Below are positions 1 through 64,000 of a DNA stretch of 64,000 bases, one piece after another. Position 1 is the stretch's first letter. Each line of letters begins with the position of its first letter. A model generated the notes under the pieces. That model was given only the letters and a program-made list of their open reading frames with translations, ran no database searches and was not told where the DNA came from. This stretch comes from Williamsia muralis NBRC 105860. GTDB taxonomy: Bacteria; Actinomycetota; Actinomycetes; Mycobacteriales; Mycobacteriaceae. The stretch covers positions 682,001 through 746,000 of the forward strand of contig NZ_BDAP01000001.1 of NCBI RefSeq assembly GCF_001598915.1. The letters run 5' to 3'. The position numbers and the translations under genes are program-made.

Positions 1-287
1 TCCAGCAGTTCCCCGAGGAACCAGAAGAAGAACAGGCTCGCGTAGAGCAGCACGGTGAGCGCGACCAGGATGAGGCCCGAACCCACTGCGGCCTTCTTGG
101 CCTCGGCGGTCAGTTCGGCCTTGGCCAGTGCGACCTCGGCGCGGAACAGCGTCGACAAGTGCGTGGTGGCGTCCTTGACCAGACCACCGACACTCGGGTC
201 GCCGCCGGGGCGCACATTGGGGTCGGACAACGGAATCGACGAGACGTTCGGCGGAACATCTCCCGAAGGGCGGTCGTCCAGCGTCAC
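1..287 (-). CDS. Phage-holin-family (Holin-X / DUF1469) membrane protein, 3' part missing
   Basis: The N-terminal 95 codons of a membrane protein that runs off the left edge. A GTG start is preceded by GGAGGAG five bases upstream. A hydrophilic, Pro/Asp-rich head of about 35 residues is followed by an amphipathic stretch (TTHLSTLFRAEVALAKAEL) and a hydrophobic segment ending FFFWFLGELL. This order is typical of the small actinobacterial Holin-X family, whose cellular role is not firmly known. The equivalent position in M. tuberculosis (Rv3669, next to acs) also encodes a small membrane protein of this kind. Family assignment is by pattern; the missing C-terminus would carry a second membrane helix. 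Confidence 0.72.
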   Translation of the reverse strand, partial: MTLDDRPSGDVPPNVSSIPLSDPNVRPGGDPSVGGLVKDATTHLSTLFRAEVALAKAELTAEAKKAAVGSGLILVALTVLLYASLFFFWFLGELL

Positions 288-512
288 TGCAACTCCTCCA
301 TCCTCGGACACCACGCCCGAGTCCATCCCGGACGTTCATCTCTGCATCGCCGGGGTTAGTAGGCCTTATGTTGCCATGCCCGACCCGATTGCAGGTTCAT
401 CGGACCTTTCTACGGGCGCGAGGCGCCGTAGATGCGTTAACTGTCGGGTGGTGCACCCGGGGCCGTCCGGCCGATCGGGTGGCACCACCGACCCCGATCA
501 CGAAGGAATGGC

Positions 513-1019
513 ATGCCGACTTACCCCATGGAACCGTTCGAGCTGGACTTTTTTCAGACCGCCCCGATCACCCACCGATTCAGTGTCAACCTCCCGGTGC
601 CTCCTGAGCAGGCGTGGGCTGAGCTGACCAGGCAGAACACCCTCGACTGGTGCCGGGTGATCAAGTCGATCACGTTCACCTCCCCGGCGCCCTACGGCGT
701 GGGGACAACCCGTAGGGCGCAGTTGGCGCCCGGGTACGCGCAACTGTCGGAGAGGTTCTTCTGCTGGGACGACGACCGTGAGGCGGGCACCTACCGCAAC
801 GCGTTCTACGTGGAGCAGTCCAATGTGCCCAGTCTTCGTCGCTTCGGTGAGTTGAGTGAAGTGGAGCCGTCGGGAGGTGGCTGCCGCTTCACATGGTCGT
901 TCGCCATCGAGATGGGTGGGGTGATGGCAAAGACCTCCAGGTTCGCGTTGCCCATCACGCAGAAAACGTTCGCAACCCTGGAAACCGATACCGTCAAGCA
1001 CTTCTCGAAGCTGAGCTGA
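513..1019 (+). CDS. SRPBCC-fold (polyketide cyclase/START-like) protein
   Basis: A 168-residue soluble protein with the layout of the SRPBCC lipid/ligand-binding superfamily: an N-terminal strand ending in a PVPPEQAWAELTRQ helix, a central cavity-forming sheet, and a long C-terminal helix (TFATLETDTVKHFSKL). The ATG is preceded by GAAGGA. The substrate cannot be told from sequence. It converges on acs with only 29 bases between the two stop codons, so it is a separate transcription unit. No catalytic residues are recognisable, so binding rather than catalysis is the safer guess. Confidence 0.6.
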   Translation: MPTYPMEPFELDFFQTAPITHRFSVNLPVPPEQAWAELTRQNTLDWCRVIKSITFTSPAPYGVGTTRRAQLAPGYAQLSERFFCWDDDREAGTYRNAFYVEQSNVPSLRRFGELSEVEPSGGGCRFTWSFAIEMGGVMAKTSRFALPITQKTFATLETDTVKHFSKLS

Positions 1020-1048
1020 CAGCACCCACCACCCGGTGCCCCTCGGGT

Positions 1049-2992
<1,944 letters not shown>

Positions 2993-3096
2993 TTTCTGAC
3001 CTTTCGTACTGGCTGCCCGACCTGCATGGGGCGAGCCCGATCCGGACACCGATTCACGTGCTGCTGTGCTCGGTCCCGTCACAGACGCGCGGTCGC

Positions 3097-3112
3097 TGTG
3101 TTGTACACCACA
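3097..3112. promoter_or_regulatory. CRP/GlxR-like operator between acs and the LuxR-type gene
   Basis: TGTGTTGTACACCACA matches the actinobacterial consensus TGTGANNTANNTCACA at every defined position except the symmetric A5 and T12. It includes the central TA. It lies about 105 bases upstream of the acs ATG and 46 bases upstream of the divergent regulator start, so it could serve either gene. cAMP-dependent control of acs is known in several bacteria; binding here is inferred. Confidence 0.5.
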
Positions 3113-3157
3113 TGATGGTTGCGGCATCATCGGAGGCAATAGCCCCGAAAGTGGATA

Positions 3158-4006
3158 GTGCAGATGAGTCAAGACAACAGCGTGCTCCGTCCCAGTGATC
3201 GTGAACTGGTGCGTGCCACGAGTGCGCGTCTGCGTAAGACAGCCGGGATCCCGGTGGTCTTCGCAGGTCTGCGCGATCGGGACGTCATCCAGGTCACCGA
3301 GTCGGTGGGTCACCAGACTGCTGCCCTGCGAACCATCACGGTCACCCCCGAACGTGGGCTCGGTGGGCTGACCTGGCTGAACAAGCGGGCCAAGATGGTC
3401 CGGGATTACGGGTCGGCCAGCGAGATCACCCATGACTTCGACGACCAGATCCTCGGCGAGGGCATCACCGACCTGGCTGCGGCCCCCATTGTCGTCGACG
3501 GCGCGGTCAGAGGGCTGTTGTACGGCGGCTGGCGCGGTGGCGGAGGACTTCTCGGCGAGCACGCGATGGATGCGCTCTCGCTCGAGGCCGGCCGGATCGG
3601 CACCGAACTGCGGATCCGCGACGAGGTGGACCGCCGGGTCGCCGCGATCGCAGCACGCGAGCAGGCTCAGCGGCCGATCCCCGACTGGATCCACGAGCTC
3701 CGCGACATCGCGACAGGTGCCGAGGATGAGCAGACCCGACGCCGGATCGGCCGACTCGTCGACCAGATCACCAGTGTCGACCGGTCCGGGGTCGAGCCGA
3801 CGATCGCACTCACGCCACGCCAGCTACAGGTGCTGTCGCTGGTGGCGATGGGTTTCGGCAACAGGGTGGTCGCCGATCGACTCGGCCTCACCGTCGACAC
3901 CGTCAAGACCTACCTCCGGGCCGCCATGGTTCGTCTCGGTGCCCGCACCCGTCATGAAGCCGTGGTGAAAGCGCGCGCCGCCGGCCACGTCCTGGAATTG
4001 ATCTGA
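3158..4006 (+). CDS. GAF-domain LuxR-family transcriptional regulator
   Basis: A 282-residue regulator. Residues of about 15-170 look like a GAF-type sensor (repeated beta strands, a GEGITDLAAAPIVVDGAVRGLLYGG core). Residues of about 215-280 are a clear LuxR/FixJ helix-turn-helix (LTPRQLQVLSLVAMGFGNRV, then LTVDTVKTYLRAAMVRLGARTRHEAV). There is no receiver domain, so it is not a classical response regulator. The GTG start was taken from the open frame; ATG two codons later is equally possible. It is divergent from acs, which suggests control of acetate activation, possibly in response to a small molecule bound by the GAF domain. The ligand is unknown. Confidence 0.78.
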   Translation: MQMSQDNSVLRPSDRELVRATSARLRKTAGIPVVFAGLRDRDVIQVTESVGHQTAALRTITVTPERGLGGLTWLNKRAKMVRDYGSASEITHDFDDQILGEGITDLAAAPIVVDGAVRGLLYGGWRGGGGLLGEHAMDALSLEAGRIGTELRIRDEVDRRVAAIAAREQAQRPIPDWIHELRDIATGAEDEQTRRRIGRLVDQITSVDRSGVEPTIALTPRQLQVLSLVAMGFGNRVVADRLGLTVDTVKTYLRAAMVRLGARTRHEAVVKARAAGHVLELI

Positions 4007-4064
4007 CTCCCCGGCAGTCTGCTCTCGCCGCCGCATCCCGGCCGGGCACGCCATCTCGGCCCAG

Positions 4065-4070
4065 TACGCT
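4065..4070 (+). promoter_or_regulatory. -10 element of a probable leaderless transcript (Fic-like gene)
   Basis: TACGCT ends 8 bases before the GTG start at 4079 and no Shine-Dalgarno sequence is present, so transcription probably begins at or next to the start codon. Confidence 0.5.
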
Positions 4071-4078
4071 GGCCTCTC

Positions 4079-4825
4079 GTGACCGACCCCTTGGCCCCGA
4101 TACTCGAATTGCCCGGCGTGATCGAGGCAGCCGACCGAGCGCGTGATGCCCTGGCCGCTGCCCACCGGCATCCGGTGAACCTGCGCGGGTGGGAGAAGAC
4201 GGCAACGGAGGCGTCGTGGCGGGCCGGACGGTCGTCCGCTGCCATCGACGGTGGAAGCGTCGATCTGGTGCGCGACGGCGACTTCGATGAGCCCGTGCTC
4301 TCGGGTGCCATGCGGGTGGCCCAGGCGCTCGACGGAGAATCACTTCCGCAGTTCGTGTCGACCTGGACGCGTGCTCCGTTGCAGACGCTGGCGCGACTGC
4401 ACGTTCTCGCCGCGAACGACCTCACCGACGATCCGCAACTGCTGGGCCGTCCCCGCGCGGACCGCGACCTCGGCCAGCGTCTGGCCTTGCTCGCCCAGCT
4501 CATCACCGGCGCGACAAAAGCACCCGCCCCCATCGTGGCGGCGGTGGTGCATGCAGAACTGCTCTCCCTCGAACCCTTCACGTACGCGAACGGGATCGTC
4601 GCACGCGCGGCGTCGCGGCTCGTCTGCACCAGCAGCGGACTCGATCCACACAACCTGGGCGTGCCCGAGGTGACGTGGTTCCAGCGGGTGCGCGAGTACC
4701 GCGACAGTTCGACCGCCTTCGGTTCCGGAGACCCCGACCGTATCCGGGAATGGGTGCTGCTGTGCTGTGATGCTCTCGAAGCCGGTGCCGCAGAGGCGAA
4801 CTCGATTGCCGAAGCCGCGCGATGA
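4079..4825 (+). CDS. Fic-like protein with degenerate catalytic motif (Rv3662c type)
   Basis: A 248-residue, mostly helical protein. Its C-terminal half resembles the Fic fold, but the signature HPFxxGNGRxxR reads EPFTYANGIVAR: the catalytic His is Glu, the first Gly is Ala and the phosphate-binding Arg of GNGR is Ile. Upstream, WRAGRSSAAIDG is reminiscent of the (S/T)xxxE(G/N) inhibitory helix region of Fic proteins but is also altered. AMP transfer by the standard mechanism is therefore unlikely. The same gene position in M. tuberculosis (Rv3662c) holds a conserved protein of unknown function. It could be a pseudoenzyme or have changed chemistry. Confidence 0.6.
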   Translation: MTDPLAPILELPGVIEAADRARDALAAAHRHPVNLRGWEKTATEASWRAGRSSAAIDGGSVDLVRDGDFDEPVLSGAMRVAQALDGESLPQFVSTWTRAPLQTLARLHVLAANDLTDDPQLLGRPRADRDLGQRLALLAQLITGATKAPAPIVAAVVHAELLSLEPFTYANGIVARAASRLVCTSSGLDPHNLGVPEVTWFQRVREYRDSSTAFGSGDPDRIREWVLLCCDALEAGAAEANSIAEAAR

Positions 4826-4833
4826 GCGTTGCC

Positions 4834-4871
4834 GACCTGCTCTGAACGCGCTGACCTGCTCCGAACGCGCT
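4834..4871. repeat. Tandem pair of 19-bp repeats
   Basis: GACCTGCTCTGAACGCGCT is immediately followed by GACCTGCTCCGAACGCGCT: two 19-base units differing at one position, just after the Fic-like stop codon and beside the end of the putative Ms1-like RNA. Confidence 0.85.
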
Positions 4872-5162
4872 GCGGGCGGCGTACCGGTTCGCCTCTGCGT
4901 TCCGATCGCCGCCCGCTAGCACGGATCCGAGTTACCAAGCGTGCTTTGGTGGTTGTGTGGGATGACCTAGGCGTAGTGTTCCGCCGCCGCTTCGAAGCCG
5001 TTCCCACCCAAAGGAACTCACTCGAACTCGACGCCGGATCTCGCAGGCCCGCAACCTGGTGCCTCCCGCGGCGTGCTGCGCGTGGGTGCTCGGTATCCGT
5101 GCTGGGAGTGCGCGGTCAGGAGTCCGTTCCTTCTCTTCCGGCCCGAACTTGGCTTTCCGCGC
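4872..5162 (-). ncRNA. Putative Ms1/MTS2823-type (6S-like) small RNA
   Basis: No protein gene fills this gap between the convergent Fic-like and HAD genes. In mycobacteria the roughly 300-nt RNA Ms1/MTS2823, which binds core RNA polymerase, lies between the homologues of these two genes. On the minus strand a CRP-like site (5185-5200) is followed by a possible -10 (TAGTTA, 5174-5169). Two segments about 160 nt apart (5089-5102 and 4919-4931) are complementary over 13 pairs with a single bulged base, giving a long closing stem around a large internal region. The far end is a perfect 10-bp inverted repeat (4907-4916 with 4872-4881). Predicted length is about 290 nt. Ends and identity are inferred; the pairing is seen directly. 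Confidence 0.55.
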
Positions 5163-5184
5163 TTTCCGTAACTACTTTCTACAC

Positions 5185-5200
5185 CGTGACCGCGGTCACA
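5185..5200. promoter_or_regulatory. CRP/GlxR-like palindrome upstream of the putative Ms1-like RNA
   Basis: CGTGACCGCGGTCACA contains the perfect 14-bp palindrome GTGACCGCGGTCAC, with both half sites GTGA and TCAC spaced as in CRP-family operators. It lies inside a gap between two convergent genes, where no protein-gene promoter is expected. It sits about 10 bases before the proposed -10 of the minus-strand RNA. Confidence 0.55.
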
Positions 5201-5291
5201 TCAAGACCTCGGGCACATCAATTCGAGATTGACATTTCCCGTTGGGCGGAAACGTTTTTCGTGTTTGCGGTGGGCTCAGGTGCGTCGCGCG

Positions 5292-6128
5292 TCAGTGGCG
5301 CTTGCGGGCGAGGATCGAATAGGTGAGGGCGCCGGCGACCACCGCGCCCAAACCGACTGCCGCCGAAGCGGTCACGGTGGGAGACGGTGTGTTGGGCAGG
5401 CGATCGCGGATCGAGATGGGTTTGGTGAACGACAACATCGGCCAGCCGAGAGCGGTGGCCTGCTTGCGCAGCGCACGGTCGGGGTTGATGACGGTGGGAT
5501 GGCCGACCGCCTGCAGCATCGGCAGGTCGGTGATCGAGTCCGAGTAGGCGAAACACTGGGAGAGGTCGTAGCCGACGGATTCGGCGATCTCGTTCATCGC
5601 CGCGGCCTTCTCCTCGCCGTAACAGTAGAACTCGACCGCGCCCGCATACTTGCCGTCGATCACCTTCATCCGGCTGGCCATCGAATAGTCGGCGCCCAGC
5701 ATCTCGCCGATCGGTTCGACGATCTCGGCTCCCGAAGCGGACACGATCACGACGTCGTGACCCCGGGCCTTGTGGCCGGCGATGAGGTCCGCGGCTTCGG
5801 CGAACACCAGGGGGTTGACGATGTCGTGCAGCGTCTCGCGGACGATCGACGACACCTGATCCACGTCCCACCCCGTGCACATCTCGGTGACGTGTTTGCG
5901 CATCCGCTCCACCTGATCGTGGTCGGCGGCCGACAGCAAGAACATGAATTGGGCGTACGACGACTTGAGTACCGAGCGACGGTTGATCAGCCCCTGGTCG
6001 AAGAACGGGCGAGAGAACGCCAGCGAACTCGACTTCGCGATGATGGTCTTGTCGAGGTCGAAGAAGGCGGCGATCCGCGGGCCGGAGGTGGATTCCGGAC
6101 CACCGTCCGCGGGCCAGGAATAAGTCAC
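5292..6128 (-). CDS. HAD-IB family phosphatase (SerB-like) with C-terminal membrane helix
   Basis: A 278-residue hydrolase of the haloacid dehalogenase superfamily, subclass IB (SerB-like). The nucleophile motif is FFDLDKTII (Asp24, Asp26), motif II is the VSASG segment and motif IV is YSDSITDLPML. A hydrophobic stretch near residues 250-272, ending in RKRH, predicts a C-terminal membrane anchor. The GTG start is supported by TACCCT six bases upstream (leaderless). It is the positional equivalent of Rv3661. The substrate is unknown; related proteins act on phosphoserine or lysophospholipids. Confidence 0.82.
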   Translation of the reverse strand: MTYSWPADGGPESTSGPRIAAFFDLDKTIIAKSSSLAFSRPFFDQGLINRRSVLKSSYAQFMFLLSAADHDQVERMRKHVTEMCTGWDVDQVSSIVRETLHDIVNPLVFAEAADLIAGHKARGHDVVIVSASGAEIVEPIGEMLGADYSMASRMKVIDGKYAGAVEFYCYGEEKAAAMNEIAESVGYDLSQCFAYSDSITDLPMLQAVGHPTVINPDRALRKQATALGWPMLSFTKPISIRDRLPNTPSPTVTASAAVGLGAVVAGALTYSILARKRH

Positions 6129-6134
6129 GTGTCG

Positions 6135-6140
6135 AGGGTA
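6135..6140 (-). promoter_or_regulatory. -10 element, leaderless HAD gene
   Basis: On the minus strand TACCCT is followed by six bases (CGACAC) and then the GTG start at 6128. Confidence 0.5.
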
Positions 6141-6277
6141 CGTCGGCCGTCCATTCCGGGCGCAGATTCATCGGTTCGGACTACAGCGGAGGCCGTTAAC
6201 GATGTCGGATCGGCATGACGAAAAACAAATGGTTGAAGTTGCAATCAATCCGGGGTTTTTGTGTATAGTCGTTATTA

Positions 6278-6363
6278 CCCGGACCTGATCCGGGGCTTTC
6301 AGCCCGACCCCCCGGGGCTGAACGCGACGACCCTGGCCTCCTCCCCCCCTGGCCGGGGTCGTC
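6278..6363 (+). other. Three consecutive stem-loops in the leader upstream of ssd
   Basis: Hairpin 1 pairs CCCGGA (6278-6283) with TCCGGG (6289-6294). Hairpin 2 pairs TTCAGCCC (6298-6305) with GGGCTGAA (6315-6322). Hairpin 3 pairs GACGACCCTGGCC (6326-6338) with GGCCGGGGTCGTC (6351-6363), 13 pairs including one G-U. A possible -10, TATAGT (6264-6269), lies just before them. The rest of the 6129-6559 gap shows no gene. This could be an attenuator, an RNA-stabilising leader or a small RNA. Confidence 0.5.
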
Positions 6364-6479
6364 CCCATTTCCGGGGTATGTCGGTCATCTGACCCACACG
6401 ATCATTCCCCCGCATTTACCCCTCTGACCTGCTGTTCTGTGTGGCGTGTGGGGCCTGCTCGATCGGCTGACGGATCGGG

Positions 6480-6506
6480 TTGTCCACAGACCGTCGGCCA
6501 TCCACA
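6480..6506. promoter_or_regulatory. Pair of DnaA-box-like motifs before ssd
   Basis: TTGTCCACA (6480-6488) equals the DnaA box form common in high-GC actinobacteria. CCATCCACA (6498-6506) is a weaker second copy in the same orientation, 18 bases on. They lie 54 to 80 bases upstream of the ssd start. Confidence 0.35.
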
Positions 6507-6559
6507 GATGGAGGGTTCGGGCAGGTTCTCCGGTCGGTGGCGTACCCGATGCTGAGTCC

Positions 6560-7627
6560 ATGCCCGAATCACCCAGCGTGCTCGTCATGGTCTCGTCCGA
6601 GGTCGCCGATGACGTTGCGCGTGTCGCAGCAGCCTCTGGTTATCAGGTGTGGCGTGCGGCACCTGACCGTTGTCGTCGGGAGTGGTCCGAGGCCACCGCG
6701 GTGCTCGTCGACGCGACCACCGTGGACGCCACTTTGTCGGCCGGCCTGCCCCGCCGACCCGGCGTCATGGTGGTCGGGCTGGCGGGCAGTGGACCGGACA
6801 TGTGGCGCACGGCGCTGGCTCTCGGGGCCGAGGACGGATTCGTCCTGCCAGACGACGAGCACGCCGTCGTCTCCGCCCTCTCGCGCATCCGCACACCCAC
6901 CGGCCCTTCCGGAGTTGCGGTCGCTCTGCTGGCTGGGCACGGCGGCGCCGGAGCGTCGACCTTGGCGGCCGCCGTCGGGTTGCTGGCGACCGAGCAGGGT
7001 GCCGACGCACTCCTCCTGGATCTGGACGATCTGGGGGGAGGCCAGGACCTGATGCTCGGCATCGAGGACCAACCCGGCCTTCGATGGCAGGAATTGACCC
7101 TGGAAAGCGGCCAGGTGGCAGCAGACTCACTCCATGCCGCCCTGCCCCACGCGCGCGGTGGCCTGGCCGTCCTGACCAGCCGCCGAGGATCCGCGCAGCC
7201 TGTGCGTCCCGAGACGGCGCTCGCCGCGATCGACGCCTGCCGCGCACACGGCGATGTGGTGGTCGCCGACCTGCCCCGGCGAGATGACGAGCTGGCGGCG
7301 GCCGTGGTGGAGGCGGCCGACGTCGTTGTGGTCGTCTGCTCGGCGACCATCCGGTCGTGCGCGGCCACCCGGGAGGTGGCGCGACGGATGGGCTCACGCA
7401 GCGGGCGACTGGAAGTGGTGGTCCGTGGCCCTGCCCCGGGAGGTCTGCGGGCCCGGCAGGTGGCCGAGGTGATCGGTCTCCCGTTGCTCGGTGCGACGCG
7501 GTCGGACCCGAAAGTTCCCTGGCAACTCGAGTCCGGCGGCCTTGTACTCGGTCGGCGATCACCGCTGCGGCGGACCGCGGAAGCCGTGCTCCAGCGTGGC
7601 GTCGACTCACGTCGGGGGCGGAGATGA
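6560..7627 (+). CDS. ssd: Septum-site-determining protein Ssd / TadZ-like (MinD-family)
   Basis: A 355-residue protein of the MinD/ParA-like ATPase group. In Tad operons this position is held by TadZ/Ssd proteins that place the pilus machine or influence septation (Rv3660c in M. tuberculosis, 350 residues). The ATG at 6560 was chosen to match that length; the frame is open further upstream. Residues of about 1-115 resemble the atypical receiver-like head of TadZ. The P-loop region reads LLAGHGGAGASTLAAA, so the usual Lys of KGGxGKT/S is Ala and ATP hydrolysis is doubtful. Its stop overlaps the tadA start (ATGA), the first of a chain of overlaps. Confidence 0.85.
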   Translation: MPESPSVLVMVSSEVADDVARVAAASGYQVWRAAPDRCRREWSEATAVLVDATTVDATLSAGLPRRPGVMVVGLAGSGPDMWRTALALGAEDGFVLPDDEHAVVSALSRIRTPTGPSGVAVALLAGHGGAGASTLAAAVGLLATEQGADALLLDLDDLGGGQDLMLGIEDQPGLRWQELTLESGQVAADSLHAALPHARGGLAVLTSRRGSAQPVRPETALAAIDACRAHGDVVVADLPRRDDELAAAVVEAADVVVVVCSATIRSCAATREVARRMGSRSGRLEVVVRGPAPGGLRARQVAEVIGLPLLGATRSDPKVPWQLESGGLVLGRRSPLRRTAEAVLQRGVDSRRGRR

Positions 7628-8820
7628 CCACTCGGACCGATGTAGCCGGCACCACTCGAGCGGCTCTGCTGACCCGTGTCCGGGAACGGCTGGCCGCGAC
7701 CGCACAAGACCCGACCCCCGAGGTGATGGCCGCGGTGGTCCGGGAAGAAGCCGGTGGGGTCCTCGGCGACACCGATCTCCTTGACGCCCTGCGGTTCCTG
7801 CAAACCGAATTGGTGGGCGCCGGAAGGCTCGAGACCTTGCTGGCAGGACCGACGGTCAACGACATCCTGGTGGTCGGCCCGAAACAGGTGTGGGTCGACC
7901 AGGGCCACGGGCTGCAGCCGTCGACGATCGAGTTCGAGGACGACGATGCCGTCCGGCGACTGGCCATGCGGCTGGCGCTCGCCGCGGGCAAACGCCTCGA
8001 CGACGCGCAGCCCTGGGTGGACGGTCAACTCACCGATGTCGGCAGGCGGGGTTACAACGTGCGCCTGCACGCGGTCATCCCGCCCATCGCCGTCGACGGC
8101 ACGTGTCTGTCGCTGCGAGTTCTCCGGCCGGCCACGCAGAACCTCGACGCGTTGGTCGCGTCGGGTGCGATCGCCGCGGAGGCGGCGACTCTTCTGGAGG
8201 CGATCATCGACGCCCGGCTGGCCTTCCTGGTTGTCGGGGGCACCGGTGCGGGAAAGACAACCCTGCTGTCGGCCCTGCTCGGCCGCGTTGATCCGGCCGA
8301 ACGCATTCTGTGCGTCGAGGACGCGGTCGAACTCGCCCCGCGCCATCCTCATGTGGTGCGGCTGGTGGCCCGTACGCCCAATGTCGAAGGTGCGGGGGAG
8401 GTTCCGGTACGCGCGCTGGTTCGCCAGGCGCTGCGCATGCGCCCCGATCGCATTGTTGTCGGCGAGGTCCGCGGCGCCGAGGTGGTCGACCTCCTCACAG
8501 CGATGAACACAGGACACGACGGTGGCGCGGGAACACTGCACGCGAACTCCACTGCGGAGGTACCCGCGCGGATGGAGGCGCTTGCCGCGCTCGGTGGCAT
8601 GGACCGCCCGGCGTTGCACAGTCAGCTGGCAGCAGCCATCTCCGTCGTGATCGGCGTCTTCCGCGACGCCTCGGGCGCCCGGGGCGTCGCCGAGATCGGC
8701 ATGGTCCGCCGCGGCGACGACGGCCTAGTGAAGATCGAGCCGGTCTGGGATCGAGATGACGGATTCGCGCGAGCGGCAACGGATCTCGCCGATCTCCTGA
8801 GCTCTAGGCTGCGCCGGTGA
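7624..8820 (+). CDS. tadA: TadA/CpaF-type pilus assembly ATPase
   Basis: A 398-residue secretion ATPase (type II/IV secretion VirB11-CpaF family) that powers assembly of Tad/Flp pili at the inner face of the membrane. The Walker A motif is GGTGAGKTTLL (residues 205-212 core), with an aspartate box around ERILCVEDAVEL, a Walker B region VGEVRGAEVVDLLTAMNTGH and a His box near GGAGTLHANS. The start overlaps ssd by ATGA and the stop overlaps tadB by GTGA, which indicates translational coupling. It is equivalent to Rv3659c. Confidence 0.93.
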   Translation: MTTRTDVAGTTRAALLTRVRERLAATAQDPTPEVMAAVVREEAGGVLGDTDLLDALRFLQTELVGAGRLETLLAGPTVNDILVVGPKQVWVDQGHGLQPSTIEFEDDDAVRRLAMRLALAAGKRLDDAQPWVDGQLTDVGRRGYNVRLHAVIPPIAVDGTCLSLRVLRPATQNLDALVASGAIAAEAATLLEAIIDARLAFLVVGGTGAGKTTLLSALLGRVDPAERILCVEDAVELAPRHPHVVRLVARTPNVEGAGEVPVRALVRQALRMRPDRIVVGEVRGAEVVDLLTAMNTGHDGGAGTLHANSTAEVPARMEALAALGGMDRPALHSQLAAAISVVIGVFRDASGARGVAEIGMVRRGDDGLVKIEPVWDRDDGFARAATDLADLLSSRLRR

Positions 8821-9617
8821 GCGCCGTCGTCGCCGCTGTTGCCGTCGCTCTGTTGATGTGGCCTCGTACCCCGCAGCATCTGCGCGCAACCGGGCTGGCC
8901 GAGACAGCCCGCCCTCCCCGTCGAAGAATCGGGGATCCTGCAGCGTGTTTCACCGGTGCGGCACCGGTGTTGGCGTTGGCGGTATTCGGCCCGGCAGCCG
9001 CACTCGCAGCCGGCATGGCTTCGGCGATGACCTACGTGGCGGTGGTGGCGCGAAAACGGGAGAGCGATGCGGCAGCCGAGATGGCCCGGCTGCTGGCAGC
9101 GCTCGAGGTCATGATCGCCGAGCTTCGGGTCGGTGCCCACCCCGCTCATGCGTGCCGGCAGGCCGCGCAGGACTGTGTCGATCGTGCGGCGACCTTCGAG
9201 ATGTTGCAGATGATGGCCGGTCGAGCCGCTCTCGGGGGTGATGTCGCCGATGGCATCGAGCAGGTTGAAAGCAATCAGCGCGAGTCGTGGCGCAGGGTCG
9301 CGGTGGCGTGGCGCACCGCGGAACAGTACGGACTGCCGATGGCCGAACTCCTGACGTCCGTGCGATCGGACCTCATGGCCCGCAACCGGTTTCGGGAACG
9401 AACCAGAGCTGCGCTCGCCGGTGCGAAGGCCACCGCACTGGTGCTTGCGTTGTTGCCGGTCCTCGGGATCGTGTTGGGGCAGGCCATCGGGGCGGGTCCG
9501 CTGTCGGTGCTGCTCGGTGGTGGCCTCGGCGGCGTGCTGCTGGTGGTCGGGGTGGCTCTGGTGTGTTGCGGTTTGCTGTGGTCGCGCAGGATCGTGGGCA
9601 AGGTGACCGCCCTGTGA
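8817..9617 (+). CDS. tadB: TadB-like inner-membrane platform protein (T2SS F family)
   Basis: A 266-residue membrane protein. N-terminal helices lie around residues 1-20 and 40-75, a cytosolic helical region (LLAALEVMIAELRVGAHPAH onward) forms the T2SSF domain, and C-terminal helices (ALVLALLPVLGIVLGQAIGA and VLLVVGVALVCCGLLW) follow. With TadC it forms the platform on which TadA works. The GTG start overlaps tadA. It is equivalent to Rv3658c. Confidence 0.88.
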   Translation: MSAVVAAVAVALLMWPRTPQHLRATGLAETARPPRRRIGDPAACFTGAAPVLALAVFGPAAALAAGMASAMTYVAVVARKRESDAAAEMARLLAALEVMIAELRVGAHPAHACRQAAQDCVDRAATFEMLQMMAGRAALGGDVADGIEQVESNQRESWRRVAVAWRTAEQYGLPMAELLTSVRSDLMARNRFRERTRAALAGAKATALVLALLPVLGIVLGQAIGAGPLSVLLGGGLGGVLLVVGVALVCCGLLWSRRIVGKVTAL

Positions 9618-10216
9618 CCCCGTGGGTGATCGCCGCCGTGGCCGGGGCGGGTGGATTGTGGCTGATACCAGGTCCGGTGTGGCGCACCTATCGCGTTGTC
9701 GGTCCGCCTGCTCGCACACCCCGTGATCGGGAGCCGCGTTGGCTGGGAAAGAAGAAGGGCGGCGATGAACCCTTCGCCGCGGCGGCGAGTTATGAACTGT
9801 TCGCGGTGTGCCTGCGGTCGGGACTTCCGGTTGGTACGGCGGCCCGCGTGGTGGCGGACTCGGCGCCACCGGCCCTGGGGAGAACCCTTGCCGAGGCCGC
9901 CGACCTCCTCTCGCTGGGCGCGGACCCGTTGCGTGCGTGGGCCGTTCCCGACGACGCCGATCCGGCCGCCCAGGCTCTGGCTGCCATGGCGAGGCGTTCG
10001 GCGCGTGCCGGATCGTCACCGGTACGTGGCCTCGGGGAGTTGGCCGACGGTCAGCGTGCCGAAGCGCAAGACCGCGCGGCCGCGGCAGCCGAGCGCGCCG
10101 GTGTCGCCATCAGCGGTCCGCTGGGTCTGTGTTTTCTGCCGGCCTTCGTCTGTCTGGGCATTGTGCCGGTGGTCATCGGATTGGCCGGGCCGGTGTTCGG
10201 CGGGGGATTGCTGTGA
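9614..10216 (+). CDS. tadC: TadC-like inner-membrane platform protein (T2SS F family)
   Basis: A 200-residue partner of TadB. The GTG start (VTPWVIAAVAGAGGLW) overlaps the tadB stop by GTGA. One N-terminal helix precedes a charged loop with KKKGGD, the T2SSF helical core follows (YELFAVCLRSGLPVGTAARV), and a C-terminal helix pair ends in VIGLAGPVFGGGLL. It is shorter than the proteobacterial TadC but equal to the mycobacterial version (Rv3657c, about 190). Confidence 0.87.
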   Translation: MTPWVIAAVAGAGGLWLIPGPVWRTYRVVGPPARTPRDREPRWLGKKKGGDEPFAAAASYELFAVCLRSGLPVGTAARVVADSAPPALGRTLAEAADLLSLGADPLRAWAVPDDADPAAQALAAMARRSARAGSSPVRGLGELADGQRAEAQDRAAAAAERAGVAISGPLGLCFLPAFVCLGIVPVVIGLAGPVFGGGLL

Positions 10217-10262
10217 AGACTTGCCGCGGAATCACCGCGGCACGAAAAAAGGGGGAGAAACC

Positions 10263-10469
10263 ATGATGAACAGAGTCTTTCGAGAAGCGCAGGCACGCGC
10301 GGCGTTGCTGATGACAGACGAGGACGGGATGTCGACCGCCGAGTATGCGATCGGGACGATCGCTGCCGCGGCGTTCGGGGCCATTTTGTACACCGTTGTC
10401 ACCGGCGACAACATCGTGTCGGCGTTGACGGGGATCATCGACAAGGCGTTGCAGACGTCGGTCGGGTGA
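10263..10469 (+). CDS. flp: Flp-type pilin precursor (DUF4244, Rv3656c type)
   Basis: A 68-residue pilin precursor. A charged leader ends DEDG; mature residues begin MSTAEYAIGT with Glu at +5, the hallmark of type IV/Flp pilins cut after Gly by a prepilin peptidase. A hydrophobic helix (AAAAFGAILYTVV) follows. The ATG is preceded by a strong GGGGGAG after an A-rich run, unlike the coupled starts around it, which suits a subunit needed in excess. No prepilin peptidase gene is in the window. Confidence 0.9.
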   Translation: MMNRVFREAQARAALLMTDEDGMSTAEYAIGTIAAAAFGAILYTVVTGDNIVSALTGIIDKALQTSVG

Positions 10470-10831
10470 TTCGTCGCGGCCGGGCTCGTCTGGTGTCTGA
10501 CGAGCGGGGGATGGTGACGGTGGAGGCGGCGATTGCGATCGCCTCGATTGTTGCTGCGGTGGTGATGGGGGTGGTGGGGATTGTTGCGGTGGCGGCTCAC
10601 GTGCGGTGTATCGATGCCGCACGTGAGGCGGCGCGCATTGCGGCGCAGGGTGATTCGGGTCGGGCTGAAGAGGTTGCCGCGCAGGTCGGTCCACGGGGTG
10701 CGCAGGTGCAGATTCGGACTGAGGGTGATGTGGTGGTGGCGCGGGTGAGTGCGTCTGTGCCGCTGTTCCCGATGCTCGATGTGGGTGCTGATGCGGTCGC
10801 AGCGGTGGAACCGGAGGGTGCGGACCCGTGA
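10466..10831 (+). CDS. tadE: TadE-type pseudopilin
   Basis: A 121-residue minor pilin. The leader ends DERG and is followed by MVTVEAAIAIASIVAAVVMG, with Glu at +5 and one membrane helix, then a small periplasmic domain. Its GTG start overlaps the flp stop by GTGA. It is equivalent to Rv3655c. TadE-like proteins are processed by prepilin peptidase and help initiate or anchor the pilus. Confidence 0.88.
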   Translation: MIRRGRARLVSDERGMVTVEAAIAIASIVAAVVMGVVGIVAVAAHVRCIDAAREAARIAAQGDSGRAEEVAAQVGPRGAQVQIRTEGDVVVARVSASVPLFPMLDVGADAVAAVEPEGADP

Positions 10832-11181
10832 GGATCGTTGCCGATGAGCGCGGGTCGGCGACGGTGGTCGGGGCGTGTGTGGTGGCGGCGCTGGCGGGAT
10901 TGGTGGTGTTGGTTGTGTATGTGGGGGCGGCTGTTTCGGCCCGGCATCAGGCGCAATCGGCTGCTGATCTCGGCGCGCTCGCCGCGGCGCAGGCGTTGGT
11001 GCTCGGTGGTGCCGACCCGTGTGGCCGGGCTGAGGTGATCACTCGTCGGATGTCGGCGGGCGTGGTGTCGTGCGCGGTCGACGGCAGTGATGTGGTGCTG
11101 ACAGTGACCGTGGGGGTGGAAGTGGGTGTCTTCGGACAGCGGCAGGCCCGCGCGGTTGCCCGCGCGGGCCCGGCCGAGTAG
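10828..11181 (+). CDS. TadE-like / Rv3654c-type pilus-associated protein
   Basis: A 117-residue protein with a short leader ending DERG, then SATVVGACVVAALAGLVVLV as a membrane helix, and a compact exported domain holding two Cys (PCGRAE and VVSCAV) that could form a disulfide. The residue at +5 is Val rather than Glu, so processing may differ from TadE. The GTG start overlaps tadE. It is the last gene of the Tad operon; a strong hairpin lies in its 3' end. Confidence 0.82.
   Translation: MRIVADERGSATVVGACVVAALAGLVVLVVYVGAAVSARHQAQSAADLGALAAAQALVLGGADPCGRAEVITRRMSAGVVSCAVDGSDVVLTVTVGVEVGVFGQRQARAVARAGPAE
11145..11170. terminator. Hairpin at the end of the Tad operon
   Basis: GGCCCGCGCGG pairs perfectly with CCGCGCGGGCC around a TTGC loop, inside the last codons of the operon and facing a convergent gene. 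There is no T-tract, as is common in actinobacteria; it may work in both directions. Confidence 0.6.
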
Positions 11182-11187
11182 GGGTGG

Positions 11188-11967
11188 CTACTTGCGTTTG
11201 ACGATGCCCGCGATCCCGGCGACCACCAGACCGATACCCGCGATGAGGGTGAGCCACAAGCCGAAACCGACTTCGAGGAGGGGGCTGTAGTCACTGATGT
11301 CGGCGATGTCGATCGCCGAGGTGAGCACGATCAGCAGACCGGCGATCAGAGCGATGATGCCTGCGACCAGGTGCAGCGGTGATCGCTTGGCGATCAGCGC
11401 GGAGACCACGCCGAAGATGGCCGCGACCAGTCCCAGGACCAGTGTGATCATGCCGTCTTTGACGCCGTAGTCGGAGTCTCCGAGGCCATTGACCTCCACG
11501 ATGCCGGTGACCCAGGGCAAGAACGCCGCGATCACGGTCAGCAGGCCGAGCGCCGCGATCACCCCGCCGATGATCTTGACCGCTTTCGACAGCGTGGTCG
11601 ATCCGGTGGCCGCCGCGTCGTACGGTCCCGCGCCGTAAGGGCTACCGCCATAGGGATTCTGGCCGGCCTGATACGGGCTCTGCCCAGCCTGCGAGTATTG
11701 CGGCTGCTGCCCGTACTGCTGCGCACTCGAGGGCTGCTGCCCGTACTGCTGGCCGTACTGCGGCTGCTGGCCCTGCGGCTGCCCGTATTGCGGTTGTCCA
11801 TACTGCGGCTGCTGCCCGTACTGGCCCTGGGAGTGGCCGCCCGGCTGACCACCCTGCTGGCCGCCCGGCTGCGAATACCCCTGCGGCGGACCACTGGGCG
11901 GTGGTGTGGACGTCGGACTGAACCGCGTCTGTTCGTACGGGTCGGGCTGCCCGGGGCTCTGAGACAT
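11188..11967 (-). CDS. Membrane protein with Gln/Tyr/Pro/Gly-rich repeat N-terminus
   Basis: A 259-residue protein. The ATG (MSQSPGQPDPYEQ) has AGAAGGA upstream and was preferred over an upstream in-frame start. Residues of about 20-120 are low-complexity, built from QYGQ/QPQYGQ units. Residues of about 125-259 contain four predicted membrane helices: KIIGGVIAALGLLTVIAAF, MITLVLGLVAAIFGVVSALI, LVAGIIALIAGLLIVL and a final WLTLIAGIGLVVAGIAGIV ending RKR. Function is unknown; such disordered Gln/Pro tails on small membrane proteins are common in Mycobacteriales and often interact with the cell wall. Confidence 0.75.
   Translation of the reverse strand: MSQSPGQPDPYEQTRFSPTSTPPPSGPPQGYSQPGGQQGGQPGGHSQGQYGQQPQYGQPQYGQPQGQQPQYGQQYGQQPSSAQQYGQQPQYSQAGQSPYQAGQNPYGGSPYGAGPYDAAATGSTTLSKAVKIIGGVIAALGLLTVIAAFLPWVTGIVEVNGLGDSDYGVKDGMITLVLGLVAAIFGVVSALIAKRSPLHLVAGIIALIAGLLIVLTSAIDIADISDYSPLLEVGFGLWLTLIAGIGLVVAGIAGIVKRK
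11695..11860. repeat. Short tandem repeats coding the Gln/Tyr-rich tail
   Basis: Repeated units related to TACTGCGGCTGCTGCCCG on the plus strand encode the QYGQ-type repeats of the overlapping gene. Copy number could vary between strains. Confidence 0.7.
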
Positions 11968-12069
11968 CGTCAATCCTTCTGCCGAATCCTTCAACGAGTT
12001 TGGATATCCAACGGTAAGCCCAAACGAGGCCGTAAAGAACCCGAATCCTTGTCTCATCCCCGCAAATCA

Positions 12070-12098
12070 AAGCTATTTCAGTCAGATGGTCGACACAA
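12070..12098 (-). promoter_or_regulatory. Candidate promoter of the Gln/Pro-rich membrane protein gene
   Basis: On the minus strand TTGTGT (12098-12093) and TAGCTT (12075-12070) are spaced by exactly 17 bases, about 100 bases before the ATG at 11967. Confidence 0.4.
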
Positions 12099-12101
12099 TC
12101 T

Positions 12102-12128
12102 GTCGCGGGAGCCGCGCGGCTCCGCGAC
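12102..12128 (-). terminator. Hairpin downstream of the helicase gene
   Basis: GTCGCGGGAGCCGC and GCGGCTCCGCGAC form a 13-pair stem with one bulged G, 30 to 56 bases after the helicase stop codon. Confidence 0.5.
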
Positions 12129-12157
12129 ACCGACAACGCGGAACCCGGAACATGGCC

Positions 12158-14476
12158 TCAGCTGTCCGGCAACTCCCGCAGGATCAGGTCGAGAACACGA
12201 ACGGCAGCCGCCTTGTCGAGCGGGTCATTGCCGTTTCCGCACTTGGGTGACTGGACACACGAGGGGCAGCCAGCCTCGCAACCGCAGTCCGACACCGCAT
12301 CCCGGGTCGCTTTGATCCAGATCCCGAACGCCTCATGTCCGCGGTCGGCGAACCCGGCGCCGCCGGGATATCCGTCGTAGACGAACACGGTGGGCAACCC
12401 CGTGTCGGGGTGCAGGTTGGTCGACAGCCCGCCGATGTCCCATCGATCGCAGGTGGCCACCAGTGGGAGAAGGCCGATCGCTGCATGCTCGGCGGCGTGT
12501 AACGCACCGGGGAAGTCCACCTCGGCGATCCCGATCGCCTCGAGTGCCTCGGGTTCGATCGTGTACATCACCGCCCGCGTCGACAGCGTCTGCGGCGGCA
12601 TGTCCAGCTCCACCGAGTCCAAGACCTCACCGGTGAGCAACTTACGCAGGTAACCGATCACCTGATGGGTGACGTCGACGCGGACAAGGGAGACCTTCAA
12701 CGGCCCGTGCCGCTGTTCCTGCATCACCTCGGTGATCTCCACGACTGTCGTCTCGCGGGCGCTGGTGGTCCAGTCCGGTTCTTCTGGGTGGACCAGAGCC
12801 AGCCCGTCCTCGAGGTCGAGTTCGTCGACGACGTAGCTCTCACCCTGATGGATGTGGACGGCACCAGGGTGGACGGTGGACATGGCCCGGCCGGTGTCCA
12901 CGGTTCCCAGCAGTTGGGCGCTGGTCTCGTCGACGATCATCACCTGTCCTCCGATGCCTCCCCGGATGTCCACGGCGCCATGAGGATCTACCCCCGCCGC
13001 GACGTACCAGCCGGCCTTCCGGTGACGGATGAGCCCCTGCCGGGCGAGGTCCTCGAGCAGCTCCCGTGCGCCGAATGCGTCCACCTCGGCCTCCTTCAGC
13101 GGCATCTCCGCTGCCGCGCAGAGCAATTGAGGACCGAGTACATACGGGTTGGTGGGGTCGGTGACCGTTGCCTCGACGGGCTTGTCCAGCAACGCTTCCG
13201 GATGGTTCACGAGGTAGGTGTCGAGGGGGTCGTCGCGGGCGACGAGCACCACCAGTGAACCCTCACCGCGGCGACCGGCGCGGCCGGCCTGCTGCCAGAA
13301 CGACGCGACAGTGCCCGGAAAACCCGCCACCACAATGGCATCGAGACCACTGATGTCGACGCCGAGCTCCAGCGCGTTGGTGGTCGCGACCCCCAGTAGT
13401 CGACCGTCGGCGAGGTCGCGCTCGAGCACTCTGCGGTCGTCGGCGAGGTAACCGGCGCGGTACGCGGCCACCCGCGACGACAACTCCGGGTCGACCTCGT
13501 CGAGAATGCGTTTGGCCGAGAGGGCGGCCAGCTCCACTCCTCGGCGGCTGCGTACAAAACAGAGCGTCCGGGCGCCTTCGAGTACCAGGTCGGCGAGGAT
13601 GCGGGCGGCTTCGGCGCCGGCCTGTTTACGCACCGGCGCTCCGTTCTCACCGGTCATCTCGGGTACGAAGCCGGGTTCCCACAAGGCGACGGTGCGAGCA
13701 CCGTGAGGCGACCCGTCTTCGGTGATCTCCTCGGATGGGGCGCCGACGAGTCTGCTCAGAGCCGCACCCGGCGTTCCCGAGGTGGCGCTGGCCCCGATCA
13801 CCACCGGATCGGCACCGACCGCGCGTGCCAGTCGCAGCAGACGCCGCAACACCAGGGCGGTGTGTGACCCGAATACGCCGCGGTAGTGGTGACATTCGTC
13901 GACGACGATGAATTGCAGACCGCGCAGGAAATGCCGCCATCGACCGTGGGAGCCGAGTATTCCGATGTGCAGCATGTCGGGGTTGGTGAAGATCCACCTC
14001 GAATGTTCGCGTGCCCATTGCCGGACCGCGGGTTCGGTGTCTCCGTCGTACGCGCAGGGCTGTAGGTGCAGGAACTCCTTGCGCCCGGCCAAGAGCGAGC
14101 TGACGGAGCGGAGCTGGTCTGCACCGAGCGCTTTGGTGGGCGCTAGGTAGAGGGCGGTGGCCCGCGGGTCGGCGAGCATCCTGCTCAAGATGGGTACCTG
14201 ATAGGCGAGCGATTTACCGGACGCGGTACCCGTGGAAAGCACCACATGTCGACCGGCCCAGGCGTGTTCGGCGGCCGCGACTTGGTGCGACCACGGCCTG
14301 CGAACACCCGCCTCAACAAGCGCATCCTTAACCGGACCGGCGACCCAGTTCGGCCACTCGGCGAAAGATGCTGTCCGGCTGGGAATTACCGACTTGTGCG
14401 TGAGTGGCGATTCATCAGGGGAGATTCCGGCCAGTGTCCGCGCCAGTAGCGCGGAGCCGAAATCATCACTACTCAT
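12158..14476 (-). CDS. DEAD/DEAH-box helicase with DUF1998 zinc module (MrfA/Hrq1 type)
   Basis: A 772-residue superfamily 2 helicase. Walker A is STGTASGKSLAYQ, the DEAH-like box is VVDECHHYRG, motif VI is QQAGRAGRRGEGS, and a C-terminal MZB/DUF1998 domain carries the cysteine cluster CGCEAGCPSCVQSPKC. Proteins of this build (Hrq1 in yeast, MrfA in Bacillus) unwind DNA 3' to 5' and act in repair of mitomycin-type lesions. The M. tuberculosis equivalent is Rv3649. It is divergent from cspA with a 303-base gap. Repair function is family knowledge, not shown here. Confidence 0.88.
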   Translation of the reverse strand: MSSDDFGSALLARTLAGISPDESPLTHKSVIPSRTASFAEWPNWVAGPVKDALVEAGVRRPWSHQVAAAEHAWAGRHVVLSTGTASGKSLAYQVPILSRMLADPRATALYLAPTKALGADQLRSVSSLLAGRKEFLHLQPCAYDGDTEPAVRQWAREHSRWIFTNPDMLHIGILGSHGRWRHFLRGLQFIVVDECHHYRGVFGSHTALVLRRLLRLARAVGADPVVIGASATSGTPGAALSRLVGAPSEEITEDGSPHGARTVALWEPGFVPEMTGENGAPVRKQAGAEAARILADLVLEGARTLCFVRSRRGVELAALSAKRILDEVDPELSSRVAAYRAGYLADDRRVLERDLADGRLLGVATTNALELGVDISGLDAIVVAGFPGTVASFWQQAGRAGRRGEGSLVVLVARDDPLDTYLVNHPEALLDKPVEATVTDPTNPYVLGPQLLCAAAEMPLKEAEVDAFGARELLEDLARQGLIRHRKAGWYVAAGVDPHGAVDIRGGIGGQVMIVDETSAQLLGTVDTGRAMSTVHPGAVHIHQGESYVVDELDLEDGLALVHPEEPDWTTSARETTVVEITEVMQEQRHGPLKVSLVRVDVTHQVIGYLRKLLTGEVLDSVELDMPPQTLSTRAVMYTIEPEALEAIGIAEVDFPGALHAAEHAAIGLLPLVATCDRWDIGGLSTNLHPDTGLPTVFVYDGYPGGAGFADRGHEAFGIWIKATRDAVSDCGCEAGCPSCVQSPKCGNGNDPLDKAAAVRVLDLILRELPDS

Positions 14477-14730
14477 AAAGCCAGTTCACCACGTCGTAAT
14501 AATACCGATTGCTCCGACAATCACGGTTGTGGCCACGTTTGGAATCAGATTGAACTCTCGACTGTTGTGCACGCCCGGAACATGATTGACTGATCTCGGT
14601 CGCAGCTTCTGGGGGGCGGTTCAAGCATTTGGCCGATCTCTCGGGATCGTGTTGCGAGCGTGGTACTGAAGGTTGGTGCGCGGGTTCGTCCCGCGAGCGG
14701 CGCCAGTAGGTATGGCGGTCGGAACCGGCC

Positions 14731-14751
14731 CGGCGGGGTAACTCCCCGCCG
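14731..14751 (+). other. 5'-UTR hairpin upstream of cspA
   Basis: CGGCGGGG (14731-14738) pairs with CCCCGCCG (14744-14751) around TAACT, 29 bases before the cspA start. Cold-shock mRNAs often have structured leaders; whether this one is regulatory is unknown. The rest of the gap 14477-14779 shows no gene. Confidence 0.45.
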
Positions 14752-14779
14752 CACCCGGGTGAAAGAAAAGGAATGCAAG

Positions 14780-14983
14780 ATGGCACAGGGGACTGTGAAG
14801 TGGTTCAACGCGGAGAAGGGCTTCGGCTTCATCGCGCCTGATGATGGACCGGACGACGTGTTTGTCCACTACTCGGAGATCCAGGGGAACGGATTCCGCA
14901 CCCTCGAGGAGAACCAGCGGGTCGAGTTCGAGGTCGGTCAGGGCACCAAGGGCCCACAGGCCACCGGCGTTCGCGCGCTGTAG
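14780..14983 (+). CDS. cspA: Cold-shock protein, CspA family
   Basis: A 67-residue single cold-shock domain. RNP1 is [10 protein letters not shown] and RNP2 is DVFVHYSEI; the N-terminus is [12 protein letters not shown]. It binds single-stranded RNA and DNA as a chaperone. The ATG is preceded by AAAGGA; the frame is open upstream but the family always begins here. It is equivalent to Rv3648c. Confidence 0.95.
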
Positions 14984-15118
14984 GTCACTCCCCGAGGACC
15001 TTCGCACCACGCGAGGAACCTCCGTTTGATTCGAGCATTCTTTCGGTGCTCGACGATCTCACCCCCGGTCGCCGCATTCCGGTGTCCGGGGGTGAGCCGT
15101 TTTCCGGCCCGCATACCG

Positions 15119-15124
15119 TACGGT
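15119..15124 (+). promoter_or_regulatory. -10 element, leaderless Rv3647c-type gene
   Basis: TACGGT, then six bases, then GTG at 15131; no Shine-Dalgarno sequence. Confidence 0.5.
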
Positions 15125-15130
15125 TTCATC

Positions 15131-15709
15131 GTGGGTCAGCTGTCCATGTTCTCCGCGGAGACCGACGAACCGTCTGTGGACGATCTCGCCGGTCTGTTGG
15201 CGTCGGCCGGACAAACCACAATCGGATCTCGCGGCGCACGCGTCTCGGTGGTCGTGGCCGACGACTGGCGGGCCCAAGCGCTGGCAGACGAGATGGAACG
15301 GTGCGGACTGACTCCCGAGGTCTCGGTGTCGTCAGAGGGTTCGCCGCTCGTGGGTACCGCCACCACCTGGGCTCTCGAGCCGCTCCATCGCGCTTGGACA
15401 AAAGGGGCGATCAAGACGATGCCTGCGACGTGGGTGCCGAGCCCCCGAGCGTTGCGTCTGTGGGTGATCGCTGCCGGGCAGCGCGACGTCGACCGCTACC
15501 TGTTGGGACTCGACCCACACACCCCTGAGTCCCATGGGGCTCTGGCCACCGCTGTGATGCGCGCAGGGGTGGCGCCGACGCTGGTGGGCACGCGGGGCGC
15601 CGCCCCCGCCCTGCGGATCGCAGGCAAACGCCGCTTGACGCGTCTGATCGAATCAGTGGGTGAGGCTCCGGACATCCCCGGGGCGGCCGCATGCTGGCCA
15701 TTCATTTGA
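15131..15709 (+). CDS. Conserved hypothetical protein (Rv3647c type)
   Basis: A 192-residue soluble protein of unknown function, conserved between cspA and topA in Mycobacteriales. The GTG start gives the same length as the M. tuberculosis version and has a leaderless -10 element. The sequence shows alternating strands and helices, a KGAIKTMPATWVPSPRALRLW stretch near the middle and a basic C-terminal segment (IAGKRRLTRLIESVGEAP). No catalytic motif was recognised. Gene order beside topA hints at nucleic-acid metabolism but proves nothing. Confidence 0.75.
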   Translation: MGQLSMFSAETDEPSVDDLAGLLASAGQTTIGSRGARVSVVVADDWRAQALADEMERCGLTPEVSVSSEGSPLVGTATTWALEPLHRAWTKGAIKTMPATWVPSPRALRLWVIAAGQRDVDRYLLGLDPHTPESHGALATAVMRAGVAPTLVGTRGAAPALRIAGKRRLTRLIESVGEAPDIPGAAACWPFI

Positions 15710-15824
15710 CGAGCGCGTCAATCGATCGCTGAACTGCGACGACACCCTGTCCGAGGGGGGTCCGAACACCGGGCTCCGACCGGTTTCGCGGGTGGCAGAT
15801 CAGGTAGAGGTGTGTCAGTAGCGC

Positions 15825-15856
15825 TATACATAAGGTACAAACGGGCCAGAAGGCCC
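15825..15856 (+). promoter_or_regulatory. topA promoter -10 and leader hairpin
   Basis: TATACA (15825-15830) is a good -10; a GGGCC-AGAA-GGCCC hairpin (15843-15856) follows and ends just before the AGGGAAAG ribosome-binding site of topA. Confidence 0.45.
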
Positions 15857-15864
15857 AGGGAAAG

Positions 15865-18855
15865 GTGCAGGCAAAGACGGTGGCGGATTCAGGTACAACA
15901 GCCCGCGGGACTGGCGGTGTCGTGCGCCGGCTCGTGATCGTCGAGTCTCCGACCAAGGCCCGCAAGATCTCCTCTTATCTCGGCAACAACTACGTGGTGG
16001 AGTCGTCCCGCGGACACATCCGGGACCTCCCACGCGGCGCTGCGGACGTGCCCGCCAAGTACAAGGGTCAGCCCTGGGCGCGACTCGGTGTCGACGTCGA
16101 GCACGACTTCGAGCCCCTCTACGTGGTCTCGCCGGACAAGAAGTCCACCGTCACCGAGCTCAAGTCGCTGCTCAAGGACGTCGACGAGCTCTATCTCGCA
16201 ACAGACGGTGACCGGGAGGGTGAGGCCATCGCCTGGCACCTCCTGGAGACCCTCAAGCCCAAGGTTCCGGTCAAGCGGATGGTCTTCCACGAGATCACCG
16301 AATCGGCCATCAGGGCTGCCGCCGAGAACCCCCGTGACCTCGACGAAGACCTCGTCGACGCCCAGGAGACCCGACGCATTCTCGACCGCCTGTACGGCTA
16401 CGAGGTGTCGCCGGTGCTGTGGAAGAAGGTCATGCCGAAGCTCTCGGCAGGCCGTGTGCAGTCGGTGGCCACTCGCATCATCGTCGAGCGCGAACGCGAG
16501 CGGATGGCGTTCCGGTCGGCAACGTACTGGGACATCGCCGCCACGCTCGACGCCGGTGCGGAAGCGACACCCCGCAGTTTTGGCGCCAGGCTCGTCAGTG
16601 TCGACGGCGACCGAGTGGCCAGTGGCCGCGACTTCGACTCCGCCGGCGCGCTGAAGAAGGCCGACGGGGTGACGGTGCTCGACGAGTCGCGCGCCGTGTC
16701 GCTCGCGTCAGGGCTCCAAGGCGCCGCGATGACGGTCTCGTCGGTGGAGGAGAAGCCCTACACGCGCCGCCCGTACGCACCGTTCATGACGTCGACCCTG
16801 CAGCAGGAGGCCGGCCGCAAACTCCGGTTCACCTCCGACCGCACCATGCGGGTGGCACAACGGCTGTACGAGAACGGCTACATCACCTACATGCGTACCG
16901 ACTCGACCACGCTGTCCGAGTCGGCCATCACGGCCGCCCGTAACCAGGCCCGTGATCTCTATGGGGCCAACTTCGTCCATCCGACGCCGCGGCAGTACAC
17001 CCGCAAGGTGAAGAACGCACAGGAGGCGCACGAGGCCATCCGGCCGGCGGGCGAGTCCTTCCGGACACCGGGTCAGGTCGCCTCTGCGCTGCAGACCGAC
17101 GAGTTCCGGTTGTACGAGCTGATCTGGCAGCGCACGGTCGCTTCGCAGATGGCCGACGCACGCGGCACCACGATGAGTCTGCGGATCAGCGGTAAGGCGC
17201 AAACCGGGGAGACCTGCACCTTCGCCGCGTCGGGTCGCACCATCACCTTCCCGGGCTTCTTGTCGGCTTATGTGGAGACGGTGGACGAGCAGGCCGGCGG
17301 CACCGCGGACGACGCCGAGAGTCGCCTGCCGAATCTCGTCGAAGGCCAGTCGCTGACCGCAACCGAGCTGCGTCCCGACGGGCACACCACCAACCCACCC
17401 GCCCGATACACCGAAGCCTCTTTGGTGAAGACGTTGGAGGAGTTGGGGATCGGACGTCCGTCGACGTACGCGTCGATCATCGGCACCATCCAAGACCGCG
17501 GGTACGTGCACAAGAAGGGTTCGGCCCTTGTGCCGTCCTGGATCGCGTTCGCGGTGGTGGGACTGCTCGAGGCGTATTTCAAACGCCTTGTCGACTACGA
17601 CTTCACGGCCACCCTCGAAGACGACCTCGACCAGATCGCGCAGGGCGCAGAGAATCGCACCGCCTGGCTGACCCGTTTCTACTACGGGCAAGAGGGCGCA
17701 GAGGGACAGGCCGGCACCGGGCTCAAGAAGCTCGTCGGCGTGAACCTCGAAGAGATCGATGCCCGTGAGGTCAACTCGATCCGGTTGTTCGACGACGAAC
17801 AGGGTCGCCCGGTGTACGTGCGGGTCGGCCGGTTCGGTCCGTATCTCGAGCGCACGGTCACCCCTGAAGGTGGTGGCGAACCGGAGTCGCAGCGCGCCAA
17901 CCTGCCCGACGACATCACGCCCGACGAGCTCACGCTGGAATTGGCCGAAAAGCTTTTCAGCACACCGCAAGAGGGCCGCACCCTGGGTGTCGATCCTCTG
18001 ACCGGTCACGAGATCGTCGCCAAGGAAGGACGTTTCGGTCCGTACGTGACCGAGATCCTCCCGGATCCGGAAGACGAAGGCGACGACGGGAATTCGGTCC
18101 CGGCGCTGACTCCGCCCCCGGCCCCGACCCCGCTTGACGACGGCGCGACCCCGCTCGACGCACCGACGGGTGGCGGTGGCACCGCAACCGCCACGAAGAA
18201 GGCGACCGCCAAGAAGACCGCGAAGAAGGCAGCCAAGAAGGCCGGCCCCAAACCGCGCACCGGATCGCTGTTCAAGTCGATGGAGATCGGCTCGGTCACT
18301 CTCGACGACGCGTTGAAGTTGCTGTCGTTGCCACGGGTTGTCGGGCAGGATGCCGAAGGCCAGGAGATCACCGCACAGAACGGTCGCTATGGGCCATATC
18401 TGAAGCGCGGCACCGATTCTCGTTCGTTGACGTCCGAGGACCAGATTTTCGACATCACCTTGGACGAGGCGTTGAAGATCTACTCCGAGCCCAAGCGCCG
18501 CGGTCGGGCAGCAGCTGCTCCTCCGCTGCGTGAGCTGGGCAAGGACCCGGTTTCCGAGCAGCCGATGGTGATCAAGGACGGCCGTTTCGGTCCGTACGTC
18601 ACCGATGGCGAGACCAACGCGAGCCTGCGAAAAGACGATGACGTCGCGTCGATCACCGACGAGCGTGCGTCGGAGTTGCTGGCGGACAGGCGTGCTCGTG
18701 GCCCGGCGAAGAAGTCGGCCAAGAAGGCGTCCAAGAAGGCTCCGGCAAAGAAGACCGCTGCCAAGAAGACAACGGCGAAGAAGACCACCGCCAAGAAGAC
18801 AGCTGCAAAGAAAGCTCCGGCGAAGAAGGCTGCTGCCAAGAAGAAGGCGGACTAG
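15865..18855 (+). CDS. topA: DNA topoisomerase I
   Basis: A 996-residue type IA topoisomerase that relaxes negative supercoils. The Toprim domain starts at RLVIVESPTKARKISSYLG, with DGDREGEAIAWHLLE carrying the acidic metal-binding residues. The catalytic tyrosine lies in YITYMRTDSTTLSE. Downstream are the repeated C-terminal topoisomerase domains (GRFGPYLERTV, GRFGPYVTEIL, GRYGPYLKRGT, GRFGPYVTDGE). A Lys/Ala-rich spacer (about residue 770) and a strongly basic KKTAAKKTTAKK-type tail end the protein, as in mycobacterial TopA where the tail aids processivity. The GTG start follows AGGGAAAG. Confidence 0.96.
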   Translation: MQAKTVADSGTTARGTGGVVRRLVIVESPTKARKISSYLGNNYVVESSRGHIRDLPRGAADVPAKYKGQPWARLGVDVEHDFEPLYVVSPDKKSTVTELKSLLKDVDELYLATDGDREGEAIAWHLLETLKPKVPVKRMVFHEITESAIRAAAENPRDLDEDLVDAQETRRILDRLYGYEVSPVLWKKVMPKLSAGRVQSVATRIIVERERERMAFRSATYWDIAATLDAGAEATPRSFGARLVSVDGDRVASGRDFDSAGALKKADGVTVLDESRAVSLASGLQGAAMTVSSVEEKPYTRRPYAPFMTSTLQQEAGRKLRFTSDRTMRVAQRLYENGYITYMRTDSTTLSESAITAARNQARDLYGANFVHPTPRQYTRKVKNAQEAHEAIRPAGESFRTPGQVASALQTDEFRLYELIWQRTVASQMADARGTTMSLRISGKAQTGETCTFAASGRTITFPGFLSAYVETVDEQAGGTADDAESRLPNLVEGQSLTATELRPDGHTTNPPARYTEASLVKTLEELGIGRPSTYASIIGTIQDRGYVHKKGSALVPSWIAFAVVGLLEAYFKRLVDYDFTATLEDDLDQIAQGAENRTAWLTRFYYGQEGAEGQAGTGLKKLVGVNLEEIDAREVNSIRLFDDEQGRPVYVRVGRFGPYLERTVTPEGGGEPESQRANLPDDITPDELTLELAEKLFSTPQEGRTLGVDPLTGHEIVAKEGRFGPYVTEILPDPEDEGDDGNSVPALTPPPAPTPLDDGATPLDAPTGGGGTATATKKATAKKTAKKAAKKAGPKPRTGSLFKSMEIGSVTLDDALKLLSLPRVVGQDAEGQEITAQNGRYGPYLKRGTDSRSLTSEDQIFDITLDEALKIYSEPKRRGRAAAAPPLRELGKDPVSEQPMVIKDGRFGPYVTDGETNASLRKDDDVASITDERASELLADRRARGPAKKSAKKASKKAPAKKTAAKKTTAKKTTAKKTAAKKAPAKKAAAKKKAD

Positions 18856-18862
18856 CACCACG

Positions 18863-18922
18863 ATCGTCCCCGTCGACGACGGCTGAGGGCATACGTCCCT
18901 CCGCCCGGCCGACGGGGACGAT
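18863..18922. terminator. Bidirectional hairpin between topA and the cyclase gene
   Basis: ATCGTCCCCGTCG (18863-18875) is perfectly complementary to CGACGGGGACGAT (18910-18922): a 13-bp stem in the short gap between two convergent genes. Confidence 0.7.
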
Positions 18923-18932
18923 GCTGGTGGAG

Positions 18933-20474
18933 CTAGACCTCGACCTCGTATTTCGGCCTCGCCAAACGTGTCTCGATGCCCCGCCCACGTAGCTCGACAC
19001 CCTCGCCGATGTCCCAGTGCTCGGCTTCCTCTGACGACGCCAGGTAAACGGCGCGGGCCGAACCGAGTACGCGACTCGGCTCGAACTTCGCCAGGTCGGT
19101 CAGCCGGGCCGCCTCGTTGACCGGGTCGCCGATGACGGTGTACTCGAGTCGTTGTTGCGAACCGATGTGTCCGGCGATCGCCTTACCTGCCGATACGCCG
19201 ATGCCCACGTCCGTGTCGCCCAGTGCGGTGTCCAGTTCCTGACGCAGAGTCCGGGCCGCGGCCAGCGCGTGACCGGCGAAGTCCTCTTGATCCAAGGGTG
19301 CGCCGAAGATTGCGAGGGCGGCGTCGCCCTGGAACTTGTTGACGAAGCCCCCGTGGCGGCCGACGACGTCGACGATCACCCGGAAGAACTCGTTGAGCAG
19401 GTTGACGACGTCGCGGGGCGGCCGGTTGACGGCCAGCCGGGTCGATCCGACGATGTCGACGAACAGCACCCCGACGTAGCGTTCTTCGCCACCGAGTTCG
19501 GTGCCGATCTCGATGGCACGGCGGGCGACGTCCTCGCCGACGTAGCGGCCGAACAGGTTGCGGAGTTGTTGGCGCTCGCGCACATCGGCCACCATCTCGT
19601 TGAATCCCGCTTGCAGGAGACCGAGGTCGCTGCCGTCGTAGATGCGCACCGAGGTGTCGAGGTTTCCTTCACGCACCTCGGCCTGGGCGAACCGGAGCTG
19701 CTTGATGGGGTCGGCGATGGCGGACACCACGCGCACGAGACCGATCGAACCGAAGGCGAGTGCGGCGATCGCCATCCACAGGACCGGGCGTTGCAGACCG
19801 GCGGCGTCGGTGTCGATCACCCCGATCTGCTGACCGATCACCAGCGCGATGATGACGCAGAGGGGAGCGGCCACGCTGATGATCCAGAACAGGATGATGC
19901 GCTGGGTGACGCTGGGGGCCGTGGCGCTCTCGGGGTTGTTGGCCATCGCGGCAACGGTGATGGGTCGGAGGACTTTTTCCGACTGCATGTAACCCAGCAC
20001 GCAGGTGATGAGGGCGCCGACGAACGAACCGAGTGCCACGACGATTGCCGTCTTCGCCGATTGCGACAGGCTGAGCAGGGCGAATATCGCGCCGCCGAGC
20101 AACCACAGGGCGCCATGCACCTGCACCAGCAGCACCGGGAGGCGGAGGGCGCGTCGGCGTGCGCTCTCGTTGTCGAGTCGGGATCGTCGGCGGGTCCACA
20201 CGAGAACCGGGAGCGACAGGGCGATGGTGGCGTACGCACTCACTAGGCCGGCGATGAAGAGGTAGACCACGAACACCAGCTGGCTCAGGCCGCTGATCTC
20301 GGACAACTGGACCGACGTCTGCTGGGGGAGGCCGAACCGGAGGAATGCGAAAGTGAACAGGGCCCCGACGACATTGGCTCGGAGCATGTCCAGAGCCAGC
20401 ACCGGCCACGGTGTGCGCACCAGCCAGCGCAACAGGTGCCATCCCCGTTGTAAGCGTGACTGTCTTTCCACCAC
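18933..20474 (-). CDS. Membrane-bound HAMP adenylyl cyclase (class III, Rv3645 type)
   Basis: A 513-residue protein. About six membrane helices fill residues 1-240, a HAMP linker follows (SAIADPIKQLRFAQAEVREG), and the C-terminal class III cyclase domain starts near residue 310. Metal-binding aspartates sit in VLFVDIVGSTRL and KFQGDAALAIFG; the Lys of KFQGD and Asp of VIGDPVN are the adenine-selecting pair, and NEAARL supplies the transition-state Asn and Arg. A complete active site therefore predicts cAMP synthesis. The GTG at 20474 was chosen because TACCGT ends six bases before it (leaderless). Confidence 0.88.
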   Translation of the reverse strand: MVERQSRLQRGWHLLRWLVRTPWPVLALDMLRANVVGALFTFAFLRFGLPQQTSVQLSEISGLSQLVFVVYLFIAGLVSAYATIALSLPVLVWTRRRSRLDNESARRRALRLPVLLVQVHGALWLLGGAIFALLSLSQSAKTAIVVALGSFVGALITCVLGYMQSEKVLRPITVAAMANNPESATAPSVTQRIILFWIISVAAPLCVIIALVIGQQIGVIDTDAAGLQRPVLWMAIAALAFGSIGLVRVVSAIADPIKQLRFAQAEVREGNLDTSVRIYDGSDLGLLQAGFNEMVADVRERQQLRNLFGRYVGEDVARRAIEIGTELGGEERYVGVLFVDIVGSTRLAVNRPPRDVVNLLNEFFRVIVDVVGRHGGFVNKFQGDAALAIFGAPLDQEDFAGHALAAARTLRQELDTALGDTDVGIGVSAGKAIAGHIGSQQRLEYTVIGDPVNEAARLTDLAKFEPSRVLGSARAVYLASSEEAEHWDIGEGVELRGRGIETRLARPKYEVEV

Positions 20475-20480
20475 GTGACC

Positions 20481-20486
20481 ACGGTA
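20481..20486 (-). promoter_or_regulatory. -10 element, leaderless cyclase gene
   Basis: On the minus strand TACCGT, six bases, then GTG at 20474. This fixes the cyclase start. Confidence 0.5.
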
Positions 20487-20531
20487 GCTGGCTGCTTGCA
20501 AGAGTTAAACACGACAGTCGGAGGCGCCCGA

Positions 20532-20537
20532 TAGGCT
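20532..20537 (+). promoter_or_regulatory. -10 element, leaderless holB
   Basis: TAGGCT, six bases, then GTG at 20544. Confidence 0.5.
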
Positions 20538-20543
20538 TGACCT

Positions 20544-21800
20544 GTGACAACTGTGTTCGATCGACTCGTCGGCCAGCACGCGGTGGTGGGTGAACTCACA
20601 TCGGCGGCGGTTGCCGCAGTTCGGCTCGCCGCCTCGCGCGACCTTCAAGCCCACGGAAATGACCCGTTACCACTGCTTGCCGGGGACCCGGACTCCGGCT
20701 CGTCGGCGATGACACACGCATGGCTGTTCACCGGTCCGCCTGGTTCGGGGCGGTCTGTGGCGGCTCAGTGTTTTGCAGCCTCGCTGCAATGTGAGGTGAC
20801 CGATTCGCCCGGATGTGGGCGATGTCACGCGTGCACGACTGTGATGGCGGGCACACATTCGGATGTTCGGAGGATAGTCCCGGAGGGATTGTCGATTCCG
20901 GTGAAGGACATGCGAGCCATCGTTCAGACCGCTGCGCGCCGTCCCAGCGTGGGTCGCTGGCAGGTTGTGGTGATCGAGGATGCCGACCGGCTCACCGAAG
21001 GCGCAGCCAACGCGCTGCTGAAGGCGGTCGAGGAACCGCCACCTCGCACGGTGTTCTTGCTGTGCGCCCCCAGCATCGATCCCGAGGACATCTCGGTGAC
21101 GCTCCGGTCGCGGTGCCGACACGTGGCGCTGACCATGCCGTCGGTGGCCTCGATCGCCGAGGTGCTCATCGAGTCCGACGGCATCGATCCGGAGATGGCG
21201 AAGTGGGCTGCGTCGGTGTGTGGCGGTCATGTCGGCCGGGCGCGACGGCTGGCCACTGACGACGAGGCCCGTGAGCAGCGCAAGCAGGCGCTGGCAGTCG
21301 CACGGGCAGCCACCAGGGACGCGACCGCGTACTCGGCGGCCGAGGCTCTCGTGAAGTCGGCCGACGCCGCGGCCAAGGCCATCAGCGCCAGGCTCGACGA
21401 GGCCGAGACAGAGGAGATGCGGACGGCGCTCGGGGCCGGCGGCACGGGAAAAGGTGCGGTCGGGGCCATGCGGGGTTCGGCCGGGATCCTCAAGGACCTC
21501 GAACGTCGGCAGAAGTCCCGGGAGACGCGCACCGGGCGCGATCTTCTAGACCGTGCGCTCGTGGATCTTGCGGCCCTGTTTCGGGACGCTCTGGCCGCGT
21601 CGTACGGGTCGTCGGTGACCGCGATGCACCCCGACATGTCCGAGCAGACCGTCGCGATGGCCGGCTACGCCCGCCGCGAGGAGCTGCTGGCCTGTGTCGA
21701 GGCGGTTCTGGAATGTCGGGAGTCGTTGAGCTTCAACGTCAAACCGAAGTTCGCGGTCGATTCGATGGTCGCCAAGATCGGCTTGGCCCTGCGTCACTGA
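20544..21800 (+). CDS. holB: DNA polymerase III subunit delta'
   Basis: A 418-residue clamp-loader subunit. The Walker A region reads FTGPPGSGRSVAAQ, with Arg in place of the catalytic Lys, which is expected because delta' does not hydrolyse ATP. A zinc module follows (CEVTDSPGCGRCHACTTVMAG). The sensor region is DADRLTEGAANALLKAVEEPP, and STLRSRC-type sensor 2 reads SVTLRSRCRHVAL. The GTG start has a leaderless -10. It is equivalent to Rv3644c and sits beside tRNA-Thr as in mycobacteria. Confidence 0.9.
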   Translation: MTTVFDRLVGQHAVVGELTSAAVAAVRLAASRDLQAHGNDPLPLLAGDPDSGSSAMTHAWLFTGPPGSGRSVAAQCFAASLQCEVTDSPGCGRCHACTTVMAGTHSDVRRIVPEGLSIPVKDMRAIVQTAARRPSVGRWQVVVIEDADRLTEGAANALLKAVEEPPPRTVFLLCAPSIDPEDISVTLRSRCRHVALTMPSVASIAEVLIESDGIDPEMAKWAASVCGGHVGRARRLATDDEAREQRKQALAVARAATRDATAYSAAEALVKSADAAAKAISARLDEAETEEMRTALGAGGTGKGAVGAMRGSAGILKDLERRQKSRETRTGRDLLDRALVDLAALFRDALAASYGSSVTAMHPDMSEQTVAMAGYARREELLACVEAVLECRESLSFNVKPKFAVDSMVAKIGLALRH

Positions 21801-21818
21801 CCCCGATCCTGGGGGTCA
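21798..21818 (+). terminator. Hairpin at the holB stop codon
   Basis: TGACCCC (which includes the stop codon) pairs with GGGGTCA around a seven-base loop. Confidence 0.5.
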
Positions 21819-21896
21819 TCAGCAATGAATCCCCAGGTCGATGCCGGGAACAGGGCGCGAAATCGGGATCGGGTTGAGCTGTGGACTCGCCCGGTT

Positions 21897-21925
21897 TGGT
21901 CGCTGTCGGCTCCGGTCGATAGACT
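21897..21925 (+). promoter_or_regulatory. Promoter of tRNA-Thr
   Basis: TTGGTC (21897-21902) and TAGACT (21920-21925) are 17 bases apart, about 24 bases before the mature 5' end. A short GCTGCC/GGCAGC hairpin (21933-21946) lies in the leader. Confidence 0.55.
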
Positions 21926-21948
21926 CGTCTGCGCTGCCTTGGCAGCAC

Positions 21949-22024
21949 GCCGCCTTAGCTCAGTCGGTAGAGCGCTTCACTCGTAATGAAAAGGTCGCGA
22001 GTTCGATTCTCGCAGGCGGCTCCA
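21949..22024 (+). tRNA. tRNA-Thr (anticodon CGT)
   Basis: A full 76-base cloverleaf. The acceptor stem is GCCGCCT with AGGCGGC, the D-arm is GCTC/GAGC, the anticodon loop CTCGTAA gives anticodon CGT (reads ACG), the T-arm is GCGAG-TTCGATT-CTCGC, the discriminator is T and CCA is encoded. The first anticodon-stem pair is a C-A mismatch. It lies downstream of holB as in M. tuberculosis. Confidence 0.95.
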
Positions 22025-22030
22025 CGTCAG

Positions 22031-22054
22031 AACCGGCACCGATCGGTGCCGGTT
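22031..22054 (+). terminator. Perfect palindrome after tRNA-Thr
   Basis: A 24-base perfect palindrome (AACCGGCACCGA and its complement) starts six bases after the CCA end and is a good transcription terminator for the tRNA. Confidence 0.65.
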
Positions 22055-22089
22055 GGTGCATTCGGCAAACACTAGGTGGCGGTTGATTC

Positions 22090-22866
22090 ATGGGTGTCCT
22101 CGTCTGCTTCCACGCTCATCCCGACGACGAGGTGTTCGGGACCGGCGGGATCATCCGGCTCTCCGCCGATGCGGGTCACCGGGTGGTACTCGTCACGGCC
22201 ACCGACGGTGCTGCGGGTGAGGTCCCCGACGGACTGCTGGTCCCGGGCGAATCGCTTGCCGAGCGCCGGCGAACCGAACTCGAGAAGTCTGCCCGCATCC
22301 TGGGCGCGCACCGCCTGGTCATGCTGGGCTACGCCGACTCTGGGATGGCCGGCACACCGGAGAACAACAGCCCGGACGCCTTCGCGAACGTCCCCGTCGA
22401 GCAGGCGGCCGAACGTCTGGCCGCTGTGCTCAGCGAGGAGAAGGCGGATGTCATCACGTTGTACGACAGCAACGGCGGTTACGGGCACCCCGACCACATC
22501 CAGGTGCACCGCGTCGGAATGCGCGCCGCGGAAATCGCCGGCGTGCAGAACGTGTACGAGAGCGTGATCAATCGGGATCAGATGCGCGAGATGATGATGT
22601 CAAATCCGGAATGGAACAACGACGACTCGCCGATCGATTTCGAATCGTTCGGCACCCCGGAAGCGGAGATCACCACAAGGGTGGACGTGGCCGCGGCCAT
22701 TGCGGCCAAGCGTGCGGCGATGCAGGTGCACGAGACCCAGATCGGCGACTTCGGCCCTGTGCTGAAAATGGCGGACGAGGAATTGAAAGCTGCGTTCGGA
22801 ACCGAGTGGTTCCGGCGGGTCGGCTCACAACAGGGTGGGGCGAAGGAGCTATCTCTGCCGTTGTAG
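22090..22866 (+). CDS. PIG-L/LmbE-family deacetylase
   Basis: A 258-residue zinc hydrolase. The metal-binding motif AHPDDE is at residues 9-14 and the third ligand region is GHPDHIQVH in the middle of the protein. The family removes acetyl groups from N-acetylglucosamine-type sugars (MshB and Mca in mycothiol metabolism are relatives). The length is shorter than Mca and the motifs differ enough that neither symbol is assigned. The C-terminus (TEWFRRVG) is also family-like. Confidence 0.82.
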   Translation: MGVLVCFHAHPDDEVFGTGGIIRLSADAGHRVVLVTATDGAAGEVPDGLLVPGESLAERRRTELEKSARILGAHRLVMLGYADSGMAGTPENNSPDAFANVPVEQAAERLAAVLSEEKADVITLYDSNGGYGHPDHIQVHRVGMRAAEIAGVQNVYESVINRDQMREMMMSNPEWNNDDSPIDFESFGTPEAEITTRVDVAAAIAAKRAAMQVHETQIGDFGPVLKMADEELKAAFGTEWFRRVGSQQGGAKELSLPL

Positions 22867-22896
22867 TCCGGCAGAGCAGAGTGTTTTCGAGTTGCC

Positions 22897-23475
22897 TCAG
22901 GGCTCGAGCGGACCGGAGGTGTCATCGGGCACCGCCCAGGTCGCCACTTCGGAACCGCCTGCGAACGACAGGGCGACGATCGTCTCGCCAGGGGGTAGCA
23001 CAAACGCAACCGATCCCGTGGCCACGTCGTTCTGGGTGAGGGTTGTCGCTTCCAGCGGGTGCTCGAGTGCTGTTGCGACGGTTGTCAATTGGCTTCCGCC
23101 GGACGTGCGCGCAGTGAGCTCTGCGGGCTCGAGAAGGGCGGTGCCGCGCACCAATTGGACCGTGGCGTCCACGACGTGGAGCGAGCCTCCCGAACAGTCT
23201 GCTCCCTCGGCGCCCGCGCGCACGTTGTCCAGTGTGATCCGAAGTTCGGCGCCGCCGGTGTTGACCACCACGGCGTCACCCAGTTGGTGGGTCTGTGGCG
23301 CCCCGGCGATGAGCGATGCAATCGACCTGCTGTCGGCGACCGCGGGTGAACGGTTCTCCGGTGTCACTTGAATGAGTGCAAGAGTAACGGCGGTTCCGCC
23401 GCCCAGTATCAAGAGAACAAGTGCATATGTGAGAACGGTTGCAATCACATTCCGTTCGTGTTGATCGTCTCGCAC
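22897..23475 (-). CDS. Membrane-anchored extracytoplasmic protein, unknown function
   Basis: A 192-residue protein with a short basic N-terminus, one membrane helix (VIATVLTYALVLLILGGGTAV) and an external beta-rich domain resembling small DUF4352-type domains, with a single Cys in GADCSGGSL. The GTG start follows AGAGAA. It is divergent from a TetR gene, so the two may be functionally linked. No enzymatic motif was seen. Confidence 0.6.
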   Translation of the reverse strand: MRDDQHERNVIATVLTYALVLLILGGGTAVTLALIQVTPENRSPAVADSRSIASLIAGAPQTHQLGDAVVVNTGGAELRITLDNVRAGAEGADCSGGSLHVVDATVQLVRGTALLEPAELTARTSGGSQLTTVATALEHPLEATTLTQNDVATGSVAFVLPPGETIVALSFAGGSEVATWAVPDDTSGPLEP

Positions 23476-23646
23476 AATTCTCTTCTTTTCGGCAGGGCGT
23501 TCTTTGTTGTCGCCGGTCGAACGCGTTTAGATGAGAGTACGGGGACTCCGCAAACATTTCTCGATGGGGCCGACAAAATAAAGTGAAATATGGTTGCCGA
23601 CTTCACGAACATTCGTTTGCGTAACAATCGGACACGGCCACTCGCA

Positions 23647-23652
23647 TATGCT
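23647..23652 (+). promoter_or_regulatory. -10 element, leaderless TetR gene
   Basis: TATGCT, six bases, then GTG at 23659. Confidence 0.5.
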
Positions 23653-23658
23653 CGATAC

Positions 23659-24225
23659 GTGACTGAACAACCGGCCGTCGATGCGCGGATCACCCGCACA
23701 CGACAAGTGGTCATCGAGGCGATGCACCGCATCTTCGAGGAGGAAGGCGCCTCGGGGCTGACGCATCAGCGTGTCGCGCTCAAGGCGGGGGTGGGTCGGG
23801 CGACGATCTACCGGCACTGGCCGACCACGCTGGACCTGCTCGTCGACACCCTGCGCGACATCGATCAGACGATCATGCAGCCCGGCGACGAACCATTCGA
23901 CGAGTGGCTGCGGAATCAGCTCACGCACGCCGCTGCGGAATTGGCTCTGCCGACCAGTCAGCAATTCATCGCCTTGATGATCGCCGAGGCCGACAATCAC
24001 ACGGTGATCGCCGACCTCGGTGCCGAGCTCATCGAGCGGACCTACCGGGTGATGGAAGGGATGATCGACCAGGCCGTCGAGCGTGGCGAACTGGATCAAA
24101 AACTCGATCGGACAGACGTGGTGGCAAGAACCCTTGGGCCGATCATCTATCGAACCGCGATGCAGCGTCTTGATGTGACGCCCGGTTTCATCGACCAGAT
24201 CGTCGATTCCGTGGCCCGCCGCTGA
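23659..24225 (+). CDS. TetR-family transcriptional regulator
   Basis: A 188-residue repressor. The N-terminal helix-turn-helix reads GLTHQRVALKAGVGRATIYRHW and the C-terminal helical domain binds an unknown ligand. The GTG start was preferred over an upstream frame opening because of the leaderless -10. It lies 21 bases upstream of the photolyase gene in the same direction and is divergent from a membrane-anchored protein; either may be its target. Confidence 0.85.
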   Translation: MTEQPAVDARITRTRQVVIEAMHRIFEEEGASGLTHQRVALKAGVGRATIYRHWPTTLDLLVDTLRDIDQTIMQPGDEPFDEWLRNQLTHAAAELALPTSQQFIALMIAEADNHTVIADLGAELIERTYRVMEGMIDQAVERGELDQKLDRTDVVARTLGPIIYRTAMQRLDVTPGFIDQIVDSVARR

Positions 24226-24233
24226 GCAAACCG

Positions 24234-24239
24234 TACGCT
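24234..24239 (+). promoter_or_regulatory. -10 element, leaderless photolyase gene
   Basis: TACGCT, seven bases, then GTG at 24247. It suggests the photolyase can be transcribed independently of the TetR gene. Confidence 0.45.
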
Positions 24240-24246
24240 GGACGAG

Positions 24247-25734
24247 GTGAGCGATTCTTCGGCGCCGCTGTGGTTGTTAGCCGACCAACTCGGTCCCCAT
24301 ATCCACTCCGCCGAGGGCCATCTCGGTCGTGAGGTGGTCCTCATCGAGTCCACCGCGGCCTTGCGGAGACGGGCAGGCCACCGGCAGAAGGCGCATCTGT
24401 TGCTGTCGGGGATGCGGCACCTGGCCGATGACCACGGCGAGCGAGCGCATCATCTCAAAGCGGACGGTTACCGCGACGCCCTCGTCGAGTTCGGCCGACC
24501 GGTGGTGGTGCATGAGCCGACCTCGTGGGCCGCTCACGACTTCGTGCATCGCCTCCAGGCGGAAGGCCTAGTCGAAGAGGTTCTGCCCAACCCGTCGTTC
24601 GCTCTGCCCAGAAGCGACTTCGAACAGTGGGCGGGGAACAGTTCACGCTTTCGCCTCGAGATGTTCTACCGCGATCAGCGCACGCGTTTCGACATCCTGA
24701 TGGACGGCGATCAACCGATGGGTGGGTCGTGGAACTACGACCACGACAACCGGAAATCGCCGCCCAAGACGCCGACCCTGGGAGTGCCCGACCCCTGGTG
24801 GCCCGAGGAGGACGGGATCGACGAGCAGGTGCGCGCCGACCTCGACGCACTCGACGCACCGTGGTCGGGTGTCGACGGTCCGCGGTTGTTCGCGGTGACG
24901 GCGGCGGAGGCGCAGTCTGCTCTCGAGACATTCATCGACCATCGGCTGGCAGATTTCGGACCATACGAGGACGCGATGATGGGTGGGGACTGGTCGATGT
25001 CCCACTCGCTGTTGTCGGTGCCGCTGAATCTGTCGCTGCTACACCCGCTGGACGCGGTTCATGCCGCCGAAGCCGCCGCCCGTGAAGGGTCGGTCCCGTT
25101 GGCCTCCGCCGAGGGGTTCATCCGGCAGATCCTGGGGTGGCGTGAGTTCGTCTGGCATCTGTACTGGCATTTCGGTCGCGACTATCGCACCGGGAACAAC
25201 GAATTGAACGCGCATCGGCCGTTGCCCGACTGGTTCCGCGATCTCGATGCCGGCGCGGTGACGGCCAAGTGCCTCTCCGACGCTCTGGGTGGCGTCCACG
25301 ATCGAGGATGGGTCCACCACATCCCGCGGTTGATGGTGCTGGGAAACCATGCGCTGCAACAGGGATACGACCCGGATGAGCTCACCCGCTGGTATACGGC
25401 CAACTTCGTGGACGGCTATGAATGGGTGATGCCGGTCAACGTGGTGGGCATGAGTCAGCACGCCGACGGCGGCAAGATGGCGACCAAGCCGTACAGTTCG
25501 GGCGGCGCCTACATCAACAAGATGTCCGACTTCTGCAAGGACTGCGAGTTCGATCCGCGCAAGCGGATAGGCGCGGATGCATGCCCGTTCACCGCTGGCT
25601 ACTGGGCCTTCACCCATCGCCACCGTGAGCGGCTCGCCAAGAACATGCGAACGCGGCGGGCCGTGGCGTCGATGGAACGACTTTCCGATCTCGACGCCGT
25701 CCTCGAACAGGAGCGCCACCGGGACCGATTCTGA
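24247..25734 (+). CDS. FeS-type bacterial cryptochrome/photolyase (PhrB family)
   Basis: A 495-residue flavoprotein of the FeS-BCP group, whose studied members repair (6-4) photoproducts. The N-terminal alpha/beta domain begins WLLADQLGPH. The 4Fe-4S ligands are seen: FCKDCEFDP plus ADACPF, three Cys spaced 3 and 13 residues apart, and an earlier Cys in VTAKCLSDALGG. That is the same spacing as in Agrobacterium PhrB. The FAD pocket segment is GWVHHIPRLMVLGNHALQQG. It should be light-driven and absorb a lumazine-type antenna. It is not a CPD photolyase of the classical PhrA type. Confidence 0.88.
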   Translation: MSDSSAPLWLLADQLGPHIHSAEGHLGREVVLIESTAALRRRAGHRQKAHLLLSGMRHLADDHGERAHHLKADGYRDALVEFGRPVVVHEPTSWAAHDFVHRLQAEGLVEEVLPNPSFALPRSDFEQWAGNSSRFRLEMFYRDQRTRFDILMDGDQPMGGSWNYDHDNRKSPPKTPTLGVPDPWWPEEDGIDEQVRADLDALDAPWSGVDGPRLFAVTAAEAQSALETFIDHRLADFGPYEDAMMGGDWSMSHSLLSVPLNLSLLHPLDAVHAAEAAAREGSVPLASAEGFIRQILGWREFVWHLYWHFGRDYRTGNNELNAHRPLPDWFRDLDAGAVTAKCLSDALGGVHDRGWVHHIPRLMVLGNHALQQGYDPDELTRWYTANFVDGYEWVMPVNVVGMSQHADGGKMATKPYSSGGAYINKMSDFCKDCEFDPRKRIGADACPFTAGYWAFTHRHRERLAKNMRTRRAVASMERLSDLDAVLEQERHRDRF

Positions 25735-25804
25735 CCGACACAATCGCCGAAAGCTGTCAACGGTTGGAATCGTGGTGAATATCAGCCGTCGCGGCTGGGG
25801 AACC

Positions 25805-25815
25805 CACACGGTGTG
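25805..25815. promoter_or_regulatory. Short palindrome in the Stf0-cysDNC promoter
   Basis: CACAC-G-GTGTG lies five bases upstream of the -10 TATATT, where the spacer or -35 region would be; a possible operator for a sulfur regulator. Confidence 0.35.
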
Positions 25816-25820
25816 ATCTC

Positions 25821-25826
25821 TATATT
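25821..25826 (+). promoter_or_regulatory. -10 element, leaderless Stf0-cysD-cysNC operon
   Basis: TATATT, seven bases, then ATG at 25834. This selects the ATG over an upstream GTG. Confidence 0.55.
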
Positions 25827-25833
25827 CGAATCC

Positions 25834-26637
25834 ATGGCTTCCGCTCCGAGCTCCTACCTCGTATGCGCATCGCAACGTAGCGGTAGCACCCTCCTCGTCG
25901 AATCGTTGCGGGCCAGCAAGATTGCCGGTGAACCCGAGGAGTTCTTCCAATACCTGCCGTCGACCTCTCTGCCGCCGCAACCGCGCCAGTGGTTCGCCGA
26001 CGTCACCGATCCCGCCGTGCTCGCGCTGCTGGCCCCGCTGCGGACGGGGACGCCGAACACCGAGACCAGCGACCAATGGCGTGAGCGCATCTCGCGGGAG
26101 GCGCGCACCCCCAACGGGGTCTGGGGCGGCAAGCTGATGTGGAATCAGGTTCCGCTGGTCATCGACCGGGCCGAGGGCTTCACGGGCCGATCCGGTGGTG
26201 ACCTCCGATCCGCCATCGCCGACGTCATCGGCGAGGAACCGCTGTACATCAAGGTAAACCGGCCGGACGTCGTGTCGCAGGCGGTGTCGTTCTGGCGTGC
26301 CGTGCAGACGCAGGTGTGGCGGGGACACGCAGAACCGGAGGTCGATGCGGCGGCGCAGTACAACGCAGACGGCATCGCGCACCTGGTCACGATCCTCCGC
26401 GAGCAGGAGCGCGGCTGGCGCACCTGGTTCGAGCAGGAGTCGATCACGCCGTTCGAGGTCGACTACAGCGAGCTGGCGAAGGACTCCACCGGTGTCACGG
26501 CGCGGATCCTCGCCGCCCTCGATCTCGACCCTGCCGCAGCGCCGCCGCCGGTGCTGGAACGTCAAGCGAACAACCGGTCCGGTGAATGGGTAGAGCGATA
26601 CCGCGCCGAGGCCCGACAAAGGGGGTTGCCAGTATGA
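25834..26637 (+). CDS. Stf0-family sulfotransferase
   Basis: A 267-residue enzyme that transfers sulfate from PAPS to a carbohydrate. The PAPS 5'-phosphosulfate loop is [15 protein letters not shown] near the N-terminus and the Stf0 signature continues GEPEEFFQ. The C-terminus ([13 protein letters not shown]) is also family-typical. In mycobacteria Stf0 sulfates trehalose at the 2-position as the first step of sulfolipid synthesis. Its stop overlaps the cysD start by ATGA, placing it as first gene of an operon that makes its own donor PAPS. The acceptor in this organism is inferred, not known. Confidence 0.86.
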
Positions 26638-27560
26638 CAACGCAGATCACCGCCGACGTGACCCACGTCGATGAGCTGCGAGTTCTCGAAGCCGAGGCGG
26701 TGCACATCATCCGTGAGGTGGTGGCCGAACTCGAGCGACCGGTCTTGCTCTTCTCGGCGGGTAAGGACTCGATCGTGCTGCTCCGGTTGGCAGAGAAGGC
26801 CTTTCGGCCCTCGCCACTGCCGTTTCCGGTACTGCACGTCGACACCGGGCACAATTTTCCTGAGGTCATCGACTTCCGCGACCGGCGTCTCGCCGAGGGC
26901 GGGCACAAGCTGATCGTCGGTTCGGTGCAGGAGTCGATCGACTCCGGGCGGGTGCAGGAGGTCGGCGGACCGGCCGGCTCGCGCAATCGCCTGCAGACGA
27001 GGACTCTGCTCGACGCGCTCGAGGCCGGCAAGTTCGATGCGGCGTTCGGCGGCGCTCGGCGCGACGAAGAACGCGCTCGGGCGAAGGAGCGTGTGCTCAG
27101 CTTCCGCGACGAGTTCGGTCAATGGGACCCGCGGGCACAGCGACCCGAACCATGGTCGCTCTACAACGGGCGCATCCGCAGGGGCGAACAGGTCCGCGTC
27201 TTCCCGCTGAGCAACTGGACCGAACTCGACATCTGGCGGTACATCGAGCTGGAAGGCCTCGAGTTGCCGCCGATCTACTTCGCCCATGAGCGCGAGGTGT
27301 TCGAGCGTGACGGAATCCTGCTCGCCACTTCGGAATTCACCAGTCCGGCCGAAGGGGAGTCGGCCTCCGTCGAATGGGTGCGCTATCGCACGGTCGGCGA
27401 TCTGACCATCACCGGAGCGGTCCGGTCACGGGCCACCACGATCGCCGACGTGGTCACCGAGATCTCCGCATCCACCGTGTCCGAGCGCGGCGAGACCCGC
27501 GCAGACGACCGCACGTCCGCCGCGGCCATGGAAGACCGCAAACGGGAGGGGTACTTCTGA
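26634..27560 (+). CDS. cysD: Sulfate adenylyltransferase small subunit
   Basis: A 308-residue enzyme that forms adenosine 5'-phosphosulfate from ATP and sulfate, with CysN as GTPase partner. The PP-loop is [20 protein letters not shown]; downstream are [25 protein letters not shown] and [14 protein letters not shown]. The C-terminal RKREGYF is the usual CysD ending. The ATG follows AAGGGGG and overlaps the sulfotransferase stop. Confidence 0.96.
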
Positions 27561-29428
27561 TGACACGCCAACTGCTCCGGCTCGCCACCGCCGGTTCGGT
27601 GGACGACGGTAAGAGCACATTGATCGGCCGGTTGCTCCACGACACCGACAGTCTGCCGCTCGATCACCTCGAATCGGTCACCGACACCGAAGGTGTTGCC
27701 GACCTCGCCGCCCTGTCCGACGGTCTGCGGGCCGAACGCGAGCAGGGCATCACCATCGACGTGGCCTACCGCTTCTTCTCCACGGCCACACGCAATTTCA
27801 TCCTCGCCGACACCCCCGGTCACGAGGCGTACACGCGAAACATGTTCACCGGTGCGTCCAACGCACACGTGGCCGTGCTGTTGGTGGACGCCCGTGCGGG
27901 CGTGGTCCGTCAGACCCGTCGCCACGCCCGGATCGCCACGTTGCTCCGGGTGCCCCACCTGGTCGCGGCGGTCAACAAGATCGACCTGGTCGACTACAGC
28001 GAAGAGCGTTTCGCCGAGGTCGAAGCCGAATTGCACGTGCTCGCACAACGTTTGGGTGTCCAGAACCTCACCGTTGTTCCTCTGGCCGCCAAGCTCGGCG
28101 ACAACGTCGTGACCCGTTCGACCAACACACCCTGGTACACCGGTCCGACGTTGCTGGAGTTCCTCGAGGCCGTCGAGTTGAAGGCGCCCGCCGCCGAACC
28201 GACCGAGGTGCGTCTTGCGGTGCAATGGGTGTCGCGGCCGGCCGCCGGCGAGCGTCGTCGCTACACGGGCCGGTTGTCTGCGGGCACCCTGCAGGTCGGC
28301 GATCCGATCGTGGTGCTGCCGTCGGGTTCGAAGAGTCGCGTCACCGCCCTCGACACCCTCGACGACGACCGCAGCGTGGCCGTCGCGCCGTTGTCGGTGT
28401 CGGTGGAACTGGCCGACGAGATCGACGTGGGCCGCGGCGACATGATCGTCAGTGGGTCACCGGATGCGCACTTACCGGTCGCCGCCCGTGAGCTCGACGT
28501 CACGGTCTGCTGGTTCTCGGAGACGCCGCTTCGTGCAGGGGACCGGATCGCGCTCAAGCAGGCGACCCGCACGGTGCGCGCCACGGTCCAGGAACTGCAC
28601 AGCCGACTGGATCCCGAGACACTGGGCGAGGATCCGCATCCCGTGGAACTCGCGCTGAACGACGTCGGCACGGTGACGTTGCGCACCAGTTCCATCGTGG
28701 TGGCCGATCCGTACGCGGACAACCGCGATGTGGGTGCGTTCATCCTCATCGACGAGAACTCCAACGACACGGTGGGCGCCGGCACCATCACCGAGCCCCG
28801 GGAGGTCAAGCCGGGCGCCCGGACACGCAACGACATCAAGTGGCATCCGTCCTCCCTCGAACGCACCCATCGGTGGAGTGCGGTCGGTCAGCGGGGAGCG
28901 GTCATCTGGCTCACCGGCCTGCCGGCGTCGGGCAAGTCGACCGTCGCGGTCGCACTCGAGCGTGCACTGGTCGAGTCGGGCCGGGTGGCCTATCTGCTCG
29001 ACGGCGACAACGTGCGCCACGGGCTGTCGGACGACCTCGGGTTCTCGGCCGGGGACAGGGCCGAGAACATTCGCCGGGTCGGGCATCTGACCAGGCTCTT
29101 CGCCGACGCCGGGGTGGTCGCGATCGCATCGCTGGTGTCGCCGCTGCGTAGTGACCGGGAGATCCCCCGGGCACTGACGGCCGCCGCCGACCTTCCGTTC
29201 ATCGAAGTCCATGTGGCCACGCCGCTGGCCGAGTGTGAACGTCGCGATCCGAAGGGGCTCTACGCGAAGGCACGGGCGGGCGAACTCAAGGGGCTCACCG
29301 GGATCGACACGCCGTACGAGGCGCCGGAGAACCCGGATCTGGTGATCGATACGACGGGCGCCGATGCCGACGAACTGGTGAGGCAGATCCTGGAGATCCT
29401 CGCCGATCGCGAGCACGCAAGCGTCTGA
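27560..29428 (+). CDS. cysNC: Bifunctional sulfate adenylyltransferase GTPase / APS kinase
   Basis: A 622-residue fusion. Residues of about 1-430 are CysN: P-loop GSVDDGKSTLIGRLL, DTPGHEAYTRNM, AAVNKIDLVD and EF-Tu-like beta barrels. Residues of about 445-622 are CysC, with P-loop GLPASGKST (453-461) and LLDGDNVRHGLSDDLGFS. It completes conversion of sulfate to PAPS. The ATG overlaps the last base of the cysD stop. The same fusion is found in M. tuberculosis. Confidence 0.96.
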   Translation: MTRQLLRLATAGSVDDGKSTLIGRLLHDTDSLPLDHLESVTDTEGVADLAALSDGLRAEREQGITIDVAYRFFSTATRNFILADTPGHEAYTRNMFTGASNAHVAVLLVDARAGVVRQTRRHARIATLLRVPHLVAAVNKIDLVDYSEERFAEVEAELHVLAQRLGVQNLTVVPLAAKLGDNVVTRSTNTPWYTGPTLLEFLEAVELKAPAAEPTEVRLAVQWVSRPAAGERRRYTGRLSAGTLQVGDPIVVLPSGSKSRVTALDTLDDDRSVAVAPLSVSVELADEIDVGRGDMIVSGSPDAHLPVAARELDVTVCWFSETPLRAGDRIALKQATRTVRATVQELHSRLDPETLGEDPHPVELALNDVGTVTLRTSSIVVADPYADNRDVGAFILIDENSNDTVGAGTITEPREVKPGARTRNDIKWHPSSLERTHRWSAVGQRGAVIWLTGLPASGKSTVAVALERALVESGRVAYLLDGDNVRHGLSDDLGFSAGDRAENIRRVGHLTRLFADAGVVAIASLVSPLRSDREIPRALTAAADLPFIEVHVATPLAECERRDPKGLYAKARAGELKGLTGIDTPYEAPENPDLVIDTTGADADELVRQILEILADREHASV

Positions 29429-29461
29429 TCCCCGCCTGCCGGCGAGCTCAGGGTTTGGGGT

Positions 29462-30004
29462 TCAGGGCACCTCGTCGGTCTTCAGGAGACCGAAGACGAC
29501 GAGGTCGTGCCTGCGACCGTTCTTGCCCGGTGCCGCCGATCGGAGAACACCCTCCTGGGTGAACCCACACTTGCGGGCGACGGCGCGTGACGCCTTGTTC
29601 TCCGTGTAGGCGTCCAGTTCCACCCGGACTGCCCCGATCTGCCAGGAGAACTCGATGAGCAGCCGGGTCGCCCTGGTGGCCACACCGGCGCCGCGTGCCC
29701 AGGGAGCCACCGCGTACCCGATCTCGGTCACCGCGTCGTCGTCCTTGGCCCGCAAACCGCACACCCCGAGGAACGCGTCGTCGCGATCAACGATCGCGAC
29801 GTCGAATCCCGGCCACACCTTGACCGACCGATCCTCGACGAAGTCGCGGGCGTCGGCCTCGGTGTACGGACTCGGGACCACGGTGAACTCGGCCGTCGCA
29901 TGGTCCTGGCTGGCCGCGAGTACGGCGCCGATGTCGTCGTGCACGAAGGGTCGGAGGGTGATCACCCGATCGGTCAGCGTGGGGATGTGCCGAGGCCAGT
30001 CCAT
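29462..30004 (-). CDS. GNAT-family N-acetyltransferase (RimJ/RimL-like)
   Basis: A 180-residue acetyltransferase with the GNAT core: TDRVITLRPFVHDDIGAVLA at the start, EIGYAVAPWARGAGVATRAT as the acetyl-CoA-binding strand and loop, and ASRAVARKCGFTQEGVLRSA, typical of the RimJ/RimL subgroup that modifies protein N-termini. The ATG at 30004 was chosen because TACCGT ends seven bases upstream; an in-frame GTG three codons earlier overlaps that element. The substrate is unknown. Confidence 0.82.
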   Translation of the reverse strand: MDWPRHIPTLTDRVITLRPFVHDDIGAVLAASQDHATAEFTVVPSPYTEADARDFVEDRSVKVWPGFDVAIVDRDDAFLGVCGLRAKDDDAVTEIGYAVAPWARGAGVATRATRLLIEFSWQIGAVRVELDAYTENKASRAVARKCGFTQEGVLRSAAPGKNGRRHDLVVFGLLKTDEVP

Positions 30005-30011
30005 GTGTTCC

Positions 30012-30017
30012 ACGGTA
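30012..30017 (-). promoter_or_regulatory. -10 element, leaderless GNAT gene
   Basis: On the minus strand TACCGT, seven bases, then ATG at 30004. Confidence 0.5.
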
Positions 30018-30121
30018 GTGGTGAGTGGCGGGGGCGCGGCGCCTCACGGACCTCCACTAAGGTGCAGAAGCAACGTCCCCGGCCGTCTTGCCGGCCGCCC
30101 CAGCCAACGAAAAGGGAATGC

Positions 30122-33081
<2,960 letters not shown>

Positions 33082-33118
33082 CTCCCCGGCCGGGCCCCTG
33101 GGCCACCGGTGGGTGAGG

Positions 33119-34150
<1,032 letters not shown>

Positions 34151-34193
34151 CTACCGATCGGCAGCTCATCGGGTAGGCCGAGCGCCTGGGGCC

Positions 34194-34199
34194 TAAGGT
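34194..34199 (+). promoter_or_regulatory. -10 element, leaderless rmlA
   Basis: TAAGGT, seven bases, then ATG at 34207; it rules against the in-frame GTG at 34198, which overlaps the hexamer. Confidence 0.55.
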
Positions 34200-34206
34200 G
34201 TCACAT

Positions 34207-35082
34207 ATGCGCGGAATCATCCTTGCGGGGGGCACCGGAAGTCGGCTGCATCCCATCACGCAAGGCGTCAGCAAACAACTCGTCCCCGTTTATGACAAGC
34301 CGATGATCTACTATCCGCTGACCACGTTGATGCTGGCGGGTATCCGCGAGATCCTGGTGATCACCACGCCGCACGACTCGTCTGCGTTTCAGAACCTCCT
34401 GGGGGATGGCAGTCAATTCGGGATCTCGATCACGTACAAGGTGCAGGAGAGTCCGGACGGGTTGGCACAGGCGTTTGTTCTGGGTGCTGATCACATCGGG
34501 TCGGAGTCGGTGGCGCTGGTCCTCGGCGACAACATCTTCTACGGACCCGGGCTGGGCTCGCAGCTCAACCGGTTCCACAACATCGAGGGTGGCGCGGTGT
34601 TCGCCTATTGGGTCCGCAATCCCGAGGCCTACGGGGTGGTGGATTTCAACAGCGACGGCAAGGCCATCGACCTGCAGGAGAAGCCGGAGCACCCTCGGTC
34701 CAACTTCGCGATTCCGGGCCTGTACTTCTATGACAACAACGTCGTGGAGATCGCATCGGGGCTGCAGCCGAGTGCCCGTGGCGAGTACGAGATCACCGAC
34801 GTCAACCGGGCATACCTCGACAAGGGCCTGCTGCACGTCGAGGTGCTGCCCCGTGGTACGGCGTGGCTCGACACCGGAACCTTCGACTCACTGCTGGACG
34901 CCGGCAACTTCGTCCGCACCGTCGAAGAACGCCAAGGCCTGAAAATCGCTGTGCCGGAAGAGGTTGCCTGGCGGCGCGGCTTCATCGACGACGAGCAGTT
35001 GCGGGCTCGCGCCCAGACCTTGCTCAAGTCGGGATACGGGACGTACCTGATCGACCTCCTCGAACGCGGCAAGGAACTGTAG
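34207..35082 (+). CDS. rmlA: Glucose-1-phosphate thymidylyltransferase
   Basis: A 291-residue nucleotidyltransferase, first step of dTDP-L-rhamnose synthesis. The signature is [18 protein letters not shown], followed by [17 protein letters not shown] and [12 protein letters not shown]. Start and length match the M. tuberculosis enzyme (MRGIILAGG, 288 residues). It is followed by rmlC after five bases. No rmlD is present in the window. Confidence 0.95.
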
Positions 35083-35087
35083 AGAAC

Positions 35088-35705
35088 ATGCTGATCGAAC
35101 CCCTGTCCATCGATGGCGCCTGGGAGATCACCCCGAAGAAGTTCGGCGACCCGCGTGGCCTTTTCATGGAGGCATTCCGCGGTGACCTGCTGGCGGAGGT
35201 GATCGGGCATCCCTTCGACCTCCAGCAGGCCAATCTCTCGGTGTCGGCCGCAGGTGTGCTGCGCGGGGTGCATTTCGCCGATGTGCCACCGGGACAGGCG
35301 AAGTACGTCAGCTGCCCCAAGGGGGCGATCTTCGACGTGGTGGTGGACATCCGCGTCGGCTCACCGACGTTCGGTGCCTGGGACGGCGCCCTGCTCGACG
35401 ACGTCGACCGCAGGGCGCTCTACATCGGCGAAGGACTGGGGCACGCGTTTGTGGCGCTCGAGGACAACTCCGTTGTCACCTATCTGTGCTCGACCGGATA
35501 CAACCCCGCCGGTGAACACGGCATCAACCCGTTGGACCCGGCCATCGGAATCGAGTTCCCCACCACGGCCCGCGACGGCTCGGATCTCAGTTTCACCCTG
35601 TCGGACAAGGATACTGCCGCGCCGACGCTCGCCGAAGCCGAGGCGAGTGGCCTGCTTCCCGAGTACACCGACGTCATCGGCTACATCCGTGGTCTCACCA
35701 CCTGA
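35088..35705 (+). CDS. rmlC: dTDP-4-dehydrorhamnose 3,5-epimerase
   Basis: A 205-residue cupin enzyme, third step of the rhamnose pathway. Conserved elements are DPRGLFMEAFR, RGVHFADVPPGQAKYVSCPKG with the catalytic His, and YIGEGLGHAFVALED. It is co-transcribed with rmlA. Its 3' end converges on an ABC transporter operon five bases away. Confidence 0.93.
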   Translation: MLIEPLSIDGAWEITPKKFGDPRGLFMEAFRGDLLAEVIGHPFDLQQANLSVSAAGVLRGVHFADVPPGQAKYVSCPKGAIFDVVVDIRVGSPTFGAWDGALLDDVDRRALYIGEGLGHAFVALEDNSVVTYLCSTGYNPAGEHGINPLDPAIGIEFPTTARDGSDLSFTLSDKDTAAPTLAEAEASGLLPEYTDVIGYIRGLTT

Positions 35706-35710
35706 GTGAT

Positions 35711-36325
35711 TCAGGAGACGCCGGGACCGGGCAGTGTGGTGATCGTCGAGCACATCTGCTTGACCAGCGCGCGGTCGTGACTGACCAAAGCCATGCCCAC
35801 GCCGTCTGCGGCAATGGATCTCAATAGTGTCGCCACGTCGGCGGCGGCGATGGGGTCGAGCATGGCGGTGGGCTCGTCGCAGAGCAGGTACGTCGGCTCT
35901 TGGACAAGCACCCTGGCAAGACAGGCGCGTTGAAGCTGGCCAGCGCTGACCTGTGATGGGAAGCGGCCCAACAGCTCCGGGTCCAGCCCGGTGCGTTCGG
36001 CGTGGCTGACCGGGTCGATCGGACGCCGCATGATGTCGGCGGGTTCGCGAATGATCTGCGACAACGTCCACCGGGGATTGCAGACCAATCGCGGGTGCTG
36101 AGCGATCATCGCGACCGATCCGCGTGGCGCACGGGCTTTTCCGGCGAACCGCACCACGCCTGCATCGGGTGGGCGGATGCCGGCGAGAATCTGCAGCAGC
36201 GTGGTCTTCCCGCTGCCCGAGCGACCGATGATCCCGCTGACACAGCCGGGCGCAACGTCGAAGTTGATGTCGCGCAACACCGTGGTGCCGCCGAACCGCA
36301 CCCCGATGGCACGGGCGGCGATCAT
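35711..36325 (-). CDS. ABC transporter ATP-binding protein (OppF/NikE type)
   Basis: A 204-residue nucleotide-binding subunit, shorter than usual for the family because it lacks the C-terminal oligopeptide domain. Walker A is GRSGSGKTTLLQ, the signature motif is SAGQLQRACLARVL (Ala in place of the usual first Gly), and Walker B is YLLCDEPTAMLDP. It is the last gene of a five-gene operon with coupled starts. It should pair with the preceding ATPase to drive import. Confidence 0.85.
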   Translation of the reverse strand: MIAARAIGVRFGGTTVLRDINFDVAPGCVSGIIGRSGSGKTTLLQILAGIRPPDAGVVRFAGKARAPRGSVAMIAQHPRLVCNPRWTLSQIIREPADIMRRPIDPVSHAERTGLDPELLGRFPSQVSAGQLQRACLARVLVQEPTYLLCDEPTAMLDPIAAADVATLLRSIAADGVGMALVSHDRALVKQMCSTITTLPGPGVS

Positions 36326-37089
36326 CGGGATACCCCCGTGAATAGTTTCTGCGTGTGTTCATCGGCTGTTTGCCGGACACGGTGTGGGGAGTCCTGTGCG
36401 ACGATCCGTCCCCGCCGCATCACGGCGAGGGAGTCGCAGACGCCCGACGCGATCAGCGATGCGATGTCGTGGGTGATGACCAGGACGGCGGCACCGTCAT
36501 CGGCGATGCTGCGCAGCAATGTCCAGACCATCTCGGCGAGCTCGGTGTCGAGTGCGGATGTCGGCTCGTCGGCGAGCAGCACGGCCGGTCGGCCGGCGAG
36601 CGCAGCTGCAATCGCGGCGCGCTGAACCATCCCGCCCGACAATTGATGTGGGAACAGTTCGAGAGCGTCGTCGGGCAGCCCTGCCAGCGCAGCCAATTCG
36701 ATTGCACTGCGGTCACTGTCGAGTGCCCGGACCACCTCGGCAATCTGCGACCCGATGGTGCGGACGGGGGTGAACGACGTCGCCGGAGACTGCGGGACCA
36801 GGCCGACGGCATGTCCTCGGAGTCCCCGCCACGTCTTCTCGTCCGCGTCGGTCACCTCGTGGCCTGCCACGTGCAACCGTCCCCGAGTTGTGGACCCCGG
36901 TGGCAGCAGCCCGCACAGTGCAAGCGCCACCAGCGATTTGCCGCATCCCGACTCGCCGACCAGTGCGGTCACCGCGCCGGCCGCGACGTCCAGGTCGACG
37001 CCGTCGAGGCCGGTGACCGTCGCGATCTCCCGCTCACGGGTCGCGATGCGAACGCCGAATCGATCCAGCCGGGCAGCCATGTCGGTCAC
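36322..37089 (-). CDS. ABC transporter ATP-binding protein (OppD/NikD type)
   Basis: A 255-residue nucleotide-binding subunit. Walker A is GESGCGKSLVAL, the signature motif is LSGGMVQRAAIAAAL and Walker B is AVLLADEPTSALD. The GTG start was chosen for its GTGA overlap with the upstream permease; ATG three codons later is the alternative. Its stop overlaps the next ATPase by ATGA. Confidence 0.86.
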   Translation of the reverse strand: MTDMAARLDRFGVRIATREREIATVTGLDGVDLDVAAGAVTALVGESGCGKSLVALALCGLLPPGSTTRGRLHVAGHEVTDADEKTWRGLRGHAVGLVPQSPATSFTPVRTIGSQIAEVVRALDSDRSAIELAALAGLPDDALELFPHQLSGGMVQRAAIAAALAGRPAVLLADEPTSALDTELAEMVWTLLRSIADDGAAVLVITHDIASLIASGVCDSLAVMRRGRIVAQDSPHRVRQTADEHTQKLFTGVSR

Positions 37090-37913
37090 CACACCTGACC
37101 TCCTGGTGGCTGGAGTCGTCGACGCAATCCGGAACCTCCGGCGGCGACTGCCAGGGCGGTGACAAGAAGTGCCGATGCTGGAACCACCAACGTCCACCAC
37201 GCGCCCAACATCACGTCACCGCGGGACTGGCCGAGCAGCGTGCCCAGGCTGGCGCGGTCGGGCGAGAGTCCCACGCCGAGAAAGGACAGCGTGGACTCGT
37301 GCCACACCGCATGGGGTAGCAGCATCACCATCGCCACAAGTGCTTGCCCGCCAACGGCGGGCAGGAGGTGGTGCCGACCCACGAACCAGCGAGACGCCCC
37401 GGCGAGTCGAGCCGACCGTACCCACCCTGCTTCGGCCCCCGACCGTAATTCCGCCCGGACCACCCGCGCGACCGCAGGCCAGTGGGTCAAGCCGATCGAG
37501 GCGATGATCGCCAGTGGTTCGCCGCGCCACATCGCGGCGATCACGATGCCGATCACCAGATGCGGCAAAGCATTCACCCCGTCGACCACGCGCATCACGA
37601 CGGCATCGACCCAGCCGCCGGCCGCCACCGAGCCCACCCCGATCAGCACGCCGAGCCCGGTGGCCACCACCGCACACACCGCTGCCATCGTCAGCGAGAT
37701 GCGAAGGCCCTCGGCTGTGCGGGTGAGCAGGTCGTACCCCGAATGGTCGGTACCGCCCAGATGGCCGATGCCCGGCGCCCGCAACGCCTCACCGAAGTCC
37801 GCGACCGGTGAACTGGAGACCAGGGGAATCACCACGGCCGACGTCGCGATGAGGAGCAGCAACAACCACGGCCACTGTCGGCGAAGCGGTGTCGCGTATG
37901 AGGCCATGGTCAC
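37086..37913 (-). CDS. ABC transporter permease (DppC/NikC type)
   Basis: A 275-residue permease with about six membrane helices. The N-terminal helix is WLLLLLIATSAVVIPLV, then the family signature HLGGTDHSGYDLLTRTAEG, and the coupling-helix region LTHWPAVARVVRAELRSG. The GTG start overlaps the upstream permease stop by GTGA. It belongs to the peptide/nickel importer family. Confidence 0.86.
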   Translation of the reverse strand: MTMASYATPLRRQWPWLLLLLIATSAVVIPLVSSSPVADFGEALRAPGIGHLGGTDHSGYDLLTRTAEGLRISLTMAAVCAVVATGLGVLIGVGSVAAGGWVDAVVMRVVDGVNALPHLVIGIVIAAMWRGEPLAIIASIGLTHWPAVARVVRAELRSGAEAGWVRSARLAGASRWFVGRHHLLPAVGGQALVAMVMLLPHAVWHESTLSFLGVGLSPDRASLGTLLGQSRGDVMLGAWWTLVVPASALLVTALAVAAGGSGLRRRLQPPGGQVW

Positions 37914-38905
37914 GACGTCGCACCGACCCGTGGGTCGATGGCCGTCGCCGCGGCATCTGCCGCTGCCGAGCCCAGCAACACGGCAAACGCCGCGCCGACC
38001 GTCAACGCCGCCAGCAGCGGAAAGTCCAGCGCCACCGCGGAGTCCACGAGCACCGATGCCAGCCCCGGCCAGCCGAAGACGGTTTCCACGATGGCGGCTC
38101 CGGCGATCACCTCCGGCAGCCGGGTCCCCAGTAAGGCCAGGGTAGGTGCCACGGATGTGGGCAGGATGTGGCCGCGCAGCAGTGCCCACCCGTGCAGACC
38201 CCGAGCTCTCGCCGCGCGCACCGCGTCCGACGACGACGCCTCGACCACGGCCGTCCGCGTGGTCAGCAGCAGCCAAGGGATCTGCGAGATGGTCAGCGCG
38301 ACAAAGGGAAGAAATCCGTGGGTGAGGATTCCCCGGGCGGTGTACGGATCGCCGGGAGCGGCTGCCCCCGACGTGGGGAACCACCCCAACGACACCGCGA
38401 CCACCGACACCAATACCAGCGACACCACAAAGGGGGGTACGGCGGCCAACGCCGCAGACAACGCCGAGCACGTCTGGTCGAGTGGTCCGCCGCGGCGCAT
38501 CCCGGCAAGAGTGCCCACCAGGATCCCTATCAGCGCGGAAGCAACCATCGCGGCGAGTGACAAGCCGACGGTGAACGGCAGCCGCTCGGTGAGAACGGTT
38601 GACACCGGCAATGATTGGGTGGACGACCATCCGAGGTTGCCCTGACACAGCTCGGTGAACCACCGCCACCAGGCGGTGTACCAGGAGCCGTCGGTGTTGT
38701 ATGCCTCACGCACTGCGGTCCGCTGTGACAGGGTGGCGGATTGATATCCATCACCGAGGTAGACGGTCAGCGGGTCCAGGGGTGAGAGCGAGGCGATGAA
38801 GAAGATCGCCGCCGACACGGCCAGTGTCACGGGCAGAGCAACCAACGCTCGTACGCCGAGAAGCCGAACTGCGGGTACGAGTCTCGATCGGGTGACAGCG
38901 TTCAT
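37910..38905 (-). CDS. ABC transporter permease (DppB/NikB type)
   Basis: A 331-residue permease with an N-terminal helix (LVALPVTLAVSAAIFFIASL), the long periplasmic loop usual in DppB (after YNTDGSWYTAWWRWF), and a cytosolic loop with EASSSDAVRAARARGL. The ATG overlaps the binding-protein stop by ATGA. Confidence 0.86.
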   Translation of the reverse strand: MNAVTRSRLVPAVRLLGVRALVALPVTLAVSAAIFFIASLSPLDPLTVYLGDGYQSATLSQRTAVREAYNTDGSWYTAWWRWFTELCQGNLGWSSTQSLPVSTVLTERLPFTVGLSLAAMVASALIGILVGTLAGMRRGGPLDQTCSALSAALAAVPPFVVSLVLVSVVAVSLGWFPTSGAAAPGDPYTARGILTHGFLPFVALTISQIPWLLLTTRTAVVEASSSDAVRAARARGLHGWALLRGHILPTSVAPTLALLGTRLPEVIAGAAIVETVFGWPGLASVLVDSAVALDFPLLAALTVGAAFAVLLGSAAADAAATAIDPRVGATS

Positions 38906-40488
38906 CGGGTCCAGCCGGCGACATGCCACCAGGGGCCCCAGGAGACCCCGTGTGAATGTGGCTCGAGGATCGGTGCGGTCTGGTTCCAGCCGAGATCGCG
39001 GTAGGCGTAGGTGTGGTCGAGGAAGGCCAGGAACACATACGACGGTTCAGAGATATACCGCTGCTGCACTTCTCGGTATCTTGCGTCGGTGTCGGGCGAC
39101 GGCCCGGCCGACCGCGCCTCGTCGAGCAATCGATCCACACCCGGGGGAGTGAGGTTGCCCGGGTTCGCATACGGGGACGAGTCCGGAACCCGAGTGTGCA
39201 GCGTGTCGTACACCTGAGAGTCGATGCTGTAGGGGGTTTCGCCTCCGCCCAGGAGTACCGCCGCGGTGCCCAATCTGGTGTCGATCTCGTCCCAGCTCGT
39301 GCCTCGTGTCCGCACTTCGACGCCGAGCGGTGCCATTGCCGCGGCGAAAGCTATCGAGAGATCACGGCGCAGGCTGTCCTGTGCGTTGTAGAGGAGATCG
39401 AAACGGGCTGTGCTGCCGTCTTTCTGCCGCACGCCGTCGGTGCCCATCCGCCAGCCCGCGCGGTCGAGCATGGCTGCGGCGCTGTCGACGTCGTGGGAGA
39501 ACTGAGCTCTGGGATCGTAGGCGTCGCCGTACACTTCGGCTACGGGTGTGCTCGCAGGCCGACCGTGGCCTGCCAGTACGTCGTCGATCATGGTTTGCCG
39601 ATCGACGCCGACATTCATCGCCGTTCGCGCAACCGGGTCGGCGGTGAAAGAGTTGTTGCGCGGCAGCGACACTCCGCGCCAGTCCGCCGATGCGACCCCG
39701 ATGGTCGTGATTCCTTCGCGACCGGCGACCGCGCCGAGCAACCCAGGCGGCAGGCTCGCGCCGTCGACCTCGCCGGCGACGATGCGCTGGGCGCGGGTGT
39801 TGTCGTCGGGAGTATGGGTGAACACCAGCGAACGCACGTGTGGCCGAGGGCCCCAGTAGTCGTCGCGGGCGGTGAAGACGGCTTGGTCCGGACGCAGGCT
39901 CGTCAGTTCGTAGGGACCGGTACCGACGGGTTCGGTGTTCAGCGTCCAGTCGGCAACGGGTGCCTGCTCGATCCGTTCCGACGGCGCGATCCCCAGCAGC
40001 AGGTGAGGCGACGGATCGGCGTCGTTGGCCATCGTGACGACCACGGCGTCGGCACCGTCGACGCGGATGTCGGTGATCGGGCGGAAGTGGGTCGCGACCT
40101 CGGAGGCGACCAGTGGGTTGACCACCGCTTTGTACGTCGCGACGACATCGGAGGAGTCCAGCGACGATCCGTCGGAGAACGTGACGCCTGGCCGCAGTTG
40201 CATTCGCCATTGCCGCTCGCCGAGGGGTACTGGCTCCGCGACCGCCAGTGCCGGAACCAGATCGGGCAGCGTGGTGTCGGTCTCGGACGCTGGGCGCAGC
40301 AGGCCGTCGTACAGCGGGGACACACCGAGTTCGCCGTAGCCTGCGACGGGGTTGTATCCACCGAGTTCCTGGCTCTCGGCCAGCACGATGCGGACTGAGC
40401 GATCTTCGCTCGGCGAAGCACATCCGGCCGCGACCGATGCCACGCAGACGAGAGCCAGGAACAGAGGCATTCGACGAATGCGTGGCAC
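38902..40488 (-). CDS. Substrate-binding lipoprotein, family 5 (peptide/nickel type)
   Basis: A 528-residue lipoprotein. The signal peptide ends in the lipobox SVAAGC near residue 23, and a mature SBP_bac_5 fold follows, with YDGLLRPASE and VTFSDGSSLDSSDVVATYKAV. The GTG start has GAGGGAG eight bases upstream. It is first gene of the importer operon and faces a metal-type ArsR gene across a palindromic operator, which favours nickel, cobalt or a metal chelate as substrate over peptides. That substrate is an inference. Confidence 0.85.
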   Translation of the reverse strand: MPRIRRMPLFLALVCVASVAAGCASPSEDRSVRIVLAESQELGGYNPVAGYGELGVSPLYDGLLRPASETDTTLPDLVPALAVAEPVPLGERQWRMQLRPGVTFSDGSSLDSSDVVATYKAVVNPLVASEVATHFRPITDIRVDGADAVVVTMANDADPSPHLLLGIAPSERIEQAPVADWTLNTEPVGTGPYELTSLRPDQAVFTARDDYWGPRPHVRSLVFTHTPDDNTRAQRIVAGEVDGASLPPGLLGAVAGREGITTIGVASADWRGVSLPRNNSFTADPVARTAMNVGVDRQTMIDDVLAGHGRPASTPVAEVYGDAYDPRAQFSHDVDSAAAMLDRAGWRMGTDGVRQKDGSTARFDLLYNAQDSLRRDLSIAFAAAMAPLGVEVRTRGTSWDEIDTRLGTAAVLLGGGETPYSIDSQVYDTLHTRVPDSSPYANPGNLTPPGVDRLLDEARSAGPSPDTDARYREVQQRYISEPSYVFLAFLDHTYAYRDLGWNQTAPILEPHSHGVSWGPWWHVAGWTR

Positions 40489-40510
40489 CGATCGACTCCC
40501 TCGCCCAAAA

Positions 40511-40530
40511 CATGTGTCTGCACAGACACA
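40511..40530. promoter_or_regulatory. Operator palindrome between ABC importer and ArsR gene
   Basis: ATGTGTCTG-CA-CAGACACAT: perfect 9-bp arms with a 2-bp centre, midway between the divergent starts. The size and 12-2-12-like symmetry fit ArsR/SmtB-family binding. Confidence 0.65.
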
Positions 40531-40592
40531 TTTACGTGCCGTAGCCTAACACCGACGAGACCGGGCAGCAGCACGAGAGCGTGGGGGCGGAC

Positions 40593-40889
40593 ATGGGCGA
40601 CCACGAGCACACCGATATCGACGGTTGGGCCAAACGCTTTGCGCTGCTGTCCGATTCCACGCGACTACGACTGATCACGCACATGCACGAACACCCGGAC
40701 GCAACGGTCAGTGAACTCGCCGCGGCCGCCCGGATCACCGAGAACGCGGCCTCGCAATCGTTGCGCGCCCTACGTGCACAGGGCTGGGTGACCACCACCA
40801 AGGCAGGTCGGACGGTGCATTACCGTGTGGTCGCCGACGCCATCGTCCACCGGATCCTGCACGACGTGATGGGCGCGCACCATCACTAG
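40593..40889 (+). CDS. ArsR/SmtB-family metal-type regulator with His-rich ends
   Basis: A 98-residue winged-helix repressor. The recognition helix is ENAASQSLRALRAQGWVTTT and the wing is KAGRTVHYRVV. Candidate metal ligands are at both ends: MGDHEHTD at the start and AIVHRILHDVMGAHHH at the end, including the alpha-5 His/Asp pattern used by Ni/Co sensors such as NmtR and KmtR. There is no Cys, so it should not sense arsenic, cadmium or lead through thiolates. The ATG has GGGGGCGG upstream. It most likely controls the divergent importer and itself. Confidence 0.82.
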   Translation: MGDHEHTDIDGWAKRFALLSDSTRLRLITHMHEHPDATVSELAAAARITENAASQSLRALRAQGWVTTTKAGRTVHYRVVADAIVHRILHDVMGAHHH

Positions 40890-41251
40890 AACGGATCGTC
40901 GCCGGGTTCGGCTTTCCGGTTCTCCAGGGCGGCATTCTGCAAAGCGATGGCCCGGGCGAGGCGCGCGTACTTCACTTCCAGTTCGCGAAACCGCAGATAG
41001 GTACCGATGGTGGTGAACGCGAAAGCCACCACCAGGCAATAGAGCACCAGGTCGGTGCCACGGCCGACACCCACCCATCCGGCGATGACGGTGAGGTCGT
41101 CGGGCCGCAGCAAGGCGTACACACCGAAGGCCAGGAAGCCGACGAACGCGATTTTCACCCAGGCCGAGGCCTTGGCGTTGCCGCGCTGGGTGATGAAGTA
41201 TCCGACCAACGCGATGACAAACAGGATCAGGATGATCTGAATGGCCAGCAT
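40886..41251 (-). CDS. DUF2304 membrane protein (Rv3632 type)
   Basis: A 121-residue protein with three predicted membrane helices (IQIILILFVIALVGYFI, VKIAFVGFLAFGVYALL, DLVLYCLVVAFAFTTIGTYL) and a charged C-terminal coil (RELEVKYARLARAIALQNAAL). DUF2304 proteins accompany GT2 polyprenyl-phosphate sugar transferases; here the ATG comes two bases after the stop of such a transferase. Its 3' end overlaps the ArsR gene by four bases. Confidence 0.85.
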   Translation of the reverse strand: MLAIQIILILFVIALVGYFITQRGNAKASAWVKIAFVGFLAFGVYALLRPDDLTVIAGWVGVGRGTDLVLYCLVVAFAFTTIGTYLRFRELEVKYARLARAIALQNAALENRKAEPGDDPF

Positions 41252-41253
41252 GA

Positions 41254-41943
41254 TTACCGCCTCATCCGGCCGTGAAGCAGGCCATCGGTCAAGATGTTCA
41301 CACCGTTGAGCAGCGACTGACCTTTGGCCATGGAGTATTCGGTGTAGAGGATGGTGACCGGTTGTTCGGCAACCCGCCACTGATGATGATCGATGAGTGC
41401 GACGAACTCCGACGCGTGGCTCATCCCGTTCATGATCAGGTCGAGTTGTGCGGCCACGGTGGCGTTGAAGACCCGAAGACCGTTGTGAGCGTCGGTCAGA
41501 CCGAGTCGCCGGGTACGCGGGCTGAGAAACACTATGGTGCGCAGCGCCATCCGTTTGACCACCGGGACGCTCTTGCTCCGGTCGTCGGCGAATCGGGTGC
41601 CGATGACCATGTCCAAGGGCTCGGATCTCAGGCGGTCCAGCATTGCCACCACGTCGTCCACCTGATGCTGGCCATCGGCATCGAAGGTCACAAAATACTT
41701 GGCGCCCGGCTGAGAACGCGCGTACTCCACGCCGGTCTGAATGGCCGCGCCCTGACCGAGATTGACCGGATGTCGCACCAGATGTACTCCGGCAGCGAGT
41801 ATTTCGTCGGCAGAGCCGTCTTTGCTGCCGTCGTCGACACAGACGATGTTCGGGAAGGTCCGTTTTGCCGCGCCGGCCACCGAACGGATGACCGGAGCTT
41901 CGTTGAAGACGGGAACGATCAGCCACACATCTGAATTGCCCAC
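41254..41943 (-). CDS. GT2 glycosyltransferase, polyprenyl-phosphate type (Rv3631-like)
   Basis: A 229-residue transferase. N-terminal VWLIVPVFNEAPVIRSV, CVDDGSKDGS and TFDADGQHQVDDV (the DxD-like motif) define family GT2 of the DPM1 type. There is no membrane helix; its DUF2304 partner supplies the membrane anchor. In M. tuberculosis the Rv3631-Rv3632 pair is implicated in making a polyprenyl-phosphate-linked galactosamine used on arabinogalactan. The same role is inferred here. Confidence 0.85.
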   Translation of the reverse strand: MGNSDVWLIVPVFNEAPVIRSVAGAAKRTFPNIVCVDDGSKDGSADEILAAGVHLVRHPVNLGQGAAIQTGVEYARSQPGAKYFVTFDADGQHQVDDVVAMLDRLRSEPLDMVIGTRFADDRSKSVPVVKRMALRTIVFLSPRTRRLGLTDAHNGLRVFNATVAAQLDLIMNGMSHASEFVALIDHHQWRVAEQPVTILYTEYSMAKGQSLLNGVNILTDGLLHGRMRR

Positions 41944-42031
41944 GGCAGTATCTGGCTCAGTGATCGTTCCACCTCCACGCCCACCTCGACTGCAAACCGG
42001 CCGCCTGGGAGTCTATCGGTTCGCCGCAGCG

Positions 42032-42037
42032 TATTCT
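42032..42037 (+). promoter_or_regulatory. -10 element, leaderless GT2 gene
   Basis: TATTCT, six bases, then GTG at 42044. Confidence 0.5.
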
Positions 42038-42043
42038 TCCACC

Positions 42044-42919
42044 GTGCTGGTCGATGTCATGTTGCCGTTCTACGGGGACGTCGCCCTCTTCAAGACCGCC
42101 GTGCGCAGCGTCCTCGCCCAGACCCACGGCGACTTCCGCCTGGTGATGGTCGACGACCAATACCCTGACCCCGAACCCGCGCGCTGGCTGCAGGAATTGA
42201 CGGACCCCCGGGTGCACTACCTGCGCAACAAGGAGAATCTCGGGGTCAACGGCAACTTCCGTCGATGTGTGGACCTGGTGCAGGCGCCCGCGTTCACCAT
42301 CATGGGATGCGATGACGTGATGGCCCCTGACCACCTGGCGCGAGCGGTTGACGCACTGGGGAGTCACCACGAGGCAGCGGTGGTGCAACCCGGGGTCGAC
42401 GTCATCGATTCCGCAGGTGAGGTCGTCCGCCCGCTGGGCGATCGGGTCAAAGCATCGATGGCCCCCACGTCGCCCACCACGCTCAGTGGCGAGTCGATGG
42501 CGCAGAGCCTCTACCGCGGGAACTGGACGTACTTCCCGTCACTGGTCTGGCGCACCGAGATCGCGGCGCCCATCGGTTTCCGGCCGGGTCTCGAGGTGGC
42601 CCTCGATCTGGGGCTGCTCACCGACATCGCCCGCGCAGGCGGATCGATGGTGTTCGACCCCCACGTCACCTTTTACTATCGGCGCCATCAGCAGTCCGTC
42701 AGCTCGGTGCGCGCGGTCGACGGCCGCCGGTTCGAGGAGGAACGCGCCTTCTTCGAGACCGAGGCATCGCGCTGCCGCGAGCGGGGATGGTCCAGAGCCG
42801 AACGGGCCGCCCGACGGCACGTCACCTCGAGGCTCAACGCGGCGACACTCTTGCCGAGCGCGTTAGTCGGCCGACAATGGAGCGTCGCCCGGGCCCTGGG
42901 CCGGCACGTCGTGCGCTGA
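42044..42919 (+). CDS. GT2 family glycosyltransferase
   Basis: A 291-residue transferase. DVMLPFYGDVALFKTAVRSV, MVDDQYPDPEP and IMGCDDVMAPDH give the GT-A nucleotide-binding pattern with DD metal ligand. The C-terminal third is basic and may bind membrane or acceptor. The acceptor is unknown; it lies in the envelope glycan region. Its 3' end overlaps the convergent flippase gene by 57 bases. Confidence 0.82.
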   Translation: MLVDVMLPFYGDVALFKTAVRSVLAQTHGDFRLVMVDDQYPDPEPARWLQELTDPRVHYLRNKENLGVNGNFRRCVDLVQAPAFTIMGCDDVMAPDHLARAVDALGSHHEAAVVQPGVDVIDSAGEVVRPLGDRVKASMAPTSPTTLSGESMAQSLYRGNWTYFPSLVWRTEIAAPIGFRPGLEVALDLGLLTDIARAGGSMVFDPHVTFYYRRHQQSVSSVRAVDGRRFEEERAFFETEASRCRERGWSRAERAARRHVTSRLNAATLLPSALVGRQWSVARALGRHVVR

Positions 42920-44149
42920 TCCGCCGCGCGCTGCCAGCAGGTGTACGACGATACCCACCAGCGGTCCGATCATCAGGGCGATCGGGACGCGGACCGTCAG
43001 GTCGGCGGAGATGAACAGCAGTCCCACGCTCACCGCCGTCGCCAGCCACCATCCGGCGGCATAGAGCCGATGTCGGCCGGCGGCCAGCGCCATCGCCCCG
43101 GTCAGGGTCAGCATCGCCATCGCCCCGGCTCCGGCGGTCAGTGCGGCGACGGTGACGCCCGACAGCTGGTAGTCCGCGCCGAAGACGGTCTCGAGGAGCC
43201 ACGGTCCGGTCAGCCGCGCAGCCAGGATCCCGACTATGCCGACCGCAAGAACGGCAGCGGCCGGTGACGCCACCGACCGCAGGAGGTGATCACGGTCGTC
43301 GACGAAGCGGCTGATCAGGACACCCTGAAAGCTGTTCAGCGGGACCAGGAGTGGCGCGCGGGTGAGCGTGACCGCAAGGATCACCGCGCCGGCAGACGCG
43401 TCGAGGCCGTCGCTGGAAATCGAGATGAGCACGGGGAACCCCATCACGAGAACAGCGCTCGCCATCGCGGCGGTCATCGCCGTGAGCATGTTGCGCGCCA
43501 GCTCACCGGACGGGATATCACCGCGTGCGCCGAGCGCCCCCCGTGCGCCGGCAAAGACGGCCAGGACGACCGCGGTGGAGACCGTGCCCGCGACCGTGAT
43601 GACCAAAAAGGCCTGTAGGCCCCATCCTGCAGCCACCGCGACCACGGTCAGCAGCAGACGGATCAACGCATCGACGACGAGAAGGGCTGAGAAAACGCCC
43701 CACCGACCCAGCCCGGACAGCACGCCGCCCAGCCCCGCGTAGAGACCGAACGCGGCGACACCTGCCGTGAGCAGCAGCACCGATTCGACACGGTCCGACT
43801 CGAACACCACCCCAGCCCAGGCAAGGGAGGTGACGGCGACGACAGCTGCCAAGGCGAGGCCGAGAATCGCGTTCATCGGCATCGGCCGGGCACCGATGCT
43901 GCGCCCTTCTTCACGCGCGCGCCGAACCGCTCGGGTGGTCTCCTGCAACTGTCCGTTCTGGGTGCCGGTCACCAACCCGTACGCGGCCCAGAAGACGGCG
44001 AATGCCGCGTACCCGTCGGCGCCCAGGGCACGTGCCGCCAGCAACAGCACGAGGTAACCCGACGCCGCAGCCACCACGGTGGCCACTGCCACGCGGCCCA
44101 GGGAGTCACGAGTACTCGGGGCCACTTCGTTCGCCGGGCCTTCACTCAT
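42863..44149 (-). CDS. Polysaccharide flippase-like membrane protein (Rv3630 type)
   Basis: A 428-residue protein with about twelve membrane helices, resembling the Wzx/MATE-type lipid-linked saccharide flippases. It begins SLGRVAVATVVAAASGYLV and has repeated helices to residue 415. The ATG overlaps the M1 peptidase stop by one base. Position beside the Rv3631/Rv3632-type genes matches M. tuberculosis Rv3630. It would move a sugar-lipid intermediate across the membrane. Confidence 0.8.
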   Translation of the reverse strand: MSEGPANEVAPSTRDSLGRVAVATVVAAASGYLVLLLAARALGADGYAAFAVFWAAYGLVTGTQNGQLQETTRAVRRAREEGRSIGARPMPMNAILGLALAAVVAVTSLAWAGVVFESDRVESVLLLTAGVAAFGLYAGLGGVLSGLGRWGVFSALLVVDALIRLLLTVVAVAAGWGLQAFLVITVAGTVSTAVVLAVFAGARGALGARGDIPSGELARNMLTAMTAAMASAVLVMGFPVLISISSDGLDASAGAVILAVTLTRAPLLVPLNSFQGVLISRFVDDRDHLLRSVASPAAAVLAVGIVGILAARLTGPWLLETVFGADYQLSGVTVAALTAGAGAMAMLTLTGAMALAAGRHRLYAAGWWLATAVSVGLLFISADLTVRVPIALMIGPLVGIVVHLLAARGGSAHDVPAQGPGDAPLSAD

Positions 44150-45549
44150 CAGGGGCCCGGGTAGGGCGGCAGCGCCTTCTGTTCGAGCCACTGGTGCCAC
44201 AGATCGTGCAGCGGCTGTGGGCTGTACCGGGCGGCGAGTCCGGTGAAGTCCTCGGTGCTGACCGAGCTGTAGCGGTACTCGCGGGTCCATTCGCGCAACA
44301 GGGCGAAGAAGTTGTTGTCGCCCAGGGTCTTTCGCAGCGCGTGAAGGGTGAGTGCGCCCCGCTTGTACACGACGTCGTCGAACATGCGCGCGGGTCCGGG
44401 ATCACCGATCGCAAGATCCTGCGACGACGAGGCGAGTCGGTCGTAATACTTGCGCGACTGCGCTTCGGCCGTGAGGCCGCCCGAGCGTTCCGACCACAGC
44501 CATTCGCTGTAGCAGGCAAACCCCTCGTGCAGCCAGATGTCTTTCCATCGCGACAAAGTCAGCGAATTGCCGAACCACTGATGCGCCAGCTCATGGGCGA
44601 TGAGGCGCTCGGATCGTCCGGAACCGCTGCAGTGGTTGGCTCCGAAGATCGACAGGCCTTGAGCCTCGATCGGGATCTCCAGCTCGTCGTCGGTGACCAC
44701 GACAGAGTATTCGGGGAACGGGTAGGGCCCGAACCACTCGATGAACGCCTCCATGATCCGCGCCTGGTTGACGAACTCGATCTCGAAGTTCCTGCGCAGG
44801 CCCGGCGGGATCACCGCATGGATCGGCACCGGCTTGGTCGTCAGGGTCTGCCGCGTGTACTGACCGATCTGGATGGTGGCGAGATACGACGCCATCGGCT
44901 CCACCTGCTCGTACACCCAGGTGGTCTGGGCGGCCTTGGTCCGTTTGCGCTGCAGCGACCCGTTGGCCACCGCCATGAACGGGCTGTCGGTGGTGATCGA
45001 GATACCGTATGCCGCTTTGGAGATCGGGTGGTCATCACACGGAAACCACGATGCCGCGCCGTTGGGCTGGCTCGCCACGAGCGAGCCCTCGGTGAGCTCC
45101 TCCCAGCCGACCTCACCCCACCGGCTGCGTATCGGACGCGGATTGCCCGAGTACTTCACCACCACGGTCATCACGCCGCCCGGTGGCAGCTCGTCTTCCA
45201 TCGTGACCGTCAATTTGTTGCTGCGGTGACTGAATCGCCGCGCCCGGGTGCCGTTGACCGTCACCCGGTCGACCTTGAGGGCGCCGGAGAGATCCAGCGC
45301 GAATCGGTTCAGTGTGATGATCGTGGTGGCCGTGATGGTCGCGGTCCCGGCAAGCCGGTTGGTCGCCACCCGGTATTCGAGGTCGAGGTCGTAGCGGGAC
45401 ACCCGATAACCGAGGTTGCCGTTGGCGGGCAGGTACGGATCGATGCCGTCCGAAGGATCGCCGAGAAGCGGTTGACCTGTCCCAGGGGAACGTCGGCCCG
45501 CTTTACCTGGCACTAATCCTCCTATTCGGCCCCACGTTTGGTCTTTCAT
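44149..45549 (-). CDS. M1-family zinc metallopeptidase, atypical substrate loop
   Basis: A 466-residue peptidase. The zinc site HELAHQWFG starts at His319, and Glu342 in IWLHE completes HExxH-x18-E; a later Tyr is in YKRGALTLHALR. The aminopeptidase GAMEN motif is replaced by EIPIEAQGLSIFG, so N-terminal recognition may differ. It is about half the length of PepN because the long C-terminal helical domain is absent. There is no signal peptide. It is separated only by doxX from a Pls-type poly-amino-acid synthetase, so a role in cutting that polymer is possible. Confidence 0.85.
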   Translation of the reverse strand: MKDQTWGRIGGLVPGKAGRRSPGTGQPLLGDPSDGIDPYLPANGNLGYRVSRYDLDLEYRVATNRLAGTATITATTIITLNRFALDLSGALKVDRVTVNGTRARRFSHRSNKLTVTMEDELPPGGVMTVVVKYSGNPRPIRSRWGEVGWEELTEGSLVASQPNGAASWFPCDDHPISKAAYGISITTDSPFMAVANGSLQRKRTKAAQTTWVYEQVEPMASYLATIQIGQYTRQTLTTKPVPIHAVIPPGLRRNFEIEFVNQARIMEAFIEWFGPYPFPEYSVVVTDDELEIPIEAQGLSIFGANHCSGSGRSERLIAHELAHQWFGNSLTLSRWKDIWLHEGFACYSEWLWSERSGGLTAEAQSRKYYDRLASSSQDLAIGDPGPARMFDDVVYKRGALTLHALRKTLGDNNFFALLREWTREYRYSSVSTEDFTGLAARYSPQPLHDLWHQWLEQKALPPYPGP

Positions 45550-45647
45550 GACGTTACATGGCTCCTAGGGCGATGGCGCTCTGAGACCCGTGGGGCCGCT
45601 CGCCCGGAATCACACCTATGTGCCAAACGACCTGAAGGATGGAAGTC

Positions 45648-46094
45648 ATGGGTATCACGAGGAATCTCGCATCGTTTGTCGCCCGAGTGATTCTCGGCAT
45701 CATCTTCATCTTCCACGGCTGGCAGAAGCTGAACAAAGACGGGATCGACGCCACCGAGGCGTACTTCAAGTCGTTGGACATCCCTCTGCCTGCGGCCGCT
45801 GCGTGGTACTCGGCGCTGGTCGAGTTCGGTGGCGGAATCCTGCTCATCCTCGGAGTTCTCACTCCGCTGGTGTCCTTGCTGCTGATCGCCGACATGATCG
45901 GGGCGATCTTCTACGCGCACATCGACAACGGATTCTGGAACGCCGATCAGGGCTACGAACTGCCGTTGGCGCTGATCGCAGGCCTCATCGCCGTCGGTTT
46001 CGCCGACACCGGCCGGATCGGCGGCGACGGATACCTGATGAATCGCCGGCGCCGCCGCCGCGACCTCAATCGCGACCGCGACGTCGCGTACTGA
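45648..46094 (+). CDS. DoxX-family membrane protein
   Basis: A 148-residue protein with four membrane helices. VARVILGIIFIFHGWQKL is the DoxX signature region, followed by ALVEFGGGILLILGVLTPL and LALIAGLIAVGFAD; an Arg-rich tail (NRRRRRRDLNRDRD) faces the cytosol. In mycobacteria a DoxX protein works with SodA and SseA in thiol-oxidative stress defence; no such partner is nearby. The ATG at 45648 was chosen for GGATGGAAG upstream. Confidence 0.82.
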   Translation: MGITRNLASFVARVILGIIFIFHGWQKLNKDGIDATEAYFKSLDIPLPAAAAWYSALVEFGGGILLILGVLTPLVSLLLIADMIGAIFYAHIDNGFWNADQGYELPLALIAGLIAVGFADTGRIGGDGYLMNRRRRRRDLNRDRDVAY

Positions 46095-46132
46095 CAACCG
46101 GCTCGTCACCCACCCGCACTGAGCGTGGTCCC

Positions 46133-49100
46133 TCAATTCCAGGGCGCGATCGGATTGCCTTGCCAGCGGGTCGAATCGGGCACCACGTCGCCGCGCATCA
46201 CCAGCGACGCCGGGCCGACGGTCGCCCCGTCGCCGAGACCTGAGGCAGGCAGCGCGACGCAGTGCGGCCCCAGGGTGGCGCCGGCGCCGAGGACGACTTC
46301 GTCCATGGCCATCACCCGATCGTGGAACAGATGGGTCTGCACCACGCAGCCCCGGGCGACGGTGGCGCCGTCACCGAGGCGAACCAGGTCGGCCTCGGGC
46401 AGCCAGTACGTTTCGCACCAGACGCCCTTACCGATGTGGGCCCCGAGCATTCTCAGCCACAGGTTGAGGATGGGTGTTCCGGTGGCGGCGTTGGCGAACC
46501 ACGGGGCCGCGACCGTCTCGACGAACGCGTCCGACAACTCGTTGCGCCAGACGAACGAGCTCCACAGCGGGTACTCGGTGGCCCGGATACGTCCCACCAC
46601 AGCCCATTTGGCGGCGGCCGCGATGCAGCAGGCGGCGGCTCCGGCCACCAACAGCACCAGCCCGCTGACGGCTGCCGCAACGTAGATGTTCGATTCCTGC
46701 GAGATGTACTGCAGGCCGATCAGCACGAACAACCCCAGGCCGAAGGTGATCATCACCGGGATCAGACGCAACGTCTCCACCGATGCGCGGGCCACCTTCA
46801 ACTTCATCGGCGGATCGAAGGTCCGCGAGGTGTCCGATTGTGCGGCCGCCCGGCGCAGTCGTACCGGTGGGCTGCCGAGCCAGCTCGACCCGGACTTGGC
46901 CTTGCTCGGGGTGGCCGAGAGCACCGCCACCAGAGAGTTCTTCGGGACTTTGCGCCCCGGCCCGGTCATCCCGGAGTTGCCGAGGAAAGCGCGTTTGCCC
47001 ACCTTGGCCTCATCGATGTGCATCCATCCGCCGCCCAGTTCGTACGAGGCGACCATGGTGTCGTCGGCGAGGAACGCCCCGTCACCGACCGTGGTGAATT
47101 TCGGGATCACCAGTGCGGTCGAGATCTCGGTGCCCTTGCCGATGTCGGCGCCGAGCAACCGGAACCACCACGGTGTCAGCAGTGAGGCGTACAGCGGGAA
47201 CAGGAAGGTGCGGGCAGAGTCCATCAGGCGTTCGGTGGCCCACACCTGCCAGCCGGTCCGCGACCGCACCGGGTGATAGCCCTCGCGCATCCCGAGGGAC
47301 AGCAGGCGCACCAGCACCACCGTGATGAATGCGAAGACCAGCAGGCTCACCATGGTCGCGGCCGGAAGGAGCGCGAGCGCGCGCAATGCCACCGACCGCA
47401 GCCGGTCCGCACTGCCGGCCCACGCGCCGATCACGGCGAGCCCGGCACACAGGGAGATGAGCGGAACGCCGGCCAGCGCGATGGACGACAAACCGAAGAT
47501 CGGCACCCAATAGCTGCGCCGTGGCGGTCGGTGGTGGGGCCAGGGGCGCTGGGCCTTACCGGTTTTCACCGCGGGTGACCCGGCCCAGTGCTGGCCGCCC
47601 TTGACCCGGCCCATCACCGCCGAACCGGGTGCGATCTCGGCGTTGGCTCCGATGGTGGTGCCGGGCAACAAGGTCGAGCGCGATCCCACGCTTGCGCCGG
47701 CACCGACCTCGATGTCGCCGATGTGGACCACGTCGCCGTCGATCCACCAGCCGGCCAGGTCCACCTCCGGCTCGACAGAGCAGCCGTCGCCGAGGGTGAT
47801 CAGGCCGGTGACCGGTGGGAGCGTGTGCATGTCCACGCCATGGCCGATCTGAGCGCCCAGCGATCGGGCGAAGTAGATCATCCAGGGGGCACCGGCGAGG
47901 TTGGCTGCGCCGCTGGCCTCGGTGAGCCGCTCGGCGATCCACAATCTCAGGTGCACCGACCCGCCGCGCGGATAATCACCCGGCTCCACGCCGGCGAGCA
48001 GCATGCGGATCCCGCCCGCGGCGATGGCCATCCGGCCCAGCGGGGTGATGAAGACGATGAACGCCGCCAACACCACCCACCAGTTCACCGGATGGATCCA
48101 CGGTGCGTCGGTGAACCAGGCGAGCACGTTGTTGATCACCGCGAGCCAGGTGACCCACTGCAGCCCTGTGAGAGTTGTCAGCGGTACCGACAACGCCACT
48201 TGCGCAAGACCTGTTCGGCGGGGAGTGGGACGAACGATGCGTTTCTCGGTCACCGCGCCGGGGTTGATGTCGTCGAGCATCTGCGCCAGCGAGCCGAGCC
48301 GCGGATGGTCGTAGAGATCCGCCACCGTCACCGTGGGGAAACGTTCGCGCAGCGCGGTGACCAACTGTGCCGCTGCCAGCGAACCGCCTCCCTCGGAGAA
48401 GAAGTCGGTCTCGGCGTCGGTGATCGACACCCCGAGTACCGCGGTCCAGCGCTCGGCCACCCACGCCTCGGTGGAGTTCAGGTCGCCGGGCGTCTGGTCG
48501 TCGCCGGACGACGGCAGGGGCCAGGGCAGCGCGTTGCGGTCGACCTTGCCCGACGTGCGGGTCGGCAGTTCGTCCACCAGGACGAGCCGGGGGATCAGCG
48601 CGGCGGGCAATTGGTCGGAGAGCCGGTCGCGGGCGAGTGCGATGTCGAAGTCGGGGTCGGTGGACACGAGATAACCCACGAGGACCGAGTTGCCCGCGGC
48701 GGATTTGCGCACCGCCGCGGCGGCGCCACCGACACCCGGCAGATGCTGCAGCGCGTTGTCGACCTCGCCGAGCTCGATCCGTCGGCCACCGACCTTCACC
48801 TGGTCGTCGGCGCGACCCATGAAGACCAGGCCTTCGGGTTCAAAACGCACCAGGTCGCCACTGCGGTACGCGCGGTCCCAGCCGAGTGTGGCCATGGGGG
48901 AGTACTTCTCGGCATCTTTGGCCGGGTCGAGATACCGGGCCAGACCCACTCCACCGATCACCAGCTCGCCGATCTCGCCGGGCGCAACGGGCTGCCCGTC
49001 GCCATCGACCACCGCGAGATCCCAGCCGGCCAGCGGTAAGCCGATGCGGACCGGCATGGTGCCGTCGAGCTGCGCCGCGCACGCCACCACGGTCGCCTCG

Positions 49101-50011
49101 GTGGGGCCGTAGGTGTTCCACACCTCGCGGCCGTCGACGGCAAGACGGGCACCGAGCTCGGGCGGGCAGGCCTCGCCGCCGAAGATCAGCAGTCGCACCG
49201 CTTCGAGGGCCTCCGGTGGCCACAGCGACGCCAGGGTCGGCACCGTCGAGACAACAGTGATGTCACGCTGCACCAGCCACGGCCCGAGGTCCATGCCCGA
49301 CCTCACGAGGGCACGTGGCGCAGGCACCAGGCATGCGCCGTAGCGCCAGGCGAGCCACATCTCTTCGCAGGACGCGTCGAACGCGACCGACAGACCGGCC
49401 AGCACCCGATCGCCCGGACCCAGCGGCTCGTCCTGCAGGAACATCTCGGCCTCGGCATCGACGAACGCGGCGGCATTGCGGTGGGTCACCGCCACACCCT
49501 TCGGCGTCCCCGTGGAACCGGAGGTGAAGATGATCCACGCGTCGTCCTCGACGGTCGGTCGCTCGGCATCGGCCGGCCGGTCGACGTCGCTGTCACCCGA
49601 ACGAGAAAGACCCAGGTCGGATGGCCACCGCAGACCGTCGGCTCCGAGGACCGCCGCCACCTGGGCCTCGCCGAAGACGAGTGTCGCCCGCTCGGGTGGA
49701 TCGTCGGCGTCCACCGGAACGTAGGCGGCACCGGCCGCCAGCGTCGAGAGGATGGCCAGGTACAGCTCGCGTGAGCCCGAGGGCATGCGGATCCCGATGC
49801 GGTCGCCCCGGCCGATGCCGCGGCTGCCGAGCCACGCTGCGCCCTCGTCGATCAGGTCGATGACCTCGGAGTAGGTGAGAACCAACTCCCCGTCGTCGAT
49901 GGCGGGTGCATCCGGATGAGCTGACGCGGTTTCGGTCAGGATGTCGATCAGGGTGCGTGCGGTCGGCGCCTGCGCTGATCTGCTGAACTGCGCGAGGGTC
50001 GGAGCTGTCAC
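46133..50011 (-). CDS. Pls/PosA-type NRPS (poly-amino-acid synthetase architecture)
   Basis: A 1292-residue single-module synthetase. Residues of about 20-510 are an adenylation domain: IIFTSGSTGTPKGVAVTH, AFDASCEEMWLAW, NTYGPTEATV, YRSGDLVRFEPEG and TRTSGKVDRNALP. Residues of about 515-590 are a carrier domain with the phosphopantetheine Ser544 in EGGGSLAAAQL. From about 615 on there are three pairs of membrane helices, each followed by a soluble left-handed beta-helix-like domain with hexapeptide repeats (for example TLLPGTTIGANAEIAPGSAV). There is no condensation or thioesterase domain. This is the layout of Streptomyces epsilon-poly-lysine synthetase, which makes short homopolymers. The amino acid used cannot be read with certainty. 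GTG follows AAAGGA. Confidence 0.9.
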   Translation of the reverse strand: MTAPTLAQFSRSAQAPTARTLIDILTETASAHPDAPAIDDGELVLTYSEVIDLIDEGAAWLGSRGIGRGDRIGIRMPSGSRELYLAILSTLAAGAAYVPVDADDPPERATLVFGEAQVAAVLGADGLRWPSDLGLSRSGDSDVDRPADAERPTVEDDAWIIFTSGSTGTPKGVAVTHRNAAAFVDAEAEMFLQDEPLGPGDRVLAGLSVAFDASCEEMWLAWRYGACLVPAPRALVRSGMDLGPWLVQRDITVVSTVPTLASLWPPEALEAVRLLIFGGEACPPELGARLAVDGREVWNTYGPTEATVVACAAQLDGTMPVRIGLPLAGWDLAVVDGDGQPVAPGEIGELVIGGVGLARYLDPAKDAEKYSPMATLGWDRAYRSGDLVRFEPEGLVFMGRADDQVKVGGRRIELGEVDNALQHLPGVGGAAAAVRKSAAGNSVLVGYLVSTDPDFDIALARDRLSDQLPAALIPRLVLVDELPTRTSGKVDRNALPWPLPSSGDDQTPGDLNSTEAWVAERWTAVLGVSITDAETDFFSEGGGSLAAAQLVTALRERFPTVTVADLYDHPRLGSLAQMLDDINPGAVTEKRIVRPTPRRTGLAQVALSVPLTTLTGLQWVTWLAVINNVLAWFTDAPWIHPVNWWVVLAAFIVFITPLGRMAIAAGGIRMLLAGVEPGDYPRGGSVHLRLWIAERLTEASGAANLAGAPWMIYFARSLGAQIGHGVDMHTLPPVTGLITLGDGCSVEPEVDLAGWWIDGDVVHIGDIEVGAGASVGSRSTLLPGTTIGANAEIAPGSAVMGRVKGGQHWAGSPAVKTGKAQRPWPHHRPPRRSYWVPIFGLSSIALAGVPLISLCAGLAVIGAWAGSADRLRSVALRALALLPAATMVSLLVFAFITVVLVRLLSLGMREGYHPVRSRTGWQVWATERLMDSARTFLFPLYASLLTPWWFRLLGADIGKGTEISTALVIPKFTTVGDGAFLADDTMVASYELGGGWMHIDEAKVGKRAFLGNSGMTGPGRKVPKNSLVAVLSATPSKAKSGSSWLGSPPVRLRRAAAQSDTSRTFDPPMKLKVARASVETLRLIPVMITFGLGLFVLIGLQYISQESNIYVAAAVSGLVLLVAGAAACCIAAAAKWAVVGRIRATEYPLWSSFVWRNELSDAFVETVAAPWFANAATGTPILNLWLRMLGAHIGKGVWCETYWLPEADLVRLGDGATVARGCVVQTHLFHDRVMAMDEVVLGAGATLGPHCVALPASGLGDGATVGPASLVMRGDVVPDSTRWQGNPIAPWN

Positions 50012-50236
50012 CGAGGTCCTTTCTCAAGTCAAAGAATGCTTATTGTCGCAGCAGGTACCGGCCCCGCGAAGCCAACCAGATCACAAATCACCGTGTCTAT
50101 TCGTGCGCGCGCAGGTCGCGAGGGCGCATGATGGGATGAACTTCACCAACGGTTCGCCTTGGGTTCACCCATCCGGGGTAGCCGCCGTGGTCGCCGAAAC
50201 CGCCGCGCCGCACGACTGGACGCCTGGAGGTTCGTC

Positions 50237-51214
50237 ATGACCGTCACCACACACAGACACCCGAGTCTGCGCTCGTACCCGATCTGGCTGGGCTCTCGGC
50301 TGTTCGTCAAACCGGCCCTGGCCCTGTGGCCGATCAGCGTGTTCGGGCTCCGGCCGCTGTTCATGATCGATGAACTGTTCGCACTGGCCCCGGGCCCCCG
50401 AGGCGTCGTTCGCGAGCAGATGACCCTCGCCGGTCGGCCGGTCGAACTGATGGTGCCGGCCGGACCCAGCAAACGTGACGACGCGACCGCCGTGCTGTAC
50501 CTGCACGGCGGGGCCCTGGTTGTGTGTGGGCTGGCCACGCACCGTGCGGTCGCGGCCCGCTTGTGCCTCGACATCGACCTGCCGCTCTACTCGGTGGCCT
50601 ACCGGCAGCTCCCGGAGGCAGGGGTGGGCACCTCGGTCACCGACGCCTATCAGGCCTATCGCGAACTGGTGCTCGAGCGTGGTTTCAACCGCGTCATCGT
50701 GGCGGGGGATTCGGCAGGCGGGTTCCTCGCCGCCAAGGTGATCGAGTTCGCCCACCGCGACGGCTTGCCGCGCCCGGTGGCGTACGTCGCCTATTCGCCC
50801 CTCCTCGATCTCGACATGGCGAGCAATCCTGATCGCACCAGCAGGTCGGATGCGTACCTGCCGATGAACAAGTTCGCCAAGCTCGCCCCGAAGTTCGACA
50901 AAGGCCCGATCGCCCTGACCGGTGCTCGTTCGGTGGTGGACATCGACAGCGAGGCCTTCCCGCCGACGATCGTGGTGACCGCCGAGGATGAGATGCTCGA
51001 ACCCGATGCGGTGGCACTGGTGGAGAAGTTGATGGCCGACGGCGTGCAGGCCGACCTGCACAGCCATTCATGGCAGGTACACGCCTTCCCGGTTCTCGCC
51101 GGTCGTCTGCCCGATGCCCTGAAAGCAATCGCGAGGACCGCCGCATTTGCCACAGCAGCCGCGGCCGGATCCGGCCGAAAAGGCCGCGGACGATCACTAC
51201 AAGGAGTGGGATAG
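50237..51214 (+). CDS. Alpha/beta hydrolase, hormone-sensitive-lipase type esterase
   Basis: A 325-residue esterase. The oxyanion motif is LYLHGGALVVCG, the nucleophile elbow is VAGDSAGGFLAAK, and the catalytic His is in HSWQVHAFPVLAG. The family hydrolyses short acyl esters, including lipid-derived ones in Mycobacteriales. The ATG has CTGGAGG upstream. It is followed after four bases by an acyl-CoA dehydrogenase, suggesting a joint catabolic unit. Confidence 0.85.
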   Translation: MTVTTHRHPSLRSYPIWLGSRLFVKPALALWPISVFGLRPLFMIDELFALAPGPRGVVREQMTLAGRPVELMVPAGPSKRDDATAVLYLHGGALVVCGLATHRAVAARLCLDIDLPLYSVAYRQLPEAGVGTSVTDAYQAYRELVLERGFNRVIVAGDSAGGFLAAKVIEFAHRDGLPRPVAYVAYSPLLDLDMASNPDRTSRSDAYLPMNKFAKLAPKFDKGPIALTGARSVVDIDSEAFPPTIVVTAEDEMLEPDAVALVEKLMADGVQADLHSHSWQVHAFPVLAGRLPDALKAIARTAAFATAAAAGSGRKGRGRSLQGVG

Positions 51215-51218
51215 CCCG

Positions 51219-52406
51219 GTGAACAATTCTCAGCAACTACCGGAACTCTTCGCAACCGACTCGCTGATCAGCGACGACGAGCGCGAGATCCGGGACACCG
51301 TCCGGGCATTCGGATCGTCCCGATTGCGTCCACACATGGCTGAATGGTTCGAGGCCGGCCAATTGCCGGTACGAGAGCTTGCCACCGAACTGGGCGAGCT
51401 CGGTGTTCTCGGCATGCACTTGGACGGCTACGGCTGTGCCGGCATGTCGGCCACCACGTACGGCCTGGTCTGTACCGAACTCGAGGCCGTCGACAGCGGT
51501 CTGCGCAGCTTCGTCTCGGTGCAGGGTTCGCTGTCCATGTACGCGATCCACGCCTTCGGTTCAGACGAACAGAAGCAGCGGTGGCTGCCGGAGATGTCGG
51601 CCGGACGTGCGCTGGGGTGTTTCGGCCTGACCGAGCCCGACTTCGGGTCCAATCCGGCGGGCATGCGCACCAACGCCAAGCGTGACGGCGACGACTGGGT
51701 GCTCAACGGCACCAAGATGTGGATCACCAACGGATCTGTCGCCGATGTCGCGGTGGTCTGGGCCCGCACCGATCTCGCGACGGGTTCGAAGGGCATCCGT
51801 GGGTTTGTCGTACCCACCGACACACCTGGGTTCAGCGCCCCCGAGATCAAACACAAGATGTCGCTGCGGGCGTCGGTCACCTCCGAACTCGTCCTGGAGG
51901 ACGTGCGACTGCCCGAGTCGGCGATGTTGCCGGGGGTCGAAGGTCTCAAGGGGCCACTCAGTTGTCTGAACGAGGCGCGATTCGGCATCGTGTTCGGTGC
52001 GCTCGGAGCGGCCCGGGACTGCCTGGAGACCGCAATTGCCTACGCCGGGGACCGCGAGGTGTTCGACAAGGCGCTGTCGGGATATCAGTTGACGCAGGCG
52101 AAGATCGCCGACATGTCGCTCGAATGGGGCAAGGGCATGCTGCTGGCCCTGCATCTCGGCCGGCTCAAGGATGCGGGGACGTTGCGACCGGAACAGATCA
52201 GTCTCGGCAAACTCAACAACGTCCGCGAATCCATCGAGATCGCCCGAACCTGCCGGACGATATTGGGGGCCAACGGGATCACGCTGGAATATCCGATCAT
52301 CCGGCACGCCAACAACCTCGAGTCCGTACTCACCTATGAGGGCACGTCCGAGATGCATCAACTCGTGATCGGCAAGGCTCTCACCGGCCACGACGCCTTC
52401 CGGTAA
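51219..52406 (+). CDS. Acyl-CoA dehydrogenase (glutaryl-CoA dehydrogenase-like)
   Basis: A 395-residue FAD enzyme that oxidises an acyl-CoA at the alpha-beta bond. CFGLTEPDFGSNPAGM and KMWITNGSVADVAVVWA are substrate and FAD segments; the catalytic Glu is in TYEGTSEMHQLVIGKALTG. This end resembles glutaryl-CoA dehydrogenase more than fatty-acid FadE enzymes, but the substrate is uncertain. GTG follows AAGGAG at a rather long 12-base distance. Confidence 0.85.
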   Translation: MNNSQQLPELFATDSLISDDEREIRDTVRAFGSSRLRPHMAEWFEAGQLPVRELATELGELGVLGMHLDGYGCAGMSATTYGLVCTELEAVDSGLRSFVSVQGSLSMYAIHAFGSDEQKQRWLPEMSAGRALGCFGLTEPDFGSNPAGMRTNAKRDGDDWVLNGTKMWITNGSVADVAVVWARTDLATGSKGIRGFVVPTDTPGFSAPEIKHKMSLRASVTSELVLEDVRLPESAMLPGVEGLKGPLSCLNEARFGIVFGALGAARDCLETAIAYAGDREVFDKALSGYQLTQAKIADMSLEWGKGMLLALHLGRLKDAGTLRPEQISLGKLNNVRESIEIARTCRTILGANGITLEYPIIRHANNLESVLTYEGTSEMHQLVIGKALTGHDAFR

Positions 52407-52542
52407 TCCGTTGTGATCAACGCTGTTTCGTTCGGGTTCGGCTTTTCGTTCAGGGCGCGCTGAACGGTTACCGAATGGCCTCGCCGCGAATAACTTCACT
52501 GCGAAGACACTCACAGCGAAGTTCCCGGAAGGCGGCTACCCA

Positions 52543-53472
52543 ATGTCTGCACAGCTCGACGTGGTCAAGCTCGGATCGAATGTCGGCGCGCGTATCGATG
52601 GGGTGAAACTGTCGGGAGACCTTGCACCCGAATCGGTCTCGGCGATCAACGTCGCCCTGCTCGAGCACAAGGTGATCTTCTTCCGGGGGCAGGACCACCT
52701 CGACGACGACGGTCAACTGGCGTTCGCCCGAGCCCTCGGTATCCCGACCACCGCCCATCCGACGGTGACGTCGCGGGGTGACACGATCTTGCCGATCGAC
52801 TCCGACTATGGCCGGGCCAACAGTTGGCACACCGACGTCACCTTCGTCGACCGTATTCCCAAGGCGTCCATCCTGCGTGCGGTCGAGCTACCGAGCTACG
52901 GAGGTTCAACGGTGTGGGCGAACACGGTTGCCGCCTACGAACAGCTCCCGGCATCGCTCAGGGCGCTCACCGAGAACCTGTGGGCGGTGCACAGCAACGT
53001 GTACGACTACGCGGCGAGCTCGGCTCAATCGGTGGTGTCCCGGCACACCGAGGAGTACCGGGCCGAGTTCCAGTCCACCTACTACGAGACCGAACATCCG
53101 GTGGTGCGGGTACATCCCGAGACGGGTGAGCGGGCGCTGCTGCTCGGCCATTTCGTGAAACGATTTGTCGACCTGGGCGGCGCGGAGTCGGCCGAGCTGT
53201 ACAGCGTGCTGCAGGCACGGATCATCAAGCTGGAGAACACTGTTCGCTGGAACTGGCAGCCCGGCGATCTGGCCATCTGGGACAACCGGGCCACTCAGCA
53301 CTACGCCGTGGCCGACTACGACGACCAGTACCGCCGGCTGAACCGCATCACCCTCGCGGGTGACGTGCCGGTGAGCGTGGGCGGCGAACGCAGCAGGGTG
53401 GTGGCCGGCGACGCATCGCACTATTCCGACATCGTCGATCCCCGCGAATCGGACCGTGCGCTGGCGGTCTGA
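52543..53472 (+). CDS. Fe(II)/2-oxoglutarate dioxygenase, alkylsulfatase type (Rv3406-like)
   Basis: A 309-residue TauD/TfdA-family enzyme. The iron ligands are His and Asp in WHTDVTFVD and the distal His in TQHYAVADY; the 2-oxoglutarate Arg is in [10 protein letters not shown]. Long stretches ([32 protein letters not shown]) match M. tuberculosis Rv3406, which releases sulfate from alkyl sulfates, so the same activity is likely. It gives the cell a route to scavenge sulfate, complementing the cysDNC operon in this window. Confidence 0.88.
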
Positions 53473-53519
53473 AGGTCTGGGACGATCCCGCAGACGGGGT
53501 GTGCTGCCGTGAACGCAAT

Positions 53520-53551
53520 CAATGGAACGGTCTGTGAAATGTGTTCCATTG
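53520..53551. promoter_or_regulatory. Inverted repeat (TetR-like operator) before the MpaB-type gene
   Basis: CAATGGAAC (53520-53528) and GTTCCATTG (53543-53551) are perfect 9-bp arms with a 14-bp centre, ending five bases upstream of the -10 TACCGT. Confidence 0.55.
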
Positions 53552-53555
53552 GTGC

Positions 53556-53561
53556 TACCGT
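53556..53561 (+). promoter_or_regulatory. -10 element, leaderless MpaB-type gene
   Basis: TACCGT, seven bases, then ATG at 53569. Confidence 0.5.
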
Positions 53562-53568
53562 CACCCAC

Positions 53569-54480
53569 ATGACCGAGGCAATCGAAACATCGACCTCTGA
53601 CGCAACCGAGGGCAAACCCGCACCCGATGAGCACTACGCACGTCCGCAAATCGTCGGCGCGCCGCTCGGCCCGGGCTCACTGACCTGGAAGTACTTCGGC
53701 GACAACCGTGTTTCGCTCCTGGGTCCGCGGCCCGGGGTGCTCGAGAACATGCTCCCTGAGCTCGGGCAGGCCGTCCTGGAACACTCGGTGTTCTTCGATG
53801 ACCCGTTCGCGCGCGTCAAGCGCTCGCTGCCGGGCATCTACGGAACGGTTTACGCCCCTGAAGGCGACAGCACGGGCCCCACGGTTCGCGACTTCCACAC
53901 CGACATCAAGGGCACGATGCCCGGCGGCGACCGCTACCACGCGCTGAACCCCGAGACCTATTACTGGGCCCACGCCACCTTCCTCGACATCGTGCTCACC
54001 GCCACCGACCGCTTCATCAAGAAGCTGACGGACGCGGAGAAAGAGCAGATCTACGCAGAGTCGGTCACCTGGTACCGGCGCTATGGCGTGAGCGATCGGC
54101 CGATGCCGGCCAACTACGCCGAGTTCGTGAAGTACTGGGATCACATGGTCGACGAGGTGCTGATCCCGCACAAGACCGCGCGGTACGGCGTCGGTTACGT
54201 GACCAAGGGCTATCCGTTGCCTCCGGGGATGAAGCCGATCGTCTGGAAACTGATCTCCCCGATCGTCAACCCGGTGGCGGCGTTCATCACCACCGGCGGC
54301 CTGCCTGCTCGCTCCCGCGAGCAACTCGGCCTGCCCTGGAGTGACCGTAAACAGCGCAACTACGAACGGTTCTGTGCGGCGGTACGCGCACTCGATCCGA
54401 TCTACCGACGGTTGCCTGCCACGACCCGCTACAACAAGTACGCCCTCAAAGGCTTTGCAAAGGCCGGGGTGCGGCCCTGA
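53569..54480 (+). CDS. Oxygenase MpaB family protein (DUF2236)
   Basis: A 303-residue helical protein of the MpaB/latex-clearing-protein superfamily, whose members bind heme b and cleave or oxidise hydrophobic substrates. Candidate heme and active-site residues lie in RDFHTDIKGTMPGGDRYHAL and YYWAHATFLDIVL. In Gordonia and relatives, Lcp proteins of this superfamily cleave rubber, but this protein is shorter (Lcp is about 400) and lacks a secretion signal. The ATG was chosen for the leaderless -10. A likely TetR-type operator lies just upstream. Confidence 0.82.
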   Translation: MTEAIETSTSDATEGKPAPDEHYARPQIVGAPLGPGSLTWKYFGDNRVSLLGPRPGVLENMLPELGQAVLEHSVFFDDPFARVKRSLPGIYGTVYAPEGDSTGPTVRDFHTDIKGTMPGGDRYHALNPETYYWAHATFLDIVLTATDRFIKKLTDAEKEQIYAESVTWYRRYGVSDRPMPANYAEFVKYWDHMVDEVLIPHKTARYGVGYVTKGYPLPPGMKPIVWKLISPIVNPVAAFITTGGLPARSREQLGLPWSDRKQRNYERFCAAVRALDPIYRRLPATTRYNKYALKGFAKAGVRP

Positions 54481-54504
54481 GGGGTGGCCGTGTTCACTTG
54501 ACCC

Positions 54505-54864
54505 ATGCATGCTCTGAAGAAATTCGGCACCAGTCTGACGGTGATCGGTTCGCTGGTCCTGATGGTCTGTGTCGCGCTGCTGTCCGTGAGCTGGGCAAAT
54601 GACGGCAGATGGGGCTGGTTCGCACTCGGGATGGTGATCATTGCCGTCAACATCGGCCTGATCGTCACCGAATTGCGGCCCAAGCCCAAGCCGCTGCCGT
54701 GGACCTTGTCCGAGGTCCGCGAGGTCACCGACGGCATCGACAACGAGGTCAACGCGATCCGCAAACTCCGCCGGGCCGACCGCGGCTTGAGCCTGGAGAA
54801 GGCTGCGAAGCTGGTCCGTCAGGCCCGGTCCGAGCCCAGCGGTGGCAGAGACGGCGTGGCCTGA
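54505..54864 (+). CDS. Small two-helix membrane protein with cytosolic coil
   Basis: A 119-residue protein of unknown function. Two membrane helices (SLTVIGSLVLMVCVALLSV and GWFALGMVIIAVNIGLIV) are followed by a charged helical tail with NEVNAIRKLRRADRGLSLEKAAKLV. It starts 25 bases after the MpaB-type stop and is probably co-transcribed. Its end overlaps the convergent ABC exporter by 46 bases. Confidence 0.65.
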   Translation: MHALKKFGTSLTVIGSLVLMVCVALLSVSWANDGRWGWFALGMVIIAVNIGLIVTELRPKPKPLPWTLSEVREVTDGIDNEVNAIRKLRRADRGLSLEKAAKLVRQARSEPSGGRDGVA

Positions 54865-56762
54865 GCCGGCCGGTCGGCAGGTTGATCGGTCTGATCGGCG
54901 AATTGCGTTCGATACAGCTCTGAGTACCGGCCGCCACGCGTCAGCAGGTCGAGGTGGGTGCCGCGTTCGATGACGTGACCGTCTTCGAGCACCAGGATCT
55001 GGTCGGCCGCTCGGATGGTCGACAGGCGGTGGGCGATCACCACCGATGTGCGGCCGGCGAGCGCTTCGGCCAACGCCTCCTGCACTGCTGCTTCCGACGT
55101 GGAGTCGAGGTGGGCGGTGGCCTCGTCGAGGATCACGACGGCAGGATGGGCGAGCAGCAGGCGGGCGATGGTCAGCCGCTGGCGCTCACCACCGGACAGG
55201 CGGTAGCCGCGTTCGCCGACCACGGTGTCGAGGCCGTCGGCCAGACTCGCGACCAGACCGTCGAGGCGTGCCCGCCGCAGCGCGTCCCAGATGTCCTGTT
55301 CGTCCGCAGCGGGATTGGCCAGCAACAGGTTCGATCGCACGGTGTCATGAAACAGGTGGCCGTCCTGGGTGACCAATCCGATGGCTCGATGCAGTTCTCC
55401 ACTCTCCAGATCGCGGACGTCGTTGCCGCCGAGGCGAACCGCGCCCGAGTCCACGTCGTAGAGCCTGGTGGCCAGCTGTGCGATGGTCGATTTACCGGCT
55501 CCGGAACTGCCCACCAGCGCAACCATCTGGCCGGGTGGCACGGTGAACGACACGTCGTGGATGACCTCTTCGCCGCCCCGCTTGTCCAGTACCGCAACTT
55601 CTTCGAGCGAAGCCAGCGACACCTTGTCCGCAGACGGGTAGCTGAAGCTGACGTGATCGAAGCTCAGCGACAGCGCGCCTTCGGGTACGGGCGTGGGGTC
55701 GGGTTTGTCGGCGATGAGCGGCTTGAGATCGAGCACCTCGAAGACGCGCTCGAAACTCACCAGGGCGCTCATGATCTCGACACGCGCGTTGGCCAGCGCC
55801 GTCAGCGGTGCGTACATGCGGGTGAGGAGCAGGGCGAGCGACACCACGGCGCCGGCGTTGAGATGCCCGTTCACCGCGAGGTAGCCGCCCAAGCCGTAGA
55901 CGAGGGCCAGTGCCAGCGCGGAGACGAGGGTGAGGGAGGTGACGAAGATGCTCTGCGCCACCGATCGCCGCACTCCGATGTCGCGCACTTTGTCTGCGCG
56001 CCAGGCGAATTCGTTCGACTCCTGATGGGGTCGTCCGAACAGCTTGATCAGGGTGGCGCCCGGGGCGGAGAACCGTTCGGTCATCTGGGTCGACATCAGA
56101 GAGTTGTATTCGGCCGCTTCCCGCGACAGTGCGGCCATGCGCTTGCCCATCCGCCTGGCCGGGATCACGAACAGCGGTAGCAGGACAAGTGCGAGAAGGG
56201 TGACCTGCCAGCTGATCGAGATCATCACGGCCAGGGTCAGGGACAGGGTGACGATGTTCGAAACCACTCCCGAGAGCGTGTCGGAGAACGCGCGCTGTGC
56301 GCCGATGACGTCGTTGTTGAGCCTGCTGACCAGTGCCCCGGTGCGGGTGCGGGTGAAGAAGGCGACGGGCATCTTCTGTACGTGGTCGAACACCGAGCGG
56401 CGCAGGTCGTAGATCAGACCCTCGCCGATCGTGGACGAGAGCCAGCTGACCACCAGGCCGGTGCCGGCTTCGGCGACCGCGATGATGGCGATGAGGATCG
56501 ACAGCCAGACCACGGTGGAAGCGGCGCCGCCGTCGACGATGTTGTTGACCACCCGGCCGGCCAGGACGGGGGTGAGGACGGTGAGCACGGCCACCACCAC
56601 GCTGAGCACCATGAACACCGCCAGCTTGCCGCGGTGCGGCTGCGCGAACTCTACGATCCGGCGCATCGATTCCCGGCGGTTCTCGCGTCTGCGTTCCTTG
56701 CTGAGGTCGGGTGCGTTCATCGACCGGTACAGCGTGTTCCTGGCAACCGACTCCATACTCAT
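54819..56762 (-). CDS. ABC exporter, fused permease and ATPase (MsbA-like)
   Basis: A 647-residue half-transporter. Six membrane helices lie in residues of about 45-320. The ATPase has Walker A GSSGAGKSTIAQL, signature LSGGERQRLTIARLLL, Walker B AVVILDEATAHLD and H-loop VIAHRLSTI. It works as a homodimer to expel drugs or lipids. The ATG at 56762 was chosen because the -10 TACAGT ends six bases before it. The promoter has the 19-bp spacer and palindrome of MerR/SoxR-controlled genes, which suggests induction by redox-active compounds. Confidence 0.88.
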   Translation of the reverse strand: MSMESVARNTLYRSMNAPDLSKERRRENRRESMRRIVEFAQPHRGKLAVFMVLSVVVAVLTVLTPVLAGRVVNNIVDGGAASTVVWLSILIAIIAVAEAGTGLVVSWLSSTIGEGLIYDLRRSVFDHVQKMPVAFFTRTRTGALVSRLNNDVIGAQRAFSDTLSGVVSNIVTLSLTLAVMISISWQVTLLALVLLPLFVIPARRMGKRMAALSREAAEYNSLMSTQMTERFSAPGATLIKLFGRPHQESNEFAWRADKVRDIGVRRSVAQSIFVTSLTLVSALALALVYGLGGYLAVNGHLNAGAVVSLALLLTRMYAPLTALANARVEIMSALVSFERVFEVLDLKPLIADKPDPTPVPEGALSLSFDHVSFSYPSADKVSLASLEEVAVLDKRGGEEVIHDVSFTVPPGQMVALVGSSGAGKSTIAQLATRLYDVDSGAVRLGGNDVRDLESGELHRAIGLVTQDGHLFHDTVRSNLLLANPAADEQDIWDALRRARLDGLVASLADGLDTVVGERGYRLSGGERQRLTIARLLLAHPAVVILDEATAHLDSTSEAAVQEALAEALAGRTSVVIAHRLSTIRAADQILVLEDGHVIERGTHLDLLTRGGRYSELYRTQFADQTDQPADRPAQATPSLPPLGSDRA

Positions 56763-56768
56763 ACAACC

Positions 56769-56799
56769 ACTGTAGGAGTTCAAGTTAACTTGAAGTCAA
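56769..56799 (-). promoter_or_regulatory. MerR/SoxR-type promoter of the ABC exporter
   Basis: On the minus strand the -35 TTGACT (56799-56794) and -10 TACAGT (56774-56769) are 19 bases apart, the overlong spacing typical of MerR-family promoters. The spacer holds the 16-bp palindrome TTCAAGTTAACTTGAA (56779-56794). The -10 ends six bases before the ATG, so the mRNA is probably leaderless. Confidence 0.7.
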
Positions 56800-56904
56800 T
56801 CGAATATGCGCACAGCTGAATCCGCCCGGCCTCCGGGACGGTGCGGGTTTGTGGTGAACTGGAAAGACCTGTGCTGGACAGAGCTGGACGATGAGGAGAT
56901 CACT

Positions 56905-57912
56905 GTGGCATTGCGACTCGGATACAAGGCTTCGGCAGAGCAGTTCAATCCGCGTGAGCTCGTCGAGATCGCGGTGGCGGCCGAGGCCCACGGTATGGAT
57001 TCGGTTGCGGTGTCCGATCATTTTCAGCCGTGGCGGCACAACGGTGGGCATGCCCCGTTCTCGTTGGCGTGGATGGCGGCGGTGGGTGAGCGTACCGAGC
57101 GGGTGCAGATCGGTACCTCGGTGATGACACCGACCTTCCGCTACAACCCGGCCGTCATCGCGCAGGCGTTCGCGTCGATGGCGTGCATGTACCCGGGTCG
57201 GATCATGCTCGGGGTGGGTACGGGTGAGGCACTCAACGAGTACGCGACCGGTTTTCAGGGGGAGTGGCCCGAGTTCAAGGAACGCTTCGCGCGGTTGCGA
57301 GAAGCGGTCCGGTTGATGCGGGAGCTGTGGACCGGTGGGGAGGTGTCGTTCGAGGGCGAGTACTACCACACCCAGGGCGCCTACATGTATGACATTCCCG
57401 AGCAGCCGGTGCCGGTGTACATCGCTGCCGGTGGCCCGGTGGTCGCCCGCTACGCAGGTCGCGCTGGTGATGGTTTCATCTGTACCTCGGGCAAGGGCAT
57501 GGACCTCTACACCGAGAAGCTGATCCCGTCGGTCAAGGAAGGCGCAGACAAGGCCGAACGCAACTTCGAGGACATCGACCGGATGATCGAGATCAAGATC
57601 TCCTACGATCCCGATCCTGAGCTGGCGTTGGAGAACTGCCGTTTCTGGGCGCCGTTGTCGTTGACCGCCGAGCAGAAGCACAGCGTCAACTCCTCCACCG
57701 AAATGGAACGCCTGGCCGACGAACTCCCGATCGAGCAGGTCGCCAAACGCTGGATCGTCGCCTCCGACCCGGACGAGGCCGTCGAGAAGGTCAAGCAGTA
57801 CACCGATGCCGGCCTCAACCACCTGGTCTTCCACGCCCCCGGGCACGACCAGCAGCGGTTCCTGACCAACTTCCAGAAGGACCTCGAACCCCGCCTGCGC
57901 AAGCTGGGCTGA
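56905..57912 (+). CDS. fgd: F420-dependent glucose-6-phosphate dehydrogenase
   Basis: A 335-residue enzyme that reduces coenzyme F420 with glucose 6-phosphate. It begins [20 protein letters not shown], almost identical to M. tuberculosis FGD1 (336 residues), and keeps [38 protein letters not shown] and [15 protein letters not shown]. The GTG at 56905 follows GAGGAG; the frame is open for 33 codons upstream but homologues start here. F420H2 supports nitroreductases and oxidative-stress defence. Confidence 0.95.
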
Positions 57913-57933
57913 CCGCCTGCCCTTCCCCGAAAG

Positions 57934-57984
57934 TGTGCCCTTTTGGCGAGCGAACTCCCAGGTGGGGGGCGCCAAAAGGGCACA
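57934..57984. terminator. Strong bidirectional hairpin after fgd
   Basis: TGTGCCCTTTTGGCG (57934-57948) is perfectly complementary to CGCCAAAAGGGCACA (57970-57984): a 15-bp stem with a 21-base loop between two convergent genes. Its size makes an interspersed repeat (REP-like) a second possibility. Confidence 0.7.
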
Positions 57985-57994
57985 TCATCGGGAG

Positions 57995-58828
57995 TTACAT
58001 ACGTGAGTAGCGGGCCATCGCGAAGCTGTAGACGCCGTAGGCCGCGATGCCGATGGCGGCGAGCACCAGCAGGAACTGGCCGAACGGTGCGTCTCCGAGC
58101 GTCTTGACCGCACCGTCGATGCCGGTGGCCTTGGACGGATCCGATTTCACCGATGCCACGATCACCAGGATCCCTGCGCCGGCCAGCACCAGGCCCTTGG
58201 CGGTGTACCCGACCACACCGAGGGGTGTCACGACCTTGCCGTCGGAGACCTTCAGGTCGTCGAGGAAGTTCTTCGTCACGCCCTTGTAGACGTGGTACGC
58301 GCCGACGGCGATGATGATCAGCCCGATGACAACGAGCAGCGTCTTGCCGGCCCCGTTCTCCATCAGGCGCGCCGACAGGCCGGAGTTCTGCTTTCCGCTC
58401 GATTGGCCTGTGCCACGGGCGAATTGAACCGCCGAGAACGCAAAGGCAAAGTAGACGACCGCCAGGCTCAGAGCCTTCAGCCGGTCGAAGAGCGCGGACG
58501 CGTCCTTCTTTCCCTCGGAATTGCTCCCATCACCCGGCTCGGTGGCGTGTGGTCCGACGATGGTCTCGGCCAGACGCCACAGCGCCATGGCCACGAAGGC
58601 CACTGCTGCAAGCCACAACACGAACTTGCCGCCCGAGTTCTTTGCGAGGGTTCCGAGTGCGCCGGACTGATCGGCGCTGCCACCGGAACCGAATGCCAGC
58701 CGGAAGATGATGTAGGCGATCAGCAGGTGCAGCAGTCCGCTCACGACGTGCCCGGCTCGCGCCAGGCGTTCGAAGGCGGAGCTGTCCGTGGCCCTATCGA
58801 CGGCGCCGGAAACTGATTTGTCGGTCAT
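57995..58828 (-). CDS. DUF1206 membrane protein
   Basis: A 277-residue protein with six predicted membrane helices arranged as three pairs, the usual DUF1206 repeat. Each repeat opens with a basic ARxGxxxxG-like turn (LARAGHVVSGLLHLL, FDRLKALSLAVVYF, VGYTAKGLVLAGAG). The function is unknown. The ATG follows GAAGGG. Confidence 0.85.
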   Translation of the reverse strand: MTDKSVSGAVDRATDSSAFERLARAGHVVSGLLHLLIAYIIFRLAFGSGGSADQSGALGTLAKNSGGKFVLWLAAVAFVAMALWRLAETIVGPHATEPGDGSNSEGKKDASALFDRLKALSLAVVYFAFAFSAVQFARGTGQSSGKQNSGLSARLMENGAGKTLLVVIGLIIIAVGAYHVYKGVTKNFLDDLKVSDGKVVTPLGVVGYTAKGLVLAGAGILVIVASVKSDPSKATGIDGAVKTLGDAPFGQFLLVLAAIGIAAYGVYSFAMARYSRM

Positions 58829-59076
58829 GGTGAACCCTTCAGCTGCAGAACACGCAGGCACGATGTTCGACCTGAGATCCACTCAACCCTAGTGCGAATG
58901 GTTGCGTCGATCACAAAGCGGCCGATTCGGTCGACAGCTCTGGGCTGTTTGTCTACGTTGGTGAACTTGTTCGGTTGCCGGATGTCACAGCCCGCCCGAA
59001 CTAAGGCATCCAAGAAGTGAGTCACCGCCGACTCAGTTGTGCCGGCCCGTCACCCGCTTACTTGAGGAGTTCCACC

Positions 59077-59193
59077 GTGCAGTTCTTTCCCCTGATCGTG
59101 ATCACACAATCCATCGTCACCTCGGCGTGGGCCATCTACGGCATGGCCAGCATCATCGTGCGCGACGCGGACGCCGAGCCTCAGGCCGCCTGA
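59077..59193 (+). CDS. 38-residue membrane microprotein
   Basis: A short frame with GTG start, GAGGAG eight bases upstream (59064-59069) and a TGA stop. It encodes one hydrophobic helix (FFPLIVITQSIVTSAWAIYG) and an acidic tail ending DADAEPQAA. The strong ribosome-binding site and clean membrane-helix composition argue that it is translated. It stands alone after a 248-base gap and its last 13 bases overlap the convergent LysR gene. The function is unknown. Confidence 0.55.
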   Translation: MQFFPLIVITQSIVTSAWAIYGMASIIVRDADAEPQAA

Positions 59194-60077
59194 GGAAACG
59201 CCACGCGCTCGCGCAGCAGTTCCATGATTCGGTGCACGGCGGGGTTGTCGCGGACGGCGTCGCGGGTACGCACCGAGATCGTTCGCGTCGGCGTCGGATT
59301 CCGCAGCGGCCGCGCCACCACCGTGGGCGGGAGGTTCCCGGTGCCCAATTCGGGCAGCACCGTGACGCCCACGCCCGCCGCGACGAAGCTGATCGCCGTC
59401 GGGTAGTCGTGCGTCTCGATGTGGAACCCCGGGCTGAAACCCGCCACCGAGCAGGCATCCAGAATCGCCTGCCGGCACGGGCCGCGTGACACGTCGTTGT
59501 CCACCCAGCGCTCGTTGCGCAACGCCGACAATTCGACCTCGTCACGTGCGGCCAGTGGGTGGTTTTCCGGGAGCACCACCACGTAGGGCTCGGTGAGCAG
59601 CGGCTCGATGTCGTATCCGCGCAGCGACGTGGATGCGGCGCCCTCCACGAAGATCTCCACATCGGGCTCGCCGGAGCTGTCGTGGACCAGTTCGATGAGA
59701 CGTAAGTCGATACGGAGGCGGGGGAACTCGTTGGTGATCGCCGCGATGACCGGGGGTATCCAGGCAGCCCCGGCGGAGGCGAAATAGCTCACCGACAGAC
59801 TTCCCACCCGCCCCGACCGCAGGTCTGCGACAAGCGATTCCAGGTCGGCCAGGCGTTCGAGCACGTGGCCGGCCTCCGCGGCGATCGTGCGGCCCACCAT
59901 GGTCGGCTCGATCCCGCGACCGCGCTTTTCGACCAGGACCAGCCCGGTCTCCTTCTGGAGTGCGGCCAGATGCTGGCTGACGGCAGACGGGGTGTAGCCC
60001 AGTGCGGCAGCTGCGCCGTTGATGGATCCGGCGGCGACCACGGCGCGGAACAGTCGGAGGCGGTGGGCGTCGAGCAT
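59181..60077 (-). CDS. LysR-family transcriptional regulator
   Basis: A 298-residue regulator. The N-terminal winged helix reads RLFRAVVAAGSINGAAAALG then TPSAVSQHLAALQKETG, and a C-terminal periplasmic-binding-like effector domain spans residues 90-290. The ATG is fixed by TACAGT six bases upstream (leaderless). It is divergent from an EamA exporter, which is its probable target. The effector is unknown, perhaps an amino acid as for related pairs. Confidence 0.88.
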   Translation of the reverse strand: MLDAHRLRLFRAVVAAGSINGAAAALGYTPSAVSQHLAALQKETGLVLVEKRGRGIEPTMVGRTIAAEAGHVLERLADLESLVADLRSGRVGSLSVSYFASAGAAWIPPVIAAITNEFPRLRIDLRLIELVHDSSGEPDVEIFVEGAASTSLRGYDIEPLLTEPYVVVLPENHPLAARDEVELSALRNERWVDNDVSRGPCRQAILDACSVAGFSPGFHIETHDYPTAISFVAAGVGVTVLPELGTGNLPPTVVARPLRNPTPTRTISVRTRDAVRDNPAVHRIMELLRERVAFPQAA

Positions 60078-60083
60078 GGTCGA

Positions 60084-60089
60084 ACTGTA
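60084..60089 (-). promoter_or_regulatory. -10 element, leaderless LysR gene
   Basis: On the minus strand TACAGT, six bases, then ATG at 60077. Confidence 0.5.
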
Positions 60090-60150
60090 CAGCTGCACTG
60101 AAGTGTTCTCAAGGAGAAATCGCTTGTGCTTATGTGTCGGATGAATCAGA

Positions 60151-61068
60151 GTGGTCGCTGTGAAGGTCTTGTCGAACAATCTCGCGGTGGTGGCCGCGAT
60201 CGTGACGGTGCTGCTGTGGTCGTCGTCGTTTGTGGTCATCCGATTTGTCGGTGAGACGCTGTCGCCTGGTGCGATGGCGTTCACCCGCCTCGCTGCCGGC
60301 GCCGTGGTGCTGGTTGTCATCGCACTGCGTTATCGCCGTCCGGTCCCTCGCGGCCGGGCGCTGGGACTGGTGATCGGTTACGGCCTGCTCTGGTTTGCCG
60401 CGTACACAGTGCTGCTGAACTGGGCCGAGCAACACCTCGATGCCGGAACGGCCGCGCTGTTGGTCAACTTCGCGCCCATCCTGGTGGCGGTGTTCGCAGG
60501 CTTCTTCATGGGAGAAGGCTTCCCGAAGCCACTGGTGATCGGAATCCTCATAGCCTTCGCGGGGGTGCTGCTCATCGCCCTCGGCGGTTCGGGCGGCAGT
60601 CACAACGACGAACTCGGCATAATCCTTGGACTGATCACTGCCGTGCTGTACGCGGCCGGCGTCTTGATGCAGAAGGTGGCGCTACGCACCGTCGATGCCG
60701 TCACGGCAACATGGGTTGGCTGCCTCGCCGGTCTGCTGGCCACGGTGCCGTTCGCGCCGCAGGCGATCGACGAACTCGCCGATGCCTCCGCAGGGGCGAT
60801 CACAGGGGTCATCTTCCTGGGCGTGGGGCCCACCGCGATCGCGTTCCTGACGTGGGCGTACGCGCTGACCCGTACCGACGCGGGCAAGATGGCGGCCACG
60901 ACCCTGGCCGTACCGGCGATTGCCATCGGCCTGTCCTGGCTCTTCCTCGGTGAGGTGCCCACCCCACTCGGCCTGGTCGGTGGCGCGATGGCCCTCACGG
61001 GTGTCGCGATCAGTCGGCGCCGGTCCCGAACGACGGCCGATGTACCAGAACCGGTTGCCACCTCTTAA
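60151..61068 (+). CDS. EamA-family (DMT superfamily) exporter
   Basis: A 305-residue transporter with ten membrane helices in two EamA repeats; the first begins VVAAIVTVLLWSSSFVVIRF and the second GIILGLITAVLYAAGVLM. Such proteins export amino acids or metabolites. A GTG three codons after the first GTG is an alternative start. It is divergent from a LysR gene. Confidence 0.85.
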   Translation: MVAVKVLSNNLAVVAAIVTVLLWSSSFVVIRFVGETLSPGAMAFTRLAAGAVVLVVIALRYRRPVPRGRALGLVIGYGLLWFAAYTVLLNWAEQHLDAGTAALLVNFAPILVAVFAGFFMGEGFPKPLVIGILIAFAGVLLIALGGSGGSHNDELGIILGLITAVLYAAGVLMQKVALRTVDAVTATWVGCLAGLLATVPFAPQAIDELADASAGAITGVIFLGVGPTAIAFLTWAYALTRTDAGKMAATTLAVPAIAIGLSWLFLGEVPTPLGLVGGAMALTGVAISRRRSRTTADVPEPVATS

Positions 61069-61071
61069 CCT
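61066..61071 (+). promoter_or_regulatory. -10 element, leaderless TetR gene
   Basis: TAACCT (overlapping the EamA stop codon TAA), six bases, then ATG at 61078. Confidence 0.5.
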
Positions 61072-61077
61072 TCTTGC

Positions 61078-61638
61078 ATGGATCGGGAGCGGATGGTCGA
61101 CGCCGCCATCGCTGTGGTGGAACGATTCGGTGCTCGTGCACTGAGCCTGACGTCGGTGGCGCGGCATGCTGGGGTGGGCCGGGCGACCGCTTACCGGATG
61201 TTCGGCGGCCGCGACCAATTGGTGCAGGCGATCGTCGAACGCGAGGTGAAGAGGCTCGGTACCCTGATCGCCGAGTGGACCGCGTCCGAACCCGAGCCGG
61301 CGGACAAGGTTCGTGTCCTCGTGCTCAACGTGCTCGACTACATTCGCAATCACGATGCGCTGCAATACATCCTGAAGAACGAGCCGGAAGAGATCATCAC
61401 CACGATCGTCGCCCGTGGTCCCGACCGCACCTCCGACGTCACCATCGTGGACCTCATCGTGGCGAACAGCGTCGGCAACTTCGCGAACGAGCCGGAACTC
61501 GAGGCTGCGCTGGTGCCCGATGCCGGCCGAGCCACCGAGATGATGATCCGAATCATCTACTCCTACATGCTCATTCCGCGCAGTGCGCTGTCCGACGACG
61601 ACATCGCGGACATGGTGGTGCGTTCGACCATCCGGTGA
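61078..61638 (+). CDS. TetR-family transcriptional regulator
   Basis: A 186-residue repressor. The helix-turn-helix is SLTSVARHAGVGRATAYRMF, followed by a helical ligand-binding domain. It starts nine bases after the EamA stop but has its own leaderless -10. The target is unknown; neighbours are EamA and pta. Confidence 0.85.
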   Translation: MDRERMVDAAIAVVERFGARALSLTSVARHAGVGRATAYRMFGGRDQLVQAIVEREVKRLGTLIAEWTASEPEPADKVRVLVLNVLDYIRNHDALQYILKNEPEEIITTIVARGPDRTSDVTIVDLIVANSVGNFANEPELEAALVPDAGRATEMMIRIIYSYMLIPRSALSDDDIADMVVRSTIR

Positions 61639-61798
61639 GCTCGCTGTCCGGTAACCTCGCAGGCCGTGCGCCTGCCGGACCAACGATGGCCCGCACAGGG
61701 CGGACATGACAGCTCTGCTGAACGGCAGCCGCGTTCCGGATCCGGCTGGTGATCCGCCTGATGAGGCCGGTCGCACGGCCGGCCCATTGCGCCCACAT

Positions 61799-61804
61799 TA
61801 GGGT
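61799..61804 (+). promoter_or_regulatory. -10 element, leaderless pta
   Basis: TAGGGT, seven bases, then ATG at 61812. Confidence 0.5.
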
Positions 61805-61811
61805 GGGCGGT

Positions 61812-63908
61812 ATGGGCGCTTCGTCATCGAGCAGCATCTACCTGGCCTCACCAGAAGGCGACACCGGTAAGTCGACAGTGGCGTTGGGGGTGCTGCACCT
61901 GCTGGCCGCCTCGGGCGGCCGGGTCGGGGTGTTCCGGCCGATCTCCAGAACCAAGTCCGACCGGCGCGACTACATCCTGGAGTTGTTGATCGAACACGAT
62001 TCGACCGACCTGAGTTACGAGGATTGCATCGGCGTCACCTACGAGCAGGTCCATGCCGACCCGGAGGCAGCGCTCGGGGAGATCGTCACCCGATTCCATG
62101 CGGTGGAGGAACGATGCGATTCCGTACTGGTGATCGGGTCGGATTACACCGACATCGCCAGTCCGTCCGAACTCAGCTTCAACGCCCGGATCGCCGCGAA
62201 CTTGCAGACGCCGATGCTGTTGGCGCTCAAGGCGGCGGACCGCAGCGACGCCGAAGTGGTCGGTTTGGCCGAGTTGTGTCTGCACGAGCTGGAGCAGAAC
62301 CACGCTCAGGCGGTCGCGCTGATCGCCAACCGCTGTGACCCGGATCGGCTGGACTCGGTGAAGGACGCGCTGCAGGAGGCCACCGGACTGCCGACGTGGA
62401 CGTTGCCGGAAGACCCGGTGCTGATCGCGCCGACGGTCGGGGAACTGATGGAAGAACTCGGCGGCGAGTTGTACAGCGGCGATCCCGAGCTGCTCAGCCG
62501 GGAGGCCATGCATGTGATGGTCGGCGGGATGACCATCGAGCACATCCTGGAACGACTCACCGAAGGCGTTGCCGTGATCGCGCCGGCCGACCGCTCCGAT
62601 GTGCTGGTCTCGCTGGTGGCAGCAAATGCCGCGGAGGGGTTCCCCAAGCTCTCCGGCATCATCCTCAACGGTGGCATCAAACCTCACCCGAAGATCGCTG
62701 CATTGATGGAGGGGTTGCAGTCGCCTCTGCCGCTCATCTGCTGTGAACAGGGTACCTACGAAACGGCAAGGGCCGCAGCCCATGCCCGCGCGAGGATGAA
62801 CATCAACTCGGTCCGCAAGATCGACGTGGCTCTCAATCTGATGGAGGAGCACGTCGACTCCGTGGCGATGCTCGAGAAGCTGAAGTTGCGTATCCCCGAG
62901 GTCGTGACCCCCCAGATGTTCGAGTATCAGTTGATCGAACGGGCGCGCAAAATCCGTAAGCGCATCGTGCTCCCGGAGGGCGGCGACGACCGCATCCTGC
63001 GTGCCGCCGGACGACTGCTCCGACGCCAGGTGGCCGACCTCACCATTCTCGGAGACGAACGGGCAGTGCGGGATCGGGCCGCCGAACTCGATGTCGACCT
63101 GACCGGTGTGGACGTGATCGACCCGACGTCGTCGGAACTACTCGACGAGTTCGCCGAGGTCTACACCGAGCTGCGCAAGCACAAGGGGATGGACCTGCAG
63201 CGCGCCCGCAGCACAGTGCAGGACGTCTCGTATTTCGGAACCCTGATGGTGCAACTGGGTTACGCCGACGGCATGGTGTCGGGCGCCGTGCACACCACTG
63301 CGCACACGATCCGGCCTGCGTTCGAGATCATCAAGACGTCGCCGGGTGTGTCGACGGTGTCGAGCGTGTTCTTCATGTGCCTGGCCGACCACGTTCTGGC
63401 GTACGGCGATTGCGCCATCGTCCCCGACCCCACCGCCGAGCAGCTGGCCGACATCGCCATCTCCTCCGCCGCCACATCTGCACAGTTCGGCATCGAGCCG
63501 CGGGTGGCAATGTTGTCGTACTCCACCGGCGAATCGGGCAGCGGTGCAGACGTGGACAAGGTGCGCACAGCTGCCGGGCTCGTCCGGGAACGAGCGCCGG
63601 AATTGTTGGTGGAGGGACCTATTCAGTACGACGCCGCAGTCGATCCCTCGGTGGCCAAGTCGAAGATGCCCGATTCGCCGGTCGCCGGCCAGGCGACGGT
63701 GCTGATCTTCCCTGATCTGAACACCGGCAACAACACCTATAAGGCCGTGCAGCGCAGTGCCGATGCGGTGGCCGTCGGTCCCGTGTTGCAGGGCTTGCGC
63801 AAACCGATCAACGACCTGTCGCGCGGTGCGCTGGTCTCGGACATCGTCAACACCGTGGCGATCACCGCCATCCAGGCCCAGGGCCAATCAGACGACGCGG
63901 AGCAATGA
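61812..63908 (+). CDS. pta: Phosphate acetyltransferase (long form)
   Basis: A 698-residue enzyme interconverting acetyl-CoA and acetyl phosphate. The N-terminal P-loop-like domain starts IYLASPEGDTGKSTVALG (BioD-like), a DRTGG-type middle domain follows, and the catalytic PTA_PTB domain occupies about residues 370-690 with IVLPEGGDDRILRAAGRLL and LIFPDLNTGNNTYKAVQR. The ATG was chosen for the leaderless -10. ackA follows after one base, as in M. tuberculosis (Rv0408-Rv0409). Confidence 0.95.
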   Translation: MGASSSSSIYLASPEGDTGKSTVALGVLHLLAASGGRVGVFRPISRTKSDRRDYILELLIEHDSTDLSYEDCIGVTYEQVHADPEAALGEIVTRFHAVEERCDSVLVIGSDYTDIASPSELSFNARIAANLQTPMLLALKAADRSDAEVVGLAELCLHELEQNHAQAVALIANRCDPDRLDSVKDALQEATGLPTWTLPEDPVLIAPTVGELMEELGGELYSGDPELLSREAMHVMVGGMTIEHILERLTEGVAVIAPADRSDVLVSLVAANAAEGFPKLSGIILNGGIKPHPKIAALMEGLQSPLPLICCEQGTYETARAAAHARARMNINSVRKIDVALNLMEEHVDSVAMLEKLKLRIPEVVTPQMFEYQLIERARKIRKRIVLPEGGDDRILRAAGRLLRRQVADLTILGDERAVRDRAAELDVDLTGVDVIDPTSSELLDEFAEVYTELRKHKGMDLQRARSTVQDVSYFGTLMVQLGYADGMVSGAVHTTAHTIRPAFEIIKTSPGVSTVSSVFFMCLADHVLAYGDCAIVPDPTAEQLADIAISSAATSAQFGIEPRVAMLSYSTGESGSGADVDKVRTAAGLVRERAPELLVEGPIQYDAAVDPSVAKSKMPDSPVAGQATVLIFPDLNTGNNTYKAVQRSADAVAVGPVLQGLRKPINDLSRGALVSDIVNTVAITAIQAQGQSDDAEQ

Positions 63909-63909
63909 C

Positions 63910-64000
63910 ATGACATCCCAGAGCAATCCCGACAACACCGTCCTGGTACTCAACGCAGGCTCGTCGTCGCTGAAATATCAGCTGGTGCAACCCGACTCGG
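63910..64000 (+). CDS. ackA: Acetate kinase, 5' part only
   Basis: The first 30 codons of acetate kinase, cut by the window edge. TVLVLNAGSSSLKYQLV is the strictly conserved phosphate-binding N-terminus. The ATG lies one base after the pta stop, so the two are co-transcribed and form the reversible acetate to acetyl-CoA pathway. Confidence 0.93.
   Translation, partial: MTSQSNPDNTVLVLNAGSSSLKYQLVQPDS

Follow-up and report, generated by a model that had tools for sequence, protein, structure and literature searches.

A CRP-like operator within the predicted promoter of the Ms1-type RNA gene of Williamsia muralis and its relatives

Ms1 of Mycobacterium smegmatis and MTS2823 of M. tuberculosis (Rfam family RF02566) are the closest described counterparts of the RNA gene reported here. 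Like 6S RNA, Ms1 forms a long hairpin with a central bubble and acts on RNA polymerase. However, 6S RNA binds the holoenzyme with the primary sigma factor, while Ms1 binds the core enzyme (PMC4191392). Ms1 rises roughly 130-fold in stationary phase in M. smegmatis (PMC4191392), and in M. tuberculosis MTS2823 exceeds every other non-rRNA transcript in abundance as early as the exponential phase (PMC3207917). MTS2823 was placed between Rv3661 and Rv3662c (PMC3207917), and linkage of Ms1 with 6C RNA has been published for mycobacteria and S. coelicolor (PMC6582537). In the text of PMC4191392 the sigma factor and the regulators of Ms1 were left undecided, and LexA was mentioned at the M. tuberculosis locus. 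According to a review, Ms1 expression depends in part on elements within the region from −491 to +9 (PMC8628891). Ms1 was also the most affected stationary-phase gene in CrsL/CarD depletion experiments published in 2025 (PMC12709188).

For the cAMP receptor protein CRP of M. tuberculosis, binding near the start was linked to repression and binding farther upstream to activation, and starvation lowered both cAMP and CRP occupancy (PMC4117774). Table 2 of that paper contains four sites from −0.5 to +6.5; repression fits three of them but not mkl (−0.5), and no site in the table falls between −0.5 and −44.5. MTS2823, Rv3661 and Rv3662c do not occur in the main text of PMC4117774, nor do CRP, cAMP or an operator occur in the main text of PMC9130861, which deals with Ms1. 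We found no CRP-Ms1 link in the open-access literature searched, and one may be in print elsewhere.

The window analysed here is a stretch of 64,000 nucleotides from Williamsia muralis NBRC 105860 (NZ_BDAP01000001.1, positions 682,001 to 746,000). As listed in Table 1, its minus strand almost certainly encodes the Williamsia Ms1 RNA, judging from sequence and model comparisons. A preliminary description, made from the letters of the window, had identified the gap as an Ms1/MTS2823-type gene, and the RF02566 covariance model, synteny and covariation all agree with it. The covariance-model comparison proposed there gave a match over all 304 model positions, with 129.8 bits and an E value of 1.2e-33, which does not reach the curated Rfam gathering score of 162. 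All nine genomes of the genus, including the window's own, matched RF02566 and none exceeded the gathering score. In the GTDB family, matches were found in 182 of 201 genomes, 38 of them above 162, so the curated score leaves out most relatives too. Fifteen of the 19 misses belong to one genus (g3, genomes of 2–3 Mb), which is probably Corynebacterium; in Corynebacterium the gap is reported to be too short for Ms1 (PMC9130861). Long open reading frames overlap the gap on both strands, which is commonplace in GC-rich DNA.

The Williamsia RNA has the length, start A, closing stem and terminal hairpin of Ms1/MTS2823. The length of about 290 nt predicted earlier was right in being near 300 nt, and the model-based figure is 306 nt. 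In contrast, its score lies below the cut-off, and the apical part of its central arm has diverged. In one multiple alignment it was 53–59% identical to 14 sequences of genus g28, which we infer to be Mycobacterium because all 14 sampled members exceed the Rfam cut-off. It is a further member of a known, published RNA family. Ms1 has been listed for Rhodococcus, Nocardia, Gordonia, Tsukamurella and Williamsia (PMC9130861, Table 4), and the Williamsia candidates of that linguistic synteny search share both genus and gene neighbourhood with ours. The RNA itself therefore adds little, and a version outside Mycobacterium, to which the preliminary description attached value, is not new.

The HAD gene upstream and the convergent gene downstream are shared with Ms1/MTS2823, whose published setting matches the window's neighbours (PMC4191392, PMC9130861, PMC3207917). 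The earlier placing between homologues of Rv3662c and Rv3661 thus holds, with TIGR01490 upstream and a conserved convergent gene downstream. Neither NCBIfam nor Pfam gave a match for the latter at E 0.001, and it is taken as the putative Rv3662c orthologue by its position. The window also contains a 6C RNA at 6294–6367 on the plus strand (RF01066, 67.3 bits, over the cut-off of 47), and therefore the HAD gene lies between two small RNA genes. No 6S family reached its gathering score in the Rfam search of the window.

Table 1. Features of the Ms1 locus in the window (coordinates are window positions)
Feature	Position	Strand	Details
Ms1-type RNA	4864..5169	-	306 nt, start A at 5169; RF02566 1-304
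HAD-IB hydrolase (Rv3661 position), upstream flank	5292..6128	-	TIGR01490, 210.1 bits, cut-off 98.3
Conserved convergent gene (Rv3662c position), downstream flank	4079..4825	+	found by tblastn in 65 of 71 loci
-35 element TTGATG	5199..5204	-	predicted from sequence
-10 element TAGAAA	5176..5181	-	17 bp from -35, 6 bases before RNA start
CRP-like operator TGTGACCGCGGTCACG	5185..5200	-	at -16 to -31, centred -23.5, between -35 and -10
Long closing stem, 5' arm	5088..5104	-	pairs with 4917-4932; helix 5: changes on both sides in 8 of 9 pairs, cells paired 87.2%
Long closing stem, 3' arm	4917..4932	-	pairs with 5088..5104
5' hairpin	5105..5167	-	model pairs; outer helix paired in 50.6% of cells, inner helices in 83.6-97.8%
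Terminal hairpin	4872..4916	-	helices 17 and 18: changes on both sides in 14 of 14 pairs; cells paired 90.7% and 86.2%

When the RF02566 structure was mapped onto the window, 80 of the 96 model pairs were standard pairs. The minimum-energy fold was more stable than all of 100 shuffles (z = −3.95). At the place where a 13-pair long stem had been claimed (5089–5102 with 4919–4931), this fold has 9 + 5 pairs with one bulged base; in the Rfam model 5096–5104 pairs with 4917–4925 and 5088–5092 with 4928–4932. The 10-bp terminal hairpin that had been drawn to end near 4872 came close, the model giving 11 contiguous pairs (4906–4916 with 4872–4882). No U tract follows this hairpin in the sequence, and a simple scan between 4800 and 5350 found no U-tailed terminator.

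Covariation was scored on 67 sequences less than 85% alike, picked from 142 and aligned with MAFFT, which is blind to structure; the structure scored was that of Rfam as mapped onto the window. Cells were paired in 76.1% of cases, compared with 71.2% in shuffles and 34–41% when the partner was slid by 1–3 columns. The covariation score was 0.184, against 0.108 in shuffles and 0.047–0.088 in the slid controls, and none of 500 shuffles reached any of five measures. Changes on both sides were seen in 67 of the 96 model pairs, and in 31 of the 53 pairs of a consensus fold computed from the alignment. Compensatory changes, whose absence from the long stem would have refuted the preliminary description, were found in it across these related sequences. 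The outer 5' helix and helices 10–16 in the apical part of the central arm (29–59% of cells paired) are weakly supported across relatives. Apart from these, the architecture of a long hairpin with a bubble, plus a short hairpin towards either end, is backed by covariation.

The predicted Ms1 promoter in the window is TTGATG-N17-TAGAAA, and its start is likewise predicted. A simple scan for E. coli-type promoters between 4800 and 5350 found none and did not pick up the TAGAAA element. The CRP-like palindrome noticed earlier at 5185–5200 is confirmed, on the minus strand, and is conserved across Ms1 promoters. It keeps nine of the ten half-site letters of TGTGA-N6-TCACA around a central hexamer CCGCGG, and it extends across the spacer into the end of the −35 element. 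It is the sole match of TGTGAN6TCACR in the 64 kb; at least one match arose by chance in 19 of 100 shuffles of the window. Counted on each strand, the 5.5-Mb genome has 27 occurrences of the pattern, at 20 places, and 9 of the reversed control. The palindrome is weak by itself and takes its weight from its position and conservation. Its location inside the core promoter would predict repression, a point absent from the preliminary description. Table 2 of PMC4117774 has no CRP site at this position, so a centre at −23.5 is an extrapolation from precedent.

The conservation of the operator was examined in 142 upstream regions listed from the 182 genomes matching Ms1, a set that favours higher scores. 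TTG-N20-TANNA was present in 139 of these 142 listed regions; the three without a 17-bp promoter were dropped, and operator counts are over 139. In fixed register, eight or more of the ten half-site letters are intact in 86 of the 139 listed promoters. Eighty score at least 9, with 47 different central hexamers among them. Among the matches listed, a 9/10 site appears in one or more members of 14 of the 22 genera, a count that ignores shared descent. In the 53 promoters under 8/10 most half-site columns are variable, and TTG and TA are fixed. Six genera with at least two sequences (g10, g13, g18, g19, g23 and g26) have no 9/10 site and retain the promoter, and in g28 six of 14 promoters score 8 or less. 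Of 41 named loci 38 were scanned, and 22 of these score 9 or 10: all 11 from Mycobacterium or Mycolicibacterium, five of the Williamsia group, one Gordonia, two Tsukamurella, Jongsikchunia and two Allokutzneria. Six loci of Pseudonocardiaceae type have an Ms1 match (L055, L060, L062, L070, L074 and L080); five score 9, 9, 7, 6 and 8, and no promoter was found in L062.

We also searched for promoter and operator together. Of the 201 family genomes, 92 contain the exact pattern TTGNTGTGAN6TCACN4TA, at 94 places in all, and none contains the reversed pattern. At least 82 of the 94 places are at Ms1: 66 sit 10–20 nt before an Ms1 match by coordinates, and 16 further places were assigned by sequence, all showing the ACGGA start and the GGAAGAGAAG loop. 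One of the 16, in G092, probably marks an Ms1 missed by the model search. Of the remaining 12 places, the four examined lack the ACGGA and GGAAGAGAAG motifs, and eight are in genus g4, with letters like those of two examined g4 places. In g28 the pattern is present in 62 of 118 genomes, counting its presence anywhere in the genome. Across the order it was found in 25 of 199 genomes. The idea that the operator is wider than the family was dropped, since the pattern occurs in just 2 of 162 same-order genomes outside it; one of these has the letters of Allokutzneria and the other is probably a chance match.

Some further sites and copies were seen in this search. G102 (C1:1277686-1277710) and nine further g4 genomes carry a promoter-like site TTG[AC]TGTGA[CT]GAGTATCACG, which in the two examined, G102 and G040, lies away from Ms1; the Ms1 match of G102 is elsewhere. 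Second Ms1-like RNAs, with 44.8–107 bits, occur in 8 of the 182 matching genomes (L181 4798-5053, L182 4655-4914, L183 4688-4943 and L208–L212). The second copies of L183 and L208–L211 have a common upstream sequence with GCGGGGTAGACC and no CRP-like site, and both copies of G018 show a CRP-like site by eye. Second matches in G115, G120 and G151 (27–29 bits) were dropped as unlikely. A second Ms1 gene has been published for Rhodococcus jostii RHA1, M. nebraskense and M. celatum (PMC9569102). As for LexA as a conserved control of Ms1, a scan with a LexA-like box pattern found a box in only one of the 142 listed upstream regions, each of 150 nt, and this candidate was rejected.

The genome encodes one strong CRP. 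HTH_Crp_2 gave 14 matches at E 0.001, two of them over the curated cut-off; the best, a 224-aa frame, scores 65.1 bits and the next protein 28.8 bits. The 224-aa protein aligns end to end with its closest solved structure, 3h3u, which we take to be M. tuberculosis CRP, and the helix-turn-helix is near-identical. In the window's genome crp and Ms1 share a strand and are separated by about 10 kb. Among 20 genomes tested, the two genes share a contig in 15, always on the same strand and about 9–20 kb apart; in three others they fall on separate contigs, one has no Ms1 match and one had no Ms1 position compared. CRP was found in all 20, with at least 90% identity in 18, including 12 without a 9/10 Ms1 site. 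Tested members of the six genera without a site have CRP of 90–93% identity. As these genera retain both CRP and the promoter, CRP control of Ms1 would be dispensable.

We propose an account which, taken whole, we consider reasonably likely. Ms1 would be transcribed from its own primary-sigma-type promoter, TTGATG-N17-TAGAAA. The RNA would keep sigma-free RNA polymerase core bound as a stationary-phase reserve, as family members in M. smegmatis and S. coelicolor suggest. A CRP dimer with cAMP would bind TGTGACCGCGGTCACG, covering the spacer and the −35 end, and would exclude polymerase, so that Ms1 is repressed while cells grow; the drop of cAMP in starvation would release CRP from the site, and Ms1 would rise. 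Because the operator overlaps the expected polymerase footprint, repression in growth with release in starvation is the simplest reading, and a net repressive effect of CRP seems rather likely. Such a reading fits the stationary-phase rise of Ms1 in M. smegmatis. The abundance of MTS2823 in exponential M. tuberculosis would require a weak or lost site in that species.

Several other explanations were weighed against this account. The gap might yield no expressed RNA and hold a decayed Ms1 copy or a chance structure. The score under the Rfam cut-off and the poorly paired central arm would suit decay; however, Ms1 is kept in every genome of the genus, its covariation is strong and its promoter elements are conserved, which leaves such a reading barely credible. 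The palindrome might also belong to the redox sensor Rex, in which case Ms1 would answer NADH/NAD+ and not cAMP. The Rex consensus TGTGAA-N4-TTCACA has the same spacing as the CRP site. A Rex-type domain is encoded in the genome (PF06971, 60.9 bits), with TGTGAATCGATTCACA about 140 nt before it, which probably shows the form of a Rex site in this genome, so such sites seem to be in use. However, the inner letters A...T are found in none of 63 strict Ms1 operators, nor in the window's CCGCGG, and PF06971 is missing from 3 of 10 genomes (G099, G016 and G134) whose Ms1 promoters score 9–10/10. For these two reasons CRP fits better than Rex, which we think most unlikely, and CRP is probably the protein that would bind TGTGACCGCGGTCACG. 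As a separate observation, TGTGAATCGATTCACA (G000:C2:1080723-1080738) possibly serves Rex autoregulation.

If CRP binds, it might activate the Ms1 promoter or merely tune it. CRP does activate many M. tuberculosis targets, and mkl, with its site at −0.5, is expressed less in the crp mutant (PMC4117774, Table 2). In contrast, the Ms1 operator with its centre at −23.5 overlaps the spacer and the −35 element. Apart from mkl, every gene in that table that loses expression in the mutant and has a site within −200 to +20 carries this site upstream, no closer to the start than −44.5 (PMC4117774); sites near the start go mostly with repression. Activation or tuning is therefore unlikely in our view. 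It is distinctly unlikely, too, that the palindrome is simply inherited promoter sequence bound by no regulatory protein. In favour of inheritance, Ms1 promoters are related by descent, and genera without the site retain −35 and −10. In the six genera without a 9/10 site the inner half-site columns differ by 0.288 and the hexamer by 0.463, which means that an intact site does not account for all of the slowness of these columns. However, in genera mostly with the site, picked for having it and with members that lost it kept in, the within-genus difference is lower still in the inner half-site (0.196), while the hexamer (0.471) changes about as fast as the 20 nt upstream (0.477); the variety of hexamers among the high-scoring sites also speaks against mere inheritance. 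These comparisons indicate that half-sites are conserved where the site is intact, although the contrast between genus groups is moderate.

Under repression by cAMP-CRP, Ms1 would be a direct and old target in this family, its operator conserved in many Ms1 promoters and lost later in several genera; on this reading our judgement is evenly balanced.

The part worth following is the operator's place inside the promoter together with its wide conservation, which points to one specific candidate regulator of Ms1. The genera without the operator offer a natural comparison for CRP control. If the proposal is true, how much polymerase is kept idle is governed by a second messenger: cAMP would set the amount of stored RNA polymerase core through one operator in the promoter of one RNA. 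Carbon and energy state would in this way be linked to global transcription capacity.

Two minor observations concern the surroundings of the locus. At 3158–4006 on the plus strand the window holds a LuxR-type regulator gene that scores 146 bits with a RamA acetate-metabolism model, below the cut-off of 500; this RamA-like gene adjoins the acetate-CoA ligase gene acsA and faces away from it. In record L040 (NZ_JNYV01000002.1), titled Kitasatospora arboriphila NRRL B-24581, the HAD gene and the flanking gene are each 99% identical to those of the window, and this record is probably mislabelled or contaminated.
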